A stretch of DNA of 64,000 bases. It comes from Sediminispirochaeta bajacaliforniensis DSM 16054 (GTDB lineage Bacteria > Spirochaetota > Spirochaetia > DSM-16054 > Sediminispirochaetaceae). A model generated the notes under the pieces. It saw only the letters and a list, made by a program, of their open reading frames with translations. It did no database searches and was not told where the DNA came from. The stretch is taken from assembly GCF_000378205.1 (NCBI RefSeq), contig NZ_KB899411.1, forward strand, positions 1-64,000. Reading direction: 5' to 3'. Every line of letters starts with the position of its first letter. The stretch's first letter is position 1. This document shows positions 1 to 64,000 of the stretch, in pieces. The position numbers and the translations under genes are program-made.

Positions 1-674
1 TTCCCTCCGGCCTTGATGCTCATATCACCTGAGGCATCAAGGCCCACATTCCCCTTTGAGCTGGCCTTCAGATTTGCGTTTGCCTTGATGATGGCCTGGC
101 TGGATGAAGCGGTAAGCTTTCTGCACTTGATGTTGATGTCCCCAAGTTCGTTGACGATCTGAATGCCGGCCGATGAGAGGCTGATCCTCATCTTACCCTC
201 CCTGGCGCTGATCACAAGCTCCTCTTCTCCTTCCTTGTCGTTCATCATGATCTCAAGGCCGCTTCTTGTCCTGATGTACTTCTTGTCGTTGGCTCCGTCC
301 TGCTCGTAGTAGGGAGGGGTCCGTTTGGTGTGCACCGAGCCGATGACAAAGGGGCAGTTGGGATTGTTGAGGTAGAATCCCACCACCACCGCATCCCCGA
401 TGTCAGGCAGGCTCCAGATCCCGTAGCCCTTTGAGGCCCAGGGGCTTAAACATTGTATCCAGGGGCTGGGGGTATCATCCCCGAAGACCAAAGGTGCTAT
501 GACCTTTACCCTGCCAAGCCCGTCGGGGTCGTGGTTGTCCACCACCTTGCCCCAGGTGGCCGTTGCCTTCAGGCGGGGGTCTTTCCATTGATGCCAGATA
601 AAGCGTGAGGTCCTGTTGGCAGGATCGTAGTATTTAGTTTTGATACGCTGAAGTTCGCGGTAGTCGATACGCAT
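1..674 (-). CDS. Contractile injection system spike protein, VgrG/gpV-like (5' part only)
   Basis: About 224 codons are readable from ATG at 674, which has an AGGAGA ribosome binding site 6 nt upstream; the gene runs off the left edge. After a short N-terminus of about 40 residues comes a gp5/phage baseplate V OB-fold (motifs KVVDNHDPDGLGRVKV, PWIQC, GIWSLPDIGDAVVVGF, FVIGSVH). A charged strand-rich stretch follows, and then repeated K/S/G/A segments (ASSSQ, NLKASSKGNVGLDASGD) that resemble the start of a beta-helical needle. In this family the trimer forms the puncturing tip of phage tails, type VI secretion or extracellular contractile injection particles. No gp27-like hub domain precedes the OB-fold, so the hub is probably a separate protein. 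The rest of the cluster should lie to the left, outside the window. Confidence 0.8.
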   Translation of the reverse strand, partial: MRIDYRELQRIKTKYYDPANRTSRFIWHQWKDPRLKATATWGKVVDNHDPDGLGRVKVIAPLVFGDDTPSPWIQCLSPWASKGYGIWSLPDIGDAVVVGFYLNNPNCPFVIGSVHTKRTPPYYEQDGANDKKYIRTRSGLEIMMNDKEGEEELVISAREGKMRISLSSAGIQIVNELGDINIKCRKLTASSSQAIIKANANLKASSKGNVGLDASGDMSIKAGG

Positions 675-1060
675 GCTATGTTCTCCTTTTTTATGATAAT
701 TTTTTAATCAAATAAAACCCTAAGGCAGGAATATTGGACTGTCAATTGCTTCTGTGGCCGACGGGAGGAAAAAACGCAGTTTTCTTTGTAGTTTCTAATT
801 ACTTATATAATAAATAAATAAAAGAATTGGATTCATATATCAAAACATATGAACTATTTTTGTATGAAAAAGCATTGCACATATATGCAAAGAGATTTCA
901 TATATACTTTTTTTGATTGCTTCTTGCAATCTTTATTCAAATTTTATTTGACCTTTAAGAATTGGTATATTTTTGACTAAGCATTCATAAAAGCCTTGAT
1001 TTTTACTTCTACGAGAGTAACATAAGGATCAAAGAATCAAGTTTTATGGAGGATATCAAG
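675..1060. other. AT-rich intergenic region between divergent genes
   Basis: No gene seen. The stretch is strongly AT-rich, especially about 790-1000, and separates the leftward spike gene from the rightward 5'-nucleotidase. It presumably holds both promoters, but no -35/-10 pair stands out enough to call. The low GC next to an injection-system gene would fit the edge of an acquired block, which is an inference. Confidence 0.4.
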
Positions 1061-2659
1061 ATGCGAAAACGAAAGACATTGCTCCTGCTGCTGGTGTCTG
1101 TTGCGGTGCTGCTTTCATCCTGCGCCGGGGGTACTTATGTCCAAAAGTCTCCCGAAACGGTGTACGACCTTACGGTGCTGCACACCAACGATCACCACGG
1201 TCACGTCCTGAAATTCTACGACTACCCTGCTCCGGACAACGGAGGGCTTCCGGCACGGGCGACCTATGTCAAGCAGGTCCGTCAGGAGGTGCCGAACGTA
1301 TTGGTTCTCGATGCCGGTGATGTGAATACCGGTATGCCCGAATCGAATTTTTTTAACGCAGAACCCGATTTTATCGGCTACAGTTACATCGGCTACGATG
1401 CAATGACCCTCGGAAACCATGAGTTCGACAATCCGAAAGAGGTTCTTGCCGCCCAGATGGAAGAGTCGAACTTTCCCTTCCTTTCGGCAAACATAAAAGA
1501 TGCCAATGGTAAGCTTATCGCCACTCCCTACATCATCAAGGAGTTCGACGGCTTCAAGGTTGCCATCTTCGGCCTCACCACAAAGGAGACCGCAACCATC
1601 GGAAATCCACAGATCGTGGCCGACCTCACCTTCGAAGATGAGGTTGAAACGGCAAGGGCCCTGGTTCCCGAGCTGAAGAAAAAGGCGGATATCGTCATCG
1701 CCCTGGTCCACATGGGGATCTATGATGAGAGCAAAGAGGGTCTGGGCAGCCGCTGGCTTGCCAGGAATGTGGATGGCATCGATATGATCATCGACGGTCA
1801 CAGCCACACCTTTCTTGAAAAGCCCATTGTAGAGAACGGCGCCTATATCGTTTCGGCAAAGCAGTGGGGGCTTTACGTCGGAAGAGCCGACATCAAGATC
1901 CAAAACATGAAAATCGTCGACTTCTCCTGGGAGCCGGTACCCATCAACCTGAAAACACGGGAGAAAAAGGCGGACGGCAGCTCGGTATTCCACTATGTGG
2001 ACAAGGAGATCCCCGAGGATGCGCAGCTTTTGGCCATACTTACCCCCTATGCAGATAAGGTTGAAGCCGCCCTTGCCGAAGAGATCGGAACAGCGGCGGA
2101 TGTCTTTCCCAACGAGATGGTCAGACAGGAAGAAACGGCCTTGGGTGACCTGGTTGCCGATTCCATGAAATGGTATGCCGAAAAGATGAACCTCGATGTC
2201 GACTTTGCCATCAATAACGGCGGAGGCATCAGGGAAACCCTTCCCACGGGAACCATAACGAAAAAGACCATCTACCAGATTCTCCCCTTCGACAACTCGG
2301 TTTATGTGATCACCATGAAGGGTAGCGATCTCAAGGGCCTCTTTGATTACATCCCCACGGTTGTCGGAGCGGGAGCATACCCCCAGGTATCCGACGGCAT
2401 CAGCTTCACCATCGATCTTGGTACAGGGAAGGTGAAAGATCTCCTGATAGGCGGAAAGCCCCTCGATCCGAATGCCACCTACAAGATCGCGACCAACAGT
2501 TACATGGCAACGGGAGGAGACGGCTACGTGGTCTTCAAGAATGCTTCTCAAGGCTACGACACATCGATGTTCCAGAGAGACGCAACCATCGAATATATTC
2601 AGCAGCTCGACGGAGCGATAGTTCCTGAAATTGCCGGCCGCGTGAAGATTATCAAGTAG
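1061..2659 (+). CDS. Surface 5'-nucleotidase / UDP-sugar hydrolase family lipoprotein
   Basis: A 532-residue UshA/5'-nucleotidase-type enzyme. The start is ATG 1061, because GGAGG at 1048-1052 sits just upstream; the in-frame ATG at 1046 overlaps that site. A lipoprotein signal ends in LLSSC (Cys21), so the protein should be anchored in the outer or inner membrane facing the periplasm. The metallophosphatase metal motifs are all present: HTNDHHGH (41-48), LDAGD with downstream G, GNHEFD (119-124), and GHSH near residue 245. The C-terminal substrate domain has NNGGGIRETLPTG and the FDN and GGDGY loops. Family members strip phosphate from external nucleotides so the nucleoside can be imported. 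It is monocistronic, with a terminator at 2687-2718. Exact substrate range cannot be read from sequence. Confidence 0.9.
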   Translation: MRKRKTLLLLLVSVAVLLSSCAGGTYVQKSPETVYDLTVLHTNDHHGHVLKFYDYPAPDNGGLPARATYVKQVRQEVPNVLVLDAGDVNTGMPESNFFNAEPDFIGYSYIGYDAMTLGNHEFDNPKEVLAAQMEESNFPFLSANIKDANGKLIATPYIIKEFDGFKVAIFGLTTKETATIGNPQIVADLTFEDEVETARALVPELKKKADIVIALVHMGIYDESKEGLGSRWLARNVDGIDMIIDGHSHTFLEKPIVENGAYIVSAKQWGLYVGRADIKIQNMKIVDFSWEPVPINLKTREKKADGSSVFHYVDKEIPEDAQLLAILTPYADKVEAALAEEIGTAADVFPNEMVRQEETALGDLVADSMKWYAEKMNLDVDFAINNGGGIRETLPTGTITKKTIYQILPFDNSVYVITMKGSDLKGLFDYIPTVVGAGAYPQVSDGISFTIDLGTGKVKDLLIGGKPLDPNATYKIATNSYMATGGDGYVVFKNASQGYDTSMFQRDATIEYIQQLDGAIVPEIAGRVKIIK

Positions 2660-2686
2660 CGCTGCCTTTTGCGTCTTAGCAATAGA

Positions 2687-2718
2687 ATCCCCGTCCGCCA
2701 AACGGATGGGGATTTTTT
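2687..2718 (+). terminator. Rho-independent terminator after the 5'-nucleotidase
   Basis: Stem ATCCCCGTCCG (2687-2697) pairs with CGGATGGGGAT (2703-2713), with one G-T pair and a 5-nt loop, followed by a T6 run. Confidence 0.9.
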
Positions 2719-2775
2719 ATGCATAAAAATTGATTTTAAACGCATATTATTTCACAAAGCCGCTGGCAGCACCTG

Positions 2776-2807
2776 TTGACAGAAACATCGATCAAAGTAT
2801 ATACAAT
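2776..2807 (+). promoter_or_regulatory. Promoter of the gatCAB-aspS operon
   Basis: A perfect TTGACA at 2776-2781 is followed after 18 nt by TATACA (2800-2805), or after 20 nt by TACAAT (2802-2807). The gatC ATG is at 2813, only 5-7 nt after the -10 element, so transcription should start at or within a base or two of the start codon. No Shine-Dalgarno sequence is present. Confidence 0.75.
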
Positions 2808-2812
2808 GATAC

Positions 2813-3091
2813 ATGGAAACACGGGAACTTTACGAAACAGCGTCCCTTGCCCGGCTCTCCCTCGGGGAGGATGAAGCCGCCGTTCTGGCCGAAGAGGTCG
2901 GAAGGCTTCTGGAATATGTTTCCCGTATGCAAGAAGTCGACATAGAGGGACTCGAACCCACCACTCATGCTCTTTCCGAAGAGCCAATTCTCCGCAATGA
3001 CGAGGTGCACGGGGAGAATCTTTCAGATTCTCTCCTGGATAATGCCCCGGAACTGGAAGACCGGTTCATCGTCATCCCCAATGTGCTGTAA
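2813..3091 (+). CDS. gatC: Asp/Glu-tRNA amidotransferase subunit C
   Basis: A 92-residue GatC, the small belt subunit that wraps around and stabilises the GatA-GatB pair. The protein is typical in size and sequence: an N-terminal helix with LARLSL, the LLEYVSRMQEVDIEGLEPT core, and the tail LEDRFIVIPNVL that contacts GatA. It is the first gene of gatC-gatA-gatB-aspS. The start codon lies almost on the predicted transcription start and has no ribosome binding site, so the mRNA is probably leaderless. Confidence 0.93.
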   Translation: METRELYETASLARLSLGEDEAAVLAEEVGRLLEYVSRMQEVDIEGLEPTTHALSEEPILRNDEVHGENLSDSLLDNAPELEDRFIVIPNVL

Positions 3092-3158
3092 GCATCGCGA
3101 ACAGCGCGCCCGGTCAAGACAACAGACAAGACGATACCCAAAAATTATGAAACAGGAA

Positions 3159-3184
3159 AGCGGTTCAGGGTTGGACCAACCGCT
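3159..3184 (+). other. Hairpin in the gatC-gatA spacer
   Basis: AGCGGTT (3159-3165) pairs with AACCGCT (3178-3184), with an inner GGT/ACC stem; a competing GGTTGG/CCAACC pairing overlaps it. The gatA ribosome binding site AAGGAGG follows at 3189-3195. It may shape translation or stability of gatA mRNA; no function is demonstrated. Confidence 0.4.
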
Positions 3185-3199
3185 GGTTAAGGAGGAATC

Positions 3200-4603
3200 A
3201 TGAGCGATGCTGCTCTATTCGGATGGAGTTCCACCGCCGAATATTGTACTTATCTAGATGAGAACGATAAAAAGGTGGGCGCCTTTTTATCAAGAACCGG
3301 TGCCGACGAATTTCAATCCGCATTGGAGCGAAGTCGTTCAGAAGCGAGCGACCGAAGTCCCTTGAGAGGGATGCCCTTTGCGGTGAAAGACAATATTGCA
3401 GTTAAGGGTCTCCCTCTCAGTTGCGGCTCCAAGATGCTTGAAACCCTAAGCAGTCCCTATTCGGCCACTGCCGTAGAAAAGCTGCAACAAGCGGGAGCCG
3501 TGGTCGTGGGAAAAACGAACCTGGATGAATTCGGTATGGGTTCATCCTGCGACAATTCGGCCCTGGGGACGACACACAATCCCTGGGATGTCGCAAGGGT
3601 TGCAGGCGGATCGAGCGGAGGTTCGGCTGCGGCTGTCGCCGCAGGGATGGTGCCCTTCGCCCTCGGCAGCGATACCGGAGGCTCAATCAGGCAGCCTGCC
3701 GCTTTTTGCGGGACCTACGGACTCAAACCCTCCTACGGGGTTGTCAGCCGATTCGGTCTTGTCGCCTACGCCTCAAGTCTTGAAACCATCGGGATCATCT
3801 CCCTGGATGCACAGCTGCTGCGTACCGTTTTCGATATCATGCGGGGGCAGGACCCGAAGGACCAGTCCAGCCGTCCTTTTTCCCCGCAGGCCTCGGAAAA
3901 GAGGCAGGGTGAAAAGCCGCGGATCGGTGTCATTACCGATATAGAGGGGCTTGCGCCTGCTATGGAGAGCGCCTATCGGGAACGCCTGGACTTGATTCGC
4001 AAGAAGGGTTATGAAATCGTCGAAATCGAACTCCCCATGCTCGAATATGTGGTACCGGCCTACTACACCATCGCCTCGGCGGAAGCAAGTGCAAACCTCG
4101 CCCGATATGCAGGAATTCGCTATGGCCACAGAACGGACTGGGCCGACGAACATAGTGAATTAACGGAAAAAAGTCGCGACGAAGGCTTCGGCGATGAGGT
4201 AAAGCTGAGGATACTCCTGGGCACCTATGTGCTGAGATCGGGATTCAAGGACCAATACTACCTCCGGGCCCAAAAGATCAGGACCCTGCTTCGCAACGAG
4301 ATCCTTTCGGCCTTCCAAAAGGTCGACCAGATTCTTTCGCCGGTATTTCCCACGGCAGCCTTCCCGCACGGCGATGCCGGTTTAGACCAGTTTCAGCAGA
4401 AATTGGCGGACAAGTTTACCGCAACGGCAAACCTTGCAGCTATCCCCGCCCTCGCCTTCCCGGCCGGGCAGTCAGAGGGCCTGCCCTTCGGACTCCAGCT
4501 CCTGGGCCCGGAGTTCAGCGAACACAAACTTATCGATACTGCATCAGAATTTACCGAACTGTGGGAGCCGAAAACGGCACCCGGCTTCAGGGAATGGAGG
4601 TAA
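3200..4603 (+). CDS. gatA: Asp-tRNA(Asn)/Glu-tRNA(Gln) amidotransferase subunit A
   Basis: A 467-residue amidase-signature glutaminase subunit that releases ammonia from glutamine for transfer to mischarged tRNA. The Ser-cisSer-Lys triad is visible as K63 (AVKDNI), S138 (GGSSGG) and S162 (DTGGSIRQP), each 16 residues before its counterpart in the well-studied staphylococcal enzyme. ATG 3200 is supported by AAGGAGG 5 nt upstream. It lies 108 bp after gatC and 3 bp before gatB, so the subunits are made from one transcript. Confidence 0.96.
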   Translation: MSDAALFGWSSTAEYCTYLDENDKKVGAFLSRTGADEFQSALERSRSEASDRSPLRGMPFAVKDNIAVKGLPLSCGSKMLETLSSPYSATAVEKLQQAGAVVVGKTNLDEFGMGSSCDNSALGTTHNPWDVARVAGGSSGGSAAAVAAGMVPFALGSDTGGSIRQPAAFCGTYGLKPSYGVVSRFGLVAYASSLETIGIISLDAQLLRTVFDIMRGQDPKDQSSRPFSPQASEKRQGEKPRIGVITDIEGLAPAMESAYRERLDLIRKKGYEIVEIELPMLEYVVPAYYTIASAEASANLARYAGIRYGHRTDWADEHSELTEKSRDEGFGDEVKLRILLGTYVLRSGFKDQYYLRAQKIRTLLRNEILSAFQKVDQILSPVFPTAAFPHGDAGLDQFQQKLADKFTATANLAAIPALAFPAGQSEGLPFGLQLLGPEFSEHKLIDTASEFTELWEPKTAPGFREWR

Positions 4604-4606
4604 GCC

Positions 4607-6034
4607 ATGTACGACACCTTTATTGGACTTGAAATTCACATTCAGTTGCTGACGAAGACAAAGGTATTTTGCGGCTGCTCCAATAACTATGGCGACGAAC
4701 CAAACACCAACGTCTGCCCCGTCTGTCTTGGTTATCCAGGAACCCTGCCGGTTCTTAATACCGATGCACTCTTCATGGCCTACCAGGTGGTCGGCGCCCT
4801 CAAATGCAAGCGTGCGGAAGCAGCAATCTTTGAACGAAAAAACTACTTCTATCCAGATATGCCGAAAAACTATCAGATCAGCCAGTTTGCCGATCCGGTC
4901 GGCATCAACGGCGAGGTAATCTTCCCCTTCCAGGGAGAAGAACACAGGGTCCGCATCCACGACGTCCACCTTGAGGAGGATGCGGGGAAGATGATCCATG
5001 CCGGGGATATGTCCCTCTTGGACTACAACAGGGCGGGAACACCGCTGCTTGAGATCGTCACCGAACCCGACCTTCGAAGCGGAGAGGAAACCGAAGCCTT
5101 TCTCCGCTATTTCCGCACCCTGGTACGGACCATCGGGGTTTCCCGCGGAAACATGGAAGAGGGGAACCTCAGATGCGACGCAAATATATCGATAAACACC
5201 CACGGAGCAGGCCTTGGGACCAAGGTGGAACTCAAAAACATCAACTCCAGCCGCTTCGTTCGCCTTGCCCTCGAATATGAGAAGGAACGTCAAATCGGTA
5301 TTGTCGAAGCTGGAGGAAGCGTAGACCAGGAAACACGGCTCTGGAACGAAAACAAAGACATTACCGTGGTGATGCGGCGCAAGGAAGAGTCCAAGGATTA
5401 CCGTTACTTCCCGGAGCCCGACCTGCCTCCCTATCGTCCCGGTGAAGATTTCTTCCGCAGAGTCGAAGAAAGCCTGCCGGAACTCCCCCTTGACCGTCAG
5501 AAACGCATGGAGGCAGCTTTTTCCCTGACAGACGAGCAAGCCTCCTACCTTTGTGAAGAAAAGGCAAGAGCAGACTACTTTGAAGCGGCAGTTGCGGCCG
5601 GGTCCGAGGCCCAGCATCTTTACTTTTGGATGTCCGGCGATCTTGCGGCCCTCGTTAACAAAAGCGGAACTCCCCTTGAGGAAAGCAGGCTTTCACCTGA
5701 GAAACTGGCGACCGTACTCAGGCTCCTTGACAACGGAGCGATACACGGTCCCATCGCCAAAAAGATGGTTGCGCTGCTCTTCGAGGAGGAACACGATCCG
5801 GAAGGGCTGATCGCTGAGCGAGGATGGAAGGCCCTCGACGACACATCGAAAATCCTTCCCATCGTAAAGAAGGCCGTAGACGCGAATCCCTCGGCAGCAG
5901 AGCAGCTCAAACAAGGAGAGACAAAGGTCCTCGGCTTTTTCATGGGCCAGGTCATGAAAGAAACCGGCGGAAGGGCGGACCCGGAAACCGCAAAGGCCTT
6001 AATTACTTCATATGTGAAGGGAGAAATAGTATGA
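4607..6034 (+). CDS. gatB: Asp-tRNA(Asn)/Glu-tRNA(Gln) amidotransferase subunit B
   Basis: A 475-residue GatB, the kinase and transamidase subunit that phosphorylates the misacylated Asp or Glu and accepts ammonia from GatA. N-terminal YDTFIGLEIHIQL is canonical, and a zinc-binding set CGCS...CPVCLG follows near residues 23-43. The C-terminal YqeY-like tRNA-binding tail is present, ending in ITSYVKG. The ATG is 3 nt after the gatA stop, and the stop overlaps the aspS start (ATGA). Confidence 0.96.
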   Translation: MYDTFIGLEIHIQLLTKTKVFCGCSNNYGDEPNTNVCPVCLGYPGTLPVLNTDALFMAYQVVGALKCKRAEAAIFERKNYFYPDMPKNYQISQFADPVGINGEVIFPFQGEEHRVRIHDVHLEEDAGKMIHAGDMSLLDYNRAGTPLLEIVTEPDLRSGEETEAFLRYFRTLVRTIGVSRGNMEEGNLRCDANISINTHGAGLGTKVELKNINSSRFVRLALEYEKERQIGIVEAGGSVDQETRLWNENKDITVVMRRKEESKDYRYFPEPDLPPYRPGEDFFRRVEESLPELPLDRQKRMEAAFSLTDEQASYLCEEKARADYFEAAVAAGSEAQHLYFWMSGDLAALVNKSGTPLEESRLSPEKLATVLRLLDNGAIHGPIAKKMVALLFEEEHDPEGLIAERGWKALDDTSKILPIVKKAVDANPSAAEQLKQGETKVLGFFMGQVMKETGGRADPETAKALITSYVKGEIV

Positions 6035-7302
6035 GAGTTTTATGCAAAGATATAGCAGGCAGCAATGGACAGGAGGTTGAGGTAAAGGGCTGGATTCACC
6101 GTATTCGCGACCTCGGCGGGGTCTGTTTCATCATGCTCAGGGACCGAAGCGGTATGGTTCAATTGATTTTCGAATCAGCGCCCGATGTAACCCTGGAATC
6201 TGTAGTTTCCGTCGAAGGAACGGTGCAGGAAAACCAGAAAGCTCCCGACGGCTATGAAATACAGGTCTCGACCATGAAGGTGCTCTCCCGTGCTGCCGCC
6301 GATCTTCCGATCCAGGTAAACGGCGATCCCGACAAACTGGGCATCGAGGCGATCCTCGACAACCGGGTCATCAGCCTTCGGAATCCCAAGATCCGCTCAA
6401 TCTTTCACCTTCAATCCAATATCCTTGCCTATTTCGCCGAATATCTTCGCAGCCAGGACTTTACCGAAATTAAAAGTTCCAAGCTGATCGGCAGTGGTTC
6501 GGAGGGAGGAACAGGCCTTTTCGAGGTTGAGTACTTCGACCGAAAGGTATATCTTGCCCAGAGTCCACAGCTCTACAAGCAGACCATGGTCGCCTCCGGG
6601 ATGGAACGTGTCTTTGAGATCGGCGCAGCCTACCGGGCCGAAAAACACGACACGCCGCGACACCTGAACGAATACGTCAGCCTCGATGTGGAAATGGGAT
6701 TCATAGAAAGCGATCAGGACCTCATGGATCTGGAAACGGGAATCCTCAAGCATATCTTCGGCCGCATTGCCGAATCCGACAGTGCGATTCTCGAACAGTG
6801 GGGAGCCAGCGTACCGAGTCAGGAGGCCCTGGACCATATCCCCAGGATCAGCCACGACGAGGCAAAGGCGATCCTCTCCGAACGACTTGGCAAGCGGGTA
6901 TTCGAGCTCAATCCCGAAGGTGAACGGGAGTTGTGTGAATGGGCCCTTGAGAACCATGGCGTCGAGCTGGTTTTCGTAAACGCCTTTCCCAGAAAAAAAC
7001 GCCCCTTCTACACCTACCCCGACGGCATGAAAACCATGAGCTTCGACCTTCTTTTCCGGGGACTCGAGATAACGTCGGGGAGCCGAAGGATCAACGAATA
7101 CGATATGCTGGTGGAAAACATCAAGCGTTTCGGTCTTGATCCGGCAGGCCTTGCAGGCTACCTCGAGGTGTTCAAGTACGGAGCCCCTCCCCACGGGGGA
7201 TTTGCCATCGGCCTTGAACGTTTCACCCAGAAGGTCCTTGGGCTCTCCAGCATCAAAGAGGCATCGCTCTTTCCCCGGGATAGGAAGCGGGTTACTCCCT
7301 AA
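6031..7302 (+). CDS. aspS: Archaeal-type (probably non-discriminating) aspartyl-tRNA synthetase
   Basis: A 423-residue class IIb synthetase starting at ATG 6031 in an ATGA overlap with gatB. An N-terminal OB anticodon-binding domain (VKGWIHRIRDLGG) is followed by the catalytic core: GSGSEGGTGLFEV, the flipping/binding stretch YLAQSPQLYKQ, motif 2 FEIGAAYRAEKHDTPRHLNE, and motif 3 GGFAIGLERF. The HxTxRHLNE form of motif 2 and the length near 430 mark the archaeal/eukaryal AspRS type, because standard bacterial AspRS is about 590 residues and carries a GAD insertion that is absent here. Its place in the gatCAB operon argues that it also charges tRNA(Asn) with Asp, to be amidated by GatCAB. AsnRS is the main alternative, but the HLNE motif favours AspRS. 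Confidence 0.88.
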   Translation: MRVLCKDIAGSNGQEVEVKGWIHRIRDLGGVCFIMLRDRSGMVQLIFESAPDVTLESVVSVEGTVQENQKAPDGYEIQVSTMKVLSRAAADLPIQVNGDPDKLGIEAILDNRVISLRNPKIRSIFHLQSNILAYFAEYLRSQDFTEIKSSKLIGSGSEGGTGLFEVEYFDRKVYLAQSPQLYKQTMVASGMERVFEIGAAYRAEKHDTPRHLNEYVSLDVEMGFIESDQDLMDLETGILKHIFGRIAESDSAILEQWGASVPSQEALDHIPRISHDEAKAILSERLGKRVFELNPEGERELCEWALENHGVELVFVNAFPRKKRPFYTYPDGMKTMSFDLLFRGLEITSGSRRINEYDMLVENIKRFGLDPAGLAGYLEVFKYGAPPHGGFAIGLERFTQKVLGLSSIKEASLFPRDRKRVTP

Positions 7303-7312
7303 CAGGAAGCAT

Positions 7313-7693
7313 ATGAAAGCTTCGGCGAAGCTGAAACAACGGGCCCTTCGGCTAAAAAAAGAGATAGGCGCCATTGCCTATCTCGTACAAGAACCGGGGC
7401 TCTCACTTTTGCCGAAGCTGCTGATGTTTCTTACCCTTGCCTACGCCCTCAGCCCGATTGACTTGATTCCCGATTTCATTCCAGTCCTTGGTTATCTGGA
7501 TGATCTTCTCATCCTTCCGGCCCTCATAGCACTTACCGTCAAAACCATTCCGAACGATGTCATGAAAGCCGCAAGGGAACGGGCGGAAAGAGAGCCGCTT
7601 CAACTTAAAAAAAGGTGGTTTTTCGCCGTCATTTTTATTGTGATATGGCTCTCTCTCGCCGGACTGATACTTAGGTCTCTATTTAAAGCGTAA
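7313..7693 (+). CDS. DUF1232 (YkvA-type) membrane protein
   Basis: A 126-residue protein of unknown function, starting at ATG 7313 behind AGGAAG. It carries the DUF1232 signature YALSPIDLIPDFIPVLGYLDDLLIL (here about residues 44-68, membrane-associated) and a second hydrophobic segment near the C-terminus (FAVIFIVIWLSLAGLIL). It lies 10 bp after aspS and is probably the last gene of that operon. Its 3' end overlaps the convergent hydrolase gene by 11 bp. Confidence 0.8.
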   Translation: MKASAKLKQRALRLKKEIGAIAYLVQEPGLSLLPKLLMFLTLAYALSPIDLIPDFIPVLGYLDDLLILPALIALTVKTIPNDVMKAARERAEREPLQLKKRWFFAVIFIVIWLSLAGLILRSLFKA

Positions 7694-8312
7694 TACTCTC
7701 CTCGTTTTTTAACAGTGTGCCCTTGCAGGAAATCGACTTAAGAAAACGCTGGGCATCCTTTCGCGTACCGACAATGTCCCCCCAATGATAAGGGACAACC
7801 ATGGAGGGTGCGATCGCTTTCGCGGCCTTGGCGGCCTCCTCCGCATCCATGGTAAAGGTACCACCCACCGGCAAAAGGGCCAAATCGATACCGTCGAGTC
7901 CACCCATCTCCTCTATAAGGTCGGTATCACCCGCGTAATAGACCTTTTTGCCTTCCATGGAAAGAATAAAGCCAAGCCACTGCTTCTCACGCGGATGAAA
8001 CTCTTTTTCGAGATTGTAGGCAGGAACGGCCGTAATAGCTATGGAACCGGAAACCGTAACCGAATCTCCCGGCTTGACGGCGGTTCCATACCCAAGTTCC
8101 TCGACAACATCGGCAGATGCAACGATCTCGGTATTATCCCTTCGCAGGGCCTTGATGTCGTCGATTGAAAAATGATCGTAATGGGAATGACTTATGAGGA
8201 TTACGTCGGCGTCGTGGGGTTCTCCTTCAATCTTCCACGGATCGATATAAACGGTTTTCGAGCCAAAGACTAGAAAACTTGCATGCCCAAGCCATGTAAG
8301 TGTAAGCGACAT
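7683..8312 (-). CDS. UPF0173-type metallo-beta-lactamase-fold hydrolase
   Basis: A 209-residue protein with start ATG 8312, behind AAGGAGG; an earlier in-frame ATG at 8378 lacks a ribosome binding site. Zinc-binding HSHYDH lies near residue 55 after the LTWLGHASF opening, then AGDTDL and the late VPYHWGD histidine. Members of this family are cytosolic metal-dependent hydrolases of unknown substrate. It is transcribed alone and converges on the DUF1232 gene. Confidence 0.85.
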   Translation of the reverse strand: MSLTLTWLGHASFLVFGSKTVYIDPWKIEGEPHDADVILISHSHYDHFSIDDIKALRRDNTEIVASADVVEELGYGTAVKPGDSVTVSGSIAITAVPAYNLEKEFHPREKQWLGFILSMEGKKVYYAGDTDLIEEMGGLDGIDLALLPVGGTFTMDAEEAAKAAKAIAPSMVVPYHWGDIVGTRKDAQRFLKSISCKGTLLKNEESITL

Positions 8313-8400
8313 TGCACGCCTCCTTATCAGAGAACAGATAATACTATAATTATAATGATGACTTCCTGACGGAAGCAACTTTTTTTAAACGGGCAGCCCC

Positions 8401-8817
8401 TTATTCTTCCGCTTTCACCATTTTCCCGTCAAAAAAACTACGGTAGGCGGCATCGCTGCCCAGAATATGGTTTTGTACCCAATCCATGAGGAAATTCAGG
8501 GCATCCACCGAAATGAAAAGCTTACCTGCCTGAAATTGCTCTTGAAGATCTATTGCCTTTTGTGTGAAGAATTGATGTTCGGCCTTATGCTTATCAGTGT
8601 CGGGATAATCATATTGCTCAAAGGCCTTCTCTTCGGAGCTAAAATGATAGACGGTATATTTTACGAGTTCATCAAGAACTTTCGCGATGATCTCATTGCT
8701 CTTTCCGTTACGCATTGCATCGTGAAGGGCATTCAAATGACCAATCAGGACTTTATGCTGATCATCGAAGGTGTCAACTCCCACACTTAAACTTTGATTC
8801 CAGCTTATCAGTGCCAT
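8401..8817 (-). CDS. Bacteriohemerythrin
   Basis: A 138-residue single-domain hemerythrin. All seven diiron ligands can be placed: H21, H58, E62, H77, H81, H117 and D122. The protein reversibly binds O2 at a non-haem diiron site, and in anaerobes and microaerophiles it is thought to sense, buffer or deliver oxygen. AAGGAGAT precedes the ATG. Monocistronic on the minus strand. Confidence 0.93.
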   Translation of the reverse strand: MALISWNQSLSVGVDTFDDQHKVLIGHLNALHDAMRNGKSNEIIAKVLDELVKYTVYHFSSEEKAFEQYDYPDTDKHKAEHQFFTQKAIDLQEQFQAGKLFISVDALNFLMDWVQNHILGSDAAYRSFFDGKMVKAEE

Positions 8818-8920
8818 ATCATCTCCTTTTCTTAGGAATTAGGTCAACATACCACAAAGGATACCCTTTGGCCAGTTCAAAAAAAAACGCATAGGAACTG
8901 CTGTTATAAGCCTGCCGTAG

Positions 8921-8949
8921 TTGGCGAGAAGCGAGCGCTTCGCTACAAT
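8921..8949 (+). promoter_or_regulatory. Promoter of asnA
   Basis: TTGGCG (8921-8926), a 17-nt spacer, then TACAAT (8944-8949). The asnA ATG is at 8959, so the expected start of transcription (8956-8957) leaves a leader of only 2-3 nt. The spacer contains an AGCG-AGCGCT repeat. Confidence 0.75.
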
Positions 8950-8958
8950 ATCCCTATT

Positions 8959-9978
8959 ATGATCGACGGATATAAACAACAGTTGGGATTAATGGCTACC
9001 GAACGTGGTATTAAACTGATCAAGGATACCTTTGAGCAGGAGCTTTCCAGAGGACTCGATCTGCAGAGAGTCAGCGCCCCCAAATTCCTCGAGGTAGGAG
9101 ACGGGCTTCAAGACGACCTTGCAGGAACCCAGGAACCGGTCAGTTTCCGAGTAAAACACCGCCCGGCTAACATCGAAATCGTACATAGCCTTGCAAAATG
9201 GAAAAGAATGGCCCTTTCCAGATACGGTTTTGCTCCTGATACGGGCCTGTACACCGATATGGATGCGATACGAAAGGATGAGGATGTCAGCGAAATCCAC
9301 AGCATCTACGTCGACCAATGGGACTGGGAAAAACGCATCACCCCTGAATATCGAAATTTGGACTACCTGAAGGAAACGGTGCGTTCGATCTATCTTGCAA
9401 TGCGAAAGACAGAGCAGATTGTCCACGAAGCATTTCCTATCATCGAACCTCGAATGCCTCATCAGATTACCTTCATCCACTCCGCCGAATTGGAAAAACG
9501 ATGGCCGGAACATACCCCAAAAGAACGCGAGGAGCTGGCTGCAAAGGAGTATGGAGCCTTCTTTCTCATCGGCATCGGTGCAAAACTTGCATCGGGTAAG
9601 CCCCACGATCTGAGGGCTGCCGACTACGACGACTGGATCACCGAAAACAGCGACGGCTATCAGGGGCTGAACGGCGACATCATTGTCTTTGATCACACCA
9701 GAGGGCGGGCCATGGAACTCTCCTCCATGGGGATTCGAGTCTCCCCGGAATCGCTGAAGGCCCAGCTCAGTGAGATGGGTCAGGAAGAGCGGCTCTCCTG
9801 GAGCTTCCACCGGGGTGTTATCGACGGATCTATTCCCCTCTCCATCGGGGGAGGAATAGGACAGAGCAGGCTCTGTATGTTGCGGCTTCATAAGATGCAC
9901 ATCGGAGAGGTTCAGGCAAGTATCTGGCCGGACTCAATGATCGAAGAATACGCAAAAATCGGGGTCTCCTTTCTATAG
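8959..9978 (+). CDS. asnA: Aspartate-ammonia ligase
   Basis: A 339-residue AsnA, the ammonia-dependent asparagine synthetase that adenylates aspartate and amidates it with ammonia. It resembles a class II synthetase core. Typical stretches are visible: RVSAPKFLEVGDGLQDDLAG, VHSLAKWKR, SIYVDQWDWE, DYLKETV and the C-terminal GGGIGQSRLCM. No ribosome binding site precedes the ATG, and the promoter lies just upstream (probably leaderless). Free asparagine from this enzyme complements the tRNA-bound asparagine made by the GatCAB route at 2.8-7.3 kb. Confidence 0.95.
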   Translation: MIDGYKQQLGLMATERGIKLIKDTFEQELSRGLDLQRVSAPKFLEVGDGLQDDLAGTQEPVSFRVKHRPANIEIVHSLAKWKRMALSRYGFAPDTGLYTDMDAIRKDEDVSEIHSIYVDQWDWEKRITPEYRNLDYLKETVRSIYLAMRKTEQIVHEAFPIIEPRMPHQITFIHSAELEKRWPEHTPKEREELAAKEYGAFFLIGIGAKLASGKPHDLRAADYDDWITENSDGYQGLNGDIIVFDHTRGRAMELSSMGIRVSPESLKAQLSEMGQEERLSWSFHRGVIDGSIPLSIGGGIGQSRLCMLRLHKMHIGEVQASIWPDSMIEEYAKIGVSFL

Positions 9979-9997
9979 AAAGAAGCCCCCCGCCCTT

Positions 9998-10432
9998 TTA
10001 TTCTCCGGGAAGGACCCCTTTCTTGAGTATGATGCATGCATACAACGCCTGATCACCGGTGGAAACCACCGCGTATGCGGATTTGGCCCGTTCGTAGAAG
10101 GCAAAGCGCTCAATATACTCAAAATCGGTAAAGCCTGTATGGTGACGTTTTACGATACTTCGGAACTCATCCCACCGTTTCGGCTTTGTCGAATCGCCGG
10201 GAACCACCTCAAGGAGCCCCGCCGGTTTTTCTACAAAGGTATCAAGAGGAAAAAGCTGGAGGATCGCGTCAAGCACCTCGGGCACATTGTGCCCGTCGCA
10301 GCGCACAAGCCGTTTTGCGCATGATGCATGGGGGAAGTTCCCGTCTCCGATGACAAGATCGTCTCCATGTCCCATCTCCATCAAAATTTTCAAAAGATCC
10401 GGGGGAAGGATCTTGGGAATACCTTTCAGCAT
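9998..10432 (-). CDS. fucU: RbsD/FucU-family L-fucose mutarotase-like protein
   Basis: A 144-residue FucU-type mutarotase, which interconverts alpha and beta anomers of a pyranose sugar. The FucU subgroup is indicated by MLKGIPKILPPDLLKIL, EMGHGDDLVIGDGNFP and RFAFYERAKSAYAVVSTG; the histidine in MGHGD is the usual catalytic residue. It is the last gene of the leftward sugar operon, 24 bp after the isomerase. It implies that the imported sugar is a cyclising aldose whose anomer matters to the next enzyme. Confidence 0.88.
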   Translation of the reverse strand: MLKGIPKILPPDLLKILMEMGHGDDLVIGDGNFPHASCAKRLVRCDGHNVPEVLDAILQLFPLDTFVEKPAGLLEVVPGDSTKPKRWDEFRSIVKRHHTGFTDFEYIERFAFYERAKSAYAVVSTGDQALYACIILKKGVLPGE

Positions 10433-10456
10433 ACTAACCTCCTCGTGCTTCCTGCC

Positions 10457-11881
10457 CTATTCGTGGCGATACAGCTCCCAGCCGAGATAACGCCCCGTCG
10501 CTTCCTCAATAATATCGGCGACAAGCCCCCGGCTCATGGCAATATGATGCTCAAAGCCATTCCGCGTGATGTGGCGAAGCAGGTTGTTCAAATTTTTGAC
10601 CTTACAGACCGCAATTCCCCCGTCCATGCCGTAGGGATCGTCGGTAAAGGCCCCCTCACCCAGATAGGATTTTATCACACCTCTGCGATCATCGGTGGAA
10701 ATTCGAAAGAAGGTAAAATATCCGGGTGCAACCTTTCCCTTAATCGCACCAAAACAGCGGTCGGGCCCGATGGTATTGCCCAAAATGTCGAGGTTGGAGA
10801 TCTCCAGCTCGCTTCCCATGAAACTCTTCGGGTAGTTCGAGCAGTGGGTACAGACGCAGGTATCGGCGCCGTAATCGAAATTGTTATTCCAGTCGAGGAA
10901 TCCCGGGGGATTCCCGGATGCAAGAAGAAGGGTATACATAGAGACAGCACCGGCAACATCCATCTCACAGGCAGAGGGCCTTTGCTTCTCTCCCATCATA
11001 CTCATGGTCAGGCAGGAAGCACAGCCGTAATTGTACTCCAGGGAGTCCCAACACTGTATGGCACTGGCATCCAATTCGTTTTCCTCCATGAAACGATTCA
11101 CGGCAACGGAGAAACGGGACTGAAGCAGAATATGCTCCTCGGAAATGCTCTTTGGAATCCTGCCATAGGCCCCTATGGCCTCACGCATCGATTTCACTGC
11201 GGGATCGGAGGTCCCGAGGGAACGGGCTGAAGCAAGGATCTCGGAGAGATCTATCGGCACCACCGTTATACCGGATGCCTGCAGCAGCTTCTCCGAAAAG
11301 CGGACCGTTTGGAACCCGGCAGGTCGTGCTCCAATGGCTCCGATACGGGCCCTTCGCAAGCCACGAACCGTCCGACAAACGGCGGCAAAGCGGTGAAGGT
11401 CGGCAAGAAATTCATCGCTTCGAAGATCGCAGGTATGGTGGGTCGTGTCGGTAAAATCGATACCGTACTGGTAGAGATTATTGCATACCGATATTTTTCC
11501 GCAGAAGGAATCTCTGCGCTGAAGGATACCGACCTTATCGTTTTCATCATTTGCGGCCTGGACCAACACGGGAACCTTAAGATCCGCCATGGTCAGGGTA
11601 TTCACAACCCCCAACTCGTCACCGAAATTGGGTAGTATGACGATGACTCCGTCGATATCACCCCGGTGTCCGTCGAAGAGTTCCGCGCAGAGTTTTGCAT
11701 CCCGATATGTCTCGATACAGCCGCTGGTGGTCTGCCCTTCATCGGGGATGACATAGTCGTAGCCGGTTTTATCCAGGATCTCCAGAAGCGCCCTGCGGTC
11801 GGTCAGGGCAAGCTCGGCATTGAAGATATTCCGTGTAGCGGGAATGATACCGAATGTAAGTTTTTTCTCCATGATTTTCAT
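10457..11881 (-). CDS. L-fucose isomerase-like aldose-ketose isomerase
   Basis: A 474-residue member of the fucose/arabinose isomerase superfamily, the shorter COG2407-like branch. Visible hallmarks are QCWDSLE near residue 272, the cysteine cluster YGCASC, ACEMDVAGAVSMY (metal-ligand Glu) and the downstream HCSN. Such enzymes use Mn2+ and a cis-enediol mechanism to interconvert an aldose and a ketose. Its ATG overlaps the permease stop (ATGA), so it is co-transcribed with the importer. In this cluster it would isomerise the imported sugar ahead of the kinase and transketolase on the other arm. The substrate is not readable from sequence. Confidence 0.82.
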   Translation of the reverse strand: MKIMEKKLTFGIIPATRNIFNAELALTDRRALLEILDKTGYDYVIPDEGQTTSGCIETYRDAKLCAELFDGHRGDIDGVIVILPNFGDELGVVNTLTMADLKVPVLVQAANDENDKVGILQRRDSFCGKISVCNNLYQYGIDFTDTTHHTCDLRSDEFLADLHRFAAVCRTVRGLRRARIGAIGARPAGFQTVRFSEKLLQASGITVVPIDLSEILASARSLGTSDPAVKSMREAIGAYGRIPKSISEEHILLQSRFSVAVNRFMEENELDASAIQCWDSLEYNYGCASCLTMSMMGEKQRPSACEMDVAGAVSMYTLLLASGNPPGFLDWNNNFDYGADTCVCTHCSNYPKSFMGSELEISNLDILGNTIGPDRCFGAIKGKVAPGYFTFFRISTDDRRGVIKSYLGEGAFTDDPYGMDGGIAVCKVKNLNNLLRHITRNGFEHHIAMSRGLVADIIEEATGRYLGWELYRHE

Positions 11882-12960
11882 GCGATCTCCGCCTCCTCAC
11901 GTTTTTTTGTTTCGCCGCCGGTCAGCGAGACCGACGAACGCGCCTTCATCTGCTGCTGCATCTGATCGAAGATAACAGCCGCAACAATAACGACTCCCTT
12001 GATAACATTCTGCCAGAACTCGGAAACCCCCATCATCACCAAACCATCGCCCAGGACCCCCATGACAAAGGCACCGATAATGGTTCCGCCGATGGTCCCG
12101 ATGCCACCCGAAAGGCTGGTCCCGCCGAGAACGGCAGCCGCGATTGCAGACATCTCATAGGTTTCACCGGTTGCAGGATGGGCGGCAACAAGCTGCGATG
12201 CGATGATAAGTCCCACGATGGCGGAACAGAAGCCGGAAAAGGCGTAGACAATCGTGGTTATTCGCTTCACCTTTACCCCGGACAACCTGGCAGCCCTGGC
12301 GTTGCCCCCGATGGCGTAAATGTGCCTGCCCAGAGGCGTCTTTTTGGCCACATAAATACCAATGGCAAGGATGATGATCAGAATCCAGATTGAAACGGGA
12401 ATACCGATGATCTTTCCGGCACCGAGGAAGGGAAATCCGGTGTTCCCAAGCCGTGGCTGTCCCTGAAGATTGGGGAAGGTGGCACCACCTGAGCGAATAT
12501 TAGCAAAGCCCCTGGCTATATACATCATGCCGAGGGTCCCGATAAATGGGGCCACATTGAAGCGTGTTATCACAAGACCGTTGACAAGCCCGATCAAGGT
12601 ACCGAGGACCAGGGTCAGAATGATAATGACCCATACATGATAGTAGATCGTCATGCGAAACATCGGAAGATTTAGGCCCTCATGGATCAAACCTCCCGCA
12701 ATCATGCCGCAAAGGCCGACAATGGAACCGACGGAGAGGTCGATCCCTCCGGTGATGATGACAAAAGTCATGCCGATGCCGAGGATTGCCGTAATCGCCA
12801 CATGCTTCGTGACGGTAAGGAGGTTTATCGGCGAAAGGAAATTGATCCCCCGATTCGACAACAGCAACGTAAAGGCAACGGTAAGAATGAACAAAGCGAT
12901 AAAGGTACGCGCCTGCATCAGAATCATACCGATCGAGATATTCTGTTTATTGTTTTTCAT
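11878..12960 (-). CDS. Ribose-type sugar ABC transporter permease
   Basis: A 360-residue RbsC-family inner-membrane permease with about nine hydrophobic segments. The family signatures GGIDLSVGS (near residue 71), NGLVITRF and the coupling region IGGNARAARLSGV are present. The C-terminus is an extended charged tail (ETKKREEAEIA). It lies between the ATPase gene (16-bp gap) and the isomerase gene (ATGA overlap). Confidence 0.94.
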   Translation of the reverse strand: MKNNKQNISIGMILMQARTFIALFILTVAFTLLLSNRGINFLSPINLLTVTKHVAITAILGIGMTFVIITGGIDLSVGSIVGLCGMIAGGLIHEGLNLPMFRMTIYYHVWVIIILTLVLGTLIGLVNGLVITRFNVAPFIGTLGMMYIARGFANIRSGGATFPNLQGQPRLGNTGFPFLGAGKIIGIPVSIWILIIILAIGIYVAKKTPLGRHIYAIGGNARAARLSGVKVKRITTIVYAFSGFCSAIVGLIIASQLVAAHPATGETYEMSAIAAAVLGGTSLSGGIGTIGGTIIGAFVMGVLGDGLVMMGVSEFWQNVIKGVVIVAAVIFDQMQQQMKARSSVSLTGGETKKREEAEIA

Positions 12961-12975
12961 GGTACTCCTCTTCGT

Positions 12976-14529
12976 TTAGTTCCGGCCTTCCCGCACAGCG
13001 GTGGTGATGTGCCCCACGGCCGAAGCCTCGACAAGGGCCTCTTCACTTGCCTCTTCCCGGGGGAAGATGCCGGTCACCGCCCCCTTCGACATAACGAGAA
13101 TGCGATCGGAAATCGCACGTAACTCTCTAATTTCGCTGGTGACAAAAATGATGCCGAGTCCCTGCCTGGCAAGCCTGTTCATGATGGAAAAAACTTCCCC
13201 CTTGGCGGCCACATCTATTCCCCGTGTAGGTTCGTCCATCAGAAGGATCTGGGGTTGGGTCAGGAGGCTTTTCCCTATTACGACCTTTTGCTGATTTCCT
13301 CCGGAAAGACTGCTTACCAAAACCGCTGAACCGGCGGTCTTCAGGGACATCTCACGAATAAGGCGATCAACCTCTCCCTGCTCATCCTTTTTCCGAAGAT
13401 GGATTCCCTTTATAGCGAGGCGAAAGAGACTGGCGAGAGTCATATTATCCGCCACCGACATGGTCGGAACCAAACCTTCCCGCTGCCGGTCCTCAGGGAT
13501 AAGTGCAAAACCATCCCGGATTCTTCCGGCGATGGTGGTGCTTAGGATCTTCTCCCCTTTGAGATACACCTCGCCGGTAGCCTCAGGATGCTCCCCGATG
13601 AGCGTCTCAAGCAGTTCCGACCGGCCCGCACCCATCAAACCGTAGATACCGAGAATTTCACCGGCATGAAGCGCAAAGGAAACATCGCGGACGCTGTAGC
13701 CCTCTCCCTCCCGGGGGAGATAGATGTGTTTACACTCAAGAATCGTATCACCAAGAGCATGGGCCTCTCCGGTAAAAATCTCATCCGACTCTCCGCCCAC
13801 CATCTGCTTAACAATCCACTGAAGATCGATGGAGGCTATCGTACTTTCCGTAACAAGGCGCCCATCCCGCAGAACGGTAATATAGTCACCGATCTGCAAA
13901 AGTTCTTCCAGCCTATGCGATATATAGACGATGGTAACCCCGTGGGCCCTCAGTTCATCGATCATCTCGAACAGTATATCGACCTCACTTGTAGAGAGGG
14001 CCGAGGTCGGCTCATCCATGATAAGAATCTCTGCATTCTGGGCAAGAGCCTTGGCAATCTCCACAATCTGCTGCTGGCCGATCCTCAAAGAACTCACCAA
14101 GACCCGGGGATCGATATCCTGTTTCAGCTTTTTCATGAGTAAAGCGGTAAACTCCTCCTGAGAGCCGTAATCCACTCGTCCGCCCTTTTTGATCTTTTCC
14201 CTTGCAATGAAAATATTGTCGCTGACGTTGAGATTGGGGAAGAGATTCATCTCCTGATATATAATGGAAATTCCCCTGGCCGCGGCATCGTTCGGAGAGA
14301 AGAAACGGCATTTTTCGCTCTTTAGGAAGATATCGCCGGAACTTGGCTGTTCAACTCCTGCGAGAATCTTCATCAAGGTTGATTTTCCCGCACCGTTTTC
14401 TCCCACAAGGACATTCACCTTTCCACGATATACGGTAAAATCAACATTACTCAGGGCAATCGTTCCAGGGTATTTCTTGTAGATTCCTTTTGCCTGAAGG
14501 ATAATCTCGTCTTCTTGCTGTTTCGCCAT
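12976..14529 (-). CDS. Ribose-type sugar ABC transporter, double ATP-binding subunit
   Basis: A 517-residue RbsA/MglA-type protein with two nucleotide-binding domains. The first is complete: Walker A GENGAGKST, the SLRIGQQQIVEIAKAL signature region and Walker B LIMDEPT. The second has GLMGAGRSE, a degenerate Walker A as usual, then LSGGNQQKV and LLMDEPTRGID. Start ATG 14529 follows GGAGGAAT and touches the stop of the upstream lipoprotein gene. It powers import of the sugar captured by the 15.3-kb binding protein. Confidence 0.94.
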   Translation of the reverse strand: MAKQQEDEIILQAKGIYKKYPGTIALSNVDFTVYRGKVNVLVGENGAGKSTLMKILAGVEQPSSGDIFLKSEKCRFFSPNDAAARGISIIYQEMNLFPNLNVSDNIFIAREKIKKGGRVDYGSQEEFTALLMKKLKQDIDPRVLVSSLRIGQQQIVEIAKALAQNAEILIMDEPTSALSTSEVDILFEMIDELRAHGVTIVYISHRLEELLQIGDYITVLRDGRLVTESTIASIDLQWIVKQMVGGESDEIFTGEAHALGDTILECKHIYLPREGEGYSVRDVSFALHAGEILGIYGLMGAGRSELLETLIGEHPEATGEVYLKGEKILSTTIAGRIRDGFALIPEDRQREGLVPTMSVADNMTLASLFRLAIKGIHLRKKDEQGEVDRLIREMSLKTAGSAVLVSSLSGGNQQKVVIGKSLLTQPQILLMDEPTRGIDVAAKGEVFSIMNRLARQGLGIIFVTSEIRELRAISDRILVMSKGAVTGIFPREEASEEALVEASAVGHITTAVREGRN

Positions 14530-14531
14530 TC

Positions 14532-15206
14532 CTATTCCTCCGGCTTTAGTTCCACGGGAGTGATAAGGATGCTCTTGCCTTCCACCCACTGGAAGGCGCC
14601 GAGAAAGGCGACTACTTTTCCCTGAAGCGCCTCACGATCAAGATCATTCAGTACCACGGCCTTTATCTTGTTATTCAGTTCGCGGGAGACATTGGCAAAT
14701 TCCAGCTGATTGGTAAAATCATCAAAATTAATAAAATCCATCGAGTCCCGAACGGCTGTTCCCTTTATAACAGGGCCTATCTGAATTTCGACCGGTTTAC
14801 CATCGGGACCGGTAAGGTCGAGAGAGATGGTGGATGCAGCCGACTCGGTGTTGACCGATACAACCTTTGCCGCACCGCTTACCATAAAATTAAAGGGTGC
14901 GGTAATCTCGATTCGATATCCATATTTCTCGATGGCCGTATCAGGTTTTTCCTTCAGCATGCCGAAAAGGGTGTCGGCTTCCACTGCCTTCTCCCTGATT
15001 CGGGGCAAAACACGCTCATTCCACATCGAATCGACATAGACTGCTGCATCGAATTCCCCGGTGTCGAAATAGATTGAAATCCCGCCATCCTCGTTCTCCT
15101 GCTCATCATCGTGTCGTACAATGGTACAGCCGCTGCCGAAGGTCAAAAAAACGACAAGCATAAGACCGAAGACCGGTGGGGCTGAATCTCTTATCATCAT
15201 GTGCAC
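14532..15206 (-). CDS. DUF2291-type lipoprotein of a sugar ABC operon
   Basis: A 224-residue predicted lipoprotein. The GTG start at 15206 is chosen because GAGGAG lies 6 nt upstream. The hydrophobic signal ends in FGSGC (Cys27) and is followed by an acidic linker (DDEQENEDGG). The mature part is a beta-rich domain resembling DUF2291, a family repeatedly found inside ribose-type ABC clusters; its function is unknown. It sits between binding protein and ATPase genes and may tether or deliver ligand at the membrane, which is speculation. Confidence 0.65.
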   Translation of the reverse strand: MHMMIRDSAPPVFGLMLVVFLTFGSGCTIVRHDDEQENEDGGISIYFDTGEFDAAVYVDSMWNERVLPRIREKAVEADTLFGMLKEKPDTAIEKYGYRIEITAPFNFMVSGAAKVVSVNTESAASTISLDLTGPDGKPVEIQIGPVIKGTAVRDSMDFINFDDFTNQLEFANVSRELNNKIKAVVLNDLDREALQGKVVAFLGAFQWVEGKSILITPVELKPEE

Positions 15207-15232
15207 AATGCGCTCCTCTTGGTGATATCAAA

Positions 15233-15257
15233 CCGGGTCGGGGCCTCCCCGACCCGG
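15233..15257 (-). other. Strong hairpin downstream of the sugar-binding-protein gene
   Basis: A perfect 11-bp GC-rich stem (CCGGGTCGGGG with CCCCGACCCGG, 3-nt loop) lies in the 78-bp gap between the binding-protein gene and the downstream lipoprotein gene. Only TTT follows on the minus strand, so it looks like an mRNA-protecting or attenuating hairpin that lets the binding protein be made in excess. Confidence 0.7.
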
Positions 15258-15284
15258 AAGATGGTGTCGAACTTTTCGATTATG

Positions 15285-16307
<1,023 letters not shown>

Positions 16308-16342
16308 TCAAACATTAATTTTCTATTTTTTTCTTTATTTTC

Positions 16343-16370
16343 TTGTTTTTATTTTGTTTTACTTTGTTTT
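16343..16370. promoter_or_regulatory. Three phased TTGTTTT repeats, candidate DeoR operator
   Basis: Copies of TTGTTTT have their G at 16345, 16356 and 16366, spaced 11 and 10 bp (one helical turn each). They lie in the 192-bp gap between the two divergent arms of the sugar regulon. Tandem T/G-rich repeats on one DNA face are typical targets of DeoR-family repressors, and such a regulator is encoded at 19712-20476. Confidence 0.6.
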
Positions 16371-16433
16371 ATACATATTTTTTCTTTGACTACTTTCGTA
16401 TACTATGCTATCCTTCACCTATATGGAGGCCAT

Positions 16434-17261
16434 ATGAAAAATAAATACCGGCTGTCTCACTCCGAAATAGCCATAAAAGCACGTAGTATCAGAAAAAAAA
16501 TCATCGAAATGAACGCTCACGCGGGGGCGGGACATACAGGTACGGATCTTTCCGAGGTCGATATCCTGGCGACTCTCTACTTTCATATCCTGAATGTCGA
16601 CAGCGAAAGGCCTGATGACCCTGATAGGGATCGTTTTATCCTCAGCAAGGGACATGGAGCCGGAGGCTATTATTGCACCCTCGCCGAAGCAGGATTCATC
16701 GAAGAAGAACTGCTGCAAACCTATTTGCAGGCGGATTCGAAATTACCGGGACATCCCGTCAGGCAGAAAACAGCCGGAGTGGAATTGAATACGGGAGCTC
16801 TCGGCCACGGTCTCCCGGTAGCCTTTGGCCTTGCTCTCGCGGCCAAAAAGCAAAACAAGAGTTGGAAAAGCTACGTCTTGCTCGGAGATGGGGAACTGGG
16901 CGAGGGCTCGAACTGGGAGGCTGCCATGGCGGCAAGTCATTACAAGCTGGACAATCTCACGGCGATTATCGACCGCAACACCCTGCAGCTTGCCGACCGT
17001 ACCGAGAAAATTATGGGGCTTGAGCCTCTGGCCGATAAGTGGAAGGCCTTTGGTTTCGAGGTACATCATGCTGATGGAAATGATCCCCAGTCATTACTGG
17101 AATGTTTTGCCAGTCTCGAGGTGGGAAATAATAGGCCGAAACTCATTATTGCCCGAACCACAAAGGGGAAAGGGATATCGTTTATTGAAGATAAGGCAGC
17201 CTGGCACCACAGGATTCCAGTGGGCAACGAAGTGTTTGCCGCAATCAAGGAGTTGGAATAA
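16434..17261 (+). CDS. Transketolase, N-terminal (thiamine diphosphate) subunit
   Basis: A 275-residue split transketolase N-subunit. ATG 16434 lies behind GGAGG. It carries the catalytic histidine context SKGHGAGGYY, GALGHGLPVAFG, and the ThDP/metal motif GDGELGEGSNWEAA ending in DRNTLQ. With the next gene it should form an A2B2 enzyme that moves two-carbon units between ketose and aldose phosphates. Split transketolases often have dedicated catabolic roles, and here the pairing with an FGGY kinase and sugar importer points to cleavage of a phosphorylated ketose. Confidence 0.92.
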   Translation: MKNKYRLSHSEIAIKARSIRKKIIEMNAHAGAGHTGTDLSEVDILATLYFHILNVDSERPDDPDRDRFILSKGHGAGGYYCTLAEAGFIEEELLQTYLQADSKLPGHPVRQKTAGVELNTGALGHGLPVAFGLALAAKKQNKSWKSYVLLGDGELGEGSNWEAAMAASHYKLDNLTAIIDRNTLQLADRTEKIMGLEPLADKWKAFGFEVHHADGNDPQSLLECFASLEVGNNRPKLIIARTTKGKGISFIEDKAAWHHRIPVGNEVFAAIKELE

Positions 17262-17262
17262 A

Positions 17263-18225
17263 ATGAAAGCGGGATTACGAGAAACAATGGTCGAAGTAAT
17301 GACCGAAGAGGCCGAAAAGGGTAAAAACCTTGTGGTCATGGTGAGCGACTCGACTTCAACATCAAAAATACAACCCTTTCAGGAAAAATTTCCGGAGAAG
17401 TTGGTGAATGTCGGTATTGCGGAACAAAATCTGATCGGTGCGGCGGCTGGGATGGCTCTGGGAGGAATGATTCCGATAACAGCGAATGCCGCCCCTTTTC
17501 TGATCGGCCGATCAAACGAGCAGGTCAAGAATGATATCTGCTACTCAAATACCAACGTAAAGCTTGTCGGACTCAATCCAGGCTTCGCCTATGGCCCCCT
17601 CGGTCCGACCCACCACTGCATCGACGACATATCGATCATGAGAGGCTTTGGAAATATTACGATCTTTGCCCCCCAGGATCCGAGAGAGGTCCGTGCCCTC
17701 TTTCACTACCTTCTTTCCCATGAGGGACCAGCCTATATTCGTCTCGATTCCCTCAGCTGCGAAAACCTGCCGGGCACATCGGAAATCTTCAAACCCGGGG
17801 CCCTAACCTTCCATAGAGGAGGAAGGGGGGACGATTCCGACCTTGCAATCATCTGTCTCGGTACCGCCTCTCATGCAGGCCTTGCCGCGGCCGAACGCCT
17901 CGCAGCCGAGGGCATTAATGCGGCAGTTGTCGGAATATCCTCCATTCGTCCCATAGACAGGGGGGCCCTTTCAGCGGTGATGGCAAGCTGCGGCAGGGTC
18001 CTTACCGTGGAAGAACACTCCGCTCATGGGGGAATAGGGAGCCTTGCGGCGGAAGTGATTGCGGAAAACGGGCTGTCGGCCATACTCAGGCGGCTTGCGG
18101 TACCGGAAGGCCAGTTTGCTCCCGCAAGTCCCGTTCCGGCGATTCGAAAAGGCTATCAGCTCGACAGCGAGGGAATCGTGGCTGCAACACATGCATTTCT
18201 CCGGGAAACAAGGAAGGACGATTGA
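17263..18225 (+). CDS. Transketolase, C-terminal (pyrimidine-binding) subunit
   Basis: A 320-residue partner subunit starting one base after the stop of the first subunit, with AAGGAG upstream. NVGIAEQNLIGAAAGMAL contains the glutamate that activates the ThDP aminopyrimidine. GPTHHCIDDISIMR contributes active-site histidines, and the C-terminal domain (TVEEHSAHGGIGS) is complete. Its stop overlaps the kinase start by one base. It needs the 16434-17261 product for activity. Confidence 0.92.
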   Translation: MKAGLRETMVEVMTEEAEKGKNLVVMVSDSTSTSKIQPFQEKFPEKLVNVGIAEQNLIGAAAGMALGGMIPITANAAPFLIGRSNEQVKNDICYSNTNVKLVGLNPGFAYGPLGPTHHCIDDISIMRGFGNITIFAPQDPREVRALFHYLLSHEGPAYIRLDSLSCENLPGTSEIFKPGALTFHRGGRGDDSDLAIICLGTASHAGLAAAERLAAEGINAAVVGISSIRPIDRGALSAVMASCGRVLTVEEHSAHGGIGSLAAEVIAENGLSAILRRLAVPEGQFAPASPVPAIRKGYQLDSEGIVAATHAFLRETRKDD

Positions 18226-19706
18226 TGAAGGAAGCTGCACTCCTCTCCATCGACCAGGGAACCAGCGGCTCCAAAGCTATTCTATTCGGCCTAAGCGGGA
18301 AGCTGGTGGCCAAGGTAACCGTGGCCACTAGGCAGAGGTATCCACAGGCAGGGTTTGTTGAGCAAGATCCCGAGGAACTCTATCGATCGGTTATACAAGC
18401 GGTGGAAACTGCGGTAAAACAGTACGAAGGGGAAGGCGGAGACAGAAGGACCATTCGCTGCTGCGGGATCTCAAACCAGAGAGAGACCTTTCTTCTCTGG
18501 GATCCTGAAGGAAAGCCTCTTCGCCCTGCCGTGGTCTGGCAGTGTAAAAGGTCGGTTGCCGTCTGTTCCAGGCTTGAGGAGGAAGGATACGGCGACGATC
18601 TTACCCGGCGGACAGGGCTTATCATCGATCCCTATTTTTCGGGAACAAAGCTGACGGCCATACTGGAGCAGGAGAACGATATTGCCGAACAGGTACACGC
18701 CGGCAAGGCCTTCTTCGGGACGGTGGATAGCTGGTTGCTTTTCAGACTTACCGGGGGAGCGTATGCAAGCGACTTTACCAACGCCTCCAGAACCCTCTTC
18801 ATGAACCTCGACTCCCTAAGCTGGGATGAAGAGATGATTGCGCTTCTTTCCGCAGAGGGCCTAAGGCTTCCTGAACTCGGCCCTTCTTCACGAATATTCG
18901 GTACAAGTGATTTCGAAGGGATTTTCCCTTCTCCCATTCCCATCAGCGCGATGATAGGCGATTCCCATGCCGCAGCCTTCGGTGAACGCTGCTTCTCTTC
19001 GGGCAACGCCAAGGCTACCCTGGGAACGGGGTCCTCGATCCTCATGAATACCGGTTCACAGCGTCCGGTTTCGAAAAACGGCATGGTTGCAACCATATGC
19101 TGGAGTGCAGGTGACAGGGTCGACTACGCCCTTGAAGGTATTATCGTCTCCTGCGGGTCGACCATAACCTGGATGCGCGATCAACTCGGACTTTTCGACG
19201 AGAGCCGCGATTCCGATATCCTGGCCGAAAGCGTAGCAAGCAGCGAGGGCGTATGCCTCATCCCGGCCTTCTCAGGCCTGGGGGCCCCCTATTGGAAGAT
19301 GGATCAGAAAGGGATGATCACCGGCCTTACCTTCGCAAGCAGCAAGGCCCATGTCGTTCGAGCGGGACTCGAATCGATTGCCTTCCAGATCAAGGATGTG
19401 ATAACGGCAATGGAAGCCGACAGCGGCATAACGCTTCGAAGCCTCAAGGCAGACGGGGGACTGACAGTCAGCAACTTCACCCTCTCGCTGATAGCCTCAC
19501 TATTGCAAGTGCCGGTAACAGCCATCGACGTAAAAGAGGCATCCGCCCTTGGAGCGGGCTTGCTCGCAGCTCTCGGTGCAGGAATTTTTTCGAGTATTGA
19601 TGAAATCGCGGCAATACCCTACAATTCTGTCGACCACAAGCCGAAAGCCAGCCCTTCAGCCCTTGAGGCCTATGCTTTGTGGAAACAGACAATAAGGACA
19701 TTATAG
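18225..19706 (+). CDS. FGGY-family carbohydrate kinase (glycerol/ketose kinase-like)
   Basis: A 493-residue kinase. The N-terminal ATPase loop SIDQGTSGSKAI and QDPEELYRS resemble glycerol and xylulose kinases. GISNQRETFLLWD and the catalytic aspartate region IGDSHAAAFGE follow, then the FGGY signature area GLGAPYWKMD and the C-terminal DGGLTVSNF. The gene overlaps the transketolase stop (TGATG). Overall similarity leans to glycerol kinase, but its place after a split transketolase and opposite an aldose isomerase suggests a ketose is phosphorylated before transketolase cleavage. A D-apulose kinase-like role is one possibility. Confidence 0.85.
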   Translation: MKEAALLSIDQGTSGSKAILFGLSGKLVAKVTVATRQRYPQAGFVEQDPEELYRSVIQAVETAVKQYEGEGGDRRTIRCCGISNQRETFLLWDPEGKPLRPAVVWQCKRSVAVCSRLEEEGYGDDLTRRTGLIIDPYFSGTKLTAILEQENDIAEQVHAGKAFFGTVDSWLLFRLTGGAYASDFTNASRTLFMNLDSLSWDEEMIALLSAEGLRLPELGPSSRIFGTSDFEGIFPSPIPISAMIGDSHAAAFGERCFSSGNAKATLGTGSSILMNTGSQRPVSKNGMVATICWSAGDRVDYALEGIIVSCGSTITWMRDQLGLFDESRDSDILAESVASSEGVCLIPAFSGLGAPYWKMDQKGMITGLTFASSKAHVVRAGLESIAFQIKDVITAMEADSGITLRSLKADGGLTVSNFTLSLIASLLQVPVTAIDVKEASALGAGLLAALGAGIFSSIDEIAAIPYNSVDHKPKASPSALEAYALWKQTIRTL

Positions 19707-19711
19707 CCGAG

Positions 19712-20476
19712 ATGCTCGCCGAACAACGCCGACAGAAGATCATTGAACTTATCCGGGAAAACGGGAGTGCACGGGTAAGCTACCTTAGCGAAACCTTTGG
19801 GGTCACGGAACCGACTATTCGCCAGGATCTTATGAAACTGGAGAGCGACGGGGAAATTGTCAGGGACCACGGCGGTGCTTTCTTAAAGGACTTTTCAAAG
19901 GGCGTAAAAGAGCTATCCCTCCACCATATGGAAAATCTCGACAAAAAGATTCCGATAGGGAAAAAGGCCGCCGAATTCATTCACGACGGAGACACCATCA
20001 TTCTTGACTCAGGCTCCACGGTAACCGAGGCGGCAAAGAATATCGCAGGGAGAAAGAATCTGAAGGTCATTACCAACAGCTTGAATATTACCCTCCTGCT
20101 TGGCGCCGAACCGAGCCATGAAGTACATCTTACAGGAGGGGAATTCAAGGCACCGACCCTTTCCCTCACAGGAGAAAAGGCGGCGGAGTTTATTGCAAAC
20201 ACCTTCGTCGACAAGCTGTTTCTTGCAACGGCGGGAATATCCTTGAAAGCTGGTCTGATGTATCCCGGATTCAGCGATCTCCCTGTAAAACGGGCCATGA
20301 TAGACGCCGCAGAAACTGTCTATCTCCTCGCCGATTCAACCAAGATAGGAAAGACTGCCTTTGCCCTTTTGGGAGGGCTGGAGTGTATCGACTATCTGAT
20401 TACCGACCCGGGAATCTCAAAAGCCGACATCGAGCAACTTCAGGATTTGGGCATCGAAGTGATTATTGCCGAGTAA
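19712..20476 (+). CDS. DeoR/GlpR-family transcriptional repressor
   Basis: A 254-residue regulator. ATG 19712 gives the usual DeoR opening (MLAEQRRQKIIELI); an in-frame GTG at 19679 would extend it by 11 residues into the kinase gene. The winged helix ARVSYLSETFGVTEPTIRQDL is followed by the GGAF turn and a sugar-phosphate-sensing isomerase-like domain (DSGSTVTEAAKNI, ITNSLNI, LTGGEFK, DKLFLATAGIS, LLADSTKIGK). It closes the transketolase operon and is expected to repress both arms through the TTGTTTT repeats at 16343-16370, with a phosphorylated intermediate as inducer. Confidence 0.9.
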   Translation: MLAEQRRQKIIELIRENGSARVSYLSETFGVTEPTIRQDLMKLESDGEIVRDHGGAFLKDFSKGVKELSLHHMENLDKKIPIGKKAAEFIHDGDTIILDSGSTVTEAAKNIAGRKNLKVITNSLNITLLLGAEPSHEVHLTGGEFKAPTLSLTGEKAAEFIANTFVDKLFLATAGISLKAGLMYPGFSDLPVKRAMIDAAETVYLLADSTKIGKTAFALLGGLECIDYLITDPGISKADIEQLQDLGIEVIIAE

Positions 20477-20503
20477 AAAAGAGAGGATCTCAGAATAAAA
20501 GTA

Positions 20504-20860
20504 TTATTCGGGAAAGCGCTCATCCATCTCGGCGACAAATTTAGCGAAACTTCCCCTTGAGAAATGCTTTATCTCATTTTCAAAGGTGAGATAGGTTTCA
20601 ACGAACCCCTCGCCGTACTCGGTAAGGACCGCCCCCTCCCGGGCTTCGCCCCCCTTGCGTCGGCTTAAAACCTGTCTACCCAGGGCCTCTTCCAGTCTGC
20701 GCATCATCATATGGGCCTTGGCGTAGGAAAGGTTCATCTCTTTAGCCGCCTTCCGGATGGAACCGTGGCGCCGGATCCCCTCTAAAAGCCAGAGGACCCC
20801 GGCGCCCATAAACTTTTCACCCTCTTCATCCACAAAGTAGATCTTGAGTTTCAAATCCAT
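20504..20860 (-). CDS. ModE-type winged-helix protein, DNA-binding domain only
   Basis: A 118-residue protein similar to the N-terminal domain of the molybdate regulator ModE: GAGVLWLLEGIRRHGSIRKAAKEMNLSYAKA is the helix-turn-helix, and LEEALGRQVLSRRKGGEAREGAVLTEYGE the wing. The molybdate-binding TOBE domains of full ModE are missing, so it may respond to a protein partner or act constitutively. It lies 6 bp downstream of the aminotransferase gene in the same operon. Confidence 0.82.
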   Translation of the reverse strand: MDLKLKIYFVDEEGEKFMGAGVLWLLEGIRRHGSIRKAAKEMNLSYAKAHMMMRRLEEALGRQVLSRRKGGEAREGAVLTEYGEGFVETYLTFENEIKHFSRGSFAKFVAEMDERFPE

Positions 20861-20866
20861 GGCGTA

Positions 20867-22153
20867 CTACAGCACCTCACCGGCCGCTTTCAGTATCGTC
20901 TGGTAGAGTTCTTCAAGGTTTTCGATCTCCACACTGGAATAGGCGATCCTGAGATACTTCTCCTGAATCGATATGGTCCCGACTCCATACTTCTCCAAAA
21001 GGTGAAGCCGGAGTTTTTCACTATTGCCTTTATAGACAAACGTCATGAAATAACCACTGTTAAAGGGAAGGGGCTGAAGCGGCGCATCGGAGGGAAAACG
21101 GCCGACAACATCACGGACCTTGCGGTATCTGGCCTCAAGAATGGAAAAAGCCTCCTGCTTTTGATCGAGATATCCCGGCTCTTTCATGCCCCGAAGCAAG
21201 AGGCTCTGAGCAATCTTACTTGAATTACTGATGGATGATCGAATGGCACCCATGGTTTTCTTTTCCAAAGCCTCATACTGATCACCACTCATTCCATGAC
21301 CGGCGTAGGTGATGAAACCGATCCGAAAACCCCAGGCGAACTCCTCCTTGGTTGCACCGTCCACTTTCACGGCAAAAATATTCTCGTGAAGATCGGCAAG
21401 TCGTGCAAAAAGCGACTCGGTACAGGTTCCCTTTTCATAGAAGAGACCGAAATAGGCATCATCGGTAATACACAGGACCTTCTTTCCCTCATCGGCAAGG
21501 CTCTTGAGAACGGCCACGATCTGGTCGGCCTCACGTTCGGAGGGACTGTAACCGGTGGGGTTATTCGGAAAATTGAGGATGAGGGCCACCTTATCCCCCT
21601 CGACCGATTCGAGGGTATCTTTAAGGGCGGAAACATGGAGCCCGCCTTCATCATTGAAAAAGGGAAAAGAGAGAATTTTCGCCTTGTTCCTGCCCTCGAA
21701 TATCAGACGATAATTGCCCCAGAACATATCGGGCACAACGATGCTGTCCCCTTCGTCGAGAAAAAGGTCAGAAACAACGGAAATTCCGTGGGTTAGGCCG
21801 CTGGTAACAAGGGGAAGACTCGTGTTCTTTCCTTTGAGAGAAGGATTCTTCCGGTCCATTTCGCTTCTCCAAAGCTTACGAAGCTCGGGGACACCGGGGG
21901 TCGGAGCATAGGGAAATATCTCCTGTTCCTCGATTCCCGGAACAAGATCCTTGATTCCCTTCAGGTACATCGGTACGGGCCCTTTTGTGGCCATTCCTAC
22001 CGTTGCGTTAAAGCGATGGGCTTTCTGCTTCGCCTCTGCGGATTGAGCAACGATCCCCTTTGGAAAGTAAAACCGTTTTCCAAAATCGGACAAGAGCCGA
22101 TACGCAGTACTTCCTTCCAAACGCTCGTTCAGTTCATGTGCAATTGTATTCAT
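20867..22153 (-). CDS. Class I/II PLP-dependent aminotransferase
   Basis: A 428-residue fold-type I aminotransferase. Start ATG 22153 has GAGGT upstream; an earlier start at 22222 has none. Landmarks are the cofactor-binding TSGLTHGIS loop, NFPNNPTGY, DDAYFGLFYE, the Schiff-base lysine region VDGATKEEFAWGFRIGF and a C-terminal LRIAYSSV. The sequence is not a standard AspC or TyrB, and the donor amino acid cannot be assigned. It is transcribed with the downstream ModE-like gene. Confidence 0.87.
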   Translation of the reverse strand: MNTIAHELNERLEGSTAYRLLSDFGKRFYFPKGIVAQSAEAKQKAHRFNATVGMATKGPVPMYLKGIKDLVPGIEEQEIFPYAPTPGVPELRKLWRSEMDRKNPSLKGKNTSLPLVTSGLTHGISVVSDLFLDEGDSIVVPDMFWGNYRLIFEGRNKAKILSFPFFNDEGGLHVSALKDTLESVEGDKVALILNFPNNPTGYSPSEREADQIVAVLKSLADEGKKVLCITDDAYFGLFYEKGTCTESLFARLADLHENIFAVKVDGATKEEFAWGFRIGFITYAGHGMSGDQYEALEKKTMGAIRSSISNSSKIAQSLLLRGMKEPGYLDQKQEAFSILEARYRKVRDVVGRFPSDAPLQPLPFNSGYFMTFVYKGNSEKLRLHLLEKYGVGTISIQEKYLRIAYSSVEIENLEELYQTILKAAGEVL

Positions 22154-22244
22154 CGGACCTATACCTCTTTCACTTCCAGTTTTCGCTGGCCTTAGTGTAG
22201 CATTTTCCCGGGGGCCGCGCAATTTCTTTCCTCCCAGCTTCCCA

Positions 22245-22276
22245 CAAAAAAGGGACGCCGGTCATCCGGCGTCCCT
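22245..22276 (-). terminator. Rho-independent terminator after carbamate kinase
   Basis: On the minus strand AGGGACGCCGG pairs with CCGGCGTCCCT (11 bp, 4-nt loop, 22251-22276), followed by a T run read from the A-tract at 22246-22251. Confidence 0.93.
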
Positions 22277-22313
22277 GCCCCTACTATGTCTTCAAAGAAA
22301 AACATACTGAAAA

Positions 22314-23267
22314 TCAGGCCCGTATGTGTGTCCCCGTTTTCCCTTCAATGGCATCCAGTGCCTTATCCAAACTGGTAATAATCGCTTCTTTTCCGCTCCA
22401 CGAGGCGAACCGGATCGCCGCCTCAACCTTCGGCCCCATGCTTCCAGCAAGGAAATGCCCCTCTGTCATGTAAGCCTTTGCCTCGTTCACCGTAATTTCA
22501 CCAAGCTCCTGCTGGTTCGGTTTATTGAAATTGATGCATACCTTCTCAACATCGGTAAGAATCATGAGAATATCGGCGGATACTACCTGGGCAAGGCAAA
22601 AACCGGCACGGTCTTTATCAATAACAGCATCCACCCCGGAATAGCTACCATCATCCTCTTTCTTAACGGGAATTCCACCGCCGCCGGAAGCTATCACAAG
22701 TGCACCATGTCGTACGAGGTCCTGGATAATTTCCTTTTCAAGGATTGATATGGGTTCAGGAGAGGGCACGACCCTACGCCATCCCTTGTGAACGCCGGGC
22801 TTAACCTCTTTTATCCTGTATCCTTTTTCGCGCTCCAGCCGTACCGCCTCATCTGCGTTATAAAAAGGGCCTACCGGCTTTGAAGGATTTTGAAAATCGG
22901 GATCATCCGCGCTTACTTCAACTTGCGTCACTAAAGAACAGACGGAAGCCGTAAGGTCTGCTTTTTGCAGGTGGAAGGCTATTCTGTTCTGCATCATCCA
23001 TCCGATCTGTCCCTGCGTCATGGCACCGCAAACGGCAAGACTCTGAGGAGGAACACTCGCCTTGGCCTCTTCCTGCTGTATCAGAAGTGCGCCTGCCTGG
23101 GGGCCGTTTCCGTGGGTAATAACCGGTTTATATCCCGACTCCACAATTTTGGCGATCTGTTCGGCAGTCTTATCCACATTGAGAAACTGTTCTTCCGTCG
23201 TGCCCGTCTCATGGGCTTGTTTGATGGCGTTTCCGCCGAGAGCAATAACGATTACTTCACCAGCCAT
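22314..23267 (-). CDS. arcC: Carbamate kinase
   Basis: A 317-residue amino acid kinase-family enzyme that makes ATP from carbamoyl phosphate and ADP. Start ATG 23267 is behind GAGGAG. Signature stretches are VIALGGNAI, THGNGPQAGAL, GWRRVVPSPEP, IASGGGGIPV, DKDRAGFCLA and GSMGPKVEAA. No arcA (deiminase) or arcB (transcarbamylase) is adjacent, so the carbamoyl phosphate source must be elsewhere, such as arginine, purine or allantoin breakdown. It ends at a strong terminator. Confidence 0.95.
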   Translation of the reverse strand: MAGEVIVIALGGNAIKQAHETGTTEEQFLNVDKTAEQIAKIVESGYKPVITHGNGPQAGALLIQQEEAKASVPPQSLAVCGAMTQGQIGWMMQNRIAFHLQKADLTASVCSLVTQVEVSADDPDFQNPSKPVGPFYNADEAVRLEREKGYRIKEVKPGVHKGWRRVVPSPEPISILEKEIIQDLVRHGALVIASGGGGIPVKKEDDGSYSGVDAVIDKDRAGFCLAQVVSADILMILTDVEKVCINFNKPNQQELGEITVNEAKAYMTEGHFLAGSMGPKVEAAIRFASWSGKEAIITSLDKALDAIEGKTGTHIRA

Positions 23268-23398
23268 TGGAACTCTCCTCATCCGCTGCAAAATGCATGG
23301 GAAATTTGGCTCCATTCAAAGCAGAAAAAGAGGGCTACGTCAAGTACCGCAACAGCTTGCAACATATTTTTTTTCGAAAATCGTACAAAATGGACCGT

Positions 23399-24835
23399 TT
23401 ACCCCATGCAAAGAGTCATAACAGCATCGGACCAGATCTCAACGGCACTCAGTAAGTCGGCCTCGGTGATATATTCATCAGCCTTATGGGCCGTCAATTC
23501 CGAGCCGGGAAAGAGGGGACCGAACCCGACGCAGTTACTCATGGCACGAGCGTATGTTCCACCGGACATGATAACGGGGCGGGCCGAAATATCTCCGGAT
23601 ATGGATCGATAGGAGGCAAGGAGCTTCCCGACAAGGGGGAGCCCTTCGGGAAAGGAGATGGGAGGCAGATGTCGGAGCGGAAGAACATGCCCGCCCCATT
23701 TCTCAAGACTGCTACGGATCATCCCGGTCACGAAATCAGGAGAGGCGCTTATGGGATAACGAAGCTGGACCACAATCGAAAAGCGGCCTGACTGCAGGCA
23801 GGCAAGCCCGGGATTACAGGAAACCTTACCGGATTCATCGGAAAGCTCACCAAGGCCGAGGCCCTCCCCGTGAAACTGCTCCAACAGAGAAGCGGTGCCA
23901 AAGGCGGCGATGCGGTCAAAGGGAGAAGCAAGAGGTATCCTCACAGCACAGCGATCAAGAAACGAGAGAGCGGCGACAAGCGCATTCACCCCCAACCAGG
24001 GCGTGGTCGAGGGGGCTGCCACACCCGAAAAACGGAGTTCGACCCTGCAGGGTTTAAGCTCATTTGGAATGGCAAAATCAACCATAGGTTCCTGCTCCAC
24101 CAAACCGCGAAAATCATCAAGCAGGCGGCAAGGAACGGAAAGGAGCATACGGCAGAAGGCGGGGACCGACCTTACCGAAGCATCGGGACCGTTTTCAAGC
24201 TCCAGGAGCACAATGGAGTCTTCATCTTCCGCAGAATGTGAGGAAGAAAGCTCCCAGACAAACTCACAATCAAGGATGCCTTTCTCGCCGCGGACAACGG
24301 GAAAGGGAGCATCGGGGGTAAAGGAGAGATGAGGATCGGGACGACGGCGACGGTATTCGGCAATTCCCTGCATACCGCTTTCCTCGTTTGTGCCGAGAAT
24401 GATACGGATCGGTTGAAAGGGGAGAAATCCCTCTTCACGGAGGGCAGCAAGGGCATACAAGATCCCCAGGGCCGGACCTTTGTCGTCGAAGACCCCTCGT
24501 CCGAACAATTTCCCCTCGTTACGGCTCAAGCGAAACGGGGGGACGCTCCATGTACCGTAGGCCGGGACCACATCTACGTGGACTATCACCCCGATTCCGG
24601 CGTTTCCAGTCTCAAAAGGATCCCAGAGGACCTCTCCGGCAAATCCATCAAAATTTGATGTATGAAAACCGAAGCTACGGGCCCGGGAAAGGTACCACGA
24701 AAGAGCAGCGGCAGGCCCAGGTCCGAAGGGGGCCCCAGGTAAAGGCTCCCCCTCGATGCTCTCTATTGAAATAAATTCGTCAAGATCAGAAAGAAATTGA
24801 TCCCATGATGTTTCGAGGAATCCCTTAATCGACAA
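23399..24835 (-). CDS. M20-family (PepV/Sapep-like) metallodipeptidase
   Basis: A 478-residue M20 peptidase. Zinc-site motifs in order are HVDVVPAYGTW, GRGVFDDKGPALG and GTNEESGM, with the late HKADEYI. A lid domain lies between them, as in PepV and Sapep dipeptidases. The only plausible start is TTG 24835, which lies inside the last codons of the upstream RidA gene (11-bp overlap), so translation is probably coupled. Cytoplasmic dipeptide or acyl-amino-acid cleavage is expected; the substrate is open. Confidence 0.88.
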   Translation of the reverse strand: MSIKGFLETSWDQFLSDLDEFISIESIEGEPLPGAPFGPGPAAALSWYLSRARSFGFHTSNFDGFAGEVLWDPFETGNAGIGVIVHVDVVPAYGTWSVPPFRLSRNEGKLFGRGVFDDKGPALGILYALAALREEGFLPFQPIRIILGTNEESGMQGIAEYRRRRPDPHLSFTPDAPFPVVRGEKGILDCEFVWELSSSHSAEDEDSIVLLELENGPDASVRSVPAFCRMLLSVPCRLLDDFRGLVEQEPMVDFAIPNELKPCRVELRFSGVAAPSTTPWLGVNALVAALSFLDRCAVRIPLASPFDRIAAFGTASLLEQFHGEGLGLGELSDESGKVSCNPGLACLQSGRFSIVVQLRYPISASPDFVTGMIRSSLEKWGGHVLPLRHLPPISFPEGLPLVGKLLASYRSISGDISARPVIMSGGTYARAMSNCVGFGPLFPGSELTAHKADEYITEADLLSAVEIWSDAVMTLCMG

Positions 24836-25202
24836 GTGCTACCATCTCGATTTCAACCAATCCCCCGAGGGGAAGTTTGGCTACCTCGACGCAGCTTCTC
24901 GCAGGATAGGGTTCGGAAAGATAGGAGGCATATACCCCATTCATTGCGGCAAAATCGTCCATGCTGTTGAGAAAGACCATCACCTTCACTACCCGATCAA
25001 GTCCGCTCCCCGCAGCTTTAAGCACAGAGATAAGGTTTTCAAAGGATTGGCGTGTTTGCGCCTCAATACCCTCTGCAAGCTCACCACGATCCTTGTCGAA
25101 TCCGAGCTGCCCCGAAGTAAACACCAGGTTTCCCGCCCGTACGGCATGACTGTAGGGACCGACGGCGGCCGGTGCGCCTGGAGCATTAATTGCTTTATGC
25201 AT
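24825..25202 (-). CDS. ridA: RidA-family enamine/imine deaminase
   Basis: A 125-residue YjgF/YER057c/UK114 protein that hydrolyses reactive 2-aminoacrylate-type imines, usually as a trimer. The start is ATG 25202 with GGGAGG upstream. PGAPAAVGPYSHAV, FTSGQLG and the C-terminal PARSCVEVAKLPLGGLVEIE with the conserved substrate-binding arginine are present. It overlaps the M20 peptidase start, which suggests paired roles in amino-acid breakdown. Confidence 0.92.
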   Translation of the reverse strand: MHKAINAPGAPAAVGPYSHAVRAGNLVFTSGQLGFDKDRGELAEGIEAQTRQSFENLISVLKAAGSGLDRVVKVMVFLNSMDDFAAMNGVYASYLSEPYPARSCVEVAKLPLGGLVEIEMVALVD

Positions 25203-25254
25203 GAAGAACCTCCCGAAACATATGCTTTTACCGATGATAGCCCGAATCAAAATG

Positions 25255-26304
25255 TCAGTCCAGTCGCGCTATCCCCTTTTCCTGATCCAAGGCCCGGGAG
25301 AGATCATAGAGGCTCGTGAAGCTTCTAACCCCGTTCTCATCCTCCACTTCCCAGGTGCAAAGCGTCTCTGCACGACGGATACGTATCCTGAAATCGGCAT
25401 GCTCCCGATCACCATCCTCGACGGAAGCCACGCCGACACGGGAAAGAGCGCGACCGGTCCACATCTTAATTGGTGCCTCCGCCTCGTCCGAGAGATCAAC
25501 AACGGCACGAGCCAGAACAGGACGGTCGGCAACAAAGGCCCCAAGCTCCCGATTGAAGCTGACCCCTTCGCCATGGAAAACCTCTTCCAGCACGCCGCTT
25601 AACACCAAATCCTCGGGAGCTCCGAAACGCATTCCCCCTCTCTGTTCCATAAGCCACACCCTGTCGCTTGAACGGAGCACGAGTTCGAGATCATGGCTGG
25701 AGAGCAGGATAGAGGTCCCTTCCTCCCTGGCAATGGTGCGAAGGAGATGCATGAGTTCGACCCGACGGGTAAGATCGAGAAAAGCAGCAGGCTCGTCGAG
25801 AACGAGGAGCTCCGGCTCCTGCGCCAGAGCCCGTGCAATCATGACCTTTTGGAACTCTCCATCGGAAAGATCGGAGGCCCTCACGGAGGCAAGATCTTCT
25901 GCTCCGACCAAAACAAGAGAACGGTCAACGATAGCCTCATCCTCTTTTTTCGTCCCCGTACCATAACGCCTGTGGGGATAGCGTCCCATGGAAACAAGTT
26001 GCCGCACGGTAAGAAAGCCGGAATCTGGGCGGCCGGTAAGAACAACTGCAATAGAGCGGGCACGATCCCCGGCGCTTATCGAAAGAAGCGGGACCTCGGA
26101 AAGATAGATACTCCCCGACAGAGGAGGAATCACCCCTGTCAGGGTCTTTAACAACGTTGATTTCCCGGATCCATTGGGTCCGATAAGGCAGACCATCTCA
26201 CCGCGATACAGTTCAAGATCAGGCAGTCGCCCGAGAATTCGCTCGCGATGCCGACTGCGGTATCCGGTAACCAGGGCATGAGTGGACAGAATCGGCTTCC
26301 GCAT
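25255..26304 (-). CDS. Corrinoid/siderophore-type ABC transporter ATPase with C-terminal extension
   Basis: A 349-residue FepC/BtuD-family ATPase. Walker A is GPNGSGKST, the signature is LSDGEFQKV (instead of LSGGQ), and Walker B is LLVLDEPAAFLDL followed by the SSHDL switch. The ATPase core ends near residue 255; about 90 further residues form an extension with an ETLCTWEVEDENG stretch not seen in minimal FepC/BtuD proteins. The start overlaps the permease stop (TAATG). The nearby cobalamin riboswitch and receptor suggest, but do not prove, vitamin B12 as cargo. Confidence 0.88.
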   Translation of the reverse strand: MRKPILSTHALVTGYRSRHRERILGRLPDLELYRGEMVCLIGPNGSGKSTLLKTLTGVIPPLSGSIYLSEVPLLSISAGDRARSIAVVLTGRPDSGFLTVRQLVSMGRYPHRRYGTGTKKEDEAIVDRSLVLVGAEDLASVRASDLSDGEFQKVMIARALAQEPELLVLDEPAAFLDLTRRVELMHLLRTIAREEGTSILLSSHDLELVLRSSDRVWLMEQRGGMRFGAPEDLVLSGVLEEVFHGEGVSFNRELGAFVADRPVLARAVVDLSDEAEAPIKMWTGRALSRVGVASVEDGDREHADFRIRIRRAETLCTWEVEDENGVRSFTSLYDLSRALDQEKGIARLD

Positions 26305-27338
26305 TACAGGGCCCCCGAGCCGCTTCGCTCCCGCAGGAGCACATACATCACCACGGGTGCCCCGAAGAGGCTGGTGACGGCGTTTAACGGCAGGGAAAGA
26401 TTACTGCCCGGCAGCCGTGCTATCAAATCCGCAGCAAGAGCAACCGAAGCCCCCGAAAGGGCGGAGGCGGGAATCAGAGTCCGATGATCCGAAGCCGAAA
26501 AGATCCCCCTGGCAAGATGGGGAACGGCAACGCCGAGAAAGGTAACGGGTCCGCAGAAGGCCCCGACGGTTCCGGCAAGAAGAGCGGTACAAACTATCAT
26601 GGCACCCCGTACAGCAATGATCGGAACTCCCATGGTTACGGCATAGACCTGTCCAAGGATCATCACATCGGAGGGGCCGGCAATCATGAACGAAACAAAC
26701 AGGGCAAGACCGAGGACAGGAGCCATGACGGCCAGATGGTCCCAACTCGTGGAGGCAAAGCTCCCGAAACTCCAGGTGATATAGGAGTGGATCTGCTCGG
26801 CAGCGGAAAAATGGATCAGCAGGGTAACGAGGGCATTTGCGGCATAGCCAAAAAGGATGCCAAAGAGCAGGAGCACGGTGACGGAGGCCACTCTTCTGGA
26901 GGCAGCAAGAATAATCAAGAGAACAAGCAGAGAGCCGCAAACCGCGGCAATGGCGAGGCTCCAGCGCCCGGCACCGTTAAGCCCGGTAAGCAGGCCGGCG
27001 CTGCCTCCGATACCACTGCTGAGAACCACCAGGGCGACCCCAAGGTTTGCACCCGCATTGATACCCAAAACAGAAGGCCCTGCAAGGGGGTTTCGGAATA
27101 ACGTTTGCATGAAAAGACCGCTTACGGAGAGAGCTGCCCCGGCTAAAAGGGCGGTAAGAGATCGGGGAAGCCTGAATTCGACGATGATGGTTCTCCATTG
27201 TTCGGGAACCCCACCGGTAGTATATAGCGCTCTCCACACCGTAGACAAGGGAAGATCCACCGAACCGAAGAGGATTCCAGCCAGCAAAAGAAGCAAAAGA
27301 AGCAACAGCAATCCGCTCCATTGAAAGATTCTATTCAT
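26304..27338 (-). CDS. FecCD/BtuC-family ABC permease
   Basis: A 344-residue inner-membrane permease with about ten hydrophobic segments. Family motifs are FRLPRSLTALLAGAALSVSGLFMQTLFRNPLAGPSVLG in the first half and GAFCGPVTFLGVAVPHLAR near the C-terminus. It overlaps both neighbours by one base (TAATG), so binding protein, permease and ATPase are translationally coupled. Confidence 0.93.
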   Translation of the reverse strand: MNRIFQWSGLLLLLLLLLLAGILFGSVDLPLSTVWRALYTTGGVPEQWRTIIVEFRLPRSLTALLAGAALSVSGLFMQTLFRNPLAGPSVLGINAGANLGVALVVLSSGIGGSAGLLTGLNGAGRWSLAIAAVCGSLLVLLIILAASRRVASVTVLLLFGILFGYAANALVTLLIHFSAAEQIHSYITWSFGSFASTSWDHLAVMAPVLGLALFVSFMIAGPSDVMILGQVYAVTMGVPIIAVRGAMIVCTALLAGTVGAFCGPVTFLGVAVPHLARGIFSASDHRTLIPASALSGASVALAADLIARLPGSNLSLPLNAVTSLFGAPVVMYVLLRERSGSGAL

Positions 27339-28588
27339 TACCGCCCCTCCTTAGAAAGCGGGCGATAGTAGACGAAGTGGTGGTCGGGCAGAAGGTCGGG
27401 ATGAAAGATGGCAACCAGATCGGACAATATCAGATCGGGGCGAATGATTCCCGACCCATAAAACTCATTGCCGCCTCCCGGGGTACGCGCCTTATCGTTA
27501 TTGATCACCGCCCCGTTTCGAACCGCCCGAAAATCGGCGAATCGAGGGTCGGCGGCACGAACATCACCAAGAGAACTCCAACCGTATTGGTGGAGCCATA
27601 TATCGGCATCATACGCCCGAAGAAAAACCGCTTCCAGGTCAAGAGAAACGCTGCCGGTTCCCGGAACATCGTCCCATAGATAGCGCCCCCCCGCATCTTT
27701 AATCAGGCGGGCCATATAACTCTCCCCTCCGGGAACGGTCCAACTGCCTCCGAAGGGATTGTTGAGGAGGACCGTCGGCCTATCGGAAAAAACAAGATCC
27801 GAGGTAAGCTCAGCCGTTTCGCGATAGCGTTTTTCGATCGTGGAAAAGATTTCCTTTGCTTCCTGCTCCTTACCAAAAAAGAGTGCGATAAATTTGATCC
27901 ATTCCGCCCGCGCAAGGGGAGATGCCTCGAGATAATCGCCATTGAGTACGGCCGTCAGCCCCCCCTTTGCAAGCAGCGGTACCAGGTTCCACTCCCCGGA
28001 GGCACCGGTAGTCATAACGATATCGGGTGCTGCCATGAGAAGCCGTTCGATATCAAGTCCGGGGCCGTTGCCGACTTCGACAATCTTTCCGACATCAAAA
28101 CGTTCTAAAATCTCCTCATCCCCAACAGAGCTCATTGCATCATGGGCGACAACGGCATCGGCAAGCCCCAACATCACCAGGGGATGAAGATAGGTTGAGG
28201 AGAGGGTTGCTATGGAGTGCACCGGAATTCTGACAGGAAGAGCTCCCGCAAACTCCGGAGTATCTGTATCAACCTCACTATCCGGCGGAAGTAAAAGATA
28301 AAGGGCGGGGGCCGCCGCAGCACCAGCCCAGGAACGCTCTACCGAGAGAAGGGCATATTCGCCGGAACCAGAGGTTCTGTAACGGACGGAAAATCCCTTT
28401 GCATAGCGGGGTGAAATCCGAAAAACGGGATCCTGCCAATATGCCCCGTCCCCCTTCCGCTCGACGGGAACCTCCACCGCCACGACAGACGAAGAAGGTT
28501 CCGGCACTCCGGATGCAAAAAGATATGGAGGAAGGAAGGCGATTTTCAACAGACAAAGGATAAAAACAGTACGTAAAGATGGTTTCAA
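27338..28588 (-). CDS. Corrinoid/siderophore-type ABC binding protein
   Basis: A 416-residue class III (helical-backbone) binding protein. The start is taken as TTG 28588: AAGGAG lies 9 nt upstream and the protein then begins with a signal peptide (FILCLLKIAFLPPYLFASG). An N-terminal FSVRYRTSGSGEYALLSVERSW strand domain precedes the two-lobe fold (IATLSSTYLHPLVMLGLADAVV, PDIVMTTGASGEW, PTVLLNNPFGGSW, RYLWDD). Such proteins carry cobalamin, haem or ferric siderophores to FecCD permeases. It is the first gene of the operon. Confidence 0.85.
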   Translation of the reverse strand: MKPSLRTVFILCLLKIAFLPPYLFASGVPEPSSSVVAVEVPVERKGDGAYWQDPVFRISPRYAKGFSVRYRTSGSGEYALLSVERSWAGAAAAPALYLLLPPDSEVDTDTPEFAGALPVRIPVHSIATLSSTYLHPLVMLGLADAVVAHDAMSSVGDEEILERFDVGKIVEVGNGPGLDIERLLMAAPDIVMTTGASGEWNLVPLLAKGGLTAVLNGDYLEASPLARAEWIKFIALFFGKEQEAKEIFSTIEKRYRETAELTSDLVFSDRPTVLLNNPFGGSWTVPGGESYMARLIKDAGGRYLWDDVPGTGSVSLDLEAVFLRAYDADIWLHQYGWSSLGDVRAADPRFADFRAVRNGAVINNDKARTPGGGNEFYGSGIIRPDLILSDLVAIFHPDLLPDHHFVYYRPLSKEGR

Positions 28589-28628
28589 GCAGCCATACTC
28601 CTTTCCGCTTACTTTCGACTGTCCAATT

Positions 28629-28657
28629 ATTGTAGTCGCTCCGCTGTTTCTTGACCA
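28629..28657 (-). promoter_or_regulatory. Promoter of the BtuFCD-like operon
   Basis: On the minus strand TGGTCA (28657-28652), a 17-nt spacer, then TACAAT (28634-28629). It leaves a normal leader with AAGGAG ahead of the TTG start at 28588. Confidence 0.55.
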
Positions 28658-28680
28658 GATGCAGGAAGAATACAAAAGTA

Positions 28681-28709
28681 TTGATTCTTCTGCCTGAGCG
28701 CCGTACTAT
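28681..28709 (+). promoter_or_regulatory. Promoter of the C-S lyase gene
   Basis: TTGATT (28681-28686), 17-nt spacer, TACTAT (28704-28709). The ATG at 28716 is exactly where transcription should begin, so the message is probably leaderless; no ribosome binding site exists. Confidence 0.7.
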
Positions 28710-28715
28710 CTTTTC

Positions 28716-29894
28716 ATGAACAACTACGACACAACACCGGACAGACGGGGAACGGGGTCGATCAAATGGGATCAAAAACCCCATGAAAGCGCCCCCGAAC
28801 AAATTCCCCTATGGGTTGCAGATATGGATTTTCCGACTCCGGAAGCGGTAACCAAGGCCATTGCCGAACGGAACAGCCATCCCATATTCGGATATACCAT
28901 GGCAGGCGACGGTTATTACCGGGAACTCGACAGATGGTTCTCAAGGAGGTTTGATTTTTCGATAGAAAAAGAGAGCGTTACCATATCCCCGGGAATCGTT
29001 CCGGCAATACATGCCGCGATAAGGGCCTTTACCGAACCGGGAGACGATGTCATCATCCAAAATCCGGTCTATTACCCTTTTGCTTCGGCTGTTACTGATA
29101 ATGGCCGAAATCTCATGGTCAATAATCTTGTTGAAAGACACGGATACTACACCATGAATCTTCAAGAGCTCGAAGAGATGGCCGCCTCTGCAAAATTGAT
29201 GGTCCTTTGCAGCCCGCACAATCCTGTCGGAAGGGTGTGGGATCCCGGAGAGTTGGAAGATGTTGCCCGCATCGCGAAACAGCATAAGCTTATCGTGGTT
29301 TCCGACGAGATTCACTGCGATTTAGTCATGCCTGACGCTCCCCGTCGCCACACACCCTTTCCTCTGCTGGATGAGGGAGTCGCGGAACAGACAGTTCTCT
29401 GTACGGCACCGAGTAAGACCTTCAATATTCCGGGACTTGCAACCAGCAACATCGTCATCACCGATAGTCGGTTGAGAAAGCGTTTTCGCGAGGAACTCAA
29501 GCGAAGTTGCGGTGATCTGCCCAATTGCTTCGGCGCCGTTGCCTGCGAAGCAGCCTACCGAGAGGGCGAGGCATGGCTCGAGGAGACATTGAAATACATT
29601 ATGGGTAACAGGGATGCCTTGACCCTTTTCCTAAAAGAAAATATCCCTGATATCACCGTCATGCCCCTGGAGGCGACATACCTGCTTTGGCTTGATGTTC
29701 GGCCGATTCTAGCGAAGAGCAGTTTGACAAGCTCGCAGCTGGAACGCTTATTCATCGATGAAGCGGGAGTCTGGCTGGAATCGGGATCGCTCTTCGGCAC
29801 TTCGGGCGAGGGTTTTCTCAGGGCCAATATTGCCTGCTCAAGAACGCTTCTACTACAGGCTTTTGAGAAGGTGGCGGCGGTTCTGCAAGCATAA
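28716..29894 (+). CDS. PatB/MalY-type cystathionine beta-lyase (C-S lyase)
   Basis: A 392-residue fold-type I PLP enzyme. PLWVADMDFPTPEAVTKAI, the CSPHNPVGRVW loop, SDEIHCDLVM and the Schiff-base lysine in APSKTFNIPGLATSN mark the MalY/PatB group, which cleaves cystathionine or cysteine conjugates to a thiol, pyruvate and ammonia. C-terminal LRANIACSR is typical. It is divergent from the BtuFCD-like operon and followed by the riboswitch-controlled receptor. A link to methionine synthesis, which often uses B12, is plausible. Confidence 0.88.
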   Translation: MNNYDTTPDRRGTGSIKWDQKPHESAPEQIPLWVADMDFPTPEAVTKAIAERNSHPIFGYTMAGDGYYRELDRWFSRRFDFSIEKESVTISPGIVPAIHAAIRAFTEPGDDVIIQNPVYYPFASAVTDNGRNLMVNNLVERHGYYTMNLQELEEMAASAKLMVLCSPHNPVGRVWDPGELEDVARIAKQHKLIVVSDEIHCDLVMPDAPRRHTPFPLLDEGVAEQTVLCTAPSKTFNIPGLATSNIVITDSRLRKRFREELKRSCGDLPNCFGAVACEAAYREGEAWLEETLKYIMGNRDALTLFLKENIPDITVMPLEATYLLWLDVRPILAKSSLTSSQLERLFIDEAGVWLESGSLFGTSGEGFLRANIACSRTLLLQAFEKVAAVLQA

Positions 29895-29896
29895 GG

Positions 29897-29926
29897 TATT
29901 GCATTTTTTTGAAAAAAAATGCAATA
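29897..29926. repeat. 14-bp perfect inverted repeat with T7/A7 arms
   Basis: TATTGCATTTTTTT (29897-29910) is mirrored by its complement at 29913-29926 around a 2-nt centre. It starts 3 bp after the C-S lyase stop. It could be an unusual weak terminator in both directions or a protein-binding palindrome; the stem is too AT-rich for a confident terminator. Confidence 0.55.
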
Positions 29927-29964
29927 TCGAATAGTGATGGCGCGTTATACTGGCGCTTTCATTG

Positions 29965-30070
29965 ATAATGACGGATGAAATAACGGAAATCTGTGAAAAT
30001 CAGATGCGGGCGTGCCGCCGTAAGCGATCATGACAAGGTCGTAAGCCGGAAGACGATTTTATCCGTCAGG
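29965..30070 (+). ncRNA. Cobalamin riboswitch aptamer
   Basis: The outer stem GACGGAT (29970-29976) pairs with ATCCGTC (30061-30067). Between them are the conserved B12-box-type elements: GGAAATCTGTGAAAATCAGA (29995 region), then GCGGGCGTGCCGCC and GTAAGC, and near the 3' side AAGCCGGAAGACG. The arrangement matches known cobalamin riboswitches, in a compact form. It lies directly upstream of the BtuB-like receptor gene and should lower its expression when cobalamin is plentiful. Confidence 0.87.
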
Positions 30071-30165
30071 GGTCACTTCGACCTTCATTACCGCATCTCT
30101 CACGTACAGGGAACGGTAAAGTGACATGCTTGCAACCAATCGCAAAAGCAGGTTTCGTCTCTTTA

Positions 30166-30179
30166 CCTCCTTCCGGAGG
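30166..30179 (+). promoter_or_regulatory. Shine-Dalgarno-sequestering hairpin (riboswitch expression platform)
   Basis: CCTCC (30166-30170) can pair with GGAGG (30175-30179), which is the ribosome binding site of the receptor gene starting at 30184. No terminator-type hairpin with a T run is visible between aptamer and gene, so control is probably at translation. Confidence 0.7.
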
Positions 30180-30183
30180 CTAC

Positions 30184-32166
30184 ATGAACCACAGATTCAT
30201 TTCAATCGTCATTCTCGTTTTCACCCTTATATTGTTTGGGCTCATTCCCATCTGGGCCGGGGAAGAGGCAGAAAACGGAGAAGCATCAAAAATCAGCGTT
30301 GTCGTAACCGCAAACAGGGTTCCGACGAAAGAGAGCGAGACTACCGCGGAGGTGACTGTCATCACTGCCGATGAAGTACAAGAAAGCGGAGTTACATCTA
30401 TTGTCGATCTGCTGGAAAGGGTCCCCGGGGTTCAGTTCCGCAGTGATTCCACAACGGCAAAGAGCCAAATTTCCATGGGCGGTTTCGGAGAAAGCTCCTT
30501 CGGCAGGGTTGTGGTAATGGTAGACGGGAAACGGCTCAACAATCCCGATATGAGCTCGATCAACTGGCAGTCTATCTCGCTGGAATCCATTGAGCGGATC
30601 GAGGTCCTCCACGGTGGGGGTTCGGTACTCTACGGAAGTGGAGCAATAGGTGGCGTCATCAATATCATTACAAAAAAGCAAAGCGCCCCCCTGTCTCTGA
30701 GCATCTCGAGCACCTTGGAAAGTTACCAGAGTTTTATGGAAGCCCTCTCCGCCGGGGTTGCGAAGGGAAGTGGATCACTCTGCGTCAGCGGAGACTATTA
30801 TTCGAGCGACGGCTATCGGGATAGCAGCGAACAACAGGCAGCCCACGGGAAAATAACAGGAAGCCTTTACCCCACGAGCAACCTGGTCCTTGATCTCGGT
30901 CTCGGCTACAGCTACAACTATTACCAGATGCCGGGCGGTCTTACCAAGGATCAGTTCGAGGAAGATCCCACCGAGGCCGTCAATCAGGCCGACGAGTCTA
31001 CCGAACACATCCTCTCGGCAGATCTTCACGGCGAATATCAGGCAACGGACAAGCTGCTTTTCGATAGCCTCCTGGCCTATGAGTATAAAAATTTCTCCCC
31101 GGATATGCCGTCATGGGGTAGCTGCTATTACGACAACATCTATCACTCGCTAAGTTTTCAACCCCAGGCAAGCTTCGAAACCACTGCCGGGGAACACTAC
31201 CCTATCACCATGGTTTCAGGAATCGACACGAAGTACAGTTATCTCGACTCCAGCACATACGATTCGGCCGAACGAAATAACGCCACGGCCGAGACAGAGG
31301 TTTCTCTCCTTTCCCTTGGAGGCTACACGAATATGGAGGTTAAGATCGGCGACAGCATAGGGGCTTCCGGAGGTTTCCGTTTTGACGGTGCCGATATCTT
31401 TACCGACGATGATAATGCGTGGCACATCGGCCCGGCTTGGTCCATAGGCCTGCGCTGGAACCCCGACGAAAATTCAAAACTCTATCTGCGTCACGAACGG
31501 GTCTTCCGTTATCCCTTTACCGATGAACAGATAACCTACGGAACATTCCTTCCCGACCTGGAAGCGGAAAAGGGCTACCTTTTCGAAACGGGGGGCTCGC
31601 TAAAAATTTCTTCCCTGCTCGAAATAAAGGGCCGGGCCTATCTCAATCTCATGAAAGATGAAATTGTCTATAATACGGCCACCTCTCAAAATGAAAACAT
31701 GGATGAGACCCGGAGAATCGGCGGCGAGACAGAGTTAACGTTGAAACCGAAACCATGGCTGACCATGACCGGCTCTTACGCCTATGTGTTACCGACCTTT
31801 ATACACGGGGACAACGAAGACAAAGAAATTCCCCTTGTTTCCAAGCATGTAGCCGGAGCATCGCTGCTCTTTGCCCTCCCCTATCGATTTGAAACGGAGC
31901 TTGGAACAAGCTACCACGGCTCCTCTTACCAGGGGGGTGATAATGCCAATACCCAGGAAAAGGTCGACGGCTATGTTATAGTCGATGCATCTTTACGCTG
32001 GAAACCCACAACACGAATGGGTAACCTTACCATCATCTTTTCAGTCGATAATCTTTTGGATGAAAACTATGCATCCTACGTCTATTACAACAGCTGGTCG
32101 GACACCAGCAGCTATTACCCAGGTCAGGGAAGATCATGGACCCTGAGCGGACGCTATAGCTTGTAG
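30184..32166 (+). CDS. btuB: TonB-dependent outer-membrane receptor, BtuB-like
   Basis: A 660-residue receptor. ATG 30184 follows CGGAGG; the upstream ATG at 30124 would lie inside the riboswitch leader. Features in order are signal peptide (ISIVILVFTLILFGLIPIWA), the plug-domain TonB box region ISVVVTANRVPTKES, plug motifs VVVMVDGKRLNNPD and ERIEVLHGGGSVLYGSGAIGGVINIIT, then a roughly 22-stranded barrel ending in a C-terminal aromatic strand (SWTLSGRYSL). The cobalamin riboswitch upstream identifies corrinoids as the likely ligand. It needs TonB energy, probably through the next gene. Confidence 0.9.
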   Translation: MNHRFISIVILVFTLILFGLIPIWAGEEAENGEASKISVVVTANRVPTKESETTAEVTVITADEVQESGVTSIVDLLERVPGVQFRSDSTTAKSQISMGGFGESSFGRVVVMVDGKRLNNPDMSSINWQSISLESIERIEVLHGGGSVLYGSGAIGGVINIITKKQSAPLSLSISSTLESYQSFMEALSAGVAKGSGSLCVSGDYYSSDGYRDSSEQQAAHGKITGSLYPTSNLVLDLGLGYSYNYYQMPGGLTKDQFEEDPTEAVNQADESTEHILSADLHGEYQATDKLLFDSLLAYEYKNFSPDMPSWGSCYYDNIYHSLSFQPQASFETTAGEHYPITMVSGIDTKYSYLDSSTYDSAERNNATAETEVSLLSLGGYTNMEVKIGDSIGASGGFRFDGADIFTDDDNAWHIGPAWSIGLRWNPDENSKLYLRHERVFRYPFTDEQITYGTFLPDLEAEKGYLFETGGSLKISSLLEIKGRAYLNLMKDEIVYNTATSQNENMDETRRIGGETELTLKPKPWLTMTGSYAYVLPTFIHGDNEDKEIPLVSKHVAGASLLFALPYRFETELGTSYHGSSYQGGDNANTQEKVDGYVIVDASLRWKPTTRMGNLTIIFSVDNLLDENYASYVYYNSWSDTSSYYPGQGRSWTLSGRYSL

Positions 32167-32172
32167 ATAAGG

Positions 32173-32952
32173 ATGTCGGCAAAGGTGTCTGAGCAGCTTG
32201 AAGAACACAGGAGGCAGGCGGTGGCGATAGCCGCGGCTGCCTTGCTCCATGCTCTCTTTTTTCTTTGCTTCGGAAGATGGCTGGATGGTGCACTCTTTCA
32301 AAATCCATCCCACATGGAGAAGCAGATCTCCGAGCTCTATCTGGATCTCGGATCACCCGAGCAAAAACGTGTTGTCACTCAGGACAGGCCAGAGTCCCTG
32401 CCCGATTCGGGAGATCGGGAAACTTCCCCGCCGAAAGTAGAAACACCTGCCGTTCAAAAGCAAGACGAGGCACCGGCAAAGGTGGGTTCAAAGTCAACAG
32501 AACATCAACAAACGTACGACTCATCTACACACTCCCGCGCTTTACAAGAGCCAGAAACGATACCTCGTCCTCATGAGGGAACGGCAGGAGGAAGGGAACA
32601 GGCATACCGTCACGTCAATGAAGGCTCAACAGAAACCGGGGAGGAAGCGGGCGCCGATAATGTAGCCGATGTTTCCGACCTTTTCCTCATGATTCTCAAA
32701 AACCGCATATCACGAAACTTCACCTATCCTCCCATAGCCAGAAACAGAGGAATAGAAGGCCTTGTAGCGGTAAGGCTTTCGATAGCGCCCAACGGAAGCC
32801 TCGAAGAGTGCCTGCTCCAACGCTCTTCAGGAAGCTCGCTGCTGGATAAAGAGGCCCTTGCCCTTCTCAGATCGCTTTTCCCCTTCGACATCGCTCCCGG
32901 CGAACAGATACAATGTTCAATCGAGGTAGAGTATACCCTCAGCGACAGCTAA
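32173..32952 (+). CDS. TonB-like energy transducer
   Basis: A 259-residue protein with one N-terminal membrane anchor (VAIAAAALLHALFFLCFG), a long hydrophilic periplasmic linker that is unusually poor in proline runs and rich in Glu/Gln/Ser/Thr, and a C-terminal TonB domain (TYPPIARNRGIEGLVAVRLS, then the DKEALALLRS helix). ATG 32173 has AAGG too close to be ideal; GTG 32185 is an alternative. No exbB or exbD is next to it. It starts 6 bp after the receptor gene, so it is likely dedicated to that receptor and under riboswitch control only if mRNA level is affected. Confidence 0.83.
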   Translation: MSAKVSEQLEEHRRQAVAIAAAALLHALFFLCFGRWLDGALFQNPSHMEKQISELYLDLGSPEQKRVVTQDRPESLPDSGDRETSPPKVETPAVQKQDEAPAKVGSKSTEHQQTYDSSTHSRALQEPETIPRPHEGTAGGREQAYRHVNEGSTETGEEAGADNVADVSDLFLMILKNRISRNFTYPPIARNRGIEGLVAVRLSIAPNGSLEECLLQRSSGSSLLDKEALALLRSLFPFDIAPGEQIQCSIEVEYTLSDS

Positions 32953-32989
32953 TTCGATAAAGCAATCCAGTGAAGCAATCCCTTTTCTC

Positions 32990-33018
32990 TTGTTTGAAAA
33001 AAGGCTTCGAAGTATACT
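32990..33018 (+). promoter_or_regulatory. Promoter of the cyclase-sixA operon
   Basis: TTGTTT (32990-32995), 17-nt spacer, TATACT (33013-33018). Predicted transcription start is about 33025, which places the ribosome binding site AAAGGA and ATG 33065 in the leader. Confidence 0.65.
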
Positions 33019-33064
33019 GCTTTGGCACAATAGCAACAACATGAGCTTTTCGAAAGGATATAGC

Positions 33065-33985
33065 ATGCTCGACCCGTCACTACACAATCACATAGCAGAA
33101 ATGATGACAAAATCACTAAAACCTGACCAAATAGATGAGCTGGGATCTCTTCTTATGAACCACTATTGCTCCCATACCATCCTGGGCCTCGATCCCCATA
33201 TAACCGTTCCGACCAGGAAAGCGGCAACTGCCTTTATCCAGGAATGTGAGCAAAAAGGATATGAAGAACGGCTTTTGAAACTTCTAATAGAAATCGACGG
33301 AAATCAGCTTCTCGGGAAAACCGTGAATCTCGAAGGCATCGAAGAGATGAGAAACATGATGATCTATTCGGGGATAGTTTACGATGAAAAGAAGCGTAAA
33401 ATTCGTAAGCTCAGGGAAGATCCTTCGGAGCTTTCAAATTGGGGTGCCTTAAAGAAGGGAAAGCGTTACGACATGACCATTGCGAGTGTCGATATTGTCG
33501 GGAATTCTGCCATTGTAAAAAAGCACGGAATAAAGAAGGCTGAAAAGCTTTATTTCAGATTCTGGGCCTTTTTGCGAAAGGTTTTGGAGGATTACGATGG
33601 CAGAATCTGGAACTGGGCAGGAGACGGCGGTATTCTCGCTTTCACCTTTAAAGCGCATCAGCAGCGTGCCGTGATGTTCGCCCTGGAGGTGCAAAGCCTC
33701 ATCGGGGTTTTCAATGCCTCCCCCGACAAGCCGATCAACGAAATCATTCGTCTCAGGATCGGCCTGGATACCGGGAAAGTAAAATTCGCAGATGAAACCG
33801 GACAGATCGTTTCGGAAACCATCAACTATGCCGCCCACTTGGAAAAAAACGGTACCGATCCGGGCAGCATATCCCTATCGGATGAGCTGATCGGCTCCCT
33901 TCCGAAGTCTTTACGTTCTCTTTTTAAGGAGAACGGGGTTTTTGAAGAACGAACGGCCTGGAAATATAAAGGAGCGCTTCAATGA
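33065..33985 (+). CDS. Class III nucleotidyl cyclase-like protein
   Basis: A 306-residue cytoplasmic protein starting at ATG 33065 behind AAAGGA; ATG 33041 lacks a site. Residues 1-125 form an unassigned helical region. Residues about 135-300 are a class III adenylate/guanylate cyclase fold: metal aspartates D143 (IASVDIVG) and D187 (NWAGDGGILAF) are kept, as is RIGLDTGKV. In the transition-state motif N254 is present, but the following arginine is replaced by H258 (NYAAHLE), so activity is doubtful or altered. It overlaps sixA (ATGA). Confidence 0.75.
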   Translation: MLDPSLHNHIAEMMTKSLKPDQIDELGSLLMNHYCSHTILGLDPHITVPTRKAATAFIQECEQKGYEERLLKLLIEIDGNQLLGKTVNLEGIEEMRNMMIYSGIVYDEKKRKIRKLREDPSELSNWGALKKGKRYDMTIASVDIVGNSAIVKKHGIKKAEKLYFRFWAFLRKVLEDYDGRIWNWAGDGGILAFTFKAHQQRAVMFALEVQSLIGVFNASPDKPINEIIRLRIGLDTGKVKFADETGQIVSETINYAAHLEKNGTDPGSISLSDELIGSLPKSLRSLFKENGVFEERTAWKYKGALQ

Positions 33986-34476
33986 AACGACTCTATCTCA
34001 TGCGCCATGCAAAGCCGGAACATGGCGATGGTAAACGGGACTTCGATAGAGAACTGACCACTCAGGGCCGTATGGATGCCGAGGCAATGGCCGCCCGGCT
34101 CATAGAGCTTAGCCCGCTGCCACGTCAAATCTTCTGTTCCGAGGCTGCCAGGGCCCTTGAAACCGCCCGCATCATGGCAGCAGCCCTCCCCCAATGTTCC
34201 ACCCCCGTCCCGCTTGCGGGACTCTACACAGGAACAGCAGACGATTATCTGAACCTGATAGCGGGCACGGCATCGGCCCCGGCCGTTATTGTCGTGGCGC
34301 ATAATCCGGCGATGGAACAACTTGCCGCTTTTTTCGAGAACAGCAACACGGGAATGTCTGCGGGAGATATTGTTTGGTTTGATTTTCCCATCGACCAGTG
34401 GGAATCACTCAACGCCGGATTAAGGCCGTTATCCGGAGGACGACTTCATCGGGATTCTGCGCGTAAAGCGAAATGA
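33982..34476 (+). CDS. sixA: SixA-type phosphohistidine phosphatase
   Basis: A 164-residue histidine-phosphatase-superfamily protein with the catalytic RHAKPE motif at residue 8, the second arginine region SEAARALETARI and the acid/histidine AHNPAMEQL. In other bacteria SixA removes phosphate from histidine in phosphotransfer proteins. The gene overlaps the cyclase-like gene by four bases, and co-translation hints at a shared signalling role. The C-terminus (GGRLHRDSARKAK) is basic. Confidence 0.85.
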   Translation: MKRLYLMRHAKPEHGDGKRDFDRELTTQGRMDAEAMAARLIELSPLPRQIFCSEAARALETARIMAAALPQCSTPVPLAGLYTGTADDYLNLIAGTASAPAVIVVAHNPAMEQLAAFFENSNTGMSAGDIVWFDFPIDQWESLNAGLRPLSGGRLHRDSARKAK

Positions 34477-34483
34477 GCCAATA

Positions 34484-35407
34484 ATGGATGCGGCCAACTC
34501 CTACGCGCTTTTTTCCTATATCCTCTGGGCAATGATAGCGGAAGCCTTGCCTTTTCTCCTTTTGGGATCGCTGATTGCGACCATTGTTCGCTACTATCTG
34601 AAACCCGAGACCATAGAGCGAATCACGGCGGTACCGATCTTCGGAATTTTGCTTGCATCACTCATAGGACTGATATTTCCCCTCTGCGAATGTGCCATCG
34701 TACCTGTTGCACGCAGCCTGAGAGAAAAGGGGCTCTCTCCCGCGGCCGCTTACACCTTTATGATAGCGGTGCCTCTGATCAATCCGATAGTCATTTTTTC
34801 AACCGCCTACGCCTTCAGAGGAGAAGCTAAGGTGATCGCCGGCAGGTTCATCCTCGGATGGGTGGCCATTCTGATTATCGGTGCGCTGTTGTTGCTCATT
34901 CTGCCCTCCCCCAGCGGTGAAAAGAAAAAGCATCTACACCACAAACACAGCGGGGACAATCATGACACCAGTTGCGGCTGCGCAAGCTGCAGTTGCGAAG
35001 CAACGCTACATGAGAAGCACGGCATAAAGGCCTTTATATCGTCGGTCGCCGGAGAGTTTTTTTTCATGGGGCGATATTTTCTCCTCGGGGCCGTGATCAC
35101 CGCTGCGGCACGAAGTTTCATCCCCATGGAATCGCTCATGAAGATTGGGAGGATTCCGATCCTTTCCGAAATTATCATGATGGTGCTGGCTTTTCTCTTT
35201 TCGGTCTGCTCCGAAGCCGACGCCTTCATCGCCAGAGGCTATCTGCCGTGGTTCTCACAAAAAGCGATACTGGCGTTTCTCATTCTCGGTCCCATGCTCG
35301 ACCTGAAAAACACCCTTCTCCTTTTCCGTTCTTTTCCTCGGCGGGAGGTCATCCTTCTCATCATCATTATCGTGGGAACGGTTTTTGTAACGGCGGCTAT
35401 AGCATGA
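34484..35407 (+). CDS. DUF318/COG0701 (YraQ/ArsP-like) permease with His/Cys-rich loop
   Basis: A 307-residue membrane protein with two four-helix halves. The conserved IFPLCECAIVPVARSL and VPLINPIVIFSTAYA in the first half and FSVCSEADAFIA in the second define the family. The central cytoplasmic loop (residues about 145-175) is rich in histidine and cysteine (KKKHLHHKH, then CGCASCSC), which should bind a soft or transition metal. Family members export organoarsenicals or handle other metals. It is 7 bp after sixA and overlaps the next gene. Confidence 0.83.
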   Translation: MDAANSYALFSYILWAMIAEALPFLLLGSLIATIVRYYLKPETIERITAVPIFGILLASLIGLIFPLCECAIVPVARSLREKGLSPAAAYTFMIAVPLINPIVIFSTAYAFRGEAKVIAGRFILGWVAILIIGALLLLILPSPSGEKKKHLHHKHSGDNHDTSCGCASCSCEATLHEKHGIKAFISSVAGEFFFMGRYFLLGAVITAAARSFIPMESLMKIGRIPILSEIIMMVLAFLFSVCSEADAFIARGYLPWFSQKAILAFLILGPMLDLKNTLLLFRSFPRREVILLIIIIVGTVFVTAAIA

Positions 35408-36123
35408 GGGGTTCATGGATTACGCGGCTTGCCTCACTCTGCTATGCGGCAGTTTTTCTCACGCTTGTGACCACCGACCGGGTAAGGTTTCTTCTCGCCC
35501 CCCGCTACATCCCTGTGCTGCTTGCCGCATCGGCCTTGTTTCTTCTCTTTGCCATCACAGGCGCTCCAGCGCCGAAGGACGGCATGCTGGCCTTTTTCCT
35601 CCCCTTGCTTTTTCTTCCGGGAATCTATACTGCACGGTTTCCGGAAGCCTCGGGGAGCCAGGCCGTATCCATCGTGAACAAACAGAAGCCGGCGGTTCAA
35701 AGGCAGGAAGAAGCGGAAGAGGCGATTCCGCAGGAGGGGCCTATCGTGCTGGACCAGGAACACTACTACTCGTGGTACCAAGCGCTCTATGATCATCATG
35801 AAGCCTATATGGGAAGAGAGATCACGGTCGACGGCTTTATCCATACCGGAGCAGGACTTCAGGAGGGGCAGGTATTGCTCGGACGAATGCTGATGTGGTG
35901 CTGCGCGGCGGATGCTCTTACCATCGGTTTTCTGATACACAACCCGGAAGTATTGCCTGCCATAACAGAAGAAAGCCAGTGGTATCGGATAACAGGGCGC
36001 ATCACCGAAACCAGCTATTACAACCCCTCAACGGGAGAAAGCTACAGGGTTCCGGCAATCGAAACAGAGCGCTGTAGCCCTATACCGACGCCGGAGCTTC
36101 CCTGGGTGTATCCCGACCTTTAG
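35404..36123 (+). CDS. TIGR03943/DUF1980 membrane protein (YcgQ-like), permease partner
   Basis: A 239-residue protein starting at ATG 35404 inside the permease stop (ATGA). Two or three N-terminal membrane helices precede an extracytoplasmic domain with ITVDGFIH, the paired cysteines in MLMWCCAADA, and WYRITGRI. This family is nearly always encoded with a DUF318 permease, and the two probably form one transporter. Cargo is unknown, with a metal most likely given the partner's loop. Confidence 0.82.
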   Translation: MRGSWITRLASLCYAAVFLTLVTTDRVRFLLAPRYIPVLLAASALFLLFAITGAPAPKDGMLAFFLPLLFLPGIYTARFPEASGSQAVSIVNKQKPAVQRQEEAEEAIPQEGPIVLDQEHYYSWYQALYDHHEAYMGREITVDGFIHTGAGLQEGQVLLGRMLMWCCAADALTIGFLIHNPEVLPAITEESQWYRITGRITETSYYNPSTGESYRVPAIETERCSPIPTPELPWVYPDL

Positions 36124-36163
36124 CACAAGAGAAAGTATACCGCAGACAACGATTCCTCTATCG

Positions 36164-37282
36164 CTATTTCAGACGATCGGGATTCAGGGCCTGGAAGGCT
36201 TCATGGACGAAGCGGCCATCCTTCCGGACCAATTCGCCGTCGATGCTGATCTCACCGCCGCCCCACTCCGGCCGCTGAATGCAAACGAGGTCCCAGTGGA
36301 CCGCACTGCGGTTCCCGTTGTCGCAGTCGTCATAGGCGTTCCCCGGTGTAAAGTGAAACGACCCCGCAATCTTTTCGTCGAAAAGGGTATTGTCCATGGG
36401 ACTTTCGATCCAGGGGTTGCATCCAAAGGAGAATTCCCCGATATAGCGTGCCCCTTCATCCGTATCAAGCACCTGGTTGATACGTTCACTGTCATTGGCC
36501 TTTGCCTCGATGATCCGCCCCTTTTCAAATCGAAAAGAGATATCACGGTAGGTAAATCCATCCAGAGTAGAAGGAGTATTATACAGGATCGTCCCCTCAA
36601 CGCTCTCACGAACAGGACAGGTATACACCTCCCCGTCGGGAATGTTGGCGCTCCCGTCGCACTTGACCGCAGGAAGGCCCTCGATAGAAAAGCGGAGATC
36701 GGTCCCAGGCCCGGTGATGTGGACCGATTTTGCCTGGGAAATGAAATCCGCGGCCCGATCCATGGCCCGGCTCATTGCCGCATAATCGACTCCGACGGAA
36801 ACTCGATAGTAGAAATCCTCAAAGGCCTCGGTGGACATTGCCGCCTGATACGCCATGGTTGGCGTAGGATAACGGAGCACAACCCACTTCGTGTGAGGCA
36901 CCCGAATACCGAAATGAACGGGCTGCACGTAATCGGTTCGATAGAGGCTGCGCTGATCGGCACCGATATCCCCCATCTCCAGCTCGTTCCAGGAAGCCCT
37001 GATCCCAATATAGGCATCCATCTTTTTCATGCGGTCCGATTCGGTCTCAGCAAGCGAGGCAATGCTTTCGGCACTTGCTCCCGCCGCAAGGGCCCGCTGG
37101 ACCCGTTCACTGGTCATATTAACGATCGGATGTCCGCCCACCGCATACACTGCACGAATCAGTGCTTCCACCATTTCAACAGGAACATCGACGCTCTGAA
37201 TCAGACAGCGCTCCCCCGCTTGCAGGCGGATAGAGTATTCGACCAGCAGTTTCGCCAGCTCATCATGTCGTTGATCTTTCAT
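36164..37282 (-). CDS. M29-family aminopeptidase
   Basis: A 372-residue thermophilic-type metallo-aminopeptidase (aminopeptidase T family). Metal-ligand motifs lie in the C-terminal half: IPDGEVYTCP, the GEFSFGCNPWIE stretch, then DEKIAGSFHFTPGNAYDDC and HWDLV. N-terminal LAKLLVEYSIRLQAGE is typical. Cytoplasmic exopeptidase of a cobalt/zinc-dependent dimer family. Monocistronic and divergent from the small acidic protein gene. Confidence 0.9.
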   Translation of the reverse strand: MKDQRHDELAKLLVEYSIRLQAGERCLIQSVDVPVEMVEALIRAVYAVGGHPIVNMTSERVQRALAAGASAESIASLAETESDRMKKMDAYIGIRASWNELEMGDIGADQRSLYRTDYVQPVHFGIRVPHTKWVVLRYPTPTMAYQAAMSTEAFEDFYYRVSVGVDYAAMSRAMDRAADFISQAKSVHITGPGTDLRFSIEGLPAVKCDGSANIPDGEVYTCPVRESVEGTILYNTPSTLDGFTYRDISFRFEKGRIIEAKANDSERINQVLDTDEGARYIGEFSFGCNPWIESPMDNTLFDEKIAGSFHFTPGNAYDDCDNGNRSAVHWDLVCIQRPEWGGGEISIDGELVRKDGRFVHEAFQALNPDRLK

Positions 37283-37285
37283 TTC

Positions 37286-37314
37286 TTGCCGCTCCTTACG
37301 GATTTTTTTATATT
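37286..37314 (+). promoter_or_regulatory. Promoter of the small acidic protein gene
   Basis: TTGCCG (37286-37291), 17-nt spacer, TATATT (37309-37314), then AAGGAGGTG at 37319-37327 and ATG 37334. Confidence 0.65.
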
Positions 37315-37333
37315 AATACAAGGAGGTGTTTCT

Positions 37334-37504
37334 ATGTCCGATATAGATTCAATCGCCCCGAATACATACCCCAGCCCGGTTCCCGGCCCGGTGGAAGAAG
37401 TTCCTCCAGAGGAAGAAGAACATCCACCTGCCGAGGCTCCCGATACACATCACTATGAGCAATGGGACGACCAGCGAGGAACCCGGATCGATACCACTAG
37501 ATAA
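37334..37504 (+). CDS. Small acidic proline-rich protein, unknown function
   Basis: A 56-residue open frame with its own promoter and a near-perfect ribosome binding site (AAGGAGGTG, 6-nt spacing). The product is acidic (13 Asp/Glu-heavy segments such as EEVPPEEEEHPP) and rich in proline, and has no hydrophobic segment, so it is predicted soluble and disordered. It overlaps the convergent MarR gene by 8 bp. No homologue is recognised; the strong expression signals are the reason to believe it. Confidence 0.6.
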   Translation: MSDIDSIAPNTYPSPVPGPVEEVPPEEEEHPPAEAPDTHHYEQWDDQRGTRIDTTR

Positions 37505-37973
37505 ACTGTCCCACCTCTTCTTCCGGAAATGATATATGCTCAGCACCCATCATCGCGGCAATCCGCTGAAGGGATGAGAGAATAAGGTTTTGTTCCCATG
37601 TTTCAAGGGTCTGAAAGCTATTGATAAAATCGGCCTGAAGCACCGAGGGATTGGTTTTCAGTATCTCCTCTGCCTTATCGGTGGTTCGTACAATGACCCT
37701 CCGCTTGTCGAGGGTACTGCGTTCCCGGGTTACCATACCACGCTTTTCAAGACGATCGATAATATTGGTGACTGTAGCCTGGCTCAGGGAGACCTTCTTC
37801 GCCACATGACCGATGGTGATATCCGTACCCGATCGAATTTCTTTCAGAATCATGAGTTGCGGGCCGGTAAGCCCATATTCCTTGCCAAGCCTCTTTGAAT
37901 GCATATCGATTGCTCTAATGATACGACGAAGCGTAACAAGCACATCGTAGCTGATATCATAGTGTTCAGGCAT
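37497..37973 (-). CDS. MarR-family transcriptional regulator
   Basis: A 158-residue regulator starting at ATG 37973 behind GGAGG. Helix-turn-helix TIGHVAKKVSLSQATVTNIIDRLEKRG and wing TLDKRRVIVRTTDKAEEIL are typical MarR. It is divergent from the betaine/choline-type importer. Palindromes at 38171-38182 and 38251-38268 are candidate operators, and MarR-like GbsR/OpcR proteins are known to control osmolyte genes in Bacillus, so an osmolyte- or choline-responsive role is plausible. Confidence 0.87.
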   Translation of the reverse strand: MPEHYDISYDVLVTLRRIIRAIDMHSKRLGKEYGLTGPQLMILKEIRSGTDITIGHVAKKVSLSQATVTNIIDRLEKRGMVTRERSTLDKRRVIVRTTDKAEEILKTNPSVLQADFINSFQTLETWEQNLILSSLQRIAAMMGAEHISFPEEEVGQFI

Positions 37974-38292
37974 CCATCCGACCTCCGAAACGATCTCTAC
38001 CGTTATTCTACATGGTTTTCATTTTTCCGGCCAGTCTTCTTTACAGCTCTAAAGAAATCAATCTATGGAATTTTTTCCCTGATAATATATTTAGCAGTAT
38101 ATTTTATTAAACATAACACTATAAACATATATTGTTCTTAAAACGATAAAAACATAATATAATTACTATTATTGTAAACAATTAAATTATACATAACATA
38201 CTTACATCACAAATTTTAAATATCCTTTCATTGACCAATCTTCAATAAATTGTTTATACTAATAAACACAATTCAACATATAGGGAGGGCGT
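37974..38292. promoter_or_regulatory. AT-rich regulatory region with promoter and MarR-type palindromes
   Basis: No gene seen. The rightward promoter is TTGACC (38231-38236), 18 nt, TATACT (38255-38260). A perfect inverted repeat TGTTTAT-ACTA-ATAAACA (38251-38268) covers the -10 and the start of transcription. A second, related palindrome ATTGTAAACAAT lies at 38171-38182. A GGGAGGG ribosome binding site is at 38283-38289. This fits repression by the divergent MarR protein. Confidence 0.65.
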
Positions 38293-38967
38293 ATTAACCT
38301 TTCGACCTATCTTCATTATTATGGGCCGACCTTGTTGCTGCAGTTTCTCCAGCATCTCAAGGTTGTGCTTCTCAGCATCCCCTTCTCGATTATCATCAGC
38401 GTACCCATTGGTTTTTTCATATCGGGCAAGCCAAAATTGGCAAAGATCATCATATATATCTGCAGTATTCTGATGACCATCCCCAGTCTGGCACTTTTCG
38501 GAATCATGGTGGTTGTTCTGGCGCCTGTCAAACTCGGCATCGGTATAACCCCAGCTATTCTGGCAATCATGATGTATTCCCTTTTACCAATCATTCGAAA
38601 CACCTATGCAGCCCTCAATAGCGTGTCTCCCCGGATGATCGAAGCTGCAAAGGGAATCGGCCTGACCGGACAGCAGATACTCTTCCGCATAAAGCTCCCG
38701 CTTTCGATTCCGGTCATCATGGCAGGGGTGCGAAACGCCATTGTACTCGGCGTCAGCGTTGCTACATACGCCTCCCTGGTAGGAGCCGGAGGTCTGGGCT
38801 ATTTCATCTTCAGTGGAATCGGACGAGCCAACTTTCTTATGGTGCTTTCCGGAGCCCTTGTAGTATCGGCCCTCGGTATAGGAATCAACATGCTTCTCAT
38901 GAAGGTCGAAGAATTGCTAACCCCTCGCGGATTGAAAATCACCCCCGTATCGGAGCGTATAGAATGA
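38293..38967 (+). CDS. Betaine/choline-type ABC permease, probable AUU start
   Basis: A ProW/OpuCB-like permease of about 224 residues with five or six membrane segments and the EAAKGIGLTGQQILFRIKLPLSIPVI coupling loop. The frame opens after a stop at 38281. The segment before TTG 38332 encodes STYLHYYGPTLLLQFLQHL, which matches the family N-terminus. The only initiator-like codon near the ribosome binding site GGGAGGG is ATT at 38293; the first standard candidate, TTG 38332, has no such site. Either AUU initiation or a start-codon mutation is implied. It overlaps the ATPase gene (ATGA). Confidence 0.78.
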   Translation: MNLSTYLHYYGPTLLLQFLQHLKVVLLSIPFSIIISVPIGFFISGKPKLAKIIIYICSILMTIPSLALFGIMVVVLAPVKLGIGITPAILAIMMYSLLPIIRNTYAALNSVSPRMIEAAKGIGLTGQQILFRIKLPLSIPVIMAGVRNAIVLGVSVATYASLVGAGGLGYFIFSGIGRANFLMVLSGALVVSALGIGINMLLMKVEELLTPRGLKITPVSERIE

Positions 38968-40064
38968 TAGAGCTCAAACGTGTAACCAAACGATTTGATA
39001 AGAAACTTGCAGTAAAAGACCTCTCTATGACCATCGAACAGGGAAAGATTACCATGCTGATCGGTCCTTCCGGGTGTGGGAAAACCACAACGTTGAAAAT
39101 GATCAACCGGTTGATTGACGCAACCGAAGGGGATATTACGATCTCCGGGCGTTCTATCTACGATCTCGATGCGGTACAGCTACGAAGAAGCATCGGTTAC
39201 GTCATTCAAGAAACAGGACTCTTTCCCCATATGGACGTCTTTACAAACATAGCGATGGTACCGAGGCTCATTGGATGGGATGAGCGGAAAATCAAAAACA
39301 GGGTGGATGAACTGCTGCATCTTGTGACCCTAAACGGCAGCTACGTTCATAAATATCCCTTGCAGCTCTCCGGAGGAGAAAGACAGCGGGTGGGTCTCGC
39401 ACGTGCCCTTGCTGCCGATCCGGAAATTTTACTTATGGACGAACCCTTCGGAGCCATTGATCCGATCAATCGCTCTCGCCTGCACGACTCTTTCTTATCG
39501 ATTCAGGAAAAGATAGAAAAGACCATTGTCTTCGTTACCCATGATATCAATGAGGCGATAAAGCTCGGCGATAAGATTGCAATCATGCAAAACGGGAATC
39601 TTGTACAATATGACAATGTAAACAACATCCTGTACGAACCTGAAAACAAATTTGTAGAAAAACTCCTTGGTCATGACCGAAACATCAAGGCCCTTGTCCT
39701 GAAGAAAAACAAAGACTACATCGTTACCACGGGATATGTGCAGGTACACAAATCGGATAAGCCGGAAGCCGTTATCCGAAAGATGGAAGAAAAGGGAAAG
39801 CGGGTTGCGATCGTCACCGACAGCGAAGAGAAATTTCTCGGCCTTTTCGCTCTGGAAAAGAGCAGAAAGGATCCTCAACCACACCTCTCATTTATCGACA
39901 ACGCGGTTACGGTAGAAAAAAACAACAACCTCCAGGAGACCTTCAGCCTGATGATTGATGCAGGGGAGAGTTCGCTCCCTGTCGTCACCGAGGGCAACCG
40001 CTTCGTCGGAGCTATAAACCTCGAAGACATTTTCAATGAATTCAAAAAGGCACAGGAGGATTGA
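38964..40064 (+). CDS. Betaine/choline-type ABC ATPase with tandem CBS domains
   Basis: A 366-residue ProV/OpuCA-like ATPase: Walker A GPSGCGKTT (residues 33-41), Q-loop VIQETGLFPHMDV, signature LSGGERQRVGLARAL and Walker B LLMDEPFGAIDP. The C-terminal about 110 residues form two CBS repeats (VHKSDKPEAVIRKMEEKG and VEKNNNLQETFSLMIDAG), which in this family sense ionic strength or nucleotides. It overlaps both flanking permease genes. Confidence 0.93.
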   Translation: MIELKRVTKRFDKKLAVKDLSMTIEQGKITMLIGPSGCGKTTTLKMINRLIDATEGDITISGRSIYDLDAVQLRRSIGYVIQETGLFPHMDVFTNIAMVPRLIGWDERKIKNRVDELLHLVTLNGSYVHKYPLQLSGGERQRVGLARALAADPEILLMDEPFGAIDPINRSRLHDSFLSIQEKIEKTIVFVTHDINEAIKLGDKIAIMQNGNLVQYDNVNNILYEPENKFVEKLLGHDRNIKALVLKKNKDYIVTTGYVQVHKSDKPEAVIRKMEEKGKRVAIVTDSEEKFLGLFALEKSRKDPQPHLSFIDNAVTVEKNNNLQETFSLMIDAGESSLPVVTEGNRFVGAINLEDIFNEFKKAQED

Positions 40065-40711
40065 TGTCGATAGTAGCATATGTCTCGGAAAACCGGGAAC
40101 AAATACTTGCCCTCGTAGGGCAGCACCTGGTCCTTTTTTCCGTTTCAATCCTGTTCACCGTGGTTATAGGACTTGCCGTCGCGATTGCCGCCAGCAATGA
40201 GAAGAGGAGGAATCTCGGCAGAATCATTCTAACGACAACAGCGGCGGCCCAGGCCGTTCCCTCTATTGCCGTCGTAGCCCTCGTATTCCTGATTGTCGGC
40301 ATCGGTATGAGGCCGGCCATCATTGCACTTTTCTTCTACAGCCTGGTCCCTATTGTATTCAATGCGACCAGCGGCTTACTGAGTATCGATACCAAAACAA
40401 TCGAAGCGGCCAGAGGCATAGGACTGACCGACCGCCAAATCTTATGGAAAATTAAGTTTCCTATGGCCAGCCCCGTTATCATGGCCGGCATACGAAGTGC
40501 CGCGACTATCAACGTGGGAACCGCCACCGTTGCCGCGGTAATCGGCGGAGGCGGATTGGGAGACCTTATTTTTATCGGACTCAAACTTAATAAAAACTAC
40601 ATCATACTTACGGGCGCACTATTAACCGCACTTATCGCAATTATCGTAGATACCTTCCTTGCCGTAATGGAACGGCGAGTGACGCCGAAAGGATTAAAAC
40701 TCGGCCGATAA
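40064..40711 (+). CDS. Betaine/choline-type ABC permease, second subunit
   Basis: A 215-residue ProW/OpuCD-like permease. ATG 40064 overlaps the ATPase stop by one base, with GGAGG 5 nt upstream. Coupling-loop motif IEAARGIGLTDRQILWKIKFPMASPVIMAGIRSA and the VIGGGGLGDLI segment are typical. It should pair with the 38293-38967 subunit to form the membrane channel. Confidence 0.92.
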   Translation: MSIVAYVSENREQILALVGQHLVLFSVSILFTVVIGLAVAIAASNEKRRNLGRIILTTTAAAQAVPSIAVVALVFLIVGIGMRPAIIALFFYSLVPIVFNATSGLLSIDTKTIEAARGIGLTDRQILWKIKFPMASPVIMAGIRSAATINVGTATVAAVIGGGGLGDLIFIGLKLNKNYIILTGALLTALIAIIVDTFLAVMERRVTPKGLKLGR

Positions 40712-40761
40712 GGCAAAGTTTTAATATCGAAGAACACTATCTGTACAAAAAGGAGAAGATC

Positions 40762-41700
40762 ATGAGACAAAAAGCCAAACTTTTTGCGGCCTTTGCTATT
40801 GTCGTCCTTACATCGGCCATCCTATTTCCGGGATGTGCAAAAAAAGAGGAGACGGGAAAAGAGGAGCAAAAGGGAACACTAACCGTCGGAGCAAAGAATT
40901 TCACAGAACAATACATCGTGGGCAACATGATGGCAGAACTTTTAAGGAATAAGGGCTTCGAGGTAAAGGAACAGTTCGGCACAGGAAGCAAGATTACCAG
41001 AGACGGTCTTGACACAGGACAGACAGATCTTTATGCCGAATATACAGGTACAGCATGGTCCGTATACCTTGGGCATGACACAACAATTACCGATCCGGAA
41101 ACACTTTATACAAAGGTAAAGGAAGAGGATCTGTCCGAGCACAATATTGTCTGGCTCGATCGATGGGAGCTCAACAACACCTACGCCCTTGCAATGAAGC
41201 AGGACGAAGCGAAAGAGCTCGGCTTCGCCTCAATAGGTGATCTCGGTAGCTACGTTTCCAAACAGCCGGAGGCACTGAATTTCGGTATCGATCAAGAGTT
41301 TTACGAACGCCCCGATGGATTCTTTAAAATGGTCGAAACCTATGGCTTCACAGTACCCAAAAAACAGGTAAAAACCATGGATGTGGGGCTTTCCTACGAA
41401 GCCCTGGATCGAGGTCAAGTTGATGTTGCCATGGTCTTTGCCACCGATGGTCTCTTAAAGAAATACGGCCTAAGGGTTCTTTCCGACGATAAGAACTTCT
41501 TTCCCGTCTACAACCTCGCGGTAACCGTGCGAAAAGAGATCCTCGACAAACACCCCGAGATTGCCGATATCATGAAACCCCTTGCCCAGCTCCTTGATGA
41601 CACAACAATGCAGGGTTTAAATTATCGGGTCGATGCGGAGGGGTTACCGGCTAAAATGGTGGCAGAAGAGTTCTTGAAAGATAATGGTTTAATTGAATAG
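40762..41700 (+). CDS. Glycine betaine/choline-type ABC binding lipoprotein
   Basis: A 312-residue OpuBC/OsmF-like protein. The signal peptide ends in LFPGC (lipid-anchored at Cys25). The class F binding fold shows LTVGAKNFTEQYIVGNM, DLYAEYTGTAW, GIDQEFYERPDGF, QVDVAMVFATDG and VYNLAVTVRKEIL. Osmoprotectants or choline are the family's ligands. An AAAAGGAG site precedes the ATG, and the gene ends the operon before a terminator. Confidence 0.92.
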   Translation: MRQKAKLFAAFAIVVLTSAILFPGCAKKEETGKEEQKGTLTVGAKNFTEQYIVGNMMAELLRNKGFEVKEQFGTGSKITRDGLDTGQTDLYAEYTGTAWSVYLGHDTTITDPETLYTKVKEEDLSEHNIVWLDRWELNNTYALAMKQDEAKELGFASIGDLGSYVSKQPEALNFGIDQEFYERPDGFFKMVETYGFTVPKKQVKTMDVGLSYEALDRGQVDVAMVFATDGLLKKYGLRVLSDDKNFFPVYNLAVTVRKEILDKHPEIADIMKPLAQLLDDTTMQGLNYRVDAEGLPAKMVAEEFLKDNGLIE

Positions 41701-41776
41701 ATATGTACTGTTCCGAATCCTGGTGATTTCATCAATCGGCATGAGAGGAAAAAGAGTAACATAGTCAATCTACCAC

Positions 41777-41826
41777 ACCCATGAGCCGCAGAGCTCTTCT
41801 GCCCGGCTCATGGGTTGATTTTTTCT
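41777..41826 (+). terminator. Rho-independent terminator after the betaine-type importer
   Basis: ACCCATGAGCCG (41777-41788) pairs with CGGCTCATGGGT (41804-41815), a 12-bp perfect stem, followed by TGATTTTTTC. Confidence 0.9.
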
Positions 41827-41831
41827 TACGT

Positions 41832-42797
41832 TTACATTTCAAGAGATCTTGTTTTAAAACCGTATCCCACCACATCATGCACATCATGCATAACCATAAA
41901 CACCTTGGGATCTTCCTCCAAAGCAATCCGTTTTAGAACGGCGGTCTGTCGCATATGAAAGGTTACATAGATCACCTTGATTCCTTTTCGCGAATAAGAG
42001 CCCATGCCCCTCAGGAACGTCACCCCCCGATCCATCTCCTCGTAGATTCGTTCCTTTATCCGTTCAACCGCTCCGTCGTCCATAGAGATAATATAGGCAG
42101 CCTTCACCCGACTAAAGCCTTCGGTCATGATGTCCGCAAAGCGCGAGGAAAGGAAAAGGGCAAAGTAGCTCCAAATGATTATATTGATATCTCTAAAGAC
42201 AAAGCCGGTAAAAAGAATGATGACCGACTCGATGATAAGGTAGCCATTTCCAATCGAGATATTGAATTTCTTTTTCATGAGAGCAACGGGAATATCGGTC
42301 CCCCCCGTAGAGGCTCTGCTCTTAAAGATAAGACCGATACCTATTCCCATCAGAATCGAACCGGCTATGGCCGCAACGAAAACATCATCAGTAAGGGCCC
42401 AGTCGAGAGGATCGGTCAGAACACCATTTTTTGTATTGTATTTTTCAATGAGATCCCGCATAAGATTCCAGCAGTAAAGACGCTTGGGTGCCACAAGATC
42501 GGTCATAAGAGCACTGACAAAAAAACCGACAAAGGTTCCAAGGCCGAATTGCCTGCCGACAAACACTATTCCCATAATCCAGAGGGGAAAATTCATGATG
42601 ATCATGCTGATTCCCATACTCCAGCCGAACATGTGATAGAGAATTTGACTAAGGCCCCCTACTCCGCCGGGAACAATTTTAAAGGGGACCAAAAACCAGG
42701 ACAGCCCGATTCCATATACAAGGCTGCCGGCAAAAATCCCGCAGAGTTGGCGAAACAGTGAAAAAAAGCTATGCTTTCGCATCACACCCTCGGACAT
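41832..42797 (-). CDS. YitT-family membrane protein
   Basis: A 321-residue protein with an N-terminal block of five or six hydrophobic segments (VPFKIVPGGVGGLSQILY, FKSRASTGGTDIPVALM) and a C-terminal DUF2179 ferredoxin-like domain (RGVTFLRGMGSYSRKGIKVIYV). YitT proteins are conserved membrane proteins of unsettled function. GGGAGGAG precedes the ATG. It is 16 bp after the DMT-type gene on the minus strand, probably co-transcribed. Confidence 0.9.
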   Translation of the reverse strand: MSEGVMRKHSFFSLFRQLCGIFAGSLVYGIGLSWFLVPFKIVPGGVGGLSQILYHMFGWSMGISMIIMNFPLWIMGIVFVGRQFGLGTFVGFFVSALMTDLVAPKRLYCWNLMRDLIEKYNTKNGVLTDPLDWALTDDVFVAAIAGSILMGIGIGLIFKSRASTGGTDIPVALMKKKFNISIGNGYLIIESVIILFTGFVFRDINIIIWSYFALFLSSRFADIMTEGFSRVKAAYIISMDDGAVERIKERIYEEMDRGVTFLRGMGSYSRKGIKVIYVTFHMRQTAVLKRIALEEDPKVFMVMHDVHDVVGYGFKTRSLEM

Positions 42798-42813
42798 ACA
42801 CTCCTCCCACTAT

Positions 42814-43656
42814 TTAAAACAAGAGCCAGATTGCGATCAGGGAACCTCCAAGGAATAGATAGTTGTGCGCTTTCAGCTTCTCTCTCCAGACAAAGGCACT
42901 GGTGATGCTGGTAAGGACGATGATGGAGATACCGTTAAGCGGATAGGCAATCATCCCCGGAAGCAGCTCAACAGCCTTCATAAAAAAGACTGCCGCATGA
43001 TAATTTATCAAGCCAAGGATCACTCCCAGAAAAACAGATCTGAAAGTGATTCGGTTCCTGCGAATTCGAATCCACAGAATGGAAAAAAGAAGCGAGATAA
43101 TGTAGACGACAAAAAGGAAAGAGTTCGTATCGAGAGAGAGGTAAAACTCACTTTTCAATTTGAATGCGAGATCATTCATGCCGAAAAAGAAAAAGAGGGC
43201 GAGGGCCCAGCCAAGACCTCCATGGACCAGGCGACGCAGGTTCTGGCGATCGGGAACCTCATCTCCCGAAAGCGGGATAATGGCAAGCGCAAGAACCAGC
43301 CCTATGGTTTGCTTCCAGTCAACGCTTTCGGAAAACAGCAGGATGGAACAGAGGGTTGGTATGACGAGGGAAAGCCGCCCCAAAGAAACAGTAATCGAAA
43401 CCCCAAGCCTTGGAATCGCAAGATTCATCACTGCGTAACAGAAAACAAAAAGTGTGCCCAACAGTACGGCAAGAAAAGAGGCGCCGAGGTCCATACCGGA
43501 AAGAGAAAAGTGATCGGATCGTATGATGCTCAATACAATGGCAACCACATAATTTGTCATCAATATGGGATAGATCGGCAGGTCCCGCTTTTCCCGGTAT
43601 TTAAAGAGATGGCCAATAAGAACGGCACATGCGACGGAAATGAAAAGATATCCCAT
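42814..43656 (-). CDS. EamA/DMT-superfamily transporter
   Basis: A 280-residue integral membrane protein with about ten hydrophobic segments in two EamA-like halves (for example YAVMNLAIPRLGVSITVSLGRL and MKAVELLPGMIAYPLNGISI). Such proteins usually export small metabolites or amino acids; the substrate is not inferable. It lies between the M42 peptidase gene and yitT-like gene, in the same direction. Confidence 0.85.
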   Translation of the reverse strand: MGYLFISVACAVLIGHLFKYREKRDLPIYPILMTNYVVAIVLSIIRSDHFSLSGMDLGASFLAVLLGTLFVFCYAVMNLAIPRLGVSITVSLGRLSLVIPTLCSILLFSESVDWKQTIGLVLALAIIPLSGDEVPDRQNLRRLVHGGLGWALALFFFFGMNDLAFKLKSEFYLSLDTNSFLFVVYIISLLFSILWIRIRRNRITFRSVFLGVILGLINYHAAVFFMKAVELLPGMIAYPLNGISIIVLTSITSAFVWREKLKAHNYLFLGGSLIAIWLLF

Positions 43657-43674
43657 ACGTTAACCTTTACTCGC

Positions 43675-44724
43675 TTAATCGATTTCAGCGTAGTGCTTAA
43701 GAACGGCAAAAAGATCGTCAAGGGCGCGGCAGTGGGTCCGTTCGTAACCATGACTTGCCGAAACCCCAGGCCCGATTAATCCGTGACGCAGGTCGTTACC
43801 CGCAGAAAGTGCGGCATCGGCATCACTTCCGTAAAAGGGATAGACATCCAGCGCAAAGTCGACATTGAGCGAACGAGCGGCAGCGGTTAATCCTTGCAGA
43901 ACCTTCCGATCAAAGGGCCCCCTGGAATCCATGGCGCATATGGAAATCGTGGTATCGGAACCGGAAAGGTCCTCTCCGACCACCCCCATATCCACTGCAA
44001 CAAATTCTCCGACATCGCTTCCGAAACCGGTTGATCCTCCATGACCGACCTCTTCATGAAGGGAGAAAAAAAGCGACAAACGCCGCTTTGGATGAAAAGA
44101 TCCGTCCGCGACTGCGTCGGATAAGGCCAAAAGCACCGCTACGGCAGCCTTATCGTCGAGATGCCGGCTTTTGATAAAGCCTGTCTCGGTGACGACGGTC
44201 CTCGGATCAAAAGAAATCCAATCTCCGGGAGCAATTCCAAGCTCCCTGCACCGGACATCAGAATCGATACATTGATCAAGGACGATTTCGAGATTTTCAT
44301 CACTTCGCTTGGCCTCCGAAGCATCCTTGCTTGCATGAACGGAAGGGTTGGAAAACTGCACTGTGCCACTATAAGACAGCCCTGATGCAGTATGGACCAC
44401 ACAATTCTCCCGCTCGACAGAGTGGTCGGGGTAAGAACCGATCTTGGCAAAGCGAAGCCTTCCGTTGGATTTTATCGTACGGACCATGGCCCCCAGGGTA
44501 TCAAGGTGAGCGGAATAGACCAAAGGTCGCCCCGCTCCTCCAAGATGACACAACAACTCTCCCTTACGCATTCTCTCACATACAAATCCAGCGGCCGAAA
44601 GTCGCTTTTCAAGCTCATCTGCAAGAGGCTCGGCAAAGCCGGTCGGCGATGGAAACGCACAGAGATATTTCAACCGTTCAAGGATTGTTTTCAGTACAGC
44701 GGCATCACGGTAGGAGTAACTCAT
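43675..44724 (-). CDS. M42-family metallo-aminopeptidase
   Basis: A 349-residue M42 peptidase. Metal and catalytic residues are in SAHLDTLG, the SRHLDDKAAVAVLL region, SLHEEVGHGG, VDMGV and the final THCRALDD, in family order. M42 enzymes form cytosolic tetrahedral particles that trim peptides. No ribosome binding site is visible before the ATG; a TACACT element ends 7 nt upstream, so this message may also be leaderless. Confidence 0.88.
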   Translation of the reverse strand: MSYSYRDAAVLKTILERLKYLCAFPSPTGFAEPLADELEKRLSAAGFVCERMRKGELLCHLGGAGRPLVYSAHLDTLGAMVRTIKSNGRLRFAKIGSYPDHSVERENCVVHTASGLSYSGTVQFSNPSVHASKDASEAKRSDENLEIVLDQCIDSDVRCRELGIAPGDWISFDPRTVVTETGFIKSRHLDDKAAVAVLLALSDAVADGSFHPKRRLSLFFSLHEEVGHGGSTGFGSDVGEFVAVDMGVVGEDLSGSDTTISICAMDSRGPFDRKVLQGLTAAARSLNVDFALDVYPFYGSDADAALSAGNDLRHGLIGPGVSASHGYERTHCRALDDLFAVLKHYAEID

Positions 44725-44835
44725 GGCAGAAAGTGTATCTCATTGTTGCACTTTGTTCCAGCAAAATAAAAACCGGCGGCAGCGGCTGCCAATGCAATCC
44801 AAGAAAACGAAACGCATATGCTCATAGCTCGAGCC

Positions 44836-45585
44836 CTATTCCGATTCCGAAAGATTCCAGACCAAATCCCAGATTATTTTCATCGAGGCTGAGAGCTCTT
44901 CACTCTCAATGATCAGGCCGTAGCCTTCCTTGTTTGACGAAGCAATACCCAGCCTACCGTCGTATATATACAAACTGATGAAATCCGTCCGACTTGCCTG
45001 CGGAAAAAAACGAACATTTCGCAAGTTTTGCCGGCTGCCTTTCAGAAAGTCAAGATCCACTTCAGCATTCCTTACCCTGAGAGAATTGGACCAGATTCCC
45101 CGTTCAATCCGTTTCGTTACGAAATTCTTTAGATAATCTGCTCCAAGCAGGTCGATCATTTTTATCCCGACATCAAAATAGAAATATTCACCCGACCTGA
45201 TTTCCAAGAGTTCATCATGTATCTGTTTGAGTCCGGACGGACCGTCGAAGTATCTGATATTCGGCTTGTTCGGGCTGTTTTCGTACATCGTTCTCAATTC
45301 CGGCAGAATGCGATCAATCATATTGAGAGTCTGGCGCGGTTGTTCTTTGAGATTTTCGGGATCAAGTACATAAAAGTATCTGCTCCGTGACTCCTTGTTG
45401 TTGACTGCAATCAGCCCGCGATGCATGAGATCGGTAGAGATGTCATAGACAGTTGTACGCTTTATTCCGGTCTCACGTGAGATTTGAGCGGCATTCGCCC
45501 GGCCCAGCTGCAGCAACGTCATATAGATGGCCGCCTGTTTCTCACTCAAACCTGCCTCTATCAGTTCGAACTCGGTAATCCTCAC
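44836..45585 (-). CDS. TrmB-family transcriptional regulator
   Basis: A 249-residue regulator with GTG start 45585 behind TTGGAGG. The N-terminal winged helix (LSEKQAAIYMTLLQLGRANAAQISRETGIKRTTVYDISTDL) is of the TrmB type, mainly known from archaea. A C-terminal effector domain follows (FYFDVGIKMIDLLGADYL, IYDGRLGIASSNKEGYG). It is divergent from the phosphonate operon, which it probably controls. Palindromes at 45601-45620 and 45722-45735 are candidate sites. Confidence 0.83.
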   Translation of the reverse strand: MRITEFELIEAGLSEKQAAIYMTLLQLGRANAAQISRETGIKRTTVYDISTDLMHRGLIAVNNKESRSRYFYVLDPENLKEQPRQTLNMIDRILPELRTMYENSPNKPNIRYFDGPSGLKQIHDELLEIRSGEYFYFDVGIKMIDLLGADYLKNFVTKRIERGIWSNSLRVRNAEVDLDFLKGSRQNLRNVRFFPQASRTDFISLYIYDGRLGIASSNKEGYGLIIESEELSASMKIIWDLVWNLSESE

Positions 45586-45600
45586 TTCATGCCTCCAAAG

Positions 45601-45620
45601 TTGTCGAACATTATCGACAA
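45601..45620. promoter_or_regulatory. Inverted repeat ahead of the TrmB gene
   Basis: TTGTCGA-ACATTA-TCGACAA, a perfect 7-6-7 palindrome starting 16 bp upstream of the GTG start of the TrmB-type regulator. It is a candidate autoregulatory operator. Confidence 0.6.
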
Positions 45621-45688
45621 ATCAAAATGACATATCTTAGCATTTAATTATACAATAATGAGTTATTCGTTAGATTGATTCAAAGTAG

Positions 45689-45735
45689 TTGCATGATTTT
45701 CTGACACCTTCTATACCAAGAATAAGATATCTTAT
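45689..45735 (+). promoter_or_regulatory. Phosphonate operon promoter with a 14-bp palindrome at the transcription start
   Basis: TTGCAT (45689-45694), 17-nt spacer, TATACC (45712-45717). Immediately downstream is the perfect palindrome ATAAGATATCTTAT (45722-45735), just before AGGAG and ATG 45747. A half-copy ATATCTTA occurs at about 45632. A repressor bound here would block transcription start. Confidence 0.65.
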
Positions 45736-45746
45736 AGGAGAAAATC

Positions 45747-46787
45747 ATGAAGAAAACCGCTGTAGTTTTATTCCTGCTTGTGTCGGCACTGTCCGCGGCA
45801 TTCGCAGGAGGTTAGAAAGAAGATAACGTTCAAGAACTTATTGTGTATACGGCCCTTGAGGACGACCAAATTCCGGTTTACCTAGAAGCCTTCTACAAAG
45901 AACACCCTGAAATGGAGGGCAAGGTACATATCGTCAGGGATTCTACCGGTATCATGACCGCCAAGCTCCTGGCGGAAAAAGACAACCCGCAGGCCGATCT
46001 TGTCTGGGGTACTGCAGCAACCAGCCTCCTTGTGGCAAAACAGCAGGGGATGCTGGAACCCTACAGTCCCGCAGGTCTGGACAGGATTCTCAAGGGCTTT
46101 CGCGATCCCGCAGAGGTTCCGAGCTGGGTCGGAATCGACGCATGGATGACCGGAATTGTCGTCAACACTATCGAAACCGAAGCAAAAGGGCTCCCTCATC
46201 CGAAATCTTACAAGGATCTTCTTGATCCGGTTTATGCCGGTTCGCTCGTCATGCCAAATCCTGCCTCTTCCGGAACAGGCTTCCTTACCGTATCCGCAAT
46301 TCTTCAGCTTATGGGCGAAGACGCAGGCTGGAAGTATCTCGACGACCTGCACAAAAATATTGCGGTATACACGCATTCCGGATCACAGCCCGCCAAGCTT
46401 GCCGGTGCGGGAGAGTATCCTATCGGCATCTCCTTTTTCTATAGAGGAGTCAAGCAGAAGAAATCGGGCCAGCCTGTTGTCACCTACAGCCCCGCAGAAA
46501 GCAGCGGATTCGACGTTGAAGCAAATGCTCTCATCAAAAAAGATGGTATCAAACCAGAAGCAAGGATGTTTCTCGACTGGGCAATATCCGACAGTGCAAT
46601 GGAGCAATACGCAAAAAGCTATCCGATTACCGCCGTTAAGAATATGTGGGGAATTCCCGATGGCTTCCCGCAGAATCCGACCGCGCTCATCATCGACAAC
46701 GACTTCGAATGGGCGGCTTCAAACCGGCAGAGGATATTGGAAGAATGGACAAGAAGATACGATTCCAAATCATTACCTAAAAACTAA
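45747..46787 (+). pseudogene. 2-aminoethylphosphonate-type ABC binding protein, interrupted by in-frame TAG
   Basis: From ATG 45747 (AGGAG upstream) 22 codons encode a clear signal peptide ending SAAFAGG. Codon 23 is TAG (45813-45815), and the same frame continues [18 protein letters not shown] through a full 2-AEP/ferric-type binding protein of about 323 further residues, ending at 46787. Related spirochaete proteins usually have Gln after AGG, so a CAG-to-TAG change explains the break. Only a cytoplasmic form from GTG 45843 could be made without readthrough. No other defect is visible, so the mutation is recent, suppressed, or a sequencing error. Confidence 0.82.
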
Positions 46788-46858
46788 AACACGAATTTCA
46801 GCTGATGTTGACGAGGGCGGGGAATGTCCCTGCCTTCTATGCATGACCGGAGAAGGAT

Positions 46859-47908
46859 ATGAGCGAAAGTTTTTTGAAAGTAGAACATGTCGATAAATCG
46901 TTTCAGAATTTCCAGGCACTGAAAGATATTAATGTCGAGGCAGAGGAAGGAGAGTTTCTTTGTCTTCTCGGTCCCAGCGGATGCGGGAAAACCACCTTAC
47001 TCAGAATAATCGCCGGACTGGAAAATCCGGACTGCGGCAGGGTGTTTCTTGCAGGAAGAGAAGTTACGAAATATCCTGTTGCCGCACGAAATATCGGCAT
47101 TGTATTCCAGTCCTATGCCCTTTTCCCCAACCTGAACGCGTACGACAATATTGCCTACGGACTGAAACAGAAAGGGATATCAAAGTCAGAAGCGGCGGAT
47201 AAAGTACATCGTATTCTCGAAAAGGTAGGCTTGGGGAAAAAGGCCAAACACTACCCGGCGCAGCTTTCGGGAGGACAGCAGCAAAGGGTTGCTCTGGCGC
47301 GTGCATTGGTTCTTTCCCCGGATATACTGCTGCTCGACGAACCCTTGAGTGCACTTGATGCAAAGGTCAGAAACAAGCTTCGGAAGGAGATCAGGAATCT
47401 TCAAAAGGATTTCGGTATTACCACAATCATGGTAACCCACGATCAGGAAGAGGCCCTCACCATGGCCGACAGAGTGCTTGTCATGAATCAGGCAGAAATA
47501 ATCCAGAGTGGTACTCCCGCTCAGATCTATGCCGAGCCTGCAACATCGTTTATCGCCAATTTTATCGGTGAGATGAATCTCCTGAAGAAGTTTACGGCAC
47601 AGGATATCGAAGCGCTGATAGACCGGGATGCTGAAACCTACGTTGATGCGGTGAAGATTGCAATTCGGCCGGAAGAAGTAAGGGTCGAAAAATCCGGCAC
47701 CGGTGCGGAATCGAGGCTGATCAATACTGAATTCCGCGGTTCATTTCTTAGACTGACATTTGAAACATGTACGGATTCCGCGCTCAGGATTGATGCGGAT
47801 ATGTCCCGGGACAATTTCAATCACCTTGCAATTGCCCCGGGAGATTCGGCAGGCCTCATCTTTCCCAAAGAAGCGGTGCATATTTTCCGAGACAAAGAAA
47901 ATGATTAG
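46859..47908 (+). CDS. 2-aminoethylphosphonate-type ABC transporter ATPase
   Basis: A 349-residue ATPase of the PotA/FbpC/PhnT group. Walker A GPSGCGKTT, Q-loop VFQSYALFPNL, signature LSGGQQQRVALARAL, Walker B LLLDEPLSALD and the switch THDQEEALTMAD are all intact. The C-terminal TOBE-like regulatory domain contains IRPEEV. Its stop overlaps the permease start by 8 bp. Cargo is inferred from the phnX gene downstream. Confidence 0.9.
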   Translation: MSESFLKVEHVDKSFQNFQALKDINVEAEEGEFLCLLGPSGCGKTTLLRIIAGLENPDCGRVFLAGREVTKYPVAARNIGIVFQSYALFPNLNAYDNIAYGLKQKGISKSEAADKVHRILEKVGLGKKAKHYPAQLSGGQQQRVALARALVLSPDILLLDEPLSALDAKVRNKLRKEIRNLQKDFGITTIMVTHDQEEALTMADRVLVMNQAEIIQSGTPAQIYAEPATSFIANFIGEMNLLKKFTAQDIEALIDRDAETYVDAVKIAIRPEEVRVEKSGTGAESRLINTEFRGSFLRLTFETCTDSALRIDADMSRDNFNHLAIAPGDSAGLIFPKEAVHIFRDKEND

Positions 47909-49634
47909 AACGGCCCAAGGCCTTGAACAGCGGCTGATAAAGTTGATTCTCATTGTTTTTCTGTTATTTCTTTGTATTTCAGTTGTCTTCCCGATCATCA
48001 TGCTGCTTGACAGAAGCATGCACGACAGAATGGATAACTTTGTCGGGGCCGCAAACTTTGTAAAATTCTTTACCAATCCCGGTTTATTCACATCGCTGAT
48101 AAACACACTTTTTGTTTCGGTTATGACGACTGTCATTTCCCTCCCCCTCGGTCTCGGATATGCTTTTTTTCTCAGTCGTTTTGAAATTCGAGGCAGGGTC
48201 TTCTTTCGTCTGATTGCGATGGTTCCGCTCTTTGCGCCGACGATGCTGCAGGGGATAGCGCTACGATACCTTTTCGGTAATAAAGGACTTATTACAACCG
48301 GTTTTTTCGGCTGGACAGAGCAGGTATTGGGAGTCGGCGGTATCAATATTCACCTGTATGGTCCTGTAGGAATAATCATAGCCGAGGTCTTTTACACCTT
48401 TCCCCAGGTTTACATGATTCTGACGATGGCCCTTTCCATGAGCGATGCACGGTTGTATGAGGCCGCCGAATCACTCTACGCAAAGAAACATCGGCTCTTT
48501 CTGGACGTAACCCTTCCAGGGATTAAATACGGCCTTATCAGTGCGGCTTTTGTGGCCTTCACCCTTTCGTTTACCGATTTTGGAGCCCCAAAGATAGTGG
48601 GAGGAAACTTTAATGTGCTCGCCGTCGGCATCTATAAGCAGGTCGTCGGTCAACAGAATTTCGGGCTCGGATCAACCATCTCGATAATACTTATGCTGCC
48701 GACCTTTATAGCATTCCTTGTCGACCGTTACATTCAAAGCAGACAGCGAATGACCTTCTCCTCCAAAGCCGTTCCATTACAGAGAAAATACAACAAGCTG
48801 ATGTCCAACGTGGGCTTCATCTACTGTCTAATCATCGTTTTGATGATTCTGCTCATAGTCGGTGCAGCAATTTACGCCTCGCTTGTTGTTGCATGGCCAT
48901 ATAATCTAAACATAGGATTGCGCCATTTCAATTTTAATGATGTTGCGGGGAACGGAATTCAGGCCTTCTGGAATTCGATCACCGCGGCACTGCTTTCAGC
49001 CTTCATCGGCACGGCAATCGTCTTCTCTTCCGCCTATATGATTGAAAAAATTGTTGAGCTTCCCTGGCTGCGAAAAATTTCCTACTTGTTGTCGATTATT
49101 CCGCTGGCTCTGCCCGGGCTTGTCATTGGTATCGCATACATCTTCTTTTTTAATGCACCAGCCTTTGACGTTCTGGGCATGGAGATTCCGAATCCCTTCA
49201 ACGGAATATACGGAACAATCTGGATAATCGTGTTGGCAAACATCATCCACTTTTATTCGGTCAATTTTCTTACCGCAACCACATCACTGAGGAAACTCGA
49301 TAAGGAAATAGAAGAGGTCTCAAAATCTCTTGCGATTCCCTTTTACAAGGCCTTCGGCAGAGTCACGCTACCGGTAAACCTCCATGCAGTAATTGAAATA
49401 TTCTCATATTTTTTTGTCAATTCGATGGCCACAATCTCTGCCGTGATCTTTCTTTACAGCCCGAAATTCAAGCTGGCCTCCGTTCTGATTGTCAACATGG
49501 ATGATGCCGGAGACATTGCCGAAGCGGCCGCCATGTCAGTACTGATTCTGCTTACCAATATCCTGTTCAGGATGATCATAGCTTTTATACAAGGCAACAT
49601 CGAAACGTACACGGAAAAATGGAAAAGAAAATGA
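47901..49634 (+). CDS. 2-aminoethylphosphonate-type ABC permease, two fused channel domains
   Basis: A 577-residue inner-membrane protein starting at ATG 47901 inside the end of the ATPase gene. Two binding-protein-dependent permease domains are joined end to end: coupling loops EAAESLYAKKHRLFLDVTLPGI in the first half and EEVSKSLAIPFYKAFGRVTLPV in the second. About 12 membrane segments. This FbpB-like fusion replaces the separate PhnU and PhnV subunits of other systems. ATGA-type junction with the phnX frame. Confidence 0.9.
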   Translation: MIRTAQGLEQRLIKLILIVFLLFLCISVVFPIIMLLDRSMHDRMDNFVGAANFVKFFTNPGLFTSLINTLFVSVMTTVISLPLGLGYAFFLSRFEIRGRVFFRLIAMVPLFAPTMLQGIALRYLFGNKGLITTGFFGWTEQVLGVGGINIHLYGPVGIIIAEVFYTFPQVYMILTMALSMSDARLYEAAESLYAKKHRLFLDVTLPGIKYGLISAAFVAFTLSFTDFGAPKIVGGNFNVLAVGIYKQVVGQQNFGLGSTISIILMLPTFIAFLVDRYIQSRQRMTFSSKAVPLQRKYNKLMSNVGFIYCLIIVLMILLIVGAAIYASLVVAWPYNLNIGLRHFNFNDVAGNGIQAFWNSITAALLSAFIGTAIVFSSAYMIEKIVELPWLRKISYLLSIIPLALPGLVIGIAYIFFFNAPAFDVLGMEIPNPFNGIYGTIWIIVLANIIHFYSVNFLTATTSLRKLDKEIEEVSKSLAIPFYKAFGRVTLPVNLHAVIEIFSYFFVNSMATISAVIFLYSPKFKLASVLIVNMDDAGDIAEAAAMSVLILLTNILFRMIIAFIQGNIETYTEKWKRK

Positions 49635-49657
49635 TTTTGACGACAAGGAGAATGAGC

Positions 49658-50461
49658 GTGAAACATATAGAAATGGTTGTTTTTGACTGGGCGGGAACTA
49701 CGATAGATTACGGTTGCATTGCGCCCCTGGACGCATTTGTTTCGTCGTTTAAGGAATACGGCGTCGACATAACACCTGAAGAAGCCAGGGCCCCAATGGG
49801 AATGAAGAAACGTGATCATGTGGCCGCCATTCTTGGGATAGAGCGGGTGGTCCGCATCTGGCAGAACAAGCATGGACGATTTCCGGATGAAAACGATATT
49901 GAAGGTATTTACACAAGCTTTGAAAAGAAAATATGTGCCACCCTTTCCAGCTACTGCACCCCTATCCCCGGTGTCATCGAAACGCTGGAGCAATTGCGTG
50001 ATAACGGATTAAAAATAGGTTCAACCACCGGGTATACGAGGGAGATGATGGATATTGTTGTTCCAGAGGCAAAGAAAAACGGTTACCATCCCGATTATCT
50101 CGTGACCTCAAGCGATGTTCCTGCAGGCAGGCCATATCCGTATATGATCTGGTCTAATGCTGTTGCGCTTGATGTTCCGGATCTTCAGCACATCGTAAAA
50201 GTCGGAGACACAAAAGCAGACATCGCCGAAGGGGTTTCGGCAGGCGTGTGGACGGTTGCCATCATCGAAGGCAGCAGTATATGGGCCTTGTCAAAGGAAG
50301 AAACCAAAGCACTTAGTCCCCAGAACTACCACAGCCGTTTCTCCACATGCCAAAACATCTGCATGAATGCAGGTGCTCATTATGTGATAAAGGATATCAC
50401 CAAGCTTCCCGAAATCCTTGCAATAATCGACAGTCAGATTGAACTTGGAAAACGGGCATAA
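49658..50461 (+). CDS. phnX: Phosphonoacetaldehyde hydrolase
   Basis: A 267-residue HAD-superfamily phosphonatase that cleaves the C-P bond of phosphonoacetaldehyde to acetaldehyde and phosphate. GTG 49658 is favoured: AAGGAG lies 7 nt upstream, and the product then begins with the canonical MKHIEMVVFDWAGTTIDYG. Nucleophile D10, the Schiff-base lysine in MGMKKRDHV, STTGYTREMMD and KVGDTKADIAEG are all present. phnW, the transaminase that makes the substrate from 2-AEP, is not in the operon. Confidence 0.93.
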   Translation: MKHIEMVVFDWAGTTIDYGCIAPLDAFVSSFKEYGVDITPEEARAPMGMKKRDHVAAILGIERVVRIWQNKHGRFPDENDIEGIYTSFEKKICATLSSYCTPIPGVIETLEQLRDNGLKIGSTTGYTREMMDIVVPEAKKNGYHPDYLVTSSDVPAGRPYPYMIWSNAVALDVPDLQHIVKVGDTKADIAEGVSAGVWTVAIIEGSSIWALSKEETKALSPQNYHSRFSTCQNICMNAGAHYVIKDITKLPEILAIIDSQIELGKRA

Positions 50462-50474
50462 AGCGAAGAAACAT

Positions 50475-51275
50475 ATGGTGAATTCTTATGATTCGGATTC
50501 GTGGAAACCTACGTCAAATAAAGCCGCTGAAGATAGCTTCATTGAGTATTATGCTAAAATTTTTAGTCCGTACAAAATTGATACCATGCATGATTGTACC
50601 TTTGGGAGTGGATCGCTAACGTATCCCCTATATAAAATGGGATATTCAATGAGTGGCTCAGATTTAAGTGAGAATATGATTACCCTAGCGAGAAACTATA
50701 TTCAACAGGAAGGTTTAGAAATAGAAGTTTTTCAGAAAGATTTTCGGGAAATAAACCTAGATAATAAAGTCGATTGCTTAATTTCCACAGGGAATTCATT
50801 ACCACATGTTTCGAATACTGACTTGCAGAAAGCAATAAGAAATTTTGCCGATCAGATTAGAAGTCATGGCTATTTCTATTTTGATATAAGAAACTGGGAT
50901 AAAATATTAACCAACAAGCAAAGATTTTTTTCTTATGCTCTGAGTTTTAAAGGCGATATTATACGGCATCTCATGCAAGTGTGGGATTTTAGTGATGATA
51001 TGAAAACTGTGAAATTCAACCTGGTATTTACGGATTATGATAAAGACGGAAAAATAATAAACAGAAAAATTGAAACTATACCAACCTATTATCCAATCAG
51101 ATGGAATCTTTTAGAGAAATACTTGGAAGAAGCCGGATTTGAGATTATAAAGCGATACAATCATGATATTTTTCACAACTTTGGATCAAAGACTGAAGCC
51201 ATATTTGAGATAGGCAGTGAAAGTACCTTTATGGATGTGGATTGGTATGCTGTTCTATCAAGGAAAATACATTAG
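50475..51275 (+). CDS. Class I SAM-dependent methyltransferase, AT-rich
   Basis: A 266-residue protein. The SAM-binding region is recognisable as HDCTFGSGSLTYPLYKMGY with the acidic SGSDLSENMI, and motif IV-like VDCLISTGNSLPHV is present. The C-terminal half (YYPIRWNLLEKYLEEAGFEII) is typical of small-molecule methyltransferases related to glycine/sarcosine N-methyltransferase. Start ATG 50475 has only a weak site. Base composition is much more AT-rich than the neighbouring phosphonate genes, which suggests acquisition. The substrate is unknown. Confidence 0.75.
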   Translation: MVNSYDSDSWKPTSNKAAEDSFIEYYAKIFSPYKIDTMHDCTFGSGSLTYPLYKMGYSMSGSDLSENMITLARNYIQQEGLEIEVFQKDFREINLDNKVDCLISTGNSLPHVSNTDLQKAIRNFADQIRSHGYFYFDIRNWDKILTNKQRFFSYALSFKGDIIRHLMQVWDFSDDMKTVKFNLVFTDYDKDGKIINRKIETIPTYYPIRWNLLEKYLEEAGFEIIKRYNHDIFHNFGSKTEAIFEIGSESTFMDVDWYAVLSRKIH

Positions 51276-51497
51276 TCTTTATTATTACCTGCTCACCATC
51301 ACCAGTAATTGGAGTGGACATTGCTTCTGCCTTGGTCTTTACCGGAGATTTGCCGGCTATAGAGTTAATATAAGTTTGTTAGGAAAAAGATAAATATGCT
51401 GTAGCTATTTGCAAACGAAAGACTCATTCGATAATCTAACAGATGAAGTATAGATGTTTATTCTTCAACTTCCGATACAAATCAAGAGGAGGTTGGT

Positions 51498-51812
51498 ATG
51501 GGTATCAATATTACATTGATGCACTTTATTTCCGCCTTGCCGATGTGGACTATCAAGCTCACCTCAATAATTGTCGGCTACCTCGTCGTTCGGCTCGGAT
51601 ATAATTTGCTGATGGCTGGAGTAAAGGGTGAATTTACGTTCACAGGCGACATGAAAGGAATAAAAGCAGGACTTGCCAGCACTTCTCCAGGCCTGCTTTT
51701 CTTGTTGCTTGGAGTCATCTTAATGATTTACGCAGTAAGTCCTACTACCTCTTTTCAAACGACACTACCGACAAAAGAAACGACTGCCGAGAAACCAGAA
51801 GTGGGGTTTTAG
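51498..51812 (+). CDS. Small membrane protein, unknown
   Basis: A 104-residue protein with AGAGGAGG upstream of ATG 51498. Two membrane segments are predicted (WTIKLTSIIVGYLVVRLGYNLL and GLLFLLLGVILMIYAV), joined by a loop and followed by a Thr-rich tail. It is unrecognised, and lies 2 bp from the next gene, so the two are likely co-expressed and may interact at the membrane. Confidence 0.6.
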   Translation: MGINITLMHFISALPMWTIKLTSIIVGYLVVRLGYNLLMAGVKGEFTFTGDMKGIKAGLASTSPGLLFLLLGVILMIYAVSPTTSFQTTLPTKETTAEKPEVGF

Positions 51813-51814
51813 TT

Positions 51815-52402
51815 ATGTCACGTAATCGGCTGAGAGTCCTAATCGCGATTTCCATAGGAAGCTTATTTGGCGTCTTTTGTTTTGGGGAAACGACCGCACA
51901 ACTTCGGCAGCAAGGAATCCAGGCCTACAAAAAGAACGACTATGTTTCCGCGCTAAAGTATTTGTTCGCGTACCAACAAATAGCGGGCCACGATCTCGAA
52001 CCGGAAGCGCTTCAAAACCTCGAGTCTATTATCGCCTATTGTGAAGACCATGTTGTTTCGATTACTACGTCTTTGGGAACGACATCCGGTTCGTCCTCTG
52101 CTTTGTTTCAGTGGGTTTCTCCTGGACGACTTACAGAAGTCAACATGCCATCGACAGGTGGCGTTTTTCTTACCTCAAGTGGATTTCTGTATATAATCGA
52201 TAATGCAACTGGTGGTGTATTGCTATCATCCGATGGCACCGTACGACCAATCCCGAAACAACAAGAGGAGCAAATCATCACAGAGCTTGAACAGCCGTCT
52301 CTGTTAAGCATGCCATTGATCGAAACCAATAGATTACATCAACAAATACAGGAACAGCAGGAATTGCTTGAGGAAATTAAGAAAAGCGTACAGGAGCGTT
52401 AA
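51815..52402 (+). CDS. Secreted protein with a TPR-like segment, unknown
   Basis: A 195-residue protein with an N-terminal signal (VLIAISIGSLFGVFCFGETTA), a helical repeat-like part (LRQQGIQAYKKNDYVSALKYLFAYQQIAG, resembling one TPR unit), a Gly/Ser-rich beta segment (GGVFLTSSGFLYIIDNATGG) and a C-terminal coiled-coil-like Gln/Glu stretch (QQIQEQQELLEEIKKSV). No family is recognised. Paired with the membrane protein just upstream, in an AT-rich orphan-gene island. Confidence 0.55.
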   Translation: MSRNRLRVLIAISIGSLFGVFCFGETTAQLRQQGIQAYKKNDYVSALKYLFAYQQIAGHDLEPEALQNLESIIAYCEDHVVSITTSLGTTSGSSSALFQWVSPGRLTEVNMPSTGGVFLTSSGFLYIIDNATGGVLLSSDGTVRPIPKQQEEQIITELEQPSLLSMPLIETNRLHQQIQEQQELLEEIKKSVQER

Positions 52403-52497
52403 TTCATCTGATTATCGTTTCTAACATAGCATTCGTTTCTTGCTTCATTCGATAACTAATCATGCCAGTACGACTTTATAGTTTTGGAGGAACTATA

Positions 52498-52719
52498 ATG
52501 AGTAAAAAAGAATTTAGTGTTGCAACTTTTAATCTTTACAATCTGAATGAGCCGGGAAAACCTATGTACAATACAGAGGGGTGGAGTGAAGAAGATTATC
52601 ATAGTAAGAATCGAATTTGGCTATTTCAGGAACTTATAGTCTTCAATGACCACCTTAACTCTGAAGACCATAAACATGATGGCACAAACGACCATGGAAT
52701 ATTGAAAGCAACATTTTAG
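52498..52719 (+). pseudogene. Internally deleted endonuclease/exonuclease/phosphatase-family remnant
   Basis: A 73-codon frame with GGAGG before ATG 52498. The first about 35 residues (FSVATFNLYNLNEPGKPMY, then WSEEDYHSKNRIW) match the N-terminus of EEP-fold nucleases. The last about 30 (IVFNDHLNSEDHKHDGTNDHGILKATF) resemble that family's C-terminal NDH and DHG...ATF end. The roughly 250 residues normally between, with most catalytic residues, are gone. It looks like an in-frame deletion product and should be inactive. Confidence 0.55.
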
Positions 52720-52845
52720 CATCCTTTTATGTCTCATTTTCTTTCAGCATTCGAAAAGCCATTTCTAATGGCTCATAACGTTCTATAACCCATCCTAACG
52801 TCGGGGCTGACAGCGCGAGAATTCCTCATGGTCAGGCGAAATGAG
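52720..52845. other. Spacer at the right edge of the AT-rich island
   Basis: No gene seen. It contains the inverted repeat AGCCAT-TTCTA-ATGGCT (about 52759-52775) and two TAACG words, close to where base composition returns to that of the core genome. Confidence 0.35.
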
Positions 52846-52874
52846 TTGCCATCAATGAAAAATAAAGTTATAAT
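52846..52874 (+). promoter_or_regulatory. Promoter of the GAPDH-PGK-LarA-malic enzyme operon
   Basis: TTGCCA (52846-52851), exactly 17 nt, then a consensus TATAAT (52869-52874). Transcription should begin near 52881, leaving a 40-nt leader with AGGAGG before ATG 52920. This is the most consensus-like promoter in the window, so strong expression is expected. Confidence 0.8.
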
Positions 52875-52919
52875 ATCAGACAAACAGGCAAATTATTGAG
52901 ATTAATAGGAGGATTACAC

Positions 52920-53942
52920 ATGGTTAAGGTTGGAGTAGCCGGATACGGAGTTATTGGCCAGAGATTGGCCGATGGAGTTGCACGGCAGAAAGATATGGAG
53001 CTGGTTGGGGTCGCCGATGTTGCCCCTACCCTTCCCGTCAGGGCCCTTGCTGAAAAAGGAATGCCCTATAAACTTTTTACGGCGGTGCCGGAAAAAAGGA
53101 ATCTTCTTGATGATGTAGGGATCCCTGTTAGCGGAACTCTCGAAGACCTTGTCCAGGAAGTGGATATCATGCTGGATGCCACCAATGCCGGTGTCGGAGC
53201 AAAGAACAAAGAGATCTACCAAAAATACAACACCAAGGCTGTATTCCAGGGTGGAGAAAAAAACAATGTTGCCGATGTTTTTTTCCACGGCTATGCGAAC
53301 TACGAAAAGGGTATTGGTGCTGACTACCTCAAGCTCACCAGCTGCAACACAACAGGACTCATCAGGGCCATCGACGCCATCGACAGGGCCGTCGGTGTTA
53401 TCAAAACGGCTATTACCATCATTCGAAGGGTTGCGGACCCTGGTGACTATCACCGCGGACTGACAAATGCCCTGCAGGTAGCCGAGGCACCGAATCATCA
53501 GGCCCTCGATCTTATGACCATTATGCCCCATGTCGATGCAACGGGAATTCTTATCCATACCCCGGTGACTCACGGGCATATCATCACCCCCGTGGTTACG
53601 ACCAGGAAAAAGATGCACAAAGAGGAGCTCCTCGAAATCTTCAAGGCTCATCCCCGTATCCGAGTGGTCCGTCTGGCGGACGGTTTCCTCGGAAATGCAA
53701 GCCTCTTTAAATATGCCAGAGACCTGGGACATCCCCGCGGCGATATGTACGAGATTGCCGTATGGGAAGAGACCATTGTAAACAGCGGTGACGATATTAT
53801 GTTCGCCATCAACATTCCTCAGGAAGCGGTTGTTATTCCTGAAAATATGGATGCGATCCGTGCCGCTTTGAAGATGCAGACAACCCGGGACGAAGGTGTC
53901 GCAAAAACCAACGAATATCTCGGAATGAAGGCCAGGGGTTAA
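52920..53942 (+). CDS. Archaeal-type (class II) glyceraldehyde-3-phosphate dehydrogenase
   Basis: A 340-residue class II GAPDH, the form found mainly in archaea and unlike bacterial GapA. The cofactor fold GYGVIGQRLADGV (9-21), the TNAGVGAKN loop, FQGGEKN, the active-site cysteine C142 in TSCNTTGL, PHVDATG and HGHIITP are all family hallmarks. It interconverts glyceraldehyde 3-phosphate and 1,3-bisphosphoglycerate, usually with NADP preference. AGGAGG precedes ATG 52920. First gene of an operon with the matching archaeal-type PGK. Confidence 0.93.
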   Translation: MVKVGVAGYGVIGQRLADGVARQKDMELVGVADVAPTLPVRALAEKGMPYKLFTAVPEKRNLLDDVGIPVSGTLEDLVQEVDIMLDATNAGVGAKNKEIYQKYNTKAVFQGGEKNNVADVFFHGYANYEKGIGADYLKLTSCNTTGLIRAIDAIDRAVGVIKTAITIIRRVADPGDYHRGLTNALQVAEAPNHQALDLMTIMPHVDATGILIHTPVTHGHIITPVVTTRKKMHKEELLEIFKAHPRIRVVRLADGFLGNASLFKYARDLGHPRGDMYEIAVWEETIVNSGDDIMFAINIPQEAVVIPENMDAIRAALKMQTTRDEGVAKTNEYLGMKARG

Positions 53943-53985
53943 AAGGAGAAAATCGGCTTTTATTGCCGTACCGTTTTTACATGAA

Positions 53986-54003
53986 GGGGCCCGGCAGGGC
54001 CCC
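53986..54003 (+). other. GC-rich hairpin between the GAPDH and PGK genes
   Basis: GGGGCCC pairs with GGGCCCC around a GGCA loop, followed by ATTTTAG. With only four T residues it may cause partial termination or protect the upstream message, giving more GAPDH than PGK. Confidence 0.6.
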
Positions 54004-54020
54004 ATTTTAGGAGTCATACC

Positions 54021-55280
54021 ATGGCTGAAGTAAGTCTTGGATTTAAGCCGATGGAGGCATTCGACGTCAAAGGCAAACGGGTACTTTTACGCGTAGATAT
54101 CAACAGCCCCATCGATCCGAAAACAAAGAAAATCGTAAACGAAAACCGCATACAGAAAAGTCTGCCGACCATTTCCTGGCTCCTTGATCATGGGGCAAAA
54201 CTCGCAATGATCGCGCACCAGGGTGATACCCTCGATTATCAAAACCTGATCCCGTTGGAAGAACATGCTCAAAAACTGAGTGCCGGTCTCGGACGACCAG
54301 TCGATTATATCGATGATGTTTGCGGTCCGGCGGCCCAGCAGAAGGTGAAGGAACTTGCCGAAAGCCAGGCCATCCTTCTTGGTAACCTGCGCTACCTCTG
54401 CGAAGAGATATCGACTTTTGAGAATGCGGTAAAACTGAAGGCTGAAGAGATGCTGGATACCTATTTGGTTCGCTCTCTTGCCCCCTTATTCGACCTCTAT
54501 ATCAACGACGCCTTTGCTGCAGCACACAGAAACGCTCCAAGCATGGTGGCCTTTCAGGAGCTTCTTCCTTCTGCCGCAGGACCGCTTTTCTTTAAAGAGG
54601 TCTCCGCGCTGACGAAGGTAATGAAAAGTCCCGAGCATCCTTCGGTCTTCGTTCTCGGCGGAGCAAAGATATCAGACGCCTTCGGGATGATGGAACAGGT
54701 TCTTTCATCGGGCACAGCCGATAAAATTCTGGCCTGCGGCGTCACCGGTGAGGTGATGCTCATCGCTTCCGGCAGGAGGCTTGGAACAGCCACGGATAAA
54801 TTCCTTGCAGACAAGGGACTGGATGTTTTTATCGAGCCCGCGGCCAAATATTTGAAAGAGTATCCGGGAAGAATCATTGCTCCCGACGACCTGGCCTACG
54901 AAGAAAACGGAAAAAGACAGGAGTTAAACATCGAAGCGCTGCCGAAGGAAGCACTGTTCCTCGACATCGGAACAAAAACGATAGAACGCTTTGAAGCGGA
55001 AATCAAAGCGGCAGGCACTGTCTTCGTCAACGGTCCTGCCGGGGTATTCGAAGATGAGAAATTTGCAAAAGGGACCAAAAGGGTTTGGCAGGCAATAGCA
55101 TCGGCCCCCGGCTACACGGTAGTGGGGGGTGGCGACAGCGTAAGCGCTGCGGCCCGCTTTACCAATATGAGTGATTATAGCTATGTCTGCACCGCCGGCG
55201 GAGCAATGGTTCGCTTCCTTTCAGGCAAGAAGTTGCCGCTCATTGCCGCCATGGAAAAGGCCGGGAAGAAATGGAAGTAG
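54021..55280 (+). CDS. pgk: Archaeal-type phosphoglycerate kinase
   Basis: A 419-residue PGK whose sequence is closer to archaeal forms: LLRVDINSPIDP near residue 22, NRIQKSLPTI, MIAHQGD, LLGNLRYLCEE, YINDAFAAAHR, VFVLGGAKISDAF, VFVNGPAGVFED and VVGGGDSVSAA. It makes ATP from 1,3-bisphosphoglycerate, or the reverse in gluconeogenesis. Its partner reaction is encoded 78 bp upstream by the class II GAPDH. The 3' end overlaps the LarA-like gene by 10 bp. Confidence 0.92.
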   Translation: MAEVSLGFKPMEAFDVKGKRVLLRVDINSPIDPKTKKIVNENRIQKSLPTISWLLDHGAKLAMIAHQGDTLDYQNLIPLEEHAQKLSAGLGRPVDYIDDVCGPAAQQKVKELAESQAILLGNLRYLCEEISTFENAVKLKAEEMLDTYLVRSLAPLFDLYINDAFAAAHRNAPSMVAFQELLPSAAGPLFFKEVSALTKVMKSPEHPSVFVLGGAKISDAFGMMEQVLSSGTADKILACGVTGEVMLIASGRRLGTATDKFLADKGLDVFIEPAAKYLKEYPGRIIAPDDLAYEENGKRQELNIEALPKEALFLDIGTKTIERFEAEIKAAGTVFVNGPAGVFEDEKFAKGTKRVWQAIASAPGYTVVGGGDSVSAAARFTNMSDYSYVCTAGGAMVRFLSGKKLPLIAAMEKAGKKWK

Positions 55281-56518
55281 CACTTCCCTATTTGAAGAAT
55301 ACCATTTCCGTCACGGTTCCGGACAAAAACGTCCTTGCAGTAGTCGAACCAAATGACCTTCGGGCCAAGGGTGATACTGCAAGCATCGTGAATGCAGCCA
55401 TTGCCTCCCCTGTTGAGAGCAAGCCATTCGAAGCCTTTATAGCCGGAGCAAAGAACTTACTGGTCATTGTCAACGACCAGACTCGGCCGACCCCCACACG
55501 TGCGGTGCTCTCCGCCATTGCTCCGGCCCTGGCGAAGGTTGATCCTTCCTTCATCATTGCAACGGGAGTCCATAGAGGCCCCACGGAAGAAGAGTATCGG
55601 CAGATATTCGGAGATGAACTGTTCGAACGCTACCGGAACAAAATTCATGCCCATGATGCAAGAAAAGATGAGATGGTCTACCTCGGGACCAGCCGGGCCG
55701 GCACCGAAATGTACGTAAACAAGATGGGTGTCGATGCCGACAGAATTATCGTTATAGGATCGGTGGAACCCCACTACTTCGCAGGCTACACTGGAGGACG
55801 AAAAGGGTTTCTCCCCGGAATAGCCAGTTACCACACCATCGAACAGAACCATCGTCATGCCTTGCACCCCGGAGCAAAGGCGCTCAATCTCGAGGGAAAC
55901 CCGGTACACGAGGACATGATCGATGCACTCTCCGTGGTAAAAAAAGAGATCTTTGCGATCATGACGGTTCTGGACAAAAGCCACAACATCTACGCGGTAA
56001 CCGCCGGAGATATTAATGCATCCTTTTATCAGGCCATCGACAAGGCCGATGAAATTTTTGTGGCGGATATCCCCAGTCGGGCGGATATCGTGGTAAGCGT
56101 CGCCAAATACCCAATGGATATAGACCTCTATCAGGCGCAGAAGGCAATCGACAACGGTAAACTGGCTATGAAGGACGGAGGGATGATGATCCTCGTTGCA
56201 AGCTGCCGTGACGGAATCGGAGAGGAGGCCTTTGCACGCCTCCTCTCTTCCTCGGATACGCCCGAAGGGGTACTCAAGACAATTCAAAAAGAGTACAAAC
56301 TTGGGTATCACAAAGCGGGAAAGATGGCGGAGGTGTTTCTTCGGGGAGAGGTCCATGCCTATACCCAGCTCCCGGATGAACTGTTAAGCTCTTTTTTCAT
56401 CATCCCGGAGCATGATCTGCAAGCTGCCATTGACGAGGCCCTTAAAACAAAAGGCAGGGATGCCACAATTCTCTTTCTGCTTGACGGTAGCGTCACGGTC
56501 CCGAGAGCAGTAAGATAG
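55271..56518 (+). CDS. LarA-family nickel-pincer racemase/epimerase
   Basis: A 415-residue LarA superfamily (DUF2088) protein. Residues equivalent to those binding the nickel-pincer nucleotide are kept: H101, H168 (EPHYFAGYTGG), K178 (GGRKGFLPG, the covalent lysine) and H194, together with D69 and R72 (NDQTRPTP). Such enzymes racemise or epimerise 2-hydroxyacids. No larB, larC or larE cofactor genes are adjacent and must lie elsewhere. Lactate is the prototype substrate, but the malic enzyme 36 bp downstream makes malate a good candidate. Confidence 0.88.
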   Translation: MEVALPYLKNTISVTVPDKNVLAVVEPNDLRAKGDTASIVNAAIASPVESKPFEAFIAGAKNLLVIVNDQTRPTPTRAVLSAIAPALAKVDPSFIIATGVHRGPTEEEYRQIFGDELFERYRNKIHAHDARKDEMVYLGTSRAGTEMYVNKMGVDADRIIVIGSVEPHYFAGYTGGRKGFLPGIASYHTIEQNHRHALHPGAKALNLEGNPVHEDMIDALSVVKKEIFAIMTVLDKSHNIYAVTAGDINASFYQAIDKADEIFVADIPSRADIVVSVAKYPMDIDLYQAQKAIDNGKLAMKDGGMMILVASCRDGIGEEAFARLLSSSDTPEGVLKTIQKEYKLGYHKAGKMAEVFLRGEVHAYTQLPDELLSSFFIIPEHDLQAAIDEALKTKGRDATILFLLDGSVTVPRAVR

Positions 56519-56554
56519 CAAGAAGCGAACGAACAACGATAGGAGATTAATGAG

Positions 56555-57841
56555 ATGGATGAATTAAAAGAGAAGGCCCTGGCCTACCACAAACTTGACG
56601 GAAAACCGGGGAAACTCGAGGTGGTCCCGACAAAGCCGTGTCAGACCGCAGAGGATCTCTCCCTTGCCTATACGCCTGGGGTTGCCAAGCCGGTTCTGGA
56701 AATCGAAAAGGACACTGAGACTGCGTACGAATATACCAATAGGGGTAACCTTGTGGCAGTCATCAGTAACGGTACTGCTATTCTCGGTCTGGGGGATCGA
56801 GGCGCCCTTGCAAGCAAGCCGGTTATGGAGGGAAAAGGTGTCCTTTTTAAAAGGTTTGCCGACGTCGATGTTTTCGATATCGAAGTGGATACTCATGATC
56901 CGGAAAAGCTTATCGAGGTTGTTAAGATGCTGGAGCCTACCTTCGGCGGGGTGAACCTCGAAGATATCAAGGCGCCGGAATGCTTCGAGATCGAAAATCG
57001 TTTGAAAGCCGAAACCAATATTCCCATCTTCCACGACGACCAGCACGGTACGGCTATCATAGCCACCGCAGGTCTGATCAATGCGGCGGAAATTACGGGG
57101 AAAAAGCTTTCGGAGATGAAAATCGTCTATAACGGAGCAGGGGCCGCAGGAATCAGCTGCGCACGCATGTTCGTCGCCGCAGGGGGCAAAAAAGAGAACA
57201 TCATTATGTGCGATTCCAAGGGGGTTATCTTCAAGGGACGAACAGAGAGGATGACACCTCAAAAAGAAGAGTTTGCCTCCTCGACCTCGGCACGAACCCT
57301 TGCCGAAGCCATGAAGGGCGCCGATGTTTTTATGGGGCTCTCTGTTGCCGACTGTGTATCACCGGAGATGCTCGCAAGTATGGCATCTCAACCGGTGGTC
57401 TTTGCTATGAGCAATCCGAATCCCGAAATCGATTATCCCACCGCCGTGTCCGTGCGAAAAGATCTCATCATGGCCACCGGTCGAAGCGATTATCCCAACC
57501 AGATAAACAACGTCCTCGGTTTTCCCTTTATCTTTCGGGGAGCACTTGATGTCCGCGCGACCGGTATAACAGAAGGCATGAAAATGGCGGCCAGCAAGGC
57601 CCTCGCAGAACTTGCAAAGCAGCCCGTACCCGAGATTGTAAAGCGGGCATACGGTGGCAAGGAGTTTTCCTTTGGCCAGAACTATATCGTTCCCAAGCCC
57701 TTCGATCCCCGGGTCATCGAGTACGAAGCCGTCGCCGTTGCAAAGGCAGCATGTGAAGAGAAAGTCGCACGTAAGCCCATAACTGATTGGGATGCATACC
57801 GAAAAGAACTTGTCAAGCGCATGGAAAAGTACTGGAAATAG
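56555..57841 (+). CDS. NAD(P)-dependent malic enzyme
   Basis: A 428-residue short bacterial malic enzyme that oxidatively decarboxylates L-malate to pyruvate. [40 protein letters not shown], the metal/catalytic DIEVD and [10 protein letters not shown], and cofactor site [15 protein letters not shown] are present; no phosphotransacetylase-like C-terminal domain is fused. AGGAGA precedes ATG 56555. Last gene of the operon, ending at the 57859-57895 terminator. It would link malate from the LarA-like enzyme to pyruvate and reducing power. Confidence 0.93.
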
Positions 57842-57858
57842 CTAGCCGCTTTTATAGT

Positions 57859-57895
57859 AGGCATGGCCGCCGAAAGGTGATCATGCCTTTTTTTT
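57859..57895 (+). terminator. Rho-independent terminator of the malic enzyme operon
   Basis: AGGCATG (57859-57865) pairs with CATGCCT (57882-57888), with an inner CC-GAAA-GG tetraloop, followed by a T8 run. It overlaps the last codons of the convergent chemoreceptor gene. Confidence 0.85.
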
Positions 57896-60169
57896 GTTGC
57901 TCTCCTCAAGTTCAAAGGCGCAGACCAATTCTTTTTCGGAATTTGCAAGAGTCGATAGCTCTTCCGCACGCCGTGCCACCGCAACAATCTGTTTGTTCAG
58001 TTTATCGCTTGAGAGACGTACCCGATCGAATTGGCCGCTGTTTCGGTGATGAATTTCCATTACCGATAGAACGGTGGTCGCAACGCTCTGTGCCGAGGTC
58101 TCCATTTCGGAAAGAGCATTCAAGACTTCTTCCATCTTTGTGCGGTTGACAGAGGCCGCTTCATTTATCTCGGAAAGATGATTCTCCGCCGCCGATACCT
58201 GTTCATTGCTGGAACGGACAACATCGACAACCTCATCAGCATGTTTTTCGGCACTTTCCACCGAATTCAAAACCTCTTCCAACAAAGCGGTGATCTTTTC
58301 CGTAGCACTACTTGCACCCTCCGACAGGGTACGAATCTCATGCGCCACAACGGAAAACCCGGCACCGGCTTCTCCTGCTCGTGCAGCTTCAATCGAAGCG
58401 TTCATTGCAAGTAAATGAGTTTGGGCCGCAATATCCTCTATGGCGCCGATGATCGTCCGTATCTCACGTGAACGTTTTGCAAGCTCATTGATAAGCTCTT
58501 GCGTCGCTCTTGTCGAAGAGGTCAAGCGATCGCCGGCCTTCTTGGTCGCCATAATGGCCGCTCGTCCCCCGACGGCGGCGGCGGCAACCTGTTCGGCACG
58601 ACTTCCTGCCGAGTGTGTTTCTCTGGCAGCTATACCGACAAGTGAGGAAAGAGTATCCATTGCAAGCCGTGCTTCTTCCACCTCTTGTTGCTGAGAATCC
58701 AAAACATTCCGTACTGAAGAAAGCGCATCCTGAATATCGACAGTTGCCGATTCCGAATCACTTGCCCCACGTCTCAACTTCTCTCCTATCTTTGCCACGC
58801 GGTCGGCCTTCTCTTCTACTTCAACAATCATTCCTCGAAGGCTGAAAGGTTCCTGATTATAGGTGACGACCAGAAGCCCCTTGTCTACAGCCTTGTTTAT
58901 GACAGGGATCAAACGATCGCTGAAAAGAGGAATGGCAAAGCCATCGTACGTATCGGTAATAAGTCTTTCGATCATGTCTCTCCAGGCATCGACATCATAG
59001 TGATCTTTCCCCTTTGGAGGCAGTATGATGTCGACTGCACAATTTTTGGCCGCCAGAATCCGCCGTGCATCCTTGGCCCCTTTATAGACGGGAGGCCAAA
59101 AATCCTCATTCTTCGGTATAAGAAAGGCCAGTTTCAGCCCCCTGGAGGGACTCTCTTCCGAAAGCACGGCAAGCCCTTCACTTTCTGTGCTGTGGCCCAG
59201 ATGTTCGCGAAAGTTGTCTTTGGTAATGACCTTCGGCGTGATAAGCATTTTGGGATGCTCAGGTCTCCAAGAAGAAACCATCGAATTGAAAAGATAGACA
59301 AGAGGATTATACCCCTGCAGATAAGGACTCTGCGTAATAGTCGTGGTTAGGTACCCCGAATGGAAAAAATTGGAAAAACCCTCTCGTTTTCCGTGTCCGA
59401 AAAATGATATCGCTCCCGGAGATTTCAGTCGACGAAGTTCATCAAGGCTGTCCAGGGTAGTGGCTTCCTCAAGCTGGTAAACAGCCGCAAGATGCGGAAA
59501 ATCCTGCAACAGATTTCTTATCCCCTCTCTCGCACGCCTTGGATCCCTGCTTGTGTAGACAGTCCGAACAACATTTATCTTCGAAAAATCATTGTGAAGT
59601 GCATTTACAAAACCACGTTCCCGGAGGACCGAATAGTTTGTTTCTTCATTGACAGCAATAATCGCTATCTCGCCTTCCCCTCCAAGACGAGCCCCCACGA
59701 TCTGTCCCATCAGTTGGCCGTGTAGATAGTCGTCGATACCGGTGAAACAAATTCGCCGCACAGGCTCGGCAGTTAGTGAAGCGATACCGAGCATTGCCCG
59801 GTCAATTGCATCAGAAGATGCCGAAAATGCCGAATATAGTGATCGGTAGAGGGCACCATAAGGAGGGGTCACATCAATAGCAGAAAGATCGACATGGGCA
59901 CAAAGATTTCCTCTGGCGATTTCCCAAACGGCTCTTTCAAAAGGAGCAATTCCTTGATTACGAATAGCACGGGCGGCTTGCACGCCATATCGTACAAGCC
60001 GTCTGTTGGCAATAAAAGAGGTTCCCCAGCCATAGAGAACGACCACAAAAAGTAAAACCGTCAGGATAAATAAAACCGGATCCGCTATACCGGCGTGAAG
60101 TAAACGCACAACAACTATAGCCAATAGCGTAGAGCCGGAAAGAATACAAGCTATCGTGTTTTTTCCCAA
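57881..60169 (-). CDS. Chemoreceptor with permuted sugar-binding-type sensor and no membrane segment before the signalling domain
   Basis: A 762-residue protein, TTG start 60169 behind GAGGT. Two adjacent N-terminal helices (about 4-26 and 31-50) are the only membrane segments, then a HAMP-like region (75-125). Residues 138-320 match the C-terminal lobe of RbsB/LacI-type binding domains ([42 protein letters not shown]). Residues 345-440 match the N-terminal lobe ([41 protein letters not shown]). The lobe order is therefore inverted. A full MCP signalling domain follows (hairpin [20 protein letters not shown] near 580-599). With no helix between sensor and signalling parts, both should be cytoplasmic. 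Confidence 0.85.
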
Positions 60170-60207
60170 AATTTTACCTCACATTCTATCTTTATTTTTC
60201 TATGTTT

Positions 60208-60236
60208 AGGATACCATGGGCATTCCGAGGCGTAAA
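60208..60236 (-). promoter_or_regulatory. Candidate promoter of the chemoreceptor gene
   Basis: On the minus strand TTTACG (60236-60231), 17 nt, TATCCT (60213-60208), leaving a leader of about 35 nt with GAGGT before the TTG start. Confidence 0.45.
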
Positions 60237-60357
60237 TAACAATCGTCAATAAAATTTTGACACTTGTTCACTTTGTTTTGTGTCAGGAATATTGGTGGCA
60301 CACACCAATCTACTTAACGATTGTAATGAGAAATACATATCACCAGGATTCGAAACA

Positions 60358-61239
60358 CTAAGCAAGCCTCGAAAGATGTTCGTTCAATACGGTTATGCCG
60401 GTAAGGGGCTTATCAGCAAGCGGATTCTGCGAAATAGTTACGTCGGGAAACGCTTCAGCGACACGCTCTGTCCATTCACCCATCCCAGTATATTTATTGA
60501 CGATGATTCGGCCGATTTCCATTCCGAACCCCGCCAATTGGCGTTTGATCAGAAGACTTTCCGAAAAGCTCAACTCGTCTTCATTAAGTATAAGTACGAT
60601 TTCGGTTTGCGTTCGATCACAGAGCAACGACAAAAGCGTATCGTAACGCTTTTGCATACGCACCAGGCGAGAAAAGATCGGATCATGGTCTCGGTCGATG
60701 GAAGACTCGCTATGTATTTCGGCTACACGATTTTTCTTTAGAAGTATCTCTTCCCTCATCGCTTTTAAATGGCGAATCCAGTGAAGATTTACCCCCGGCA
60801 AAGCCAGCATCTTCATGGTGAGCGCCGTTGGGGGAGTATCGATAACAAGCTCATCGTAGCGACGCTCATCATAACATCGTTGAAGAATCAAAAGTGCGGC
60901 GTATTCTTCCATACCAGGAGCAAATTTCAACAAGTTAAAATACTTATCGATGTTCAAGGCTTGCTGATAGTGGTAGAGATTCTTCAACTCTCCACGAATT
61001 TCCGCCATATACTCACGCCCCTTCTGGCTCGTATCTGATTCTCGAACGGTAAGAGTCGGCAGAATTTTCTTTCCCTTTGCCCCCAGTTCTGTCCGAAAAA
61101 TATCATGGAGATTATGAGCAGGGTCCATGGAGTCAAGCAGCGTTTTACGCTGCGAAGAAGCCAATCTCAGAGCCTCCAGGCAAGAGCAGGTTGACTTCCC
61201 GACACCGCCCTTTCCCACGAAAATATGATATCGCGGCAT
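60358..61239 (-). CDS. ArsA/Get3-family ATPase
   Basis: A 293-residue P-loop ATPase with the deviant Walker A GKGGVGKST (9-17, intradimer Lys10), switch I DPAHNLHD (39-46) and the Walker B/switch II stretch VIDTPPTALTMKML (132-145), all diagnostic of the ArsA/Get3 group. The arsenite-binding cysteines of ArsA and the CxxC zinc motif of eukaryotic Get3 are absent, and no arsenic genes are nearby. A single domain suggests a homodimer. ATG 61239 overlaps the upstream stop (TGATG), in an operon with a small protein and a four-helix membrane protein. Its role could be membrane-protein targeting rather than arsenic export. Confidence 0.85.
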   Translation of the reverse strand: MPRYHIFVGKGGVGKSTCSCLEALRLASSQRKTLLDSMDPAHNLHDIFRTELGAKGKKILPTLTVRESDTSQKGREYMAEIRGELKNLYHYQQALNIDKYFNLLKFAPGMEEYAALLILQRCYDERRYDELVIDTPPTALTMKMLALPGVNLHWIRHLKAMREEILLKKNRVAEIHSESSIDRDHDPIFSRLVRMQKRYDTLLSLLCDRTQTEIVLILNEDELSFSESLLIKRQLAGFGMEIGRIIVNKYTGMGEWTERVAEAFPDVTISQNPLADKPLTGITVLNEHLSRLA

Positions 61240-61523
61240 CACGGTTCCCCCATGATACTTGCAAGCTCACTCAAACCGTTTCCGGTTTGACTCGCCCTAA
61301 GGAGCATATGTTCCAACTCCTCCGCCATATCCGGCAGCAGCTCTAAGGTTAAGGGCATTGAAGGCCCAGGCAAGCCGATAAAATTTCCAAAAAGCATGAG
61401 AGTAAAGGAATTTTCCATCTCGGAAATTTCATACTCAATTTGGGCCGTTGCTTTGTAAAGCATGGCCTGTTGAAATCCCCGAAAAAAAGCACGAATAGAT
61501 AGCCACAAACGATTATGTTTCAT
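61239..61523 (-). CDS. Small protein of the ArsA/Get3-like operon, unknown
   Basis: A 94-residue protein; ATG 61523 lies inside the end of the upstream gene (11-bp overlap), with GTG 61526 as the alternative. It has a basic N-terminus (MKHNRLWLSIRAFFRGFQQ), an acidic middle, a short hydrophobic stretch (SFTLMLFGNFIGLPGPSMPL) and an amphipathic C-terminal helix (LPDMAEELEHMLL). No known family. Overlaps on both sides mean its translation is coupled to both partners, so a small adaptor of the ATPase is a fair guess. Confidence 0.6.
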   Translation of the reverse strand: MKHNRLWLSIRAFFRGFQQAMLYKATAQIEYEISEMENSFTLMLFGNFIGLPGPSMPLTLELLPDMAEELEHMLLRASQTGNGLSELASIMGEP

Positions 61524-61962
61524 CACTTTTTACCCTAAAAGCAGCAATATCCTTTTTATATGTTTTATTGGCGGGAAAAACCGAATAGATCCCGTATATC
61601 GTAACCAGGACCGAAAGGTAAAGATGATATCGATACACAGGAACAAGATAGGCAAAGAGAGTGAAAAGTGCCCCAAACAAAACGCACAGAACGAGGCACC
61701 TCTCCATACGAAAAAATTCAGACAGGCTAAGCCCATCCTGATGTGCACTTTTCCGATAAAAGGCCATCCTAACAAGAATGGGAAGAGCAACAGCGCCTGT
61801 CGTGCTCCCCAACAGACCAACCATCGATAAAACACGGGTCGGTTCGGCGGGAAAAGCCCACCCCAGATAACGCATAAACCAAATCGCCACTAAACCAAGG
61901 GAAAACAGAACCATCATCAGGTACGCCTGAAGGCGGATTCTATGAAGTAATGTTTCAAGCAT
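61513..61962 (-). CDS. Four-helix membrane protein of the ArsA/Get3-like operon
   Basis: A 149-residue integral membrane protein with about four helices (MMVLFSLGLVAIWFM, LSMVGLLGSTTGAVALPILV, CLVLCVLFGALFTLFAYLV, YLSVLVTIYGIYSVF) and a charged cytoplasmic tail (NKTYKKDIAAFRVKSDET). No recognised family. First gene of the operon, overlapping the small-protein gene. By position it could be the membrane receptor or client channel for the ATPase; that is inference only. Confidence 0.65.
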   Translation of the reverse strand: MLETLLHRIRLQAYLMMVLFSLGLVAIWFMRYLGWAFPAEPTRVLSMVGLLGSTTGAVALPILVRMAFYRKSAHQDGLSLSEFFRMERCLVLCVLFGALFTLFAYLVPVYRYHLYLSVLVTIYGIYSVFPANKTYKKDIAAFRVKSDET

Positions 61963-61980
61963 TCAGTATCATCCTTCAAG

Positions 61981-62016
61981 AAAAAAGCCGGGCGATGAAA
62001 ACTCACATCGCCCGGC
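61981..62016 (-). terminator. Rho-independent terminator after cstA
   Basis: On the minus strand GCCGGGCGATG pairs with CATCGCCCGGC (11 bp, 8-nt loop, 61987-62016), followed by T6 read from 61986-61981. Confidence 0.95.
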
Positions 62017-62024
62017 AAGGTTCA

Positions 62025-63764
62025 CTATGCCTGAGCAGCCTGCATATCTTCTTTACTGAAGAGCTTCTTTAGGCTTTCGAAAGCTACAAAAATCACGATG
62101 AGAATAATGGCCAGATTGATAATCCCCAAGAGCACCTTTGTACCGGCAATATAACTCATCTCGTTCTCAATCAAAGCCCAGAAGGTCAGAACGAGCATGA
62201 AAATGCCGGGAAGCAGGGTAACCAAATACTTTTGCCCGCCCCGTTGCTTGAGATAGACCGAAGCGGTAAAAAGGGCCAGAGCGGCAAGGGTCTGGTTGTT
62301 GGCGCCGAAAAGAGGCCAAAGAGCCATGGCTCCCTTTCCATTGGCTCCGGTCGAGAAGGCCAAAATTCCTGCGGTAAGCAACGCGAGAATAGTTGCACCG
62401 TATTTGTTGGTGAAAAAGCTTTTTTTCTCGGCGGCACCTACACGATTGGCCCCCAATAATTCCTGAATAACATAACGCTGGAGTCGTGTTGTGGTATCCA
62501 TTGACGTTCCGGCAAAGGAAGCAACAAATACCCCCATGATGATCAGGCCGAGGTATTTGGGAATGCCCAAGTAGCTTATCATGTTGGCGGATCCTTCGAC
62601 GAAGGCTCCGACCTTGGCGCCCAAACCTGCAGCAGCGCTCCAGGATGCATAATGCTGGGTCCACTTTGCAAGACCGGTAACCGCCCCGGTCTCTCCACGT
62701 GCAGCAAGGCCGATACCGGCGGCAGTCGCAATAATGACAATGACAGCCAGGGCCCCTTCCATCAGCATAGAGCCGTATCCGATAAACTGTGCATCTTCCT
62801 CTTTTGCAACCTGTTTCGCCGTCGTCCCCGAGGCAACCACCGAGTGGAAGCCGGAGATAGCGCCGCAGGCTATGGTAATAAAGAGAAAGGGCCAGAGAGA
62901 CGGAGCTCCCTCAGGAGCCGCCTGTACCGCAGGCGCAACAATCTTCAGTCCGTTAAAGGACGCTGCAATAACAGCGATAACAACCAAGCCCATTGCAATA
63001 AAAAGTTCCCAGGCATTAATATAGTCCCGAGGTTGAAGCAATGTGGTAACCGGCAAAGTAGAAGCGATGAAGCAGTATACAAAGAGAATGAGGGTCCACA
63101 CGCCCGTTGCCGGCATTCCGCCGATGGTAGGCATGTCGAGGGGAATGACATGGCCTAAAACAACGGTAATATACATAGCGACAACAGCTAAAACGGTTGC
63201 TCGGTTGACATGTGCATTGCGCTTGTAAATTGCCCACCCCAGGATTATAGCAATGGGTATCTCCATCCATACCGGGAAAACCGCCTCAGGGTACATATGA
63301 AAGATGACGGCGATGATCATGCCCAATATAGCCAGAAATAACCACAGCTCGATAAAGACAATCAGGAAAAAGGCTACACGAATTCTTTTACTGATATATC
63401 CCGCTGCGACTTCGGATATAGACTTTCCCTGGTTCCTGAGCGACATAACCAGAACACTGAAGTCCTGTACCGCTCCCATAACAATAGAACCCACGAGTAC
63501 CCAAATGAGTGCCGGTAGCCATCCCCATATGACACCGATGGCAGGTCCTACAATCGGTCCGGTTCCGGCAATGGAAGTAAAGTGGTGGCCAAATATAATT
63601 CCTCGTTTTGTCGGAACATAATCGACACCATCCGTGAACTCTACCGCCGGTGTTTTGTTCTGATTCGTCAGTTGGAAGATCTTTTTTCCGACAAACTCAC
63701 CATACAACCGGTAGGCTATGATATAGCCGGCAAAAGCTACTATCATAATTAAAACAGCATCCAT
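62025..63764 (-). CDS. cstA: CstA-family peptide/pyruvate transporter
   Basis: A 579-residue integral membrane protein with about 15-16 hydrophobic segments. Family motifs are YGEFVGKKIF, TKRGIIFGHHFTSIAGTGPIVGPAIG, MGAVQDFSVLVMSLRNQGKS, FHSVVASGTTAKQV and FVASFAGTSMDTTTRLQRYV. CstA proteins take up peptides or pyruvate, often under carbon limitation. AGGAGG lies 7 nt upstream of ATG 63764. Monocistronic, with its own promoter and terminator. Confidence 0.95.
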   Translation of the reverse strand: MDAVLIMIVAFAGYIIAYRLYGEFVGKKIFQLTNQNKTPAVEFTDGVDYVPTKRGIIFGHHFTSIAGTGPIVGPAIGVIWGWLPALIWVLVGSIVMGAVQDFSVLVMSLRNQGKSISEVAAGYISKRIRVAFFLIVFIELWLFLAILGMIIAVIFHMYPEAVFPVWMEIPIAIILGWAIYKRNAHVNRATVLAVVAMYITVVLGHVIPLDMPTIGGMPATGVWTLILFVYCFIASTLPVTTLLQPRDYINAWELFIAMGLVVIAVIAASFNGLKIVAPAVQAAPEGAPSLWPFLFITIACGAISGFHSVVASGTTAKQVAKEEDAQFIGYGSMLMEGALAVIVIIATAAGIGLAARGETGAVTGLAKWTQHYASWSAAAGLGAKVGAFVEGSANMISYLGIPKYLGLIIMGVFVASFAGTSMDTTTRLQRYVIQELLGANRVGAAEKKSFFTNKYGATILALLTAGILAFSTGANGKGAMALWPLFGANNQTLAALALFTASVYLKQRGGQKYLVTLLPGIFMLVLTFWALIENEMSYIAGTKVLLGIINLAIILIVIFVAFESLKKLFSKEDMQAAQA

Positions 63765-63798
63765 GGAAACCTCCTGAAATGAGATTGTTGTATACTAT

Positions 63799-63827
63799 AT
63801 TAAACACCCATTCGAGATATTTGTCAA
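63799..63827 (-). promoter_or_regulatory. Promoter of cstA
   Basis: On the minus strand a perfect TTGACA (63827-63822), 17 nt, TTTAAT (63804-63799); a TATACA lies a few bases further down. Confidence 0.65.
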
Positions 63828-63884
63828 AAAAAGTGCCATATAGAAACACAATTCTCATTATCAGAGGTGGGCTAAAAAAGAAGT

Positions 63885-63919
63885 CAAAAAAAACCGTCTC
63901 TCCACAAGGAAGAGACGGT
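63885..63919 (-). terminator. Rho-independent terminator of the gene at the right edge
   Basis: On the minus strand ACCGTCTCT pairs with AGAGACGGT (63893-63901 with 63911-63919, 9-nt loop), followed by a T7 run. Confidence 0.9.
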
Positions 63920-63951
63920 CGTCTAAGGCCTTACAAACACGATAGAAAAAC

Positions 63952-64000
63952 CTATTCAGCGGCAGGTGCGGCCTCTTTTTTCTCCTCTTCAGCAGGAACA
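63952..64000 (-). CDS. 3' end of a gene with an Ala/Glu/Lys-rich C-terminus
   Basis: The last 15 codons are readable: VPAEEEKKEAAPAAE then TAG at 63954-63952, followed by a strong terminator. Such alanine/glutamate tails end several ribosomal and secretion proteins, but nothing more can be said from this fragment. Confidence 0.6.
   Translation of the reverse strand, partial: VPAEEEKKEAAPAAE

What the first reader, a model, noticed from the sequence alone, without database searches (positions are those of the whole stretch)
57881..60169. Chemoreceptor with an apparently cytoplasmic, lobe-inverted periplasmic-binding-protein sensor
Seen: two N-terminal membrane helices, then a region matching the C-terminal lobe of RbsB/LacI-type sugar-binding folds (residues 138-320), then one matching the N-terminal lobe (345-440), then the MCP signalling domain with no intervening membrane segment. 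In known binding proteins the N-lobe comes first, so this is a circular permutation or lobe swap. Because the MCP hairpin must be cytoplasmic, the sensor should be too, giving a receptor for an intracellular sugar or metabolite (inference). I know of no described chemoreceptor with this plan.
Basis: partly seen in the sequence, partly recalled or inferred. Interest (0 to 1): 0.78.

Follow-up and report, generated by a model that had tools for sequence, protein, structure and literature searches.

The report
Chemoreceptor with inside-facing, lobe-swapped sugar-binding sensor
A spirochaete chemotaxis receptor carries a sugar-binding-protein fold whose two halves come in swapped order and which should sit inside the cell rather than outside, so it probably steers swimming by the level of an internal sugar-like molecule; it belongs to a small, previously unremarked spirochaete family.

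Summary
The gene at 57881-60169 (minus strand, 762 aa) encodes two N-terminal membrane helices, a type-I periplasmic-binding-protein (PBP) domain in C-lobe-then-N-lobe order, and an MCP hairpin, with no membrane segment after the sensor. Peripla_BP_4 matches residues 134-289 to profile 90-246, then 352-441 to profile 6-91, the only inverted match among 65 in the genome. The sensor aligns unbroken to self-concatenated normal binding proteins. AlphaFold2 gives one confident unit (pLDDT 91, pTM 0.87) matching the permuted TpMglB-2 over its whole length. Twenty-two such ORFs occur in 19 Spirochaetota genomes; no stand-alone binding protein found there has this order. All members checked lack a later membrane helix, and the sensor-to-tip distance is fixed at 152 or 155 residues. 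The sensor is therefore most likely cytoplasmic and joined to the signalling hairpin by one continuous helix. Core pocket residues persist, so it probably binds a sugar-like or related cytoplasmic metabolite; the ligand is unknown and gene neighbours give no clue. The permutation itself has precedents (T. pallidum MglB-2; Rhodopirellula 5er3) with other cut points. No chemoreceptor of this plan was found in the literature searched.

The parts
57881..60169 (-). Whole gene: 762-aa chemoreceptor, TTG start
   Evidence: ORF, translation, Pfam, 95% identical protein in the congener G001 and 22-33% in further genera
60176..60180 (-). Ribosome-binding-like GAGGT, 6 nt before the TTG start
   Evidence: sequence
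60098..60154 (-). Membrane helix 1, residues 6-24
   Evidence: KD 2.32; AF2 helix 3-25
60035..60091 (-). Membrane helix 2, residues 27-45, followed by NRRLVR (positive side)
   Evidence: KD 2.64; AF2 helix 30-85
59774..60034 (-). Residues 46-132: helix - GNL turn (G87 and L89 invariant) - connector - helix; HAMP-like in layout but no Pfam HAMP match in any of 20 members
   Evidence: AF2, alignment, Pfam
59210..59758 (-). Sensor part 1, residues 138-320: last strand of the N-lobe (141-144), then the C-lobe (strands 165-172, 197-205, 227-232, 255-259, 276-279) and return hinge (307-315)
   Evidence: Peripla_BP_4 profile 90-246 at residues 134-289; AF2
59138..59209 (-). Residues 321-344: loop joining the old C-terminus to the old N-terminus, lower model confidence
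   Evidence: AF2 pLDDT 66-90 in blocks 321-340
58850..59137 (-). Sensor part 2, residues 345-440: first four strands of the N-lobe (345-350, 377-382, 410-414, 433-438)
   Evidence: Peripla_BP_4 profile 6-91 at residues 352-441; AF2
57941..58849 (-). Residues 441-743: continuous helix out of the sensor into the MCP hairpin; tip RAGEAG at 597-602
   Evidence: AF2 helix 444-499; phmmer to T. maritima MCP 2ch7 over 455-743; spacing R445-to-tip 152 aa
58058..58549 (-). MCPsignal domain match
   Evidence: PF00015, 109.1 bits

Best explanation
It is a membrane-anchored chemoreceptor whose ligand sensor is a circularly permuted type-I PBP (RbsB/AlsB-like) domain lying in the cytoplasm. A TM hairpin holds it in the inner membrane. 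The cut that made the permutation lies in the short loop between N-lobe strands 4 and 5, so the chain enters and leaves the sensor on neighbouring strands of the same N-lobe, and the exit strand runs straight into the MCP stalk helix. Proposed action (inferred): a small cytoplasmic ligand, most likely a sugar, sugar derivative or similar polar metabolite brought in or made inside the cell, closes the two lobes. Pocket residues N438/E440, which end the last N-lobe strand, sit only a few residues from the stalk helix and its invariant R445, so closure shifts that helix and changes CheA control at the hairpin tip. Shown: lobe order, predicted fold, one-sided topology (by hydropathy), fixed-length coupling, retained pocket residues. 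Inferred: ligand class, direction of response, helix movement.
For: Permuted order by Pfam, phmmer, doubled-SBP and re-ordered-query tests. AF2 of residues 1-500 (pLDDT 85, pTM 0.74) and of the sensor alone (pLDDT 91, pTM 0.87). Foldseek: normal SBPs mostly align over about 180-220 columns, permuted TpMglB-2 over 355-381 columns with TMq 0.58-0.59. No TM segment after residue 110 in the window protein, and none near membrane level in 17 homologues. 22 full-length members in 19 genomes, all in ORFs of 722-824 aa; those aligned or read in full have MCP hairpins. R445-to-tip distance 152 aa in 14 and 155 in 4 of 18 members. R183 and E440 invariant in 22/22; Q280 and N438 mostly kept, as in stand-alone SBPs. 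Ten CheW-domain matches and 31 MCPsignal matches in the genome, so a chemotaxis system is present.
Against: No ligand is known and no gene neighbour is conserved beyond the genus or closest species. The clade of this protein has G in place of the SBP aspartate at position 260, so ligand chemistry differs from ordinary sugar SBPs. The models were made from family members only, and I could not inspect coordinates, so lobe closure and helix geometry are not shown. Methylation sites were not examined in depth.
Confidence: 0.72

Rival explanations
1. The permuted domain no longer binds a small molecule but docks a protein, for example a cytoplasmic transporter or PTS component, and reports transport activity.
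For: Pocket position 260 (Asp in all 19 SBPs) is Gly in this clade; no ligand evidence from neighbours.
Against: R183, E440 and R445 are invariant in 22 members whose sensors are only 21-96% identical to this one, and Q280/N438 are largely kept, which fits a working pocket.
Confidence: 0.13
2. The signal comes from the membrane hairpin and HAMP-like linker (as in Aer-type energy sensing), and the PBP domain only modulates it.
For: G87 and L89 of the linker are invariant, and a TM anchor is kept in all members examined.
Against: Anchor sequence and number vary (two TMs in 13, one in 5 of 18 members), while the sensor and the sensor-to-tip spacing are conserved.
Confidence: 0.1
3. Two unrelated half-domains that do not fold together: a C-lobe left from one binding protein and an N-lobe from another.
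For: Simple fusion could also give this order.
Against: The same SBPs match both halves; AF2 makes one unit with pTM 0.87; it superposes end to end on permuted TpMglB-2.
Confidence: 0.03
4. The sensor is periplasmic and the hydrophobicity analysis missed a membrane segment between sensor and MCP.
For: Typical chemoreceptors have periplasmic sensors (established knowledge).
Against: Lowest summed Hessa value after residue 110 is 9.9 here and at least 5.3 in every one of 18 members; residues 444-499 are one helix of soluble type in the model.
Confidence: 0.02

Closest known systems
TpMglB-2 (Tp0684), T. pallidum, PDB 5jx2/6bgd, 'Type Ic / Cluster Bc' ligand-binding protein (PMC4990184)
   Same: Circularly permuted type-I PBP from a spirochaete, N-lobe strands moved to the C-terminus; whole-length Foldseek match.
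   Different: Periplasmic lipoprotein of an ABC transporter, not fused to a receptor; three N-lobe strands moved rather than four; only 12-14% identity; binds glucose.
R. baltica solute-binding protein 5er3
   Same: C-lobe sequence precedes N-lobe; best Foldseek hit and collinear phmmer match.
   Different: Cut appears to lie inside the C-lobe (strand 4/5 and first half of the C-lobe match its residues 256-329, a weak match); stand-alone SBP; no paper found.
RbsB/AlsB/RhaS family SBPs (Peripla_BP_4)
   Same: Same fold and R183, Q280, N438, E440 pocket positions.
   Different: Normal order, secreted, no signalling domain; all NCBIfam matches far below cut-off.
Cytoplasmic-sensor MCPs (e.g. PAS-containing, Aer-like)
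   Same: Sensor on the cytoplasmic side, coupled to the hairpin (topology from established knowledge).
   Different: PAS or other small domains; none with a PBP sensor found in the papers searched.
BT1754 hybrid two-component sensor (2x7x) and a LacI-type sensor kinase in the same genome (L115)
   Same: PBP-I fold used directly as sensor of a signalling protein.
   Different: Normal lobe order; histidine kinase output; BT1754's domain is periplasmic.

Membership tests
Methyl-accepting chemotaxis protein (MCP) | MCPsignal hairpin with conserved tip | tested here: met
   PF00015 over 541-704, 104-109 bits; tip [13 protein letters not shown]; hairpin arms about 152 and 166 aa
Methyl-accepting chemotaxis protein (MCP) | Functions in chemotaxis through CheA/CheW | not testable with these tools
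   ten CheW-domain matches present in the genome
Canonical chemoreceptor with periplasmic ligand domain | Ligand domain flanked by two TM helices | tested here: not met
   both TMs lie before the sensor; none after residue 110
Canonical chemoreceptor with periplasmic ligand domain | HAMP domain | tested here: inconclusive
   helix-GNL-connector-helix layout before the sensor, but no Pfam HAMP match in 20 members; none between sensor and hairpin
Type-I periplasmic-binding-protein fold (Peripla_BP_4) | Two Rossmann-like lobes with hinge and ligand cleft | tested here: met
   Pfam, AF2 pTM 0.87, Foldseek
Type-I periplasmic-binding-protein fold (Peripla_BP_4) | N-lobe first, C-lobe second | tested here: not met
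   profile 90-246 precedes profile 6-91; doubled-SBP test
Type Ic / Cluster Bc permuted binding proteins (TpMglB-2) | Circularly permuted N-lobe | tested here: met
   four C-terminal N-lobe strands 345-438
Type Ic / Cluster Bc permuted binding proteins (TpMglB-2) | Cut before N-lobe strand 4, close sequence relationship to TpMglB-2, secreted ABC component | tested here: not met
   cut is between strands 4 and 5 (against PMC4990184); 12-14% identity; fused to an MCP

The most novel reading that the evidence does not exclude
A new class of chemoreceptor in which a circularly permuted binding-protein domain reads a cytoplasmic metabolite, the permutation having been kept because it puts the exit of the ligand cleft directly onto the signalling helix, so flytrap closure moves the stalk without a HAMP relay.
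Probability: 0.45. Interest if true: 0.75.

Novelty: new variant of a known kind. Interest (0 to 1): 0.62.

Why it matters
Binding proteins normally act outside the cell and reach chemoreceptors by docking. Here the binding fold is built into the receptor, turned to the inside and re-wired. That gives a compact model for how a flytrap domain can drive an MCP hairpin directly, a candidate metabolite-taxis receptor family in spirochaetes, and a natural example of circular permutation reused for signal coupling. It also means that annotation by Peripla_BP alone would wrongly suggest a periplasmic sensor.

Tried and rejected
Rfam: nothing in the window. Gene neighbours: none shared beyond the genus or closest species, so no ligand clue. 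HAMP by Pfam: none. Sigma-70 promoter scan: fewer sites than in shuffles. Considered and rejected: chance match (shuffles give none); a complete two-lobe domain in 138-320 alone (secondary structure shows one lobe plus one strand); sequencing or frame artefact (95% identical full-length protein in the congener, and the same order in other families of the phylum). Literature searches for PBP-type or permuted chemoreceptor sensors found no description; subscription papers are not held, so this is not proof of absence.

Full report
What is there. The minus-strand ORF 57881-60169 codes for 762 residues from a TTG start with GAGGT six bases upstream. Pfam finds MCPsignal at 541-704 and Peripla_BP_4 in two stretches (E 1.5e-27). 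In the genome-wide search these are residues 134-289 against profile positions 90-246 and residues 352-441 against positions 6-91, that is, C-lobe first and N-lobe second. Of 65 Peripla_BP_4 matches in the genome, this gene alone has the inverted order.

Is the order real? PDB binding proteins such as 3g1w, 6sw4, 6gq0 and 2qvc each match both halves in swapped order, so the two lobes come from the same kind of protein. Stand-alone binding proteins from related genomes match the family profile in normal order, N-lobe first. When these are concatenated with themselves, the sensor aligns as one unbroken stretch across the joint: for the best target 105.7 bits over sensor residues 10-314 (protein 137-441), against 58.2 and 45.5 bits for the two separate stretches on the native protein. 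Restoring the normal order in the query joins the stretches on several native targets; 20 shuffled sensors give no hit.

Fold. AlphaFold2 with a 20-member family alignment gives mean pLDDT 85 and pTM 0.74 for residues 1-500; with 22 members the sensor alone reaches 91.1 and 0.87. The strand order is one N-lobe strand (141-144), five C-lobe strands (165-279), a return hinge, then four N-lobe strands (345-350, 377-382, 410-414, 433-438), then helix 444-499. Foldseek, which is sequential, mostly aligns normal binding proteins over about 180-220 columns but the permuted T. pallidum MglB-2 over 355-381 columns with TMq 0.58-0.59. I could not open the model coordinates, so lobe packing is judged from pTM and the end-to-end match only.

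Topology. Membrane helices lie at 6-24 and 27-45, with NRRLVR following. After residue 110 the lowest summed Hessa value of any 19-mer is 9.9; across 18 family members it never falls below 5.3, whereas the N-terminal anchors lie between -6.7 and 3.4. Thirteen members have two N-terminal helices and five have one. Because the MCP hairpin must meet CheA in the cytoplasm (established knowledge), the sensor must be on the same side. Residues 46-132 have a helix-GNL-connector-helix layout that recalls HAMP, with G87 and L89 invariant, but no Pfam HAMP match occurs in any of 20 members.

Family. Full-length matches to the sensor profile were found in 20 ORFs of 17 genomes among 395 of the class, and two more genomes were added from a phylum sample, one of them from another class. 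All lie in frames of 722-824 aa; those aligned or read in full carry the MCP hairpin. Stand-alone binding proteins in the same genomes match only in normal order. Named members are Alkalispirochaeta alkalica and an uncultured Spirochaeta; the 95% identical congener has a 4,653,970-bp chromosome, the size published for Spirochaeta smaragdinae (PMC3035371). Sensor identities to the window protein run from 96% down to 21%. A tree puts the window protein with Alkalispirochaeta in a fully supported clade of five. Gene neighbourhoods are not conserved.

Coupling. The distance from the invariant R445, at the sensor's exit, to the hairpin tip is exactly 152 residues in 14 of 18 members and 155 in the other four, although full-length identity is often near 23%. 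A constant spacing like this is expected if one rigid helix carries the signal from sensor to tip. There is no HAMP or other module between them.

Pocket. By profile alignment with normal binding proteins, R183 (R in 22/22 members and 19/19 SBPs), Q280, N438 and E440 are kept. From established knowledge of RbsB, the first three correspond to its ligand-binding Arg141, Gln235 and Asp89 positions (my mapping by motif, not by structure). In the window clade the SBP aspartate at 260 (RbsB Asp215) is glycine next to a conserved H259, so the ligand probably differs from a plain sugar of the transport type. The nearest NCBIfam binding-protein models are D-allose, rhamnose and rhizopine, all far below their cut-offs.

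How it probably works (inference). The permutation cut lies between N-lobe strands 4 and 5. In the normal fold these are neighbours joined by a short loop, so both chain ends leave the same lobe. The exit strand ends in the pocket residues N438-Q-E440 and passes within a few residues into the stalk helix. Ligand-driven closure of the C-lobe onto the N-lobe would act on that helix and shift the dynamics of the hairpin. The ligand should be cytoplasmic, most likely a sugar or similar polar metabolite.

What is known. Permuted type-I binding proteins are known: TpMglB-2, described as the founder of 'Type Ic / Cluster Bc' with relatives in treponemes and Gram-positives (PMC4990184), and, from the alignments here, R. 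baltica 5er3, whose cut appears to lie inside the C-lobe. The window family has a third cut point (four N-lobe strands moved, not three), low identity to TpMglB-2, and a different location and output. A LacI-like, normal-order sensor kinase without membrane helices in the same genome (L115) shows that PBP-type sensors can also act inside this cell. No paper in the open-access library was found to describe a chemoreceptor with a PBP-I sensor in the cytoplasm or a permuted one.

Verdict. Observation confirmed; interpretation supported, with the correction that lobe-swapped binding proteins already exist. I rate it a new variant of a known kind: a real, conserved and so far unremarked chemoreceptor architecture whose ligand and dynamics are open to direct test.

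Noticed in passing
L115 939-3341 (G000 contig C12): 800-aa soluble-looking LacI-type PBP sensor (normal order) fused to a HisKA_3/HATPase histidine kinase; no membrane helix, so a cytoplasmic PBP-type sensor kinase in the same genome.
   Followed up: partly
PDB 5er3 (Rhodopirellula baltica), not in the window: Deposited solute-binding protein that by sequence is itself circularly permuted, apparently inside the C-lobe; no paper found noting this.
   Followed up: partly
L070, L071, L074, L076 (G035, G010, G053, G055): Sub-group with +3 residues in the descending and +4 in the ascending hairpin arm, together one heptad, and a single TM anchor.
   Followed up: no
L069 2381-4654 and 4834-7113: Two family members lie in tandem in one genome.
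   Followed up: no
window 54021-63764: Neighbours: phosphoglycerate kinase, LarA-like lactate racemase and malic enzyme on the other strand; 60358-61242 a single ArsA-type ATPase; 62025-63764 CstA. The order is shared with the congener only.
   Followed up: partly

Follow-up and report, generated by a model that had tools for sequence, protein, structure and literature searches.

A CstA transporter operon with a Get3/ArsA-fold ATPase and a four-helix membrane protein in Sediminispirochaeta bajacaliforniensis

Introduction

Operons that join a gene for a CstA-family transporter to genes for a small protein, CstX, and an ArsA homologue were described in 2010 by Castillo & Saier (PMC2963123). According to the accessible parts of that paper, CstX never stands in an operon without cstA, a further protein, CstY, is found in five archaea, and the ATPase is proposed, from the operons and from matching trees, to energize CstA. 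Word searches of the same text returned no spirochaete and no four-helix partner protein, and no further paper on CstA with CstX, ArsA/Get3 or cory-CC-star was found in the open-access literature. Excerpts of other papers report that E. coli CstA works by pyruvate/H+ symport, powered by the proton gradient (PMC7730263), that uptake requires the small CstA partner YbdD (PMC5847655), and that cstA of Desulfovibrio has a pyruvate-specific phenotype (PMC10102598). Why a Get3/ArsA-fold ATPase travels with a transporter family of this proton-gradient type is a question standing since 2010.

Here we analyse a stretch of 64,000 nucleotides (the window) from S. bajacaliforniensis DSM 16054 (contig NZ_KB899411.1, positions 1 to 64,000). 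From the sequence alone, an original prediction had proposed that it encodes a module of ATPase, adaptor and membrane receptor for the insertion or assembly of membrane proteins, possibly undescribed in spirochaetes.

Results

The original prediction placed an operon of three serially overlapping genes at 60358-61962, and all three open reading frames were found there on the minus strand. TM4, a name coined in this analysis for a 149-aa four-helix membrane protein, occupies 61513-61962 (ATG 61962, stop 61513); CstX, which owes its name to Castillo & Saier, is a small protein of 94 aa at 61239-61523 (ATG 61523, stop 61239), predicted to be a helical hairpin; and 60358-61239 (ATG 61239, stop 60358) encodes a 293-aa ATPase, a single ArsA/Get3-fold domain of the CstA-linked type. 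The TM4 and CstX frames overlap by 11 bp and the CstX and ATPase frames by 1 bp (TGATG), with alternative GTG starts upstream at 61526 and 61242. The predicted operon is conserved and overlapping, but it is one gene short: cstA (62025-63764), which belongs to the unit, starts off the operon 62 bp upstream of TM4 on this strand and encodes a 579-aa CstA-family transporter (PF02554) of the type with TM4. The 62-bp gap holds a hairpin resembling an intrinsic terminator (61987-62016, minus strand; 11-bp stem, 8-nt loop, TTTTTT), and no promoter-like site was found in it on the operon strand. The order in the window is cstA, TM4, CstX, ATPase, with CstY absent; cstA heads this four-gene operon, and the three overlapping genes make up its accessory half. 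That they belong to a CstA system is highly probable.

The genome contains exactly two full CstA genes, one per operon, and two strong ArsA/Get3 ATPases, both CstA-linked, the next match reaching 36.8 bits. In the second operon (L003), whose ATPase is 35% identical to that of the window, the order is cstA, CstX, ATPase and then a gene for a 212-aa CstY-like protein. As had been predicted, no ars gene was seen by eye among the open reading frames listed around the window ATPase, nor was any among those around the paralogous locus; YbdD was not found in the genome. Directly upstream of cstA (63764-64000; L034:3953-10488) lies what we take to be a ribosomal alpha operon, with ribosomal proteins and rpoA, and a further terminator-like hairpin (63892-63920) stands between the two. 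Near the operon, on the plus strand, are genes that we presume to be LarA-like and malic-enzyme-like (55271-57841) and that would fit lactate/pyruvate metabolism, while the next downstream gene on the operon strand (57881-60169) presumably encodes a methyl-accepting chemotaxis-like protein with a periplasmic-binding-like region.

Set beside the operons in the accessible parts of Castillo & Saier (PMC2963123), the locus has the same components, namely CstA, a CstX of ~90 aa and a single-domain ArsA homologue of ~300 aa, again with no ars genes, and the second copy in the genome likewise has a CstY-like gene of ~210 aa behind the ATPase; unlike them, the operon in the window includes TM4 and lacks CstY. 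The CstA-CstX-ArsA grouping was already published there, against the predicted possibility of an undescribed module.

The ATPase was searched for in 198 genomes of the class, of which 53 gave a match. CstX adjoins the ATPase in all of the 30 best-matching loci, CstA is present in 28 and TM4 in 16, so the gene arrangement is conserved and not due to chance. The two loci without CstA are one at a contig edge (L017) and one in the genome G030 (L010). Among 20 further loci with an ATPase match that were read, 16 have CstX and 15 have CstA; CstX is missing from two that a contig edge truncates (L130, L144) and from two that hold other ArsA types (L146, L147). In a set that partly overlaps with the others (e.g. 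L079/L160, L081/L133), 60 loci of named genomes were found by CstX alone; they belong to Spirochaetes, Thermococcus, Archaeoglobus and a small number of further bacteria. Fifty-eight of them have CstA, and both remaining loci begin where their contig begins; 59 have the ATPase and 6 have TM4. A CstX-profile search of the phylum listed 12/296 genomes, fewer than would be expected from the ATPase search; it seems to under-report, as it misses known CstX genomes, and was left unused for counts. Across bacteria and archaea, the conserved unit is cstA, CstX and the ATPase. The proposed module of ATPase, adaptor and membrane partner is thus conserved and is not an arsenic system, yet it is not free-standing, its core partner being CstA.

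The published statement that CstX never occurs without cstA holds in the window and has one exception elsewhere, in G030. No CstA was found in this genome (97% complete, 5% contaminated), where CstX and the ATPase (L035:2934-5853) lie 162 bp behind a gene of the NhaC-type Na+/H+ antiporter family (PF03553, 181 bits). The ATPase keeps both P-loop lysines and has DRFR where DPAH is expected, and a second ATPase copy (L127) is more degenerate and without CstX. This one genome represents either a transporter swap or a relic after the loss of CstA.

The window CstA belongs to its family by a score of 463 bits against PF02554 (cut-off 27), stays below the cut-off of 1188 for NF011590 with 276.7 bits, and is 31.8% identical to E. 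coli CstA; no PDB chain was found for it. What it transports is probably pyruvate or another small acid of this kind, with an ion gradient and not ATP as the driving force. A full CstA without a CstA-linked ATPase occurs in 28 of 72 genomes of the class, or in 27 without G062, where a contig edge cuts off the TM4-cstA stretch, and at all 20 of the unlinked CstA loci that were read, no CstX, TM4 or ATPase adjoins the gene. CstA therefore needs no such ATPase in general. YbdD was found in none of the 198 genomes of the class. A second CstA-like family, with shorter open frames (about 480-540 aa), is present in many spirochaetes; its best match extends only over positions 1 to ~147 of the Pfam model.

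TM4 was modelled by AF2 with a mean pLDDT of 86.5 and helices at residues 2-32, 42-75, 80-106 and 111-127. No Pfam family matched it, its predicted fold gave 0 matches in the PDB at E <= 0.001, and the best match of its profile to PDB sequences (E 0.49) is noise. A search of 394 genomes of the class gave matches in 28, of which 26 were strong; in 24 of these TM4 sits between cstA and CstX, and in the other two it is at a contig end beside cstA. The weak matches in G447 and G457 (E about 5e-4) were taken as spurious, as none of the other operon genes is present. We also considered, and rejected, the reading that TM4 has split off from CstA: relative to E. coli CstA, the window protein is missing no more than residues 1-31 and some short stretches, and neither E. 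coli CstA nor any of 16 further CstA proteins gave a convincing match to the TM4 profile.

A FastTree of CstA was built from 106 rows, 102 of them different, and long branches make its deep placements uncertain. All 19 TM4-linked CstA fall on one side of a branch with a support of 99 and all 20 accessory-free CstA on one side of another with a support of 97, with the remaining CstX-linked CstA between the two groups; one divergent locus of G193, read twice (L145/L171), stands apart from the main group, and L106 was relabelled by hand, its CstX having been found by tblastn and not by profile. TM4 is restricted to one CstA clade. CstY homologues accompany 63/67 CstX-linked CstA rows without TM4 and 0/19 with it; the four TM4-less rows that lack CstY are two cut by a contig edge (L091, L129) and the twice-read locus. 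TM4 and CstY are mutually exclusive, and the core of CstA, CstX and ATPase accordingly carries one of two alternative partners. The 212-aa protein matches the CstY of Castillo & Saier in size, place and archaeal occurrence, although its bacterial homologues are widespread here, against the five archaea in the accessible text (PMC2963123). A variant of the CstA-CstX-ArsA unit that is marked by the four-helix partner seems not to have been reported before, and within the open-access literature searched, the TM4 subtype, its exclusion of CstY and the hairpin pattern given below appear to be unreported.

CstX matches the NCBIfam model of cory-CC-star (NF041419) weakly, with 29.2 bits, far below the cut-off of 80, and ends in GEP, not CC; all 27 CstX relatives match the model at E <= 0.1, the best at 4.5e-8. 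Judged by these profile matches, CstX is related to cory-CC-star and not a member. The AF2 model (pLDDT 77.7) has a long helix and a second helix at moderate confidence, and CstX is predicted to be a helical hairpin rather than a tail-anchored client. Its profile found only noise among PDB sequences (best E 0.76). The E. coli system is alike in having a gene for a small partner directly behind that of its CstA-family transporter, according to excerpts of PMC5847655 and PMC7730263, and unlike in that no ATPase adjoins cstA and that YbdD (65 aa) bears no similarity to CstX. Homology of CstX to YbdD found no support, with an hhalign probability of 0.2% and no match to Pfam, the YbdD/YjiX family Sel_put (PF04328) included, in any of 27 CstX proteins. 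One divergent CstX (L145:4051-4341, in G193) ends in CC, as does E. coli YbdD; a C-terminal CC, which cory-CC-star has by name, is possibly a shared feature of CstA partner proteins.

Get3/TRC40 proteins bind tail-anchored clients as well as a membrane receptor, they have a zinc-binding CxxC at the dimer interface and a hydrophobic, Met-rich client-binding helix, and the intermonomer lysine of the P-loop has its role between the ATPase monomers. The window ATPase shares their fold family and nucleotide motifs: it scores 162.8 bits against TIGR00345 (GET3/ArsA/TRC40; cut-off 135), a model that takes in ArsA as well as Get3/TRC40, and 157 bits against Pfam ArsA_ATPase (cut-off 24.3), aligns over nearly its full length with the archaeal Get3 3ug6, and has the predicted switch motifs GKGGVGKST, DPAHN and DTPPT. 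Among 86 distinct CstX-linked ATPases, a count that left out L035 and L127 of G030 and the ArsA types without CstX, the P-loop and DPAHN are kept in all 86 and DTPPT in 81, which suggests that these ATPases are probably working enzymes. They differ from Get3 in being linked to a transporter and, at sequence level, in lacking the Met-rich helix and a conserved CxxC. Any CxxC is present in just 3/86, and a sequence-level comparison places a charged helix where the Met-rich one would be in 23/23, with a mean hydropathy of -0.21 to -1.51 vs -0.09 and +0.22 in two archaeal Get3 and 0-1 Met residues vs 4 and 2. Together with a CstX that is predicted to be no tail-anchored client, this speaks against the GET-like insertion module of the original prediction.

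Export of arsenite or another oxyanion, which the Pfam name ArsA and the description 'anion-transporting ATPase' would suggest, is highly improbable. The ATPase is a single domain of 293 aa, whereas the ArsA pump has two fused domains (~600 aa), and it reaches only 87 bits against arsen_driv_ArsA (cut-off 650); no Cys column is common to more than 5/23 relatives, which bears out the predicted lack of arsenite cysteines, and no ars gene was seen beside either operon. Other ArsA relatives of the class stand without CstX (L146, L147, L172, L173); judged by eye, L172 has a gas-vesicle-like context and L173 a neighbour that looks like Acr3.

The region around the hairpin after cstA (61975-62024) folds with -25.3 kcal/mol (z -6.5). 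Every gene end was put through one hairpin scan, with a score cut-off of 24 chosen after the first scan had been seen; two duplicate loci were dropped from the counts, and others may remain. A hairpin with a T-run follows cstA at 9/18 TM4-type, 30/48 other bacterial CstX-linked and 0/18 archaeal loci, and at 10/20 solo CstA loci. It follows TM4 at 0/16 loci and, at bacterial loci, CstX at 1/63 and the ATPase at 0/64. With 20 shuffles per locus, the observed score was reached once, in one locus. A hairpin placed after cstA and hardly ever after the accessory genes suggests that the accessory proteins may be made in smaller amounts than CstA. It may also simply be cstA's old terminator, because half of the accessory-free CstA genes have it too.

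Discussion

We consider it moderately probable that the accessory genes encode an ATP-switched complex that controls or matures the ion-driven CstA transporter. CstX would dock on the cytoplasmic face of CstA, and an ATPase dimer, with its conserved P-loop and intermonomer lysine, would bind CstX; ATP binding and hydrolysis would then switch CstA to an active or correctly assembled state, and the membrane partner of the CstA-CstX-ATPase complex would be TM4 in the one subtype and CstY in the second. An on/off or maturation switch is also, in our judgement, the likelier role of the ATPase than that of an energy source. We favour such a complex over an ATP motor because E. coli CstA is proton-driven and needs YbdD, and a full CstA also occurs without the ATPase. 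Against it, half of the TM4-type loci have no hairpin and the argument from the hairpin is indirect, and G030, in which no CstA was found, still has CstX and the ATPase.

The proposal of Castillo & Saier, by which the ATPase acts through CstX to power CstA directly and so turns a secondary carrier into an ATP-driven pump, draws on operons and matching trees (accessible parts of PMC2963123), and the intact P-loop and DPAHN of every CstX-linked ATPase agree with it. We think it unlikely, given the proton-driven E. coli transporter (excerpts of PMC7730263), the 27-28 genomes that do with a full CstA alone and a hairpin that suggests unequal protein amounts. Delivery or assembly of CstA, TM4 or CstX in the membrane by a Get3-like factor would fit the Get3/ArsA fold, the TIGR00345 score, the small cofactor and membrane partner encoded alongside, and a hairpin that would keep such a factor at small amounts; the charged helix, the near absence of CxxC and the solo CstA that manages without accessory genes make it rather unlikely, although an assembly role for CstA itself is possible.

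Returning to the ATP-switched complex, CstX and the Get3-fold ATPase could form a portable control module for secondary transporters, with TM4 or CstY as partner, that could be transferred from CstA to a carrier unrelated to it, as G030 might illustrate; we regard this extension as quite doubtful. If it is true, the regulation of ion-driven carriers would be a role new to the ArsA/Get3 fold. The window genome holds both the TM4 and the CstY subtype, so the core and its exchangeable part are separable by plain gene deletions, and pyruvate uptake offers a simple read-out for the function of the accessory genes. If the ATPase is a switch and not a motor, the ArsA/Get3 fold would gain a job beside arsenite export and the delivery of tail-anchored proteins.
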